A stretch of DNA of 22,041 nucleotides. Source: a virus. A model generated the notes under the pieces. It did no database searches. It was given only the letters and a program-made list of their open reading frames with translations, and was not told the DNA's origin. Shown one piece after another: positions 1 to 22,041 of the stretch. Position 1 is the first letter of the stretch. The number at the start of each line of letters is the position of its first letter. Where the stretch lies: the IMG/VR virus record IMGVR_UViG_3300030329_002719, positions 1-22,041 of that record; one strand, given 5' to 3'. A program made the position numbers and the translations under genes.

Positions 1-51
1 AATCTAGCATCCACAATTTTAGGAGAAGATTTAAAAAAATGGTTGCAATAA
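1..51 (+). CDS. 3' end of an upstream gene (truncated by window)
   Basis: Frame 1 is open from the first base to a TAA at 49-51 and reads NLASTILGEDLKKWLQ, a plausible amphipathic C-terminus. Only 16 codons are visible, so no family can be named. Its last codons and stop lie inside the TTGCAATAAGTTATAA element, so the gene end and the next promoter overlap. It could also be a chance open frame. Confidence 0.4.
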   Translation, partial: NLASTILGEDLKKWLQ

Positions 52-69
52 GTTATAATATATTATAAA
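43..69 (+). promoter_or_regulatory. Candidate promoter, copy 1 of AATAAGTTATAA element
   Basis: TTGCAA at 43-48 is followed after 15 bases by TATAAA at 64-69, a short-spaced sigma70-like pair. The 16-base string TTGCAATAAGTTATAA (43-58) recurs exactly at 5218-5233, and its core recurs at 4167-4178, each time upstream of a rightward gene block. The repetition supports a phage promoter or operator more than the individual hexamers do. Confidence 0.4.
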
Positions 70-75
70 GACTAT

Positions 76-266
76 TTTAAATGAGGATGGTGCAACATTC
101 TCCGAGTATGGCTGAACAACTGTAACAAAGTAGTAAGGCACGCTTGAGGAACGATATGAAGCGAATGCTTTGAAGGGTCCAAGGGTGGTACTGAAGTACT
201 AGTTAACATTTAGGAAATGTTGATTTGTCGGGAAAAGGTTGGGGGTAGTCAAAGAACCCCCCTACT
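76..266 (+). ncRNA. Putative structured RNA or long 5' leader
   Basis: This stretch has no convincing ORF but holds a run of hairpins just downstream of the candidate promoter. They are 83-89 with 96-102 (7 bp, one G-U), 135-140 with 166-171 enclosing 142-145 with 159-162, 186-191 with 196-201 (UGAA loop), 205-211 with 215-221 (7 bp, 3-base loop), and GGGGG 241-245 with CCCCC 257-261. No U-tract follows the last hairpin, so it does not look like a simple terminator. I recognise no known RNA family. It may be a free RNA or the leader of the gene at 288. Confidence 0.4.
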
Positions 267-287
267 CACAAAAGAAAGAGAGGAACT

Positions 288-461
288 ATGTTTATAACAA
301 AGTTTGGAATAATATTTGTAGGAGTGATTGTGGCTTTAGTTTTGTTCTGGAGACACATATTTATTTTAACCTTATTTATCTTATCAATATTATTTATTTT
401 AGAAATTAACTACGGTGGTTTTACCGGATTTATGGCTTCATTAACCAATGGGAAAGGATAG
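288..461 (+). CDS. Small two-helix membrane protein (57 aa)
   Basis: The start ATG at 288 is preceded by a clear GAGAGGA ribosome site at 278-284. The product starts MFITKFGIIFVG and is almost entirely hydrophobic over residues 6-38, probably one or two membrane segments split by the short WRH turn at residues 20-22. A short polar tail (TNGKG) ends it. The stop lies two bases before the next ATG, and the next gene's ribosome site lies inside this one, so the two are likely co-translated. Function is unknown. Small hydrophobic phage proteins can be holins, superinfection-exclusion proteins or membrane anchors, and nothing here decides between them. Confidence 0.6.
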   Translation: MFITKFGIIFVGVIVALVLFWRHIFILTLFILSILFILEINYGGFTGFMASLTNGKG

Positions 462-463
462 TT

Positions 464-769
464 ATGGAATCAGTTAAAGAAAAAATTATAGAAGAAGCAC
501 GGAAAGTAGTTTCAAATAGAGAATTTACTCATGGGGAGTGCGTTGAAAACAATAAGAACATTGCAGAATTATGGACAGCTTATTTAGGTGTTCCATTAAC
601 AGCTGATGAAGTAGCTATAATGATGGTTTTGTTAAAGGTGGCTCGAACCAAGTCTAACCCTAAACATAAAGATCATTATGTAGATATGATAGGATATTCT
701 GCAATAGCTGGAGAAATAGTCTTGGGAGGGCATCCGGATGACAAGAAGTCAATTTTGGATAAAAGTTAA
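464..769 (+). CDS. DUF6378-like phage protein (101 aa)
   Basis: The pattern NIAELWTAYLG ... ADEVAIMMVLLKVAR ... HYVDMIGYSAIAGE is the one I associate with DUF6378, a small helical phage domain of unknown role often found near nucleotide-metabolism and accessory genes. The family call rests on these motifs: N-terminal helix, LW-AYLG segment, a helix ending LLK-AR, then a D-GY-A helix. AAAGGA at 453-458 serves as ribosome site. The 3' end overlaps the next gene by 32 bases in another frame. Length is typical for the family and no defect is seen. The biochemical function is not known. Confidence 0.7.
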   Translation: MESVKEKIIEEARKVVSNREFTHGECVENNKNIAELWTAYLGVPLTADEVAIMMVLLKVARTKSNPKHKDHYVDMIGYSAIAGEIVLGGHPDDKKSILDKS

Positions 770-890
770 AAAAACACAGGACGCCTATGAGAGGTCTGAT
801 AATCCTGTAGCAAAACAGATATGGCATTTAAAATTATTAAATTTGATGATGCGATTAGAAGAAGTGGAGAGTAAAGAAAATGGTGAGTAG
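738..890 (+). CDS. Small hypothetical protein (50 aa)
   Basis: This short ORF starts inside the 3' end of the DUF6378-like gene and has a very strong ribosome site, GGGAGGG at 724-730, seven bases before its ATG. The product is MTRSQFWIKVKKTQDAYERS followed by a helical Leu- and Glu-rich tail. I recognise no family. It overlaps the next start (880) by 11 bases, matching the tight coupling in this cluster. The strong ribosome site and the way it fills an otherwise non-coding gap are the reasons for calling it. Confidence 0.55.
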   Translation: MTRSQFWIKVKKTQDAYERSDNPVAKQIWHLKLLNLMMRLEEVESKENGE

Positions 891-1056
891 ATATTCAACA
901 ATAGCAATTAAACCCAAGGTACATGAAGATATAAAAAAATTAGCAAAACATAGTTATCAAACTGTAGGTGGTTATATTGAAAAATTAATTGAAAGAGAAA
1001 TGAAACAATTAAAATGGGAGAAAGATAATGGAAAAAGTAATTTGCCCCAATTGTAA
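880..1056 (+). CDS. Ribbon-helix-helix DNA-binding protein (58 aa)
   Basis: The product opens with a short strand, STIAIKP, followed by two helices, KVHEDIKKLAKHS and VGGYIEKLIEREMKQL. This strand-helix-helix order and spacing is that of MetJ/Arc-type repressors, which bind DNA as dimers through the paired strands; alternating Thr-Ile-Ala-Ile residues would face the groove. GGAGAG at 866-871 is an acceptable ribosome site. It overlaps the previous gene by 11 bases and the next by 29. It may be a phage repressor acting on a palindromic operator; the perfect palindrome at 5223-5238 is a candidate target, but that link is only inference. Confidence 0.65.
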   Translation: MVSRYSTIAIKPKVHEDIKKLAKHSYQTVGGYIEKLIEREMKQLKWEKDNGKSNLPQL

Positions 1057-1276
1057 AGGTAATGGATACTTACGATTAGCTTTTGAGGCAGAAGAAGTGA
1101 TTGAACAGTGTAAAGTATGTAAGTCTCAAGGTGAATTAAATTCAGAAGAACATTTTCATCAAAGTTGGCAAGAACCTGATTCACAAATGAGAACTATATA
1201 TTTTGGACCACCTTTAGATCCAGACTCTGGATTTCCAGATTATAAAATTGAACCAAATGATGAGGAGAAACAATGA
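1028..1276 (+). CDS. Zinc-ribbon protein with DnaJ-type Cys motifs (82 aa)
   Basis: Two Cys pairs, CPNCKGNG (Cys6, Cys9) and CKVCKSQG (Cys28, Cys31), match the CxxCxGxG repeats of the DnaJ central zinc domain and should bind one zinc. The remaining 50 residues are acidic and rich in Pro and Asp, with no recognised domain. No J domain or other chaperone part is present, so this is not a DnaJ protein. GGGAG upstream fits as ribosome site, and the stop overlaps the next ATG as ATGA. A role in protein or nucleic-acid binding is likely but unproven. Confidence 0.7.
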   Translation: MEKVICPNCKGNGYLRLAFEAEEVIEQCKVCKSQGELNSEEHFHQSWQEPDSQMRTIYFGPPLDPDSGFPDYKIEPNDEEKQ

Positions 1277-1593
1277 ACGACGCAGCTATGTGGAGTAAAG
1301 AAGATAATAAAAGACTTATTGCATTAAATGAAAAAGGATGGAGAGTTAGGGATATTGCCATATTAATGAATAAAAGTAAGAATGCTGTTGCTGGCAGATT
1401 ACACAGAATTAGAATTAAAAATGGACATGAACCTAAATTTCACAGAGGTGTAAAAAGGAGATATATACCCGAAACAGAAAAAATAGGAGAACGTAGATGT
1501 AATTTATGTAATCAAAATTTTCCTATTTCTTCTGTATTACAGAGATTCTGCGAACCATGTAAAAGAACTGAATTTTACAGGCATGCGGGGTAA
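1273..1593 (+). CDS. GcrA-like transcription regulator with C-terminal zinc motif (106 aa)
   Basis: Residues 6-48 (MWSKEDNKRLIALNEKGW ... NAVAGRLHRI) carry the hallmark of GcrA: Trp at the start of helix 1, then the N-A-V-x-G-R/K-x-H-R recognition helix. In Caulobacter and relatives GcrA binds methylated promoters with sigma70 RNA polymerase to control the cell cycle. GcrA-like genes are typical of alphaproteobacteria and their phages, so this is a host clue. The C-terminus adds a four-Cys motif (Cys76, Cys79, Cys93, Cys96) likely to bind zinc. GAGGAG at 1262-1267 is the ribosome site. Its likely job is redirecting host or phage transcription. Confidence 0.75.
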   Translation: MNDAAMWSKEDNKRLIALNEKGWRVRDIAILMNKSKNAVAGRLHRIRIKNGHEPKFHRGVKRRYIPETEKIGERRCNLCNQNFPISSVLQRFCEPCKRTEFYRHAG

Positions 1594-1597
1594 AATT

Positions 1598-1718
1598 TAG
1601 TGGTATCGGAATAGGTTTTTATTCCAGTCCATAACACGCTGAAATGCAGGACGACCCGGAGAAAGTCCGACGAAGTAGAATTCCCGGGGAAATAGAAACG
1701 AAAGAACAAAAGCCACTA
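1598..1718 (+). ncRNA. Putative structured RNA closed by a terminal helix
   Basis: TAGTGG at 1598-1603 pairs with CCACTA at 1713-1718, closing a ~120-base domain with no ORF. Inside lie a hairpin 1608-1613 with 1620-1625 (6 bp, GGTTTT loop), a stem GGAC 1649-1652 with GTCC 1665-1668, and a possible long-range pairing CCCGG 1655-1659 with CCGGG 1684-1688. The last starts in the loop of the GGAC stem, so both together would form a pseudoknot. The domain is G/C-richer than its surroundings, as expected of a folded RNA. It fits no family I can identify. Confidence 0.4.
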
Positions 1719-1722
1719 GATA

Positions 1723-1751
1723 TTGCGATTTGTTACAATATGTTGTATAAA
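1723..1751 (+). promoter_or_regulatory. Candidate sigma70 promoter for 1836 gene block
   Basis: TTGCGA at 1723-1728 and TATAAA at 1746-1751 are separated by 17 bases, matching the sigma70 consensus at four and five positions. Transcription would begin near 1758 and leave a ~75-base leader (to 1835) in which I see no strong hairpin. It lies just after the putative RNA. Confidence 0.45.
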
Positions 1752-1835
1752 TAACACAGGGTTTAGTACGAAAATTATGTCTTAATTTAGGCTTAGGATG
1801 TAATAGATAGGAACGGCCTGTGAAGGGAAGAGGTC

Positions 1836-2036
1836 ATGAACCTAATTGAAACCCAACAAAACATATTAAATCGTATGATTGATGGATTGCGTCCTGGATT
1901 GTCTAAAACCAGGGCGTTATCTCTTCTTGCCAAATATAAAATATTTGATAACAATTTACTTCAAACAAAAATAAAACAAATGGAGGGGCCCAATGTCCTC
2001 TTATTCACTCCCAAACAGTCCAATCAAAGAAGTTAA
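1836..2036 (+). CDS. Small hypothetical protein (66 aa)
   Basis: The ATG at 1836 has a good purine-rich ribosome site (AAGAGG). The product is basic and helical, with a central ALSLLAKYKIFDNN segment that could be part of a helix-turn-helix, but I cannot assign a family. It overlaps the next gene by 44 bases. The overlap, ribosome site and upstream promoter support a real gene. Confidence 0.55.
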   Translation: MNLIETQQNILNRMIDGLRPGLSKTRALSLLAKYKIFDNNLLQTKIKQMEGPNVLLFTPKQSNQRS

Positions 2037-2205
2037 ACATTGTCATAAATGTGGCAGAGTTACACTACATTTTTTAAATCCCAAACATGATGTTATACTT
2101 AAACCAGAGATATGGGAAGAGCTGGTTCGTAAAGGATTTAATGCAATGAGACGTTATATGTATATTCCTAAAGAATTATTGGACCTGGATCCTAAATTTT
2201 TCTAG
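1993..2205 (+). CDS. Small protein with a CxxC motif (70 aa)
   Basis: A strong GGAGGG site at 1982-1987 precedes the ATG. The product has HCHKCGRVTLHFLNP, with Cys17 and Cys20 and nearby His residues that could form a zinc knuckle, followed by a charged helical half ending DLDPKFF. Only one Cys pair exists, so a full zinc finger would need the His residues (16, 18 or 26) or dimerisation. The start lies inside the previous gene, suggesting coupled translation. Function unknown. Confidence 0.6.
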   Translation: MSSYSLPNSPIKEVKHCHKCGRVTLHFLNPKHDVILKPEIWEELVRKGFNAMRRYMYIPKELLDLDPKFF

Positions 2206-2259
2206 TATAGAATGCACAGAAATATTTTTTTAAAAAAAATTAAAAAAAATGTCAAAATA

Positions 2260-2349
2260 GGTGTAACCGGTGTAACCGGTCTTGTATCCCTTATCCAGCC
2301 TCAAAAATGGGTTACACTATGGTGTAACCAAGGTGTAACCGGTGTAACC
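2260..2349. repeat. GGTGTAACC iteron-like array upstream of small terminase
   Basis: Five direct copies of GGTGTAACC start at 2260, 2269, 2321, 2332 and 2341. One inverted copy, GGTTACAC, at 2310-2317 forms a perfect 8-bp hairpin with the copy at 2322-2329. The first two and the last two copies abut head to tail with a 9-base period. The array ends 73 bases before the probable small terminase start. Such arrays are typical binding sites for a sequence-specific protein, for example a packaging (cos/pac) site, an origin or an operator. An AT-rich run (2221-2250) precedes it. Confidence 0.85.
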
Positions 2350-2422
2350 GTAAAACCAGTGAGAGAAACATTTTTGGGATTTTATTTGAGTTTTCTGTTA
2401 AAAACATTCTATACATTGTAAA

Positions 2423-2908
2423 ATGAGTCAACTAACTGAAATTAACATAACTGCTAAACAAAGAAAGTTTGCAGAGCTTTTGGTAAAGCATGATGGTGAA
2501 AAAAGTGCAACTGAATGTGCTATTTTATCTGGTTATCCTAAAAAGACTGCTAGAATATATGCTAGTAGATTGCAATCAGCTAAAGAGTTTCCAAAGGTTG
2601 CTAATTACATATCATTATTAAGAGAAGAAATTCACAAAAAGTATATGTCTAATTTGACGAGACATATGAGAAGATTAGATGAACTAAGTAAAAGTGCAGA
2701 AGCAGAAAAAAATTATTCAGCAGCAGTAAATGCAGAAGTTTCACGAGGAAGAGCTGCAGGATTATATGTGGATCGAAAGGAGATATTAACAGGTTCAATT
2801 GATAAAATGAGTAAGGTCGAAGTAGCAGATAGGCTCAAAGATCTAAGGAATAGATTTCCAGAAGTCATTGTAGACGCATCTCATGAAGAGATTGAATCCA
2901 AAGACTAA
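2423..2908 (+). CDS. terS: Probable terminase small subunit (161 aa)
   Basis: The N-terminus, ITAKQRKFAELLVKHDG followed by SATECAILSGYPKKTARIYA and SRLQSAKEFPKVANYI, follows the Terminase_2 pattern: LT-KQ-xF helix, A-x-x-x-AGY turn, A-x-x-L helix, then a P-x-V-x-x-I segment. This is the DNA-binding part of TerS, which recognises the packaging site and starts headful or cos packaging with TerL. A long helical middle (residues 65-110) suits ring assembly. There is no Shine-Dalgarno site. A TTGAGT-N18-TATACA pair at 2386-2415 would start RNA at or near the ATG, so a leaderless mRNA is possible. The repeat array directly upstream fits a TerS recognition site. Confidence 0.7.
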   Translation: MSQLTEINITAKQRKFAELLVKHDGEKSATECAILSGYPKKTARIYASRLQSAKEFPKVANYISLLREEIHKKYMSNLTRHMRRLDELSKSAEAEKNYSAAVNAEVSRGRAAGLYVDRKEILTGSIDKMSKVEVADRLKDLRNRFPEVIVDASHEEIESKD

Positions 2909-3326
2909 TAAGCATTTTGTATGTGGAGTTGATATTAGAGAGGACGGGTACGTTTTTGATGGTTATATAACTGCAAGATTAAAGAAAGATGGATACTATA
3001 AAGAGAATTGGAGAGAACCAAATAGTTATAAACGAAACGTTGCTAATAAAAAAATTTATAAAAAGAATTTGTATGACAAGGTATCTAACTATTTAAATGA
3101 ATATAAATTAAACAAAGGATGTCAAGAATGTGGCTACAATGAAAGTCCTTATGCTTTAGAATTTCATCATAGAGATAGACAAATTAAAACAAAAAATGTT
3201 TCAAATTTTAGAAAAAGTAGCTGGATACAGCTTGATAACATAATCAAAGAAGTAAAAAAATGTGATATTTTATGTTCAAATTGTCATAAAATTTTAACTC
3301 AAAAAGAAATAAATAATGCGTCCTGA
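2883..3326 (+). CDS. HNH endonuclease (147 aa)
   Basis: The C-terminal half has a zinc-stabilised HNH fold: Cys80-x2-Cys83-Gly, then LEFHHRD with the catalytic His pair at 95-96, a Lys/Ser linker, and CDILCSNCH giving Cys131, Cys134 and His135. All expected residues are present. The N-terminal 65 residues have repeated Tyr/Lys/Asn segments (GYITARL, DGYYKEN, SYKRN) that may bind DNA. It starts inside terS and overlaps the next nuclease by 11 bases. HNH genes beside terminases assist packaging in some phages (HK97 gp74), while others are free-standing homing endonucleases; both remain possible here. Confidence 0.8.
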   Translation: MKRLNPKTNKHFVCGVDIREDGYVFDGYITARLKKDGYYKENWREPNSYKRNVANKKIYKKNLYDKVSNYLNEYKLNKGCQECGYNESPYALEFHHRDRQIKTKNVSNFRKSSWIQLDNIIKEVKKCDILCSNCHKILTQKEINNAS

Positions 3327-3747
3327 GAAAAAATTTTGGAAAGAAATTAAAAATAAAACGTCGAATGTTAACTGGACTAGAATTGAGTCTTGGGCATCAC
3401 CTGGAGTGCCTGATTTGTTTGGAGTTTTCAAAGGTTTAAACACAAAAAAGGGAATACAATTTTGGGTTGAATTAAAATGTAACAAGTTACAAAAAGTTAT
3501 CATTTCTCCGAAGCAAATTGCATGGCATTATGCTCATACAAAGCATGGTGGTGTCAGTTATATATTTGTAAAGATTAGCAACAGGACCCATGGTCCTGGA
3601 GGCATAGCTATATTCCCAGGAAGTATGAGTCGTGAACTACATACTCATGGTTTAGATCTGTTGAACCAGGGTTCAGGGTACATGATACCTGATCCTTGGA
3701 CTGAAGAACAATTATTAAAATACCTTGAATTGCAGCCGTCGGTTTAA
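3316..3747 (+). CDS. PD-(D/E)xK nuclease, VRR-NUC-like (143 aa)
   Basis: Residues P32-D33 in ASPGVPDLFGV and E52-L-K54 in FWVELKC form a standard PD-(D/E)xK active site, with E24 as an extra acidic residue. The following ISPKQIAWHYAHTKHGG and SYIFVK match the Q-motif and strand of VRR-NUC/resolvase-like phage nucleases of 100-150 residues. It likely cuts branched DNA or supports recombination or packaging. It overlaps the HNH gene by 11 bases. Oddly, its last nine codons (KYLELQPSV) and stop are the beginning of repeat unit 1, so the C-terminus may have been acquired from the repeat family. Confidence 0.65.
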   Translation: MRPEKKFWKEIKNKTSNVNWTRIESWASPGVPDLFGVFKGLNTKKGIQFWVELKCNKLQKVIISPKQIAWHYAHTKHGGVSYIFVKISNRTHGPGGIAIFPGSMSRELHTHGLDLLNQGSGYMIPDPWTEEQLLKYLELQPSV

Positions 3748-3781
3748 TTCGAACTATTAGTATAAATTCCCGGCCGGCCGG
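3718..3781 (+). repeat. Palindrome-bearing repeat, unit 1
   Basis: AAATACCTTGA at +0, TAGTATAA at +40 (3758) and the 12-bp palindrome CCGGCCGGCCGG at +52 (3770-3781). The first 30 bases encode the end of the upstream nuclease. Sequence between the boxes differs from the other units while spacing is fixed. Confidence 0.85.
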
Positions 3782-3894
3782 ACCGTGATTTCATCTCTTG
3801 TCAAGTTCTAGAATCACTAGGTTTTCTGCCAATTTTTAGTTCCATCTGAAGCGTGCAGCCGCAGCTGCTGCCAGGAGTCAGGATCCTGTAATCA
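3782..3894. other. Inter-repeat sequence with secondary boxes
   Basis: No supported gene. It holds TTTTCTGCCA at 3822-3831 followed by an A/T run (a box shared with 3991 and 4809), GAAGCGTG near 3849 (shared with the stretch after unit 4), a GC-rich CAGCCGCAGCTGCTGCC stretch near 3856, and ATCCTGTAAT at 3883-3892, which also precedes unit 5. Confidence 0.6.
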
Positions 3895-3957
3895 AAATAC
3901 CTTGAGTTTCAGCCGTTTGTTCATGGATCCTGTTTAGTGAAGTTTCACCGGCCGGTG
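3895..3957 (+). repeat. Palindrome-bearing repeat, unit 2
   Basis: AAATACCTTGA at +0, TAGTGAAG at +40 (3935), and the 12-bp palindrome CACCGGCCGGTG at 3946-3957. Its downstream edge, GCAGCGAA at +62, is shared exactly with unit 3, so units 2 and 3 form a sub-family. Confidence 0.8.
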
Positions 3958-4047
3958 CAGCGAACCAGTTCATTAACTTTTCCCAGAAGTCTGCCATTTT
4001 TTTCCTGAAACATGAACGCTGATCCAGGAAGGTGAGATGCTTCATCG

Positions 4048-4111
4048 AAATACCTTGAGGCACAACCTAGAATTTGGGGGCTTCTTATAGTGAAGTTTGG
4101 CTGGTCCAGGC
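4048..4111 (+). repeat. Palindrome-bearing repeat, unit 3 (degraded palindrome)
   Basis: AAATACCTTGA at +0 and TAGTGAAGTTT at +40 (4088). The GC palindrome is eroded to GGCTGGTCCAGG, but the GCAGCGAA edge is kept at +62. TGAGATGCTTCA at 4033-4044 precedes it, a box seen again at 4852-4863. Confidence 0.75.
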
Positions 4112-4157
4112 AGCGAAGCTGAGATGTTATCTATTTAAAAAAAATGAAACTTCCCTG
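4112..4157. other. AT-rich spacer before promoter
   Basis: A third TGAGATG box lies at 4120-4126, then an A/T run. No gene or hairpin is seen here. Confidence 0.4.
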
Positions 4158-4187
4158 TTGACTTATAATAAGTTATAACTATATATG
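4158..4187 (+). promoter_or_regulatory. Candidate promoter, copy 2 of AATAAGTTATAA element
   Basis: TTGACT at 4158-4163 is followed after 16-18 bases by an overlapping TATATA/TATATG (4180-4187), a good sigma70-like promoter. The spacer holds AATAAGTTATAAC (4167-4179), whose AGTTATAACT is palindromic. The start of transcription would fall at about 4192, exactly where the leader helix begins. Confidence 0.55.
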
Positions 4188-4191
4188 TAAC

Positions 4192-4266
4192 GTAGAGCAT
4201 CTAAACACTGGCGACTGTGGATATACTGGGTCGCACTTGTTAGTCTTGTATATTCATTTGCTCTAC
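4192..4266 (+). ncRNA. Structured leader or small RNA (75 nt)
   Basis: GTAGAGCA at 4192-4199 pairs perfectly with TGCTCTAC at 4259-4266. Within it CTAA 4201-4204 pairs with TTAG 4240-4243, and GCGAC 4211-4215 with GTCGC 4230-4234 around a 14-base loop. The element starts at the predicted transcription start and ends 23 bases before the ATG at 4290. Size and closing helix recall a tRNA, but no T-arm can form. It may be a cis-regulatory leader of the 4290 gene or a separate RNA. Confidence 0.5.
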
Positions 4267-4289
4267 ACATTAACTAAAGGAGAAAGATT

Positions 4290-4670
4290 ATGGGACTAGA
4301 CCAAACTATAAAAAGTTCTGCGGGTGATGGATATGAGTGGAGAAAGCACGCAAGGCTACAACAGTTTATGGCACAAAAGTGGCGTGAACAAAACAAAGGA
4401 AAAGAGTCTGATGATTCAGGATCTCTTGGTCATCTCGGCTTTAATGCTGGTGATGGACCTGTCATCTTAAACAGGGAGTTGTTAGATGAATGGGAAAAAC
4501 AAATTCAAGAAGGTTACTATAGTTCCTTTGCGCCTGATGGATTCTTCTGGGGGCAGCAGTTTCAAGAAGAGTCAGTGAAGGAGTATAAGAAACAAGACCA
4601 AGAGGTATGTGACTGGGCTCGAACTCAATTAGAGGCTGGACATCAGATTCGGTATACATGTTCATGGTAA
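4290..4670 (+). CDS. Conserved phage protein starting MGLDQ (126 aa)
   Basis: A good AAAGGAGAAAG ribosome site precedes the ATG. The product begins MGLDQTIKSS, has EWRKHARLQQFM, a central FNAGDGPVILNRELLDEWEKQI and GFFWGQQFQEES, and ends RYTCSW. The layout (MGLD start, WRK-H helix, an I/V-L-x-x-x-L-L-D-x-W segment, a G-FFxG turn) matches a conserved family of small phage proteins of unknown role, seen in my experience in marine phages. It is flanked by repeat units 3 and 4, has its own promoter and structured leader, and is followed by a hairpin, so it looks like a self-contained cassette. Confidence 0.7.
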   Translation: MGLDQTIKSSAGDGYEWRKHARLQQFMAQKWREQNKGKESDDSGSLGHLGFNAGDGPVILNRELLDEWEKQIQEGYYSSFAPDGFFWGQQFQEESVKEYKKQDQEVCDWARTQLEAGHQIRYTCSW

Positions 4671-4683
4671 CTAATGCATCCTG

Positions 4684-4703
4684 CCCCGCTCAAATGAGCG
4701 GGG
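4684..4703 (+). terminator. Strong hairpin after 4290 gene, no U-tract
   Basis: CCCCGCTC 4684-4691 and GAGCGGGG 4696-4703 form a perfect 8-bp stem with an AAAT loop 13 bases after the stop. TAATTGAAA follows instead of a T run, so it may be a weak terminator or protect the RNA 3' end. Repeat unit 4 starts six bases later. Confidence 0.5.
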
Positions 4704-4709
4704 TAATTG

Positions 4710-4773
4710 AAATACCTTTGATGGCAGCCATTCCTGGTTGTTATTTATATAGTATGAGTTTCCGGCCGGCCGG
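4710..4773 (+). repeat. Palindrome-bearing repeat, unit 4
   Basis: AAATACCTTTGA at +0 (one extra T), TAGTATGA at +40 (4750) and CCGGCCGGCCGG at +52 (4762-4773), extended to a 14-bp palindrome by flanking T and A. CTGCCA followed by an A/T run recurs downstream at 4809, and TGAGATGCTTCA at 4852. Confidence 0.8.
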
Positions 4774-4872
4774 AGTTACAAGAAACAATAGAAAACTTTC
4801 CCAGTTTTCTGCCATTTTATTTGATTCGAAGCGTGGATCGGATCCTGAAGCTGAGATGCTTCAGAATTTGAT

Positions 4873-4986
4873 ATGGGAGAAAACCTAGTGTTTTGGCCAA
4901 TTGTTTGGATCGCCTTCATCGCCTGGATCGCAGCTGCGCAGCTCCAGCACGGGCTGTTGCAGCAGCTGTTGATGTTTATCCTGTAA
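4873..4986 (+). CDS. Possible 37-aa membrane peptide between repeats
   Basis: An ORF from ATG 4873 to TAA 4986 reads MGENLVFWPIVWIAFIAWIA then an AQLQHGLLQQLLMFIL tail: a plausible membrane helix with an amphipathic end. There is no Shine-Dalgarno site, and the DNA is much more GC-rich than neighbouring genes. Its last codons (ATCCTGTAAT) belong to a box that also precedes unit 2. It could be a real small membrane protein carried by the repeat region, or a chance ORF; I lean slightly to chance. Confidence 0.25.
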   Translation: MGENLVFWPIVWIAFIAWIAAAQLQHGLLQQLLMFIL

Positions 4987-4991
4987 TATTG

Positions 4992-5054
4992 AAATACCTT
5001 GATTGGCAACCTGGTCTTAAGTTTATACTAATAGTATAATTTTCCGGCCGGCCG
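4992..5054 (+). repeat. Palindrome-bearing repeat, unit 5
   Basis: AAATACCTTGA at +0, TAGTATAA at +40 (5032) and CCGGCCGGCCG at +52 (5044-5054). The +40 box is part of a TTATAC/GTATAA inverted repeat here. ATCCTGTAAT at 4978-4987 precedes it. Confidence 0.85.
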
Positions 5055-5217
5055 AACCAACCGAACTTCCTGTGTAATTTTTAGGAATTTGTATAAAATG
5101 GGTCTGAAAGTGGGTTTTACCAAAAACCGCCAAAATTTTTGTCTCATATTTAAGCGACAATGAGGTTTAAGAGGTTGGGTGGTATGATTAGACCTAGAAA
5201 AAAATGTAATTTAGTTG
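5055..5217. other. Non-coding spacer
   Basis: No supported gene. A weak hairpin GGTTTT 5113-5118 with AAAACC 5123-5128 is followed eight bases later by TTTTT; this might be a poor terminator. Nothing else is recognised. Confidence 0.35.
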
Positions 5218-5238
5218 TTGCAATAAGTTATAACTTAT
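5218..5238 (+). promoter_or_regulatory. Operator/promoter, copy 3 of AATAAGTTATAA element
   Basis: TTGCAATAAGTTATAA at 5218-5233 is identical over 16 bases to 43-58. Here it extends to a perfect 16-bp palindrome, ATAAGTTATAACTTAT (5223-5238), suited to a dimeric regulator. No good -10 hexamer at normal spacing is evident, so an operator or a phage-specific promoter is more likely than a plain sigma70 site. Confidence 0.45.
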
Positions 5239-5282
5239 GGTTTAACTAACTATCAATTAAATTAATTAATTGATTTAACCAT
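5237..5282 (+). promoter_or_regulatory. AT-rich leader hairpin before 5299 gene
   Basis: ATGGTT 5237-5242 pairs with AACCAT 5277-5282, and inside it ATCAATTAA 5252-5260 pairs with TTAATTGAT 5266-5274 around a 5-base loop. The ribosome site AAAGAGG follows directly, so the hairpin could affect translation or mRNA stability of the next gene. Confidence 0.4.
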
Positions 5283-5298
5283 TTAGAAAGAGGTTATT

Positions 5299-5673
5299 AT
5301 GACTAAAAAATCTAAATTAAATCAAAAAGCAACTGCTACTCTAGTAGAGTATAGAACTGCTTTAGATATTAAGAATAGTATTGATAAGTTAGTATCTCAA
5401 CTAAAAAATGAATTTACTGAAATAGTAAATAATCATAAGTTAGTAAGTGATAAGAAAAACTTTGTTTTTGATTTTGACAATGAAACATTTGTTATAAGTC
5501 AATCTAATAGAGATATACTTAATCAATCTGAAGTTAAAAAACTATTAACTTCTAAAAAGTTAGCAATACCATATAAAACTAGTACATCAGTTAGTATTAA
5601 AAATGTTAGTGGAACTGCTAATAATGTTGATAATGAACTTATCAAAATGTTGAAAGTAGGTACTAATGCCTAG
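5299..5673 (+). CDS. Hypothetical protein (124 aa)
   Basis: Clear AAAGAGG ribosome site. The product is Lys/Asn/Ser-rich: a helical N-terminal half (residues 10-45), then a strand-rich part with NFVFDFDNETFVISQSNRD, then a Ser/Thr/Val-rich tail. I recognise no family or catalytic motif. Codon use is strongly AT-ending like the rest of the phage. It overlaps the next gene by eight bases and is the first gene of the operon downstream of the palindromic element. Confidence 0.65.
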   Translation: MTKKSKLNQKATATLVEYRTALDIKNSIDKLVSQLKNEFTEIVNNHKLVSDKKNFVFDFDNETFVISQSNRDILNQSEVKKLLTSKKLAIPYKTSTSVSIKNVSGTANNVDNELIKMLKVGTNA

Positions 5674-5923
5674 TTTTGATCTAACAATGTTAAATAGTTT
5701 AATTACGACTAACGGGGATAACCCCGTTAGCACTTCATCAACTGATATGCCTATCGTTAACAATTTAGATAAGCAGATTAATTGGCAACTGTTAGCAGGA
5801 TTTCTTGATCAAGAGATATTCCAATTCATACTAAAGAATAAAGATAACGAAGTTATCAAGCAATTTGGTATTGACCTAGCTACGAAGTTAGCGACTAACT
5901 TCGGATTGTCTAAAGATCAATGA
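5666..5923 (+). CDS. Hypothetical protein (85 aa)
   Basis: It starts inside the end of the previous gene and ends in ATGA overlap with the tiny ORF at 5920. The N-terminal third is Ser/Thr/Asn-rich and probably disordered; residues 38-80 (WQLLAGFLDQEIFQFIL ... IDLATKLATNFGLS) look like two or three helices. No family recognised. The DNA holds short inverted repeats (ACGGGGATAACCCCGT near 5710). Confidence 0.6.
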   Translation: MPSFDLTMLNSLITTNGDNPVSTSSTDMPIVNNLDKQINWQLLAGFLDQEIFQFILKNKDNEVIKQFGIDLATKLATNFGLSKDQ

Positions 5924-6024
5924 AGTATATCATTTATTTATTCAAGGCACTTATAACAAGTGCCTTGTTATTCTTCTTGCTATGGTTTTGGTTTGTTGCA
6001 ACAACTCCGATCCAAGCAATATAA
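5920..6024 (+). CDS. Tiny hydrophobic membrane protein (34 aa)
   Basis: The ATG at 5920 overlaps the stop of the previous gene as ATGA, and the frame stays open to a TAA at 6022-6024. The product, MKYIIYLFKALITSALLFFL then LWFWFVATTPIQAI, is one strong membrane helix with a positively charged start, like a small holin-type or signal-anchor peptide. The clean terminator at 6052 lies just after its stop, as expected for the last gene of an operon. A 10-bp hairpin lies inside it (5943-5967), which leaves open the alternative that this is only a terminator region. Confidence 0.45.
   Translation: MKYIIYLFKALITSALLFFLLWFWFVATTPIQAI
5943..5967 (+). terminator. Terminator-like hairpin inside the 34-aa ORF
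   Basis: CAAGGCACTT 5943-5952 and AAGTGCCTTG 5958-5967 form a perfect 10-bp stem with a 5-base loop, followed by TTATTCTTCTT. It could end the 5299-5923 operon, or be a regulatory hairpin within the small gene. Confidence 0.5.
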
Positions 6025-6051
6025 AACTAAATACTTATTACATTTTACCCC

Positions 6052-6080
6052 AAGCCCAGCAATCGCTGGGCTTTTCTCAT
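6052..6080 (+). terminator. Rho-independent terminator
   Basis: AAGCCCAGC 6052-6060 and GCTGGGCTT 6065-6073 form a perfect 9-bp stem with an AATC loop, followed by TTCTCATT. It closes the 5299 operon and insulates it from the terL block. Confidence 0.75.
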
Positions 6081-6263
6081 TATTAAAGTTAGTTAAATCT
6101 TTTTACCATCACCAGAAAAAAAGCTGGCTCGGTTTTCCCCCCTTCCCCCTATCTTATCTTATCCTCCCCTTGCATCACTGTTTTGGCCTGTCAGAGACTC
6201 CCCCCACAACTTCAGAAAAACAAGTCGGTTGAAAAATTTTAAAAAAAATTGTAAAACTAGGGA
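6081..6263. other. Non-coding gap with a pyrimidine-rich tract
   Basis: No supported gene. From about 6131 to 6172 the + strand is almost all C and T, including CCCCCC and CCCCC runs and CTATCTTATCTTATCC. A weak promoter-like pair, TTGAAA 6229-6234 and TAAAAC 6252-6257, would start RNA at the terL ATG. Confidence 0.5.
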
Positions 6264-7745
6264 ATGTCTTTGGATTTCGACACAACAAATCCTGAAGAAG
6301 CAAAAGCCTTAATGTTGAAGTTAGAACTTCGACAAAAAGAATTAGATACTGCTGCAAAAGCAAAAGAAAATTTTTTGGATTTTGTTAGGGCCGTATGGCC
6401 TGAGTTTATATCAGGATACCATCATAAAAAAATTGCAGAAAAATTTCAGCAACTGAAAGATAAAAAATTGAAACGTTTGATCGTGAATATGCCACCAAGG
6501 CACACGAAGTCTGAGTTTGCATCCTATTTACTTCCAGCATGGATCATGGGCCATGCACCCAAAACCAAGATCATACAAGCAACGCACACCGGCGAACTGG
6601 CCTTCCGCTTCGGAAGGAAAGTAAGAAACCTGATGGATCACGAAGATTACAAACGAGTATTCAAGGACGTTGAATTATCACAAGATTCTAAAGCTGCAGG
6701 TAGATGGGAAACAAATCACGGAGGAGAATATTTCGCAACAGGTGTAGGTGGTGCTATTACAGGTCGTGGTGCAGATCTATTAATAATTGACGATCCTCAT
6801 TCCGAGCAAGATGCATTATCGGAGACAGCATTTGATAATGCTTATGAGTGGTACACATCAGGACCAAGACAACGTTTACAACCAGGAGGTGTCATTGTTA
6901 TTGTTATGACAAGATGGTCTACAAAAGATTTGACAGGAAGATTAGTAGGAGCTCAAAAAGAAATTAAAGCAGATCAATGGGATATTATAGAATTTCCAGC
7001 AATCTTTCCAAAGTCGGGTAATCCTATATGGCCTGAGTATTGGAAGAAAGATGAGCTGTTATCAGTTAAAGCGTCATTGAATGAACAGAAGTGGCAAGCA
7101 CAATGGCAACAAGCACCAACCTCCGAAGAAGGATCTATTATTAAAAGAGAATGGTGGATGAAGTGGGAATCTAAAACACCTCCTAATAACATACAACATA
7201 TTATACAAAGCTATGATACAGCGTATTCTAAAAAAGAAACAGCAGACTACAGTGCTATTACTACCTGGGGTGTATTTACATCTGAAGCTGACGGGAAAGT
7301 TTATTTAATATTATTAGATGCAATTAAAGGTAGATGGGATTTTCCTGAATTAAAAAGAAAGGCCCTTGCTAAATATAAACAGTACGAGCCCGAAACAATC
7401 ATTATTGAAGCTAAAGCGAGCGGATTGCCCCTGACCCATGAACTCCGACAAGTAGGTATACCTGTTACGAACTTTACACCAAGCAAAGGAAATGATAAGC
7501 ATGTAAGAGTAAACGCTGTAGCACCGGTATTCGAAGCAGGTCAGGTATGGGTTCCTGATGAGCGGTGGGCGCAAGAAGTCATTGAGGAATGTGCTGCCTT
7601 TCCTTTTGGTGATAACGACGATTATGTTGACTCAACTACACAAGCCGTGCTACGTTTTCGCCAAGGAAATTTTGTTACACTACCAGATGATTATTGGGAA
7701 GAACCACGAGTACCTGATTACATGGGTGAGGAGAGATATTATTAA
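6264..7745 (+). CDS. terL: Terminase large subunit (493 aa)
   Basis: TerL is the ATP-driven packaging motor and nuclease that docks on the portal. The ATPase half has Walker A-type PPRHTKSE (77-84), an ATHTGE segment (107-111), Walker B DLLIIDDPH (171-179) and the coupling motif TRWS (216-219). The nuclease half has the RNase H-like acidic residues D318 (SYDTA), E382 (IIIEAK) and D453/D456 (DDYVDS). Length is normal. AGGG sits very close to the ATG, so the ribosome site is poor. The stop overlaps the next ATG (TAATG). Codons for residues 87-125 are noticeably richer in C/G endings than the rest. Confidence 0.93.
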   Translation: MSLDFDTTNPEEAKALMLKLELRQKELDTAAKAKENFLDFVRAVWPEFISGYHHKKIAEKFQQLKDKKLKRLIVNMPPRHTKSEFASYLLPAWIMGHAPKTKIIQATHTGELAFRFGRKVRNLMDHEDYKRVFKDVELSQDSKAAGRWETNHGGEYFATGVGGAITGRGADLLIIDDPHSEQDALSETAFDNAYEWYTSGPRQRLQPGGVIVIVMTRWSTKDLTGRLVGAQKEIKADQWDIIEFPAIFPKSGNPIWPEYWKKDELLSVKASLNEQKWQAQWQQAPTSEEGSIIKREWWMKWESKTPPNNIQHIIQSYDTAYSKKETADYSAITTWGVFTSEADGKVYLILLDAIKGRWDFPELKRKALAKYKQYEPETIIIEAKASGLPLTHELRQVGIPVTNFTPSKGNDKHVRVNAVAPVFEAGQVWVPDERWAQEVIEECAAFPFGDNDDYVDSTTQAVLRFRQGNFVTLPDDYWEEPRVPDYMGEERYY

Positions 7746-10700
7746 TGGTTGATTTATCAGGTATACCACAATACGATTCAGGAGTTTTAGATGTTCCTGT
7801 AGATAGAATGGATGCTAAAACCAAAGAAACTTATAAAACTGGTAATGCTAAAATTGACAGGTATCTCAATTCTAAATTTAATAAAAGTGTTAATAACATA
7901 ACCAATAAACTTGGTAATTTTATATTTAATCCAAAAAAGAAAATTAATTTAGTTATTAAAGGTGCTGATCTTTTAACCGGAGGAGGTGTCAGCAAAAATG
8001 TAGAATTAGGAGTAAGTCAATTAAGGGCTATAGGAGAGGATGCTTCTAAACAAGTTCTTTCTCAAATGGGTAAATTAAGAAATCTTTTAAAAAAAAATTT
8101 TGGAATAACACATACCAGAGGTATGGATAAGTCAAAACTGACTCCTGCCCAATTAAAGTTAGTTAATGAAATAGATGACTTAGCGGATTTTGAAATTGGA
8201 TTAAGATCTACTTACAAAGCTGATACGACTGTATTAGCTAATGCTATTAAAAAAGACAAAACTCCTATGGTAAAAAAATTATCAAAAGAGATAGACCAAG
8301 CAGAAAATTGGAAAACTACTTTTAGTAATGTGTTTCCAGGAATAAAAACATCAAGACAAACTTCTAAAAAAGTTTCACAACTTCCTGGTATTGCAGCTTC
8401 AACACCTTCTGGATCGGCTAAGGTTTATCAATTTACTTATAAAGGTTTGGCAGCTAAACATGGAGGTAATAAAAAATTAGACGAGATAATTAGAAATAAA
8501 AAACATCCTAAGCATCAAGAAGTAATGGATACATTTAATGATTCTATAAAAAAATATTCTAAACAAATGGATGAACTGTTTCAATACAGAGATGATATGT
8601 TGGAAAGCTATGCTGATGATTTAATAGAAGTATATACTAAATATGGAGATGATGCAGGACAAGGTGTTATAGATTTTGCTCACAAGTTTCCTGTTAGTCA
8701 AACAGGAAGAATGAATCAAGCGAGCGAGTTATTGGATAAAGCAGGTAATCCTGAATATTTATATTTATCACCAAGTTTTGTTAATAGAAAAGTCCAAGTA
8801 TTTTTTGATGACTTAGCAGAAAATGTTATGACTGGAAAACCTTTGTCATATGTAAACAGACCTCTTGCTACTCAAGGATATAAAACAGCTACAAGACGAG
8901 TTGATCCTTTTGATAATATGACAATGAATATGGCTGAAGGAGTTTATACAAGTCCTAAACAATTTGATGAGTTTATAGAAATAGGAAACAAATCTAAAAG
9001 TGCAGATTCAATAAAAAGTATATTAAATAAAATTGATTTAGGTTTAAAAAATGTAAAAGCACAAAGTTCTTATTCAATATATAATCCAAGAGCTAAAGCT
9101 TTAGCTGGAACTAACAAAGATACATTTAATTTAACATTAGGTAAAAATTTAGAAACTAAAGCAGACATGAAAGAATTATTAAATTATTTATTAGATCCAT
9201 CAGTAACTAAAGATACTTTAATATCTCCTTTCAAAGACGGAGGATATAAAGAAGGTGCTCAACCTACAAATTCTGTAGAATCTTTTCAAACTTTCTTTGA
9301 AGAGGGGGTCGGGGATAAGGAATACGATCTCAGGACTCTTGGTACTTTATGGAACGGAAAACTATTAACGGCCCCTAGTTCAGGGTTCGGTGGAGAATAC
9401 GCAGCGGAAAATTTACCTATCTTAAAAGATATGGACCCTTTATCCAGAGGAATCTGGAATACAGTCGCACCTTACGGTGAGAAAGCATTCGATATTCTTG
9501 ACACCCTATTCAGGCTCCCTGGCGCCTTTGCAGGAGATACAGCTGAAGGATTAGGTGTAAGTGAAGATGAAGCAAATAAATTACAAGCAGAATTAAATAC
9601 AATGTTATTTATGCCTGTTGCAGGCGGACCGGTTTCTAACGCAGGTAGAATAAAAAATGCACAGAACGCTGTGAACAATGTTAAAAAAGTAAAAAAAGAA
9701 ATAATAGATTCTTCTAAAACAATTGAAAAACAAGGACCAATGCCTTTAGGAGAAAAAACAGGTCCTTTTCAATTAACTAAACCAAAGAATGTTGGATTAG
9801 GTTTTACTTCAAGAATTAATCCCAACACAAAAAAATTACAATTGTCTTACGAAGGAGAAGTAATAGGAGAATTTAATTCTCTTGCAGATGCTCAAGCTAC
9901 AATAAAGAAAATTAATGCTGGCAAGTGGGAAGGTAAAACAAATTATAAAAGTGAAAAGAAAACATCTACTAAACCTTGGATTATAGAATTTCCGGGTCAA
10001 ACAAATACAATGGAGTTTAAGACAAGGAAAGATGCACAACTTTATATAGATAAAAATTATGCAGGTACCGATCCAATTAATTTACCTACAATAAAAAAAA
10101 TGCCACCAAAGGCTGGAGAAAAAACAGGAGACTTTTCTCGTTACTCTGTAATGTTTGATGATATAGCTGAAAGTTATTCTCCTACAGAAACTAAAACAGC
10201 TTCACAATGGATCGGAGAATTAAAGAATAGAGGACATACACAAGAACTTGATAAAACTGGTTTTGGGTATTCTTTATGGGAATTAAAAGATCAAAAAATT
10301 TCAGCGGCAGATTTATTTACATTACGAAAAAATAAGGGAACACAAATTAAAACGGAACCTATTCGAATGAATAAAAAAGAACAACTCGATTTAAGAGGAG
10401 AGTTTGATACTCTTACAAATGAGTATAATGATTTTTTAAATGTAAGTGGTAATTTTAGAGGATCTTTACCTACCAATGTTCAAAATTTTATTCAAACAAA
10501 AGTAAATAATTTTCAAAAATATTATCAAAGAGTTTTAGATAATACCGATGGTAGAATAAATGCCAGACAAGAAGCTGTTCTTAATGATAAGATTGATAAA
10601 ATATTAGCAGAAATTACTATAGCTGCAGAAAAAGCTCAAGGTGGAAATGCTTGGACTCCTATGTTAAGAGATACTAATGCTGCTAATTTTTCTCTTAATG

Positions 10701-12040
10701 TTTATCAAGCATCTAGTGATATATTAACCAGAACACAAGCTGGATCTGCTGCTCGTAGATTTTTAAATGGTTTAAAAAATATAAGAGAAAATTTTGGGAC
10801 CACGGCAAGTCATAAAGAATATACTCTTCCTGGAAAAGCTCAAAATACACATAAGACAGAAGTGTACACTTACAATCCAATAAAAGGACAAAAAAATACT
10901 AAAGATATAGGAAACACTCACATGGGACAAAACAATGAATTAGCCCATGTAAGAAAAACAGAAAGAACAAGTACAGATGGTCAAAATGGAATTTTATTAG
11001 ATGAAATGCAATTTGATACAATGAGGAATGTTGCAAAAAGTGAGAAACCTGTTTTTAAACCAGAGATTCATGCCAACCAAGCAGAAGCTTTAACCAACCA
11101 ATTAAACCAATTAGAAAATCAAAAGAATAGAATATTTAATAGTGAATTAAAAAAGTTATTAATTAAATCTGATGTTGATGATGCAACAGATTATAATTTA
11201 CCTCAAAACCAAAGAGCATTGATGGAAAGAGTTAAAGAAATTCCTGATAATGATCCTAATTTAGCTAAAGTAAAAGAAAAGATATTAGCTGATTTTGGAT
11301 CAGCTGATGAGTTTATGGCACAACAAAACAATAAGGCTTATTCAAAAGTTGATGACGAAATCAAAAGAATAAATACAGAATTTAAAGATACTCCTACTCA
11401 AGCTAATAGTATGCCTGATATTCCGTTTAGACAACAAACGGAAATGATAAAAGAAATATTAAAAAGAGAAATTGAACTTGCTATTAAAGGAAATAAAGAT
11501 TTTATTGCTATACCTTCACCAGAAGTTGTTATGGGTTATGAACAAGGAGCTGGTTCTAATTTAGCTGTAGCTTTTAATAATATTTATAGAAAAAGATCTT
11601 TAGAAGCAATTAGAAGTATACAAGACGAGTATATAAAAAAATTAGAAAAACTGGGAATTGATTCTAAACCATTTAGCATAAGAGCAGGGGACGATGTAGA
11701 AATGTTTATTGCTTGGGATAAAAAAGCACCTACTAATGATACGTTTATGGCTAAGATGAAATCAATTTATAATAATTTTAATTTAAATGATCCTGCAATT
11801 TTAGAAATGATTGAGGCCGGGACTTATAAAGAACCATTTAGACCTATAAATTATGGAAGTGTGCCTGGAGGTAAAAATGCGGTTCAACCAGGAATAGTTA
11901 TTGATTTAAGAAACATAAAAGGGTTTGATAGAAAACTTCTAGCAAAAATTGGTTTTCAAGAGTATAAAGAAGGTGGTAAAACCGAGATTAACAAATATTC
12001 AGCATTAGCTGGAATAGATATATTAGGAGTAGCAGTTTAG
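7745..12040 (+). CDS. Very large protein of unknown role between terL and portal (1431 aa)
   Basis: The single uninterrupted frame fills 4.3 kb and is coupled to terL and portal by overlaps of one base at each end. It is Lys/Asn/Ser-rich, mainly helical with strand-rich insertions, and has no signal peptide and no clear membrane span. Residues 520-600 (GFGGEYAAENLPILKDMDP, then a WNTVAPYG segment) are more hydrophobic and coded with more C/G-ending codons. Two GxKTGxF-type segments (around 678 and 796) may be an internal duplication. The C-terminus has a compact RAGDDVEMFIAWDKK ... GIVIDLRNIKG part. Position and size suggest an internal virion or ejection protein, but I recognise no family. 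Confidence 0.75.
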   Translation: MVDLSGIPQYDSGVLDVPVDRMDAKTKETYKTGNAKIDRYLNSKFNKSVNNITNKLGNFIFNPKKKINLVIKGADLLTGGGVSKNVELGVSQLRAIGEDASKQVLSQMGKLRNLLKKNFGITHTRGMDKSKLTPAQLKLVNEIDDLADFEIGLRSTYKADTTVLANAIKKDKTPMVKKLSKEIDQAENWKTTFSNVFPGIKTSRQTSKKVSQLPGIAASTPSGSAKVYQFTYKGLAAKHGGNKKLDEIIRNKKHPKHQEVMDTFNDSIKKYSKQMDELFQYRDDMLESYADDLIEVYTKYGDDAGQGVIDFAHKFPVSQTGRMNQASELLDKAGNPEYLYLSPSFVNRKVQVFFDDLAENVMTGKPLSYVNRPLATQGYKTATRRVDPFDNMTMNMAEGVYTSPKQFDEFIEIGNKSKSADSIKSILNKIDLGLKNVKAQSSYSIYNPRAKALAGTNKDTFNLTLGKNLETKADMKELLNYLLDPSVTKDTLISPFKDGGYKEGAQPTNSVESFQTFFEEGVGDKEYDLRTLGTLWNGKLLTAPSSGFGGEYAAENLPILKDMDPLSRGIWNTVAPYGEKAFDILDTLFRLPGAFAGDTAEGLGVSEDEANKLQAELNTMLFMPVAGGPVSNAGRIKNAQNAVNNVKKVKKEIIDSSKTIEKQGPMPLGEKTGPFQLTKPKNVGLGFTSRINPNTKKLQLSYEGEVIGEFNSLADAQATIKKINAGKWEGKTNYKSEKKTSTKPWIIEFPGQTNTMEFKTRKDAQLYIDKNYAGTDPINLPTIKKMPPKAGEKTGDFSRYSVMFDDIAESYSPTETKTASQWIGELKNRGHTQELDKTGFGYSLWELKDQKISAADLFTLRKNKGTQIKTEPIRMNKKEQLDLRGEFDTLTNEYNDFLNVSGNFRGSLPTNVQNFIQTKVNNFQKYYQRVLDNTDGRINARQEAVLNDKIDKILAEITIAAEKAQGGNAWTPMLRDTNAANFSLNVYQASSDILTRTQAGSAARRFLNGLKNIRENFGTTASHKEYTLPGKAQNTHKTEVYTYNPIKGQKNTKDIGNTHMGQNNELAHVRKTERTSTDGQNGILLDEMQFDTMRNVAKSEKPVFKPEIHANQAEALTNQLNQLENQKNRIFNSELKKLLIKSDVDDATDYNLPQNQRALMERVKEIPDNDPNLAKVKEKILADFGSADEFMAQQNNKAYSKVDDEIKRINTEFKDTPTQANSMPDIPFRQQTEMIKEILKREIELAIKGNKDFIAIPSPEVVMGYEQGAGSNLAVAFNNIYRKRSLEAIRSIQDEYIKKLEKLGIDSKPFSIRAGDDVEMFIAWDKKAPTNDTFMAKMKSIYNNFNLNDPAILEMIEAGTYKEPFRPINYGSVPGGKNAVQPGIVIDLRNIKGFDRKLLAKIGFQEYKEGGKTEINKYSALAGIDILGVAV

Positions 12041-14439
12041 TGGCCATAGATAAAGCATTACCCAACACAATACCTGAAGAAGTAGAAGTTGATAAATTAG
12101 CAGGTATATTACCTACAAATCAAGAAGGTTCTCCTCAAGTAGAAATAGAAGTTGAAGAAGAAGGATTTATAGAACCTGAACCGGAATCGGCACAAATTCC
12201 ATTTGGAGCTAATTTAGCAGAGTTTATTCCAGAAGATGAATTAGAAAAAATGTCTGATAATCTAAGAGCAGATTATGAGATGGATAAATCATCAAGACAA
12301 GATTGGGAAAGATCTTATGTTGATGGTATTAAGTTATTAGGATTTAAATATGAAGAACGAGCTAGACCTTTTCAAGGGGCTAGTGGAGTTACTCATCCAT
12401 TACTTGCTGAATCAGCTACACAGTTTCAAGCACAAGCTTATAAAGAATTACTTCCACCAGGAGGTCCTGTAAAATGTAATATTGTAGGAGCTCATTCAAT
12501 AGATTCAGAGGATCAAGCTCAACGAGTTAAAGATTTTATGAATTATCAAATTACTAATGTAATGGAAGAATATGATCCTGATATGGATCAATTGTTATTT
12601 AATTTAGGACTTGCAGGTTCTGCTTTTAAAAAGATTTATTTTGATGCACAAGAACAAAGAGCTAAAGCTTCTTTTATTCCTTGTGAAGATTTAATTGTTC
12701 CTTTTTATGCAACAGATTTAGCTTCATCTCCTAGAGTTACTCACATTGTAAAACAAACATATAATGATGTAAGAAAAAATCAGGTAGCTGGTTTTTATAG
12801 AGATATAGAAATTAGACCATCTTTAACTAATACTAATGAAGTTCAAGAAGAATATCAAAATGTATCTGGAATTAGTTCCACTACCTATGGAGAAGAAGAT
12901 GACAATGAATATACATTATTTGAAATTCATTGTGATTTAAACATACCGGGTTTTGAAGATAGAGACGTTACAACAGGGGCAGCTACAGGTATAAGATTAC
13001 CTTACATTGTTACAATTGATGAAGGATCTGGAAAAATATTATCTGTTTATAGAAACTACATTGAAACCGATCCACTTCGTAAAAAAATACAATATTTTGT
13101 ACATTATAAGTTTTTGCCTGGTCTTGGTTTTTATGGCTTTGGTCTTATCCACATGCTCGGGGGTCTCTCCAGGACAGCTACGTCAGCCCTCCGTCAACTC
13201 ATTGATGCTGGTACGTTGTCCAATCTCCCTGCAGGATTTAAAGCGAGAGGGTTGCGAGTTGCAGACGACGATAACCCAATCCAACCAGGAGAATTCAGGG
13301 ATGTAGATGCACCATCTGGTGATTTAAGAGCAGGATTATTACCTTTACCTTATAAAGAACCTTCACAAACTTTATTCTTACTTTTAGGTTTTTGTGTAGA
13401 TGCAGGAAAAAGATTTGCAGCTGTTGCTGATGCAAAAGTAGCAGATTCTAATCAAGCTAATCCTGTAGGAACTACAATGGCTATGATTGAGCAAGGAACT
13501 AAAGTTATGAGTGCAATTCATAAAAGATTACACTATGCTCAAAGAATAGAATTTAAATTATTAGCAAAAGTATTTCAAACTTATTTACCACCAGAATATC
13601 CTTACAACGTAGTTGGTGGAAATAAAATGATTAAACAAACTGATTTTGATGACAGAGTAGATATAATTCCTGTTTCTGATCCTAGTATATTTTCTATGGC
13701 TCAGCGTATAGAATTAGCTCAAGCACAATTACAATTATCACAAACTAATCCACAAATTCATAATATATATGAAGCATATAGAAGAATGTATCAAGCATTA
13801 GGAGTACAAAATATTCAAGCAATCTTAAAACCACCTCCTAAACCTGAACCAGTAGATCCTGCTATGGAAAATGCTGAGGCTTTAAAAGGTAAAGAATTAC
13901 AAGCATGGCCAGAACAAAATCATTCTGCTCACATAAAAGCACATAGAGCTTTTATGTCATCTAGTTTGGTTCGTTCAAGTGTTCTTGCAATGGCTGCTTT
14001 ACAAGCACATATTTCTCAACATATTGGATTTTTAGCAAGACAAATGGTTATGGAACAAAATAAACAAATGTTAGAAGAAGTTGCTCAAAGATATAATGGT
14101 CAAATTCCTCCAGAAGTTCAAGAAGAACTCAAAAAAGCGTTAGAATCTCAAATTGCAGAGATGGAAGCACAAATAACTGAAGAAATTGTTGCTGAAGAAC
14201 AAGAATATTTAGAAGGTGCAGGAGAAGATCCGTTAGTAGCTCTTAAAAATCGTGAATTAGATATAAAAGAGCAAGATGCAATGAGAAAAGCTCAGTATGA
14301 TGAAGGTAGAAATATATTAGATACAGCTAAACTTGCACAAAAAGCACAAATTGATCAAGCTAAACTAGATCAAAATTTAAATATCGCTGAAATGAGAATA
14401 GAAAATCAGCAAGATATTGCAAGAATGAGAAAAAAGTGA
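12040..14439 (+). CDS. Portal protein, P22-like/marine podovirus type (799 aa)
   Basis: The dodecameric portal forms the DNA entry channel and binds TerL. The segment FQGASGVTHPLLAESATQFQ followed by AQAYKELLPPGGPV (about residues 111-145), then GLGFYGFGLIHMLGGLSRTA and the GFKARGLRV ... PGEFRDVDAP stretch (about 365-430), are signatures I associate with large podovirus portals. The C-terminal 150 residues are a Gln/Glu-rich coiled coil (barrel or tail part). The acidic N-terminal 60 residues look disordered. The start is GTG, overlapping the previous stop by one base (TAGTG). Residues around 365-425 have unusually GC-rich codons. Confidence 0.88.
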   Translation: MAIDKALPNTIPEEVEVDKLAGILPTNQEGSPQVEIEVEEEGFIEPEPESAQIPFGANLAEFIPEDELEKMSDNLRADYEMDKSSRQDWERSYVDGIKLLGFKYEERARPFQGASGVTHPLLAESATQFQAQAYKELLPPGGPVKCNIVGAHSIDSEDQAQRVKDFMNYQITNVMEEYDPDMDQLLFNLGLAGSAFKKIYFDAQEQRAKASFIPCEDLIVPFYATDLASSPRVTHIVKQTYNDVRKNQVAGFYRDIEIRPSLTNTNEVQEEYQNVSGISSTTYGEEDDNEYTLFEIHCDLNIPGFEDRDVTTGAATGIRLPYIVTIDEGSGKILSVYRNYIETDPLRKKIQYFVHYKFLPGLGFYGFGLIHMLGGLSRTATSALRQLIDAGTLSNLPAGFKARGLRVADDDNPIQPGEFRDVDAPSGDLRAGLLPLPYKEPSQTLFLLLGFCVDAGKRFAAVADAKVADSNQANPVGTTMAMIEQGTKVMSAIHKRLHYAQRIEFKLLAKVFQTYLPPEYPYNVVGGNKMIKQTDFDDRVDIIPVSDPSIFSMAQRIELAQAQLQLSQTNPQIHNIYEAYRRMYQALGVQNIQAILKPPPKPEPVDPAMENAEALKGKELQAWPEQNHSAHIKAHRAFMSSSLVRSSVLAMAALQAHISQHIGFLARQMVMEQNKQMLEEVAQRYNGQIPPEVQEELKKALESQIAEMEAQITEEIVAEEQEYLEGAGEDPLVALKNRELDIKEQDAMRKAQYDEGRNILDTAKLAQKAQIDQAKLDQNLNIAEMRIENQQDIARMRKK

Positions 14440-14675
14440 TGTCATATTCTGAAAATGATGCTAAATTAAGTCAGGGTATAAATGATTTCGCTGCGCATGT
14501 TGAGCAATATGCTAAAACGAGCGAAGATAAATTGATTATGGCCTCAGCTATGCTAGCTGTTGTTAAAGCGATCTACATAGATCATGCTATGAATGGACAA
14601 ATAGCAGAAACTGTTTTTGAAAAGCAACTTGAGGATGTTTTTCAGTTTAATTTGGTGAAACCAACGTTACACTAG
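14439..14675 (+). CDS. Small helical protein after portal (78 aa)
   Basis: Translation can begin at ATG 14439 (in the portal TGA as TGATG) or at GTG 14436 just before it; I chose the ATG. The product is helical and acidic, with a hydrophobic helix LIMASAMLAVVKAIYID in the middle that is amphipathic rather than clearly membrane-spanning. No family is recognised. Its position after portal suggests a small structural or assembly protein. Confidence 0.6.
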   Translation: MSYSENDAKLSQGINDFAAHVEQYAKTSEDKLIMASAMLAVVKAIYIDHAMNGQIAETVFEKQLEDVFQFNLVKPTLH

Positions 14676-14683
14676 GAGTATAT

Positions 14684-14878
14684 ATGCCAAAAGGACCAGG
14701 AACATATGGAAGTAAGGTGGGTAGACCACCAAAAAATAATAAATCATATAAACACGGGGGTAAAATTCATCCCGGACCATCAGTAGATGGTATTGATGTT
14801 GCAACAAATGTTGCAAAACCTAATAAAACTATGCGAGGAGTAGGTGCAGCTACCAAAGGCATTAAATTTTTCGGATAA
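14684..14878 (+). CDS. Small basic protein with AT-hook-like motif (64 aa)
   Basis: AGGAG ribosome site before the ATG. The product MPKGPGTYGSKVGRPPKNNK is strongly basic; GRPPK is an AT-hook-like core and HGGKIHPGPS gives a flexible Gly/Pro/His region. Short MPKGPGTYG-type proteins are, to my knowledge, common in marine podoviruses, with unknown role, possibly DNA-binding virion components. The 3' third is overlapped by the start of the Cys-rich gene at 14844. Confidence 0.65.
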   Translation: MPKGPGTYGSKVGRPPKNNKSYKHGGKIHPGPSVDGIDVATNVAKPNKTMRGVGAATKGIKFFG

Positions 14879-15014
14879 TCTTTGTCAACACTGCGGACAT
14901 GCATGTCATCATACCAATGGTGGCAGCTGTACTAGTTGTGATTGCAATAATTGTGAACATGAGCTAGAAAACACTGTTGAATTCGAACCTGAGTTCGAAT
15001 TAACTATTCATTAA
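14844..15014 (+). CDS. Cys-rich metal-binding peptide, GTG start (56 aa)
   Basis: A GTG at 14844 preceded by GAGGAG (14834-14839) opens a frame ending at TAA 15012-15014. It codes a short lead (MQLPKALNFSDN), then a segment with seven Cys and several His: CQHCGHACHH, then CTSCDCNNCEH, and an acidic tail (EFEPEFELTIH). The CxxC...CxxCxCxxC layout with His suggests one or two zinc sites or an iron-sulfur site. It overlaps the previous gene by 35 bases. A perfect 9-bp hairpin (14980-14988 with 14993-15001) lies in the tail codons. No family name can be given. Confidence 0.55.
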   Translation: MQLPKALNFSDNLCQHCGHACHHTNGGSCTSCDCNNCEHELENTVEFEPEFELTIH

Positions 15015-15026
15015 CGAGGAGGTTAT

Positions 15027-15161
15027 ATGAATTTACTAAAAGACTTATGGGCTCACTTGAAAGAGTGGTCAGACTGGTCAATCAAGGATTGGATTAAAGC
15101 GGCTATTGTTGCTATTATAGTTCTAGTTGTTATTGGTCAGATAACTGGAGGAGGAGCCTAG
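15027..15161 (+). CDS. Small single-span membrane protein, holin-like (44 aa)
   Basis: A perfect GAGGAGG site precedes the ATG. The product has a Trp-rich amphipathic N-terminus (MNLLKDLWAHLKEWSDW, SIKDW) and one strong membrane helix (AAIVAIIVLVVIG), ending QITGGGA. The neighbours are a holin-like gene and, 600 bases on, a lysozyme, so it may be a small holin, pinholin or accessory lysis peptide. The stop is three bases before the next start. No family is certain. Confidence 0.6.
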   Translation: MNLLKDLWAHLKEWSDWSIKDWIKAAIVAIIVLVVIGQITGGGA

Positions 15162-15164
15162 ACT

Positions 15165-15560
15165 ATGGTCTGGCAACTCTTAGCAAAACCCTTACTCGGC
15201 GTTGCCGCAGACACGGTCCGTGGCTTCGTCGAGACCAAAAAGGCGAAGGCCGAACTCAAAGTTACAGAAATTAAAGCTGCTACTAAGTTAAAAGAAGATC
15301 AAATCAAGGGAAAAGTAAAATGGGAAGCATCTGCTGTTGATCAAATGAAAGGCTCGTGGAAAGATGAGCTAATTTTAATTTGTCTTTTGGCTCCAGCGAC
15401 GCTCGTATTTTTTCCCGGAATGACAGAACATATTCATGCTGGGTTTATTGCCCTGCAATCACTTCCGGATTATTATAAACACCTCTTATATATTGCCTGC
15501 TCAGCAAGCTTCGGCATCAAGGCAGGAAAAGGTGCAATGGGATTAATTAAAAAGAAATAA
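15165..15560 (+). CDS. Holin-like membrane protein (131 aa)
   Basis: GGAGGAGGAG precedes the ATG. The N-terminal half is a charged amphipathic helix (residues 20-60, rich in Lys/Ala/Glu); then comes SWKDELILICLLAPATLVFF (membrane segment 1), a GMTEHIHAGFIALQSLPDYY linker, and LLYIACSASFGIKAGKG (segment 2), closing with a Lys tail. This resembles the gene-transfer-agent/phage 3TM holin family (SWKDE, PDWY and FGxK features), though I place it by pattern only. A lysis role fits the lysozyme two genes on. The first 30 codons are much more GC-rich than the rest. Confidence 0.55.
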   Translation: MVWQLLAKPLLGVAADTVRGFVETKKAKAELKVTEIKAATKLKEDQIKGKVKWEASAVDQMKGSWKDELILICLLAPATLVFFPGMTEHIHAGFIALQSLPDYYKHLLYIACSASFGIKAGKGAMGLIKKK

Positions 15561-15772
15561 TGCCATTTAGATCAGAAAAGCAAAGAAAATATCTTTGGGC
15601 TAATGAACCAGAAATTGCAAAAAAATGGTCTAAAGAATATGGTAGTTCCATTAAAGCGAAAGATGGTGTAAACCTTTCACAACTTAGAAAAAATTCTAAA
15701 AATCCAAAAGGGGTTGCAAAAGGTTGCGGTCTTGTAATGGATGATAGAAGAAAGGTAACAAAATATGTCTGA
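15560..15772 (+). CDS. Conserved small phage protein MPFRSEKQRKYLWANEPEIA type (70 aa)
   Basis: Start overlaps the previous stop (TAATG). The N-terminal MPFRSEKQRKYLWANEPEIA and KKWSKEYG motif is widespread in phage genomes and has no assigned function. The C-terminus ends GCGLVMDDRRKVTKYV, a Gly/Arg/Lys tail also frequent in small phage proteins. Basic and probably helical; it may bind DNA or a virion surface. It overlaps the lysozyme gene by eight bases. Confidence 0.65.
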   Translation: MPFRSEKQRKYLWANEPEIAKKWSKEYGSSIKAKDGVNLSQLRKNSKNPKGVAKGCGLVMDDRRKVTKYV

Positions 15773-16205
15773 TAGTTTAGCAGATCGAGTAAAACAAAAC
15801 GAAGGCTTTAGAAATAAAATTTATAAGGATACCCTAGGATTCGCTACGATTGGCTACGGCCATAAAGTAGTAGAAGGAGATCCTTTTGAAGAAGGAGTAG
15901 AATATCCTAAAGAACAATTAGAAGAAGTTTTTAAAACTGATTTAGAACATGCACAATTATTATGTCAAAATATGTTTATGTGTGATTTAAGTTATGATGC
16001 TCCTGAACTTTTGAAGGAAATTTATACAGAAATGATTTTTCAACTTGGCCCTGGTGGAGTCTCCAAGTTTAAAAAAACTTTTGATTATGTTAAAATGAAG
16101 AAATTTAAAGAGGCAAGTATTGAGATGCTCGACTCCAGATGGTATAAACAGACCCCCAACAGAGCAAAACATTTAAGTGATTTGATGGCTTCTGTTGAAG
16201 TATGA
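15765..16205 (+). CDS. T4-type lysozyme, GH24 endolysin (146 aa)
   Basis: Hydrolyses the peptidoglycan glycan strand at the end of infection. The catalytic triad is preserved with T4 spacing: E13 (QNEGF), D22 (YKDTLGF) and T28 (TIGYGH), each two residues later than in T4 lysozyme (E11, D20, T26). The C-terminal WYKQTPNRAKHLSDLM matches the TP-RA helix of the family. No signal peptide is visible, so release needs a holin, probably one of the upstream membrane proteins. AAAGG ribosome site; stop overlaps the next ATG (ATGA). Length is close to the family norm. Confidence 0.9.
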   Translation: MSDSLADRVKQNEGFRNKIYKDTLGFATIGYGHKVVEGDPFEEGVEYPKEQLEEVFKTDLEHAQLLCQNMFMCDLSYDAPELLKEIYTEMIFQLGPGGVSKFKKTFDYVKMKKFKEASIEMLDSRWYKQTPNRAKHLSDLMASVEV

Positions 16206-16381
16206 AATTACCTGGAAAAAGATTTGGACCTCCTCCATTGAGAGGTCCATTACCACAAGGTTTAAAATATAAACCTTTAAAAGTAACTAAAATAAACATA
16301 TCAGATGATTTTCCTAGTTTTAAAAATGGAGGATTATCTAATGATAAATTAATTAAAAAAATAAGGAAAAATTATGCCTGA
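16202..16381 (+). CDS. Small Pro/Lys-rich protein (59 aa)
   Basis: The start overlaps the lysozyme stop as ATGA and the stop overlaps the next gene by eight bases. The product begins MKLPGKRFGPPPLRGPLPQG, a Pro/Gly-rich string resembling small proteins I have seen in marine phages (RGPxPQGL), then a basic region ending KLIKKIRKNYA. The role is unknown; it is likely disordered and could bind nucleic acid or a partner. Confidence 0.6.
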   Translation: MKLPGKRFGPPPLRGPLPQGLKYKPLKVTKINISDDFPSFKNGGLSNDKLIKKIRKNYA

Positions 16382-16583
16382 TTATTTTCTTTCATTTATT
16401 GAAAGATTAAGAAAAGAAATAAAGACTAGACAAGAGCAGCTAACTCAAGTTATAACAGGAGATGTGAAGGAAATCACCACATATAAGTATGTGTTAGGAC
16501 AACTTCATGCTTGGAATAAAATAGATCAGGAACTCACGAACCTGCTAAAGAAACAGGAGCTAGATGACGATGACCAAAACTAA
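16374..16583 (+). CDS. Small helical hypothetical protein (69 aa)
   Basis: AAGGA ribosome site. Almost wholly helical and charged: FIERLRKEIKTRQEQLTQVI, a GDVKEITTYKYVLGQL turn, then IDQELTNLLKKQELDDDDQN. The RQ-QL...G-v...Y..-GQL...QE..-LL layout is a familiar small phage protein of unknown role. It overlaps the GroES-like gene by 20 bases. Confidence 0.6.
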   Translation: MPDYFLSFIERLRKEIKTRQEQLTQVITGDVKEITTYKYVLGQLHAWNKIDQELTNLLKKQELDDDDQN

Positions 16584-16992
16584 TGTTTTACCAAAACAAG
16601 TTTTTGCCTTAGAAGAAAAAAATAAAGAGAAAAAAGATACTAGAACAGAATTAGAAAAACTACCTACACCTGCAGGGTGGAGATTAGTTGTAATGCCTTT
16701 AAAAATTAAAGAAAAAACTAAAGGCGGAGTTTTACTTACAGACAAAGTAGTTGAAGAAAGTCAATGGACTACTAATGTTGGTCTAGTAATGAAAATGGGA
16801 GATTTATGTTATATAGATAAAGAAAAATTTCCTACAGGGCCCTGGTGTAAAGAGAAAGACTGGATACTTTTCGGTAGATATGCCGGAGCAAGAATTAAAA
16901 TCGACGGTGGAGAACTAAGGATACTTAATGATGATGAAGTTATGGGCATTGTAAAGAAACCTGAAGATGTTTTATCACCGCTAACAAACTAA
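16564..16992 (+). CDS. GroES-like co-chaperonin (142 aa)
   Basis: After a 35-residue charged leader, PTPAGWRLVVMPLKIKEKTK, then GGVLLTDKVVEESQ, a mobile-loop-like region, a glycine-bounded KMGD turn, DWILFGRYAGARIKI and LRILNDDEVMGIV follow the Cpn10/GroES fold in order. Phage versions (such as T4 gp31) replace or aid GroES in folding the major capsid protein in the host GroEL cage. Scaffold and MCP genes just downstream fit that job. The GGVLLTD string is like the GGIVLT mobile loop that contacts GroEL. AGGAG is the ribosome site; ATG 16570 is an alternative start. Confidence 0.8.
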   Translation: MTMTKTNVLPKQVFALEEKNKEKKDTRTELEKLPTPAGWRLVVMPLKIKEKTKGGVLLTDKVVEESQWTTNVGLVMKMGDLCYIDKEKFPTGPWCKEKDWILFGRYAGARIKIDGGELRILNDDEVMGIVKKPEDVLSPLTN

Positions 16993-17007
16993 CATGAGGA
17001 GATAGTC

Positions 17008-17946
17008 ATGCCAGAAGCACAACCAGCATTAAGCGAAGAAAAAACAATACCTATTGAAGATACAGGAGATGCAGTAGATGTAGAATTAAAAGATGTTGTT
17101 GAAGAAGCAACAAAAGAAACTCCAGTTGAAACAAAAGAAGAAAAACAAGAATCTTCAGAACATGAAGAATATTCTTCTAGTGTTAAAAAAAGAATAAATG
17201 ATTTAACAAAAAAATGGCGAGAAGAAGAACGTCAAAAAGAAGCAGCTTTACAATTTGCAGAAAGTGCAAAGAAAAAGAATGATGAATTAGAGAAAAAAGT
17301 AACTTCTTTAGATGATAGTTATATTGAAGAAGTTGCACAAAAAGTGGATATGACAGAACTAAATTTAAAAAGAGATTTAGCCGCTGCTCATCAAAAACAA
17401 GATTTTGAAAAAGTTGCAGAAATACAAGCAGCTTTATCGGATAATTCAGTTCAAAAACAAAGAGTTTTAGCTTTAAAAAAGAAAGCAGAAGCTCCAGCTA
17501 AAGAAGTTCCAGCTGAAACACCTACTGAATTTAAACAACAAGCTCAACCTACTCAACAAAGACCTCAACCTAGCGAAAAAGCTCAAGCATGGGCTAAAGC
17601 TAATCCTTGGTTCGGTCAAGGAGAAGGAAAAGATGAGGTAATGACATTTGCTACTTGGGGTATTCATACTCAATTAGTAAATGAAGGAGTTAATCCTGAG
17701 TCAGATGAATATTATAATGAAATTAATAATAGACTTTCATCCCATTTTCCTGATAAGATGGGGAAAACGAATTCCAACTCGAGTCAAACTAACAACAGAA
17801 TCGCTCAGACTGTTGCTGGTGCTAATACTGCTCGATCTGGAGGTAAACCTGGGCGCCGCACTGTGAAGCTCACACCATCACAGGTTACAATAGCAAAAAA
17901 ACTTGGTGTGCCATTAGATGAATACGCAAAATTCGTGAAGGAGTAA
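17008..17946 (+). CDS. Capsid scaffold/assembly protein (312 aa)
   Basis: Position just upstream of MCP genes, acidic disordered N-terminus (residues 1-55), long charged coiled coil (57-165), Pro/Gln-rich linker (165-190), and a short conserved helical tail ending VKLTPSQVTIAKKLGVPLDE YAKFVKE all fit a scaffold that guides procapsid assembly through its C-terminal helices and leaves before maturation. GAGGAG ribosome site. Similar layouts are known in T7-like and related marine phages. The codons for residues 250-290 are more GC-rich. No protease domain is present. Confidence 0.75.
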   Translation: MPEAQPALSEEKTIPIEDTGDAVDVELKDVVEEATKETPVETKEEKQESSEHEEYSSSVKKRINDLTKKWREEERQKEAALQFAESAKKKNDELEKKVTSLDDSYIEEVAQKVDMTELNLKRDLAAAHQKQDFEKVAEIQAALSDNSVQKQRVLALKKKAEAPAKEVPAETPTEFKQQAQPTQQRPQPSEKAQAWAKANPWFGQGEGKDEVMTFATWGIHTQLVNEGVNPESDEYYNEINNRLSSHFPDKMGKTNSNSSQTNNRIAQTVAGANTARSGGKPGRRTVKLTPSQVTIAKKLGVPLDEYAKFVKE

Positions 17947-17949
17947 AAC

Positions 17950-18417
17950 ATGGAAAACGTAAAATTGAAAAAAACTACTCGACACGCTGAAACTAGGGAC
18001 ATTGAAGCTCGTAAAACGGTATGGTCCCCGCCGAGACAACTAGATGCGCCTGAACCACCTGAAGGGTTCAAGTTTCGTTGGCTTAGGGAGTCAATCCAAG
18101 GTCAGCCTGATGATAAAAATATTACATCAAGGTTGAGAGAGGGTTATGAACTAGTCAGGGAAGATGAATTATCAGCAGAGGATAAATTAAAATATCCTTC
18201 GTTGGCTGAAGGTAAATATAAAGGTGTAATAGGAGTTGGAGGTTTGTTATTAGCTAAAATTCCTCTTGAACTTGCTAAACAAAGGAATGAATACTTTGAA
18301 AGGAAGTCTCAAGAAACACAAGAAGCTATAGACAATGAGGTTTTAAAAGACGAGCACCCGAGCATGCCTATTACTAAAAATAGGAGCTCAAAAGTAACAT
18401 TTGGAGGTTCTCGATAA
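17950..18417 (+). CDS. Putative virion protein between scaffold and capsid genes (155 aa)
   Basis: AAGGAG ribosome site, four bases after the scaffold stop. The product has a basic N-terminus with WSPPRQLDAPEPPEGFKFRW, then RESIQGQPDDKNITSRLREG YELVRE, a Gly-rich hydrophobic GVIGVGGLLLAKIPLELAKQ segment and a long charged helix. The C-terminus ends in NRSSKVTFGGSR. In marine podoviruses a gene of this type sits beside the capsid genes, but no function is known to me. It may be a minor head protein. The first ~40 codons are GC-richer than the rest. Confidence 0.65.
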   Translation: MENVKLKKTTRHAETRDIEARKTVWSPPRQLDAPEPPEGFKFRWLRESIQGQPDDKNITSRLREGYELVREDELSAEDKLKYPSLAEGKYKGVIGVGGLLLAKIPLELAKQRNEYFERKSQETQEAIDNEVLKDEHPSMPITKNRSSKVTFGGSR

Positions 18418-18463
18418 TTCTGAATTGGTCGGAATATTGATGCCTCTATAAAAGGAGTAAATT

Positions 18464-19048
18464 ATGGCAAATGTAGATGCGCCTAGAGGACTAGTTCCTG
18501 TTAAAATGCTTGGAAACAAGTATGAAACAGCTGGTTTCTCTACTTATAAAGTTGCTTCTGGTTACGCATCAAACATCTTTAATGGTACAGCTGTTCAGCT
18601 AAAAGCTGACGGAACTATTGAACTAGCAGTAGACACTAAAGCAAGTTCTGCAAAAATTGTAGGAGTTTGCGGAGGTGTAAGTTACACTGATTCAACAGGA
18701 AAACCGGTTTGGAAAAACTATTGGCCAGCTTCAACTGCAACCCAAGGTTCAGTAGATGCGGAAATTAAAGTTTATGATGATCCAGATCAACTATTTATCG
18801 TCCAAGCGGACGGTGCTGCTGATCAAACATCAGTAGGAGCCAATGCACCTATGGTAGGTAATGCAAATGGTAATACAACTAATGGTATGAGTACAATGGA
18901 ACTCGACTTTTCAGCATTAACAGCTTCAGATGAGCAGTTAAGAGTTGTTGGAATAGTCCAAGATCCTGACAATACTGCTGGTTTAACAAACGTAGATTTG
19001 ATTGTTAGAATTAACGATCATGCCTACACTAACTTAGCGGGGATATAA
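18464..19048 (+). CDS. Putative capsid decoration/head protein (194 aa)
   Basis: AAAGGAG ribosome site. The start MANVDAPRGLVPVKMLGNKY resembles a common phage structural family (MANVDAPxGLxPV) that is strand-rich and encoded next to the MCP. Most of the chain is short beta strands with Gly/Thr/Asp turns; the C-terminus is VDLIVRINDHAYTNLAGI. No Cys cluster, no signal peptide. Likely a decoration protein that stabilises the capsid, by position and family pattern only. The stop is three bases before the MCP start. Confidence 0.7.
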   Translation: MANVDAPRGLVPVKMLGNKYETAGFSTYKVASGYASNIFNGTAVQLKADGTIELAVDTKASSAKIVGVCGGVSYTDSTGKPVWKNYWPASTATQGSVDAEIKVYDDPDQLFIVQADGAADQTSVGANAPMVGNANGNTTNGMSTMELDFSALTASDEQLRVVGIVQDPDNTAGLTNVDLIVRINDHAYTNLAGI

Positions 19049-19051
19049 TAT

Positions 19052-19975
19052 ATGGCTATTTCAAGATCCCAGTTAGCCAAAGAATTAGAGCCGGGTTTAA
19101 ATGCTCTCTTTGGCTTAGAATACAAACGCTATGAGAACGAAGCAGCAGAAATCTTCGACCAAGAAAGTTCAGACAGAGCTTTTGAAGAAGAAGTAATGTT
19201 AGGCGGGTTCGCTGGAGCTCCTGTGAAAAATGAAGGTGCAGCAATCAATTATGATACTGCGCAAGAATCTTTCACTGCGAGATACACTAACGAAACTATT
19301 GCTCTTGCTTTCGCTATCACTGAAGAAGCTGTAGAGGACAACCTTTACGACAGAGTCAGTGCTAGATACACAAAAGCATTAGCTCGTTCTATGGCTAATA
19401 CTAAGCAAGTTAAGGGTGCTAATATCCTTAACAATGCATTTTCAACAAACGCTGCTAATTTTGGTGGAGACGGGGTTGCATTAGCATCCACTGCTCACCC
19501 AACTTTAACAGGTGGAAATTTCTCAAACAGATCTGCAACAGATGCTGACTTGAATGAGACTTCTCTTGAACAAGGAGTTATTGATATTTCAAACTTCATT
19601 GATGAAAGAGGATTGAAAATTGCATTAAAACCAATGAAAATGATTATTCCTTCTGCTCTACAATTTGTAGCAGATAGATTAATGAATTCAGACGGTAGAG
19701 TTGGTACAGCTGATAATGACATCAACGTATTTAAAGCGAGTAGATCTAATGGATATATTCCTCAAGGATACACTGTTAATCATTATTTAACTGATACTGA
19801 CGCTTGGTTCTTAAAAACCGATTGTCCAAATGGTCTAAAGCATTTTGTAAGAACACCAATTACAACTGCTATGGAAGGCGATTTCGATACAGGAAATATG
19901 AGATACAAAGCTCGTGAAAGATATAGCTTTGGCTTCTCTGATCCAAGAGCAGTTTATGCTTCTCAAGGTTCGTAA
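19052..19975 (+). CDS. Major capsid protein, HK97-fold type (307 aa)
   Basis: The product MAISRSQLAKELEPGLNALF, then an E-x-x-E/F-rich region, NETIALAFAITEEAVEDNLY, MANTKQVKGANILNNAF, ALASTAHPTLTGGNFSNRS and GLKIALKPMKMIIPSALQFV follows the gpT/Mu-like and marine podovirus MCP layout: N-arm, long spine helix, then the P-domain and A-domain, ending in YSFGFSDPRAVYASQGS. Size is normal. Codons are less AT-biased than in neighbouring genes, as expected for a highly expressed protein. A strong terminator follows 28 bases later. GroES-like and scaffold products upstream would serve it. Confidence 0.88.
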   Translation: MAISRSQLAKELEPGLNALFGLEYKRYENEAAEIFDQESSDRAFEEEVMLGGFAGAPVKNEGAAINYDTAQESFTARYTNETIALAFAITEEAVEDNLYDRVSARYTKALARSMANTKQVKGANILNNAFSTNAANFGGDGVALASTAHPTLTGGNFSNRSATDADLNETSLEQGVIDISNFIDERGLKIALKPMKMIIPSALQFVADRLMNSDGRVGTADNDINVFKASRSNGYIPQGYTVNHYLTDTDAWFLKTDCPNGLKHFVRTPITTAMEGDFDTGNMRYKARERYSFGFSDPRAVYASQGS

Positions 19976-20002
19976 AATTTAACTAATCTTTCTTAGGTGA
20001 AG

Positions 20003-20033
20003 AAGGCGCTTGTAAGAGCGCCTTTTTTATTTT
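20003..20033 (+). terminator. Rho-independent terminator after major capsid gene
   Basis: AAGGCGCT 20003-20010 and AGCGCCTT 20017-20024 form a perfect 8-bp stem with a TGTAAG loop, followed by TTTTATTTTAT. It ends the capsid operon. Confidence 0.85.
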
Positions 20034-20056
20034 ATACTCATAGTTTCCTAGATTAA

Positions 20057-20114
20057 TATAATTGTGCAGACTGGCTAGGCAGACGGTATAGAGACTGCAT
20101 GATTAGGTCTATAC
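20057..20114 (+). promoter_or_regulatory. Possible -10 element and leader hairpin before 20130 gene
   Basis: TATAAT at 20057-20062 is a perfect -10 hexamer, but I see no good -35. The leader holds GTATAGA 20086-20092 pairing with TCTATAC 20108-20114 (15-base loop), just before the GGAGG ribosome site. It may restart transcription after the terminator and control translation. Confidence 0.4.
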
Positions 20115-20129
20115 ACCACGGAGGTAAAC

Positions 20130-21041
20130 ATGGGTACTACGACTTTTTCGGGTCCGGTTAAATCGGGCGATATATTATCTACTGGCGGAGCAACGCTAGG
20201 AACTAATATAGCAAATACAAACTGGGTCAATAATGTGGCTAGTATGTATACACAATCACCAACAGCAGCTAGTGCTACAGAATTAAAAACTGTAGGTGCT
20301 ATTACTTCTGGTATGGTAACTAATACAGGTGAATACAATATTACTTTAAATGGTTCTGGAATTTCTAATGGAACTTGGAACCCTGCAAGTAGTGATGCAA
20401 ACGGTGGAGCATCTTGGGCTCGTAAAATTCAATTTACAAGCACAGCAAATGATTCAGCGTTAAGATTTACTGTTACTGGAATTGATGCAGCAGGACAATC
20501 TTTAAGTGAAACAACTGCAGCAGCAGGAGGTCCTAATGCAGGAACTTCTTTCACAACTGGTTTGTATAAAGCTGTTTATTCAATAACTGTTTCTGCAGTA
20601 AGTGTTGGAAATATTAGTATTGGAACAGGTCATACAGCTGGTGATCAATATCAACATTTAATTGGAGTTGTTCCTTATGGTTCAACTTTAACTAGACTTT
20701 ATTCTTACAGAACAGAAGCATGGAACGGTGGAGGTAACGAAGTTATGTCTATCGGAACTACTGTGGATGTAGATGAGTTTGGAAGTATTGCTTCAGCAGT
20801 TACTAAAGGTGCTGTTACAGCTAATACTAATGGTGATGCCATTACTACTACGGCAGCTCAATCAACAAGTTGGTTTAATGTAGAACAAAATCCTGGAGCT
20901 TCTTCTGGTGATGCAGATTATCAAGTAGATGCAGGGATGATTGTTACTTATACTCCATCTGGTACATTAGCTACTGCAGGAAAAAGTGTGTTTATTGCAG
21001 AATATGCACAAAAAAGATTATTAACCAACGAGTCTTGGTAA
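20130..21041 (+). CDS. Strand-rich virion protein, unassigned (303 aa)
   Basis: GGAGG ribosome site. The product is rich in Gly, Ser, Thr, Ala and Asn with short strands, like phage tail-fibre, spike or head-surface proteins. The N-terminus is MGTTTFSGPVKSGDILSTGG; the middle has the repeated-looking TVTGIDAAGQSLSETTAAAG and TGLYKAVYSITVSAVSVGNI segments, an immunoglobulin-like pattern; the end is SVFIAEYAQKRLLTNESW. No catalytic motif. It is separated from MCP by a terminator and has its own leader. Likely a capsid-surface or tail protein; the family is not certain. Confidence 0.65.
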   Translation: MGTTTFSGPVKSGDILSTGGATLGTNIANTNWVNNVASMYTQSPTAASATELKTVGAITSGMVTNTGEYNITLNGSGISNGTWNPASSDANGGASWARKIQFTSTANDSALRFTVTGIDAAGQSLSETTAAAGGPNAGTSFTTGLYKAVYSITVSAVSVGNISIGTGHTAGDQYQHLIGVVPYGSTLTRLYSYRTEAWNGGGNEVMSIGTTVDVDEFGSIASAVTKGAVTANTNGDAITTTAAQSTSWFNVEQNPGASSGDADYQVDAGMIVTYTPSGTLATAGKSVFIAEYAQKRLLTNESW

Positions 21042-21055
21042 TATTCATTAACTCT

Positions 21056-21079
21056 GGGTGAGGTGTAATGACCTCACCC
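21056..21079 (+). terminator. Hairpin between virion genes, no U-tract
   Basis: GGGTGAGGT 21056-21064 and ACCTCACCC 21071-21079 form a perfect 9-bp stem with a GTAATG loop. TTAACAGG follows, so it may be a partial terminator or an RNA-stability element setting the ratio of the genes on each side. Confidence 0.5.
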
Positions 21080-21095
21080 TTAACAGGAGAAAATT

Positions 21096-21539
21096 ATGTC
21101 GCAAGTAATTACAAAACAATTTGACGGAACTAGAAAAGCTATTTTTACAATGAATTTTAAAATAGCAAGTACAACAGCTGAAACTTACACAATTGTACCC
21201 TCTGCTTTAAATAATTCTAAAGGATGGGCAACTGGATCAACTGCTAACAGTGGAGATGTGTGTACTAACCTTACTATTAATAAAATATGGTGGAGTGTTA
21301 ATAACACTGCTGTTACCAAACCACTTTTAGTGGAATGGAAAGCAACTTCTAATTCACAAGCTATAACTTGTAACTATGCTGATTCAAAAGATTTTAGTGC
21401 TATTGGAGGATTATTAAATCCTTTAACACCTGGAACAGCTGGTGCAACTGGTGGATTAGATATTAAATTTCTTTCAGTAACAGATGATGATACAGCTACT
21501 ATAGTTTTAGAATTGTTAAAAATTTACACAAGTTACTAA
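21096..21539 (+). CDS. Strand-rich virion protein, unassigned (147 aa)
   Basis: AGGAG ribosome site. The product begins MSQVITKQFDGTRKAIFTMN and continues in Thr/Asn/Ser-rich strands (KIWWSVNNTAVTKPLLVEWK, then ITCNYADSKDFSAIGGLL), ending TIVLELLKIYTSY. It lacks signal peptide and membrane spans. Size and fold pattern fit a small virion-surface or head-tail protein. The stop overlaps the next gene (TAATG). Confidence 0.65.
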   Translation: MSQVITKQFDGTRKAIFTMNFKIASTTAETYTIVPSALNNSKGWATGSTANSGDVCTNLTINKIWWSVNNTAVTKPLLVEWKATSNSQAITCNYADSKDFSAIGGLLNPLTPGTAGATGGLDIKFLSVTDDDTATIVLELLKIYTSY

Positions 21540-22041
21540 TGAGACTATTGTTCTTATTACTATGTTTTATATTGGTAATGAGTGCAATAACTAGTGCTAA
21601 CGGAGCAGATACTAACACTGTCAGTTCTACGGTAGTAACAAATAATACCCCACCGACTGCTTCGGCACCGTCGGTGGTGGTTAATAATTCAGATATATGT
21701 AAGACAGCAGTGGCAGGCGCCGTGCAGACCCAGATTTTAGGTATTAGTAGCGGGGTTACTGTAACTGATGAAAACTGTGAAAGAATAAAATTAGCAAGAT
21801 CATTATATGCTTCAGGAATGAAAGTTGCATCGGTCAGTATACTATGTCAAGATAGTAGGGTTTGGGATAGTATGGCTATGGCAGGGACTCCTTGTCCTTA
21901 TATGGGAACTATTGGTGAAGAAGCATCAAAAAAATGGGAAGAAAATCCCGACATGATTCCTGAAGGAAGTTTTGTACTTGCTAAAATGGAAAAAGAAGAG
22001 AAAGAAATTAAAAAATCAGAAGGATTAACAGATGGGCAAAA
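21539..22041 (+). CDS. Exported or virion protein, 3' end beyond window (167+ aa)
   Basis: Starts in TAATG overlap with the previous gene; no Shine-Dalgarno site, so it probably relies on coupling. The N-terminus MRLLFLLLCFILVMSAITSA is a strong signal peptide, followed by a Thr/Ser/Asn/Pro-rich linker (TVVTNNTPPTASAPSVVVNN). The core carries CKTAVAGAVQTQILGISSG, NCERIKLARSLYASGMKVA, LCQDSRVWDSMAMAG and TPCPYMG, four Cys in a layout I associate with a conserved but uncharacterised family of marine phages. It then becomes a charged coiled coil (KMEKEEKEIKKSEG) and runs off the window. Bases 21650-21657 and 21670-21677 form an 8-bp hairpin within the coding part. Confidence 0.7.
   Translation, partial: MRLLFLLLCFILVMSAITSANGADTNTVSSTVVTNNTPPTASAPSVVVNNSDICKTAVAGAVQTQILGISSGVTVTDENCERIKLARSLYASGMKVASVSILCQDSRVWDSMAMAGTPCPYMGTIGEEASKKWEENPDMIPEGSFVLAKMEKEEKEIKKSEGLTDGQ

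Follow-up and report, generated by a model that had tools for sequence, protein, structure and literature searches.

Among T4-type phages, the PeSLs (promoter early stem-loops; Arbiol 2010, Comeau 2014) are, in the description given in PMC4503421, a repeated intergenic composite motif that sits between genes in variable regions and is tied to gene shuffling among related phages. Cluster O mycobacteriophages carry more than 30 genome-wide copies of a simple 17-bp dyad of unknown function (PMC4351075), while the SAS/ESAS of Cluster K mycobacteriophages are composite repeated motifs with inverted repeats at gene borders, located at gene starts (PMC3203893). In integron attC arrays and phage CALINs, each exchangeable gene is followed by a repeated site, all in one orientation (PMC9892861); CALINs are by definition without an integrase.

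The window analysed here, 22,041 nucleotides of viral DNA, represents part of the genome of an HTVC023P-type pelagiphage, with a portal protein 51% identical to those of HTVC023P and HTVC027P; pelagiphages of this group infect SAR11 and are abundant ocean viruses. Between terS and terL lies an accessory island with five copies of a multi-box repeat, here called units. Like the PeSLs as described in PMC4503421, these are composite motifs between genes of a variable region, and gene shuffling is found here as well; unlike PeSLs in that description, they seem to lack a standard early promoter, the -10-like TATAG box having no -35 hexamer at 17 bp, and they have no consistent stem-loop terminator (a palindrome is missing from some units of clade 1 and from clade 2, both introduced below), and there are only 3-7 copies per array across both clades, at one locus and in a different phage group. 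The best reading is that the units resemble T4 PeSLs in kind and are probably not members of that family. With the Cluster O repeats they share group specificity, a location partly inside ORFs, absence from the checked hosts, and deletions and insertions attributed to recombination between copies, but the units form a larger multi-box module in a single orientation, confined to one island (PMC4351075). SAS/ESAS resemble them as composite motifs at gene borders, but the units lie at gene ends, where SAS/ESAS lie at gene starts (PMC3203893). In contrast to attC sites, the R boxes are lacking: over 65 units, RYYYAAC matches at 0 positions and GTTRRRY at 3. No PF00589 match was obtained in 8 records searched for an integron integrase, although a host enzyme might take its place. 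With no tyrosine or serine recombinase found in the contigs and cultured phages searched, and no attC boxes, the array is not an integron, and we rejected the attC, tyrosine integrase and serine resolvase readings alike, as their defining features were not found. The PeSL, Cluster O, SAS/ESAS and attC systems come closest among known ones, but by defining features none of them fits. The initial annotation knew of no described family of this sort; this holds for the sequence of the unit, which appears to be new, but its kind, a motif repeated at gene junctions and associated with the shuffling of modules, is known from T4 PeSLs and the Cluster O repeats. Within the literature covered (open-licence PMC papers), the main text of a study of 80 HTVC023P-type genomes makes no mention of such repeats (PMC9599517).

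Anatomy of the repeat array

The array has a GC content of 42.5%, compared with 34.5% for the remaining window. An HNH gene, terS and a nuclease-like gene lie on one side of the repeats and terL on the other, and the features of the region are as follows.

2423-2908: terS (Pfam Terminase_2 and PHROG 51)
3316-3747, plus strand: nuclease-like gene (PHROG 2165, 2e-16); its 3' end enters unit 1, and it forms the left border of the array
3718-3784, plus strand: unit 1, AAATAC..GCAGCC..TAGTAT..CCGGCCGGCCGG, palindrome at 3770-3781; overlaps the 3' end of the nuclease ORF
3826-3839, plus strand: M2 box after unit 1, CTGCCAATTTTTAG
3895-3957, plus strand: unit 2, AAATAC..CAGCC..TAGTG..CACCGGCCGGTG (3946-3957)
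3984-4030, plus strand: M2 box after unit 2, CAGAAGTCTGCCATTTTTTTCC (3984-4005), and M3 inverted repeat, TTTCCTG..CAGGAA (4001-4030)
4048-4114, plus strand: unit 3, promoter-proximal subtype without the long palindrome, GGCTGGTCCAGGCAGC at 4099-4114
4158-4185, plus strand: sigma70-like promoter of the cassette gene, TTGACT-N16-TATATA
4290-4670, plus strand: cassette gene MGLDQ, 126 aa, no assigned function; a WGGP or GP88-family gene stands here in relatives
4684-4703, plus strand: hairpin after the cassette gene, CCCCGCTCAAATGAGCGGGG
4710-4776, plus strand: unit 4, AAATACCTTTGATGGCAGCC..TATAGTA..CCGGCCGGCCGG (4762-4773)
4802-4822, plus strand: M2 box after unit 4, CAGTTTTCTGCCATTTTATTT
4888-4986, plus strand: small hydrophobic ORF between units 4 and 5, GTG start, VFWPIVWIAFIAWIAAAQLQHGLLQQLLMFIL
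4992-5058, plus strand: unit 5, AAATACCTTGATTGGCAACC..TAGTAT..CCGGCCGGCCGA (5044-5055)
6264-7745: terL

The five units reported initially, starting at 3718, 3895, 4048, 4710 and 4992, were all recovered on the plus strand and are far beyond chance: AAATACCTT followed by TAGT exactly 40 bases on occurs 5 times against 0.01 expected, a number that no shuffle reached, and CCGGCCGG is found at 6 overlapping positions, all of them within units, against 0.02 expected. Some details of the initial description need correction. The shared upstream box is exact in four units, but unit 4 reads AAATACCTTTGA and not AAATACCTTGA; the 12-mer palindrome CCGGCCGGCCGG, assigned to three units, is present in two (at 3770 and 4762), while unit 5 has CCGGCCGGCCGA (at 5044); and the palindrome does not keep a fixed offset of 52, as CACCGGCCGGTG of unit 2 starts at 3946, an offset of 51. 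The rigid spacing stands for the distance from AAATAC to TATAG, whereas the gap to the palindrome shifts by several bases in relatives. Unit 3 had been regarded as simply eroded. In most relatives, however, the unit closest upstream of the cassette promoter is likewise without the long palindrome and carries a GGCTGG..CC.GGGCAGC-type sequence, and unit 3 thus looks like a positional subtype instead of an eroded copy.

The upstream box consists of AAATAC, invariant across the aligned units, and a second half-site ending in GCC, the two starting ~11 bp apart. The TATAG box comes next; its TAG has an offset of 40 in clade 1, except in the last unit of four relatives (41), and of 38 in clade 2. 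Comparing copies within a genome, identity is 100% for AAATAC, 80% for the GCC box and 79% for the TATAG box, compared with 33% for the filler, which is close to random. The boxes that had been seen to recur as a mosaic between units do so, but as parts of the repeat itself and not as separate extras: in both clades, every full unit is followed at a distance of ~85-150 nt by M2 (GGCAGAAnnCnGCC plus an A/T run) and M3 (CCTGAAGC..CCAGG), and with them the complete repeat measures ~155-180 bp.

The GC palindrome stressed in the initial annotation is real in clade 1, where the mean longest dyad is 10.9 nt (5.2 in shuffles) and the arms change in concert (GTTCGGCCGGCCGAAC, CGGACCGGCCGGTCCG), but it is restricted to that clade; in clade 2 the longest dyad is 5.4, against 5.1 in shuffles. 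The palindrome is a clade-specific addition. An outer inverted repeat, CCTTGA..TCAAG, was discarded as it is seen by eye in some units only and is not conserved.

All units share one orientation, that of the genes, and begin within ~40 nt of the stop codons of the nuclease gene, the cassette gene and the small hydrophobic ORF; units 1-3 stand in tandem with no gene in between. Small hydrophobic ORFs of 32-52 aa also occupy the post-cassette slot of relatives (contigs L005, 5361-5459; L106, 7198-7314; L012, 4753-4911; L018, 7677-7796). Those of the window and of the relatives examined have little sequence in common, and they might be holin-like or toxin-like peptides.

Distribution among relatives and gene exchange

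Close relatives were gathered by a TerL search, and more by further scans; they are metagenomic contigs, many of them short. With a profile of the unit, 3-5 copies were found in ~20 related IMG/VR contigs (clade 1), always between the nuclease gene and TerL. A sister clade (clade 2, TerL 77% identical) has 5-7 diverged units of the form AAATACGCTGACTTTTCGCC..TATATAGAT in identical synteny. The array is no oddity of this one genome. An earlier, strict pattern scan of IMG/VR had given 0 matches because the pattern fixed too many boxes. A phage-record DNA search also returned 0 matches, and the strict unit pattern gave scattered single matches only in 84,980 bacterial and archaeal genomes, none of them in SAR11. 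By profile search, units are absent from HTVC023P and HTVC027P and from everything outside the island in full contigs of 26-62 kb, and none were found at other operons. Since the island alone carries units in the genomes searched, a genome-wide promoter class was rejected, and copies confined in this way do not form a dispersed mobile repeat of the REP, MITE or RPE type. Conserved boxes with filler that is near random within a genome, in the same synteny in two clades, favour a functional module over drift, as the initial annotation had argued.

That the units flank a slot for exchangeable cargo was likewise borne out. Across 26 contigs, the slot is always filled by a single gene, which is MGLDQ, WGGP or a GP88-family gene, the three being unrelated, and this gene changes while the units persist. 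On a tree of the flanking genes (three genes, 417 columns, quick search) the slot changes three times, with at least 2 independent replacements and one across clades. The MGLDQ genes of the window and L016 fall among WGGP carriers, a well-supported placement, and have an origin separate from that in L007. The WGGP protein of the clade 2 contigs L161 and L162 is 63% identical to that of L106, despite far greater divergence of the flanking genes. Both MGLDQ and WGGP are common in other marine viral contigs.

In several contigs, blocks change near units. The backbone of L004 resembles L015, but the part with units 1-2 is L012-like. Identity between L004 and L012 drops from 88% to ~30% where unit 3 begins, and is regained just past unit 4; long identical stretches in the flanks keep these crossovers from being placed within a unit, which weakens the case for the unit as the joint. 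Ahead of the cassette, L005 and L015 are one unit short, and their unit 2 has, by eye, a unit 2-like start and a unit 3-like end. In L162, an extra promoter-gene-hairpin-unit block follows the small hydrophobic ORF and stands directly before a unit.

Nature and possible roles of the units

Where units overlap ORFs, each of the three reading frames is used; a single ORF of L018 translates unit 3 to KYADFSP and unit 4 to NTPKSRR. Units are open in several ORFs, and KYLDWQP and EIPxMAA superficially suggest protein-coding conservation, but we rejected it, since the reading frame changes from ORF to ORF and can do so inside a single ORF. The folded RNA offered as one option in the initial annotation fares no better: in the covariation check across homologues, RNAalifold found 0 pairs in 42 aligned units, the aligned repeats of both clades together have no consensus structure, and those of clade 1 alone give a single 3-bp stem, located in the palindrome. 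Folding energies and z-scores of the units are within the range of shuffles, and neither an Rfam match (a known covariance model) nor covarying helices were found for the unit. Reading in three frames and the lack of a fold together imply that the conserved entity is double-stranded DNA, or else a foldless single-stranded sequence, and the pattern points to DNA recognised by a putative protein.

Our preferred explanation, to which we would give slightly less than an even chance, is a cis-regulatory element, specific to the lineage and placed at gene junctions, that would also act as a joint for recombination. Each unit would be a double-stranded DNA element marking gene ends in the island, and one putative trans-acting protein would read every copy; fixed boxes with free filler, repeated in one genome, are best explained by such a reader. 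This would most likely be a transcription regulator, encoded by the phage or by its host, that works together with the -10-like TATAG box and/or the adjacent sigma70-like promoters of island genes. Transcription control is the likeliest role since lineages that differ in their upstream boxes share TATAG and sigma70-like promoters are nearby. Speaking against this explanation, the TATAG box has no normal -35 hexamer at 17 bp, the gene-less copies (units 1-3) are hard to explain by one promoter per gene, and other operons were found to carry no units. The repeated homology at gene ends, in one orientation, might in addition allow homologous recombination to add, swap and delete genes with their reading frames intact, and the units may be the actual exchange joints; for gene swaps between units, homologous recombination alone suffices.

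The window also encodes, at 1273-1593, a small protein with a GcrA-like or sigma-region-4-like HTH that scores below the Pfam cut-off and is a possible candidate for the reader. Enrichment of GANTC (CcrM/GcrA) in the array was inconsistent between relatives and was dropped.

We consider it unlikely that the units are instead RNA elements at mRNA 3' ends, recognised as RNA and serving processing, stability or termination. Their position close behind stop codons in the orientation of the genes would suit such a role, and some fillers do form hairpins (e.g. GCAGCCGTTACCACGGCTGC in unit 4 of L007), but the absence of a consensus structure, folding energies equal to those of shuffles, and tandem copies without an intervening gene all argue against it. 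Somewhat less probable still is an array that serves packaging (pac/cos-type) or as a replication origin, with TerS or an initiator as the binding protein. The array is always next to terS and terL, and several lineages carry unrelated repeats at the same place; however, L111 with type II units and L016 with type I units both have a TerS 98% identical to that of the window, L004 mixes unit types, and the copies extend over 1-2 kb with genes in between.

Recombination sites, another of the options first put forward, would require an integron-like array served by an unidentified or host recombinase, and we regard this as improbable. The order of gene plus unit, the single orientation, the swapped slot gene and the L162 insertion directly before a unit are all as expected for such an array, but neither PF00589 nor PF00239 is matched in the searched contigs or cultured phages, the attC boxes are lacking as described above, and the swaps are explained by homologous recombination. 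Decaying duplications without present function, i.e. tandem copies of an ancestral small-ORF region, are very unlikely: some inter-unit boxes do resemble pieces of the small ORFs and copy number differs between relatives, but the boxes are conserved next to near-random filler and the rigid spacing is kept in diverged genomes.

Gene ends and cassette leaders in other lineages

More distant relatives with WGGP or MGLDQ carry, at gene ends, copies of (T)CCATT 5-7 bp apart, with TATAGT(A) 24-36 nt later, as measured with a loose pattern; in L253, the gene-end repeat is TTTTCCATTGCCCGTGAAT..TATAGTA. The upstream box thus differs in these lineages while the TATAGT box at gene ends is unchanged. In HTVC027P and others, the TerS-TerL region has GCTTGnn heptads, which in HTVC027P lie directly upstream of the TTGACA-type promoters of gp33 and gp34, two genes that form their own early-to-middle expression cluster in a time course (PMC12753301). 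As these repeats are not homologous to the units, they lend support by analogy only.

We can speculate, with much more reserve than for the cis-regulatory junction element itself, that HTVC023P-type phages maintain a cassette platform without a known recombinase, in which a lineage-specific DNA-binding protein would read a gene-end code made up of a variable upstream box and a constant TATAG box. Such a code might both control the island genes and fix the sites of exchange, with most or all of a lineage's copies changing their upstream box together. A gene-end code common to several lineages would be a concrete, testable site for gene trading and expression timing, and the units could serve as a marker to locate and delimit swappable cargo genes in viromes.

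Heptad arrays were noted in L083 (HTVC027P) at about 10099-10235 and 10996-11346, and in L057 and L066. The TerS-TerL region of L028 (4424-7960) has repeated TGTCGCA-CCCCCTTCGGGGG hairpins, then TACTACATCT.

Outside the window, the 5' leaders of WGGP and MGLDQ cassette genes contain a candidate compact structured RNA (L203, about 2827-2880; L214, 2858-2910; L232, 1774-1826; L264, 2939-2990). It has a conserved ACCGAAT, an inner helix CGTTT/AAACG and an outer helix P1 that takes the forms GTGGC/GCCAC, GTGGGG/CCCCAC, GGTCGG/CCGACC and AATTGG/CCAATT; 5/6 of the P1 pairs are standard in 35/35 distinct copies, with up to 4 pair types, and the four loci scanned gave no Rfam match. In the window, the leader between promoter and cassette gene (4193-4268) has a different hairpin, GTAGAGCA..TGCTCTAC, and leaders may therefore be swapped with or within cassettes. 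A tRNA gene is present in a WGGP-bearing contig (L187, 2200-2272).
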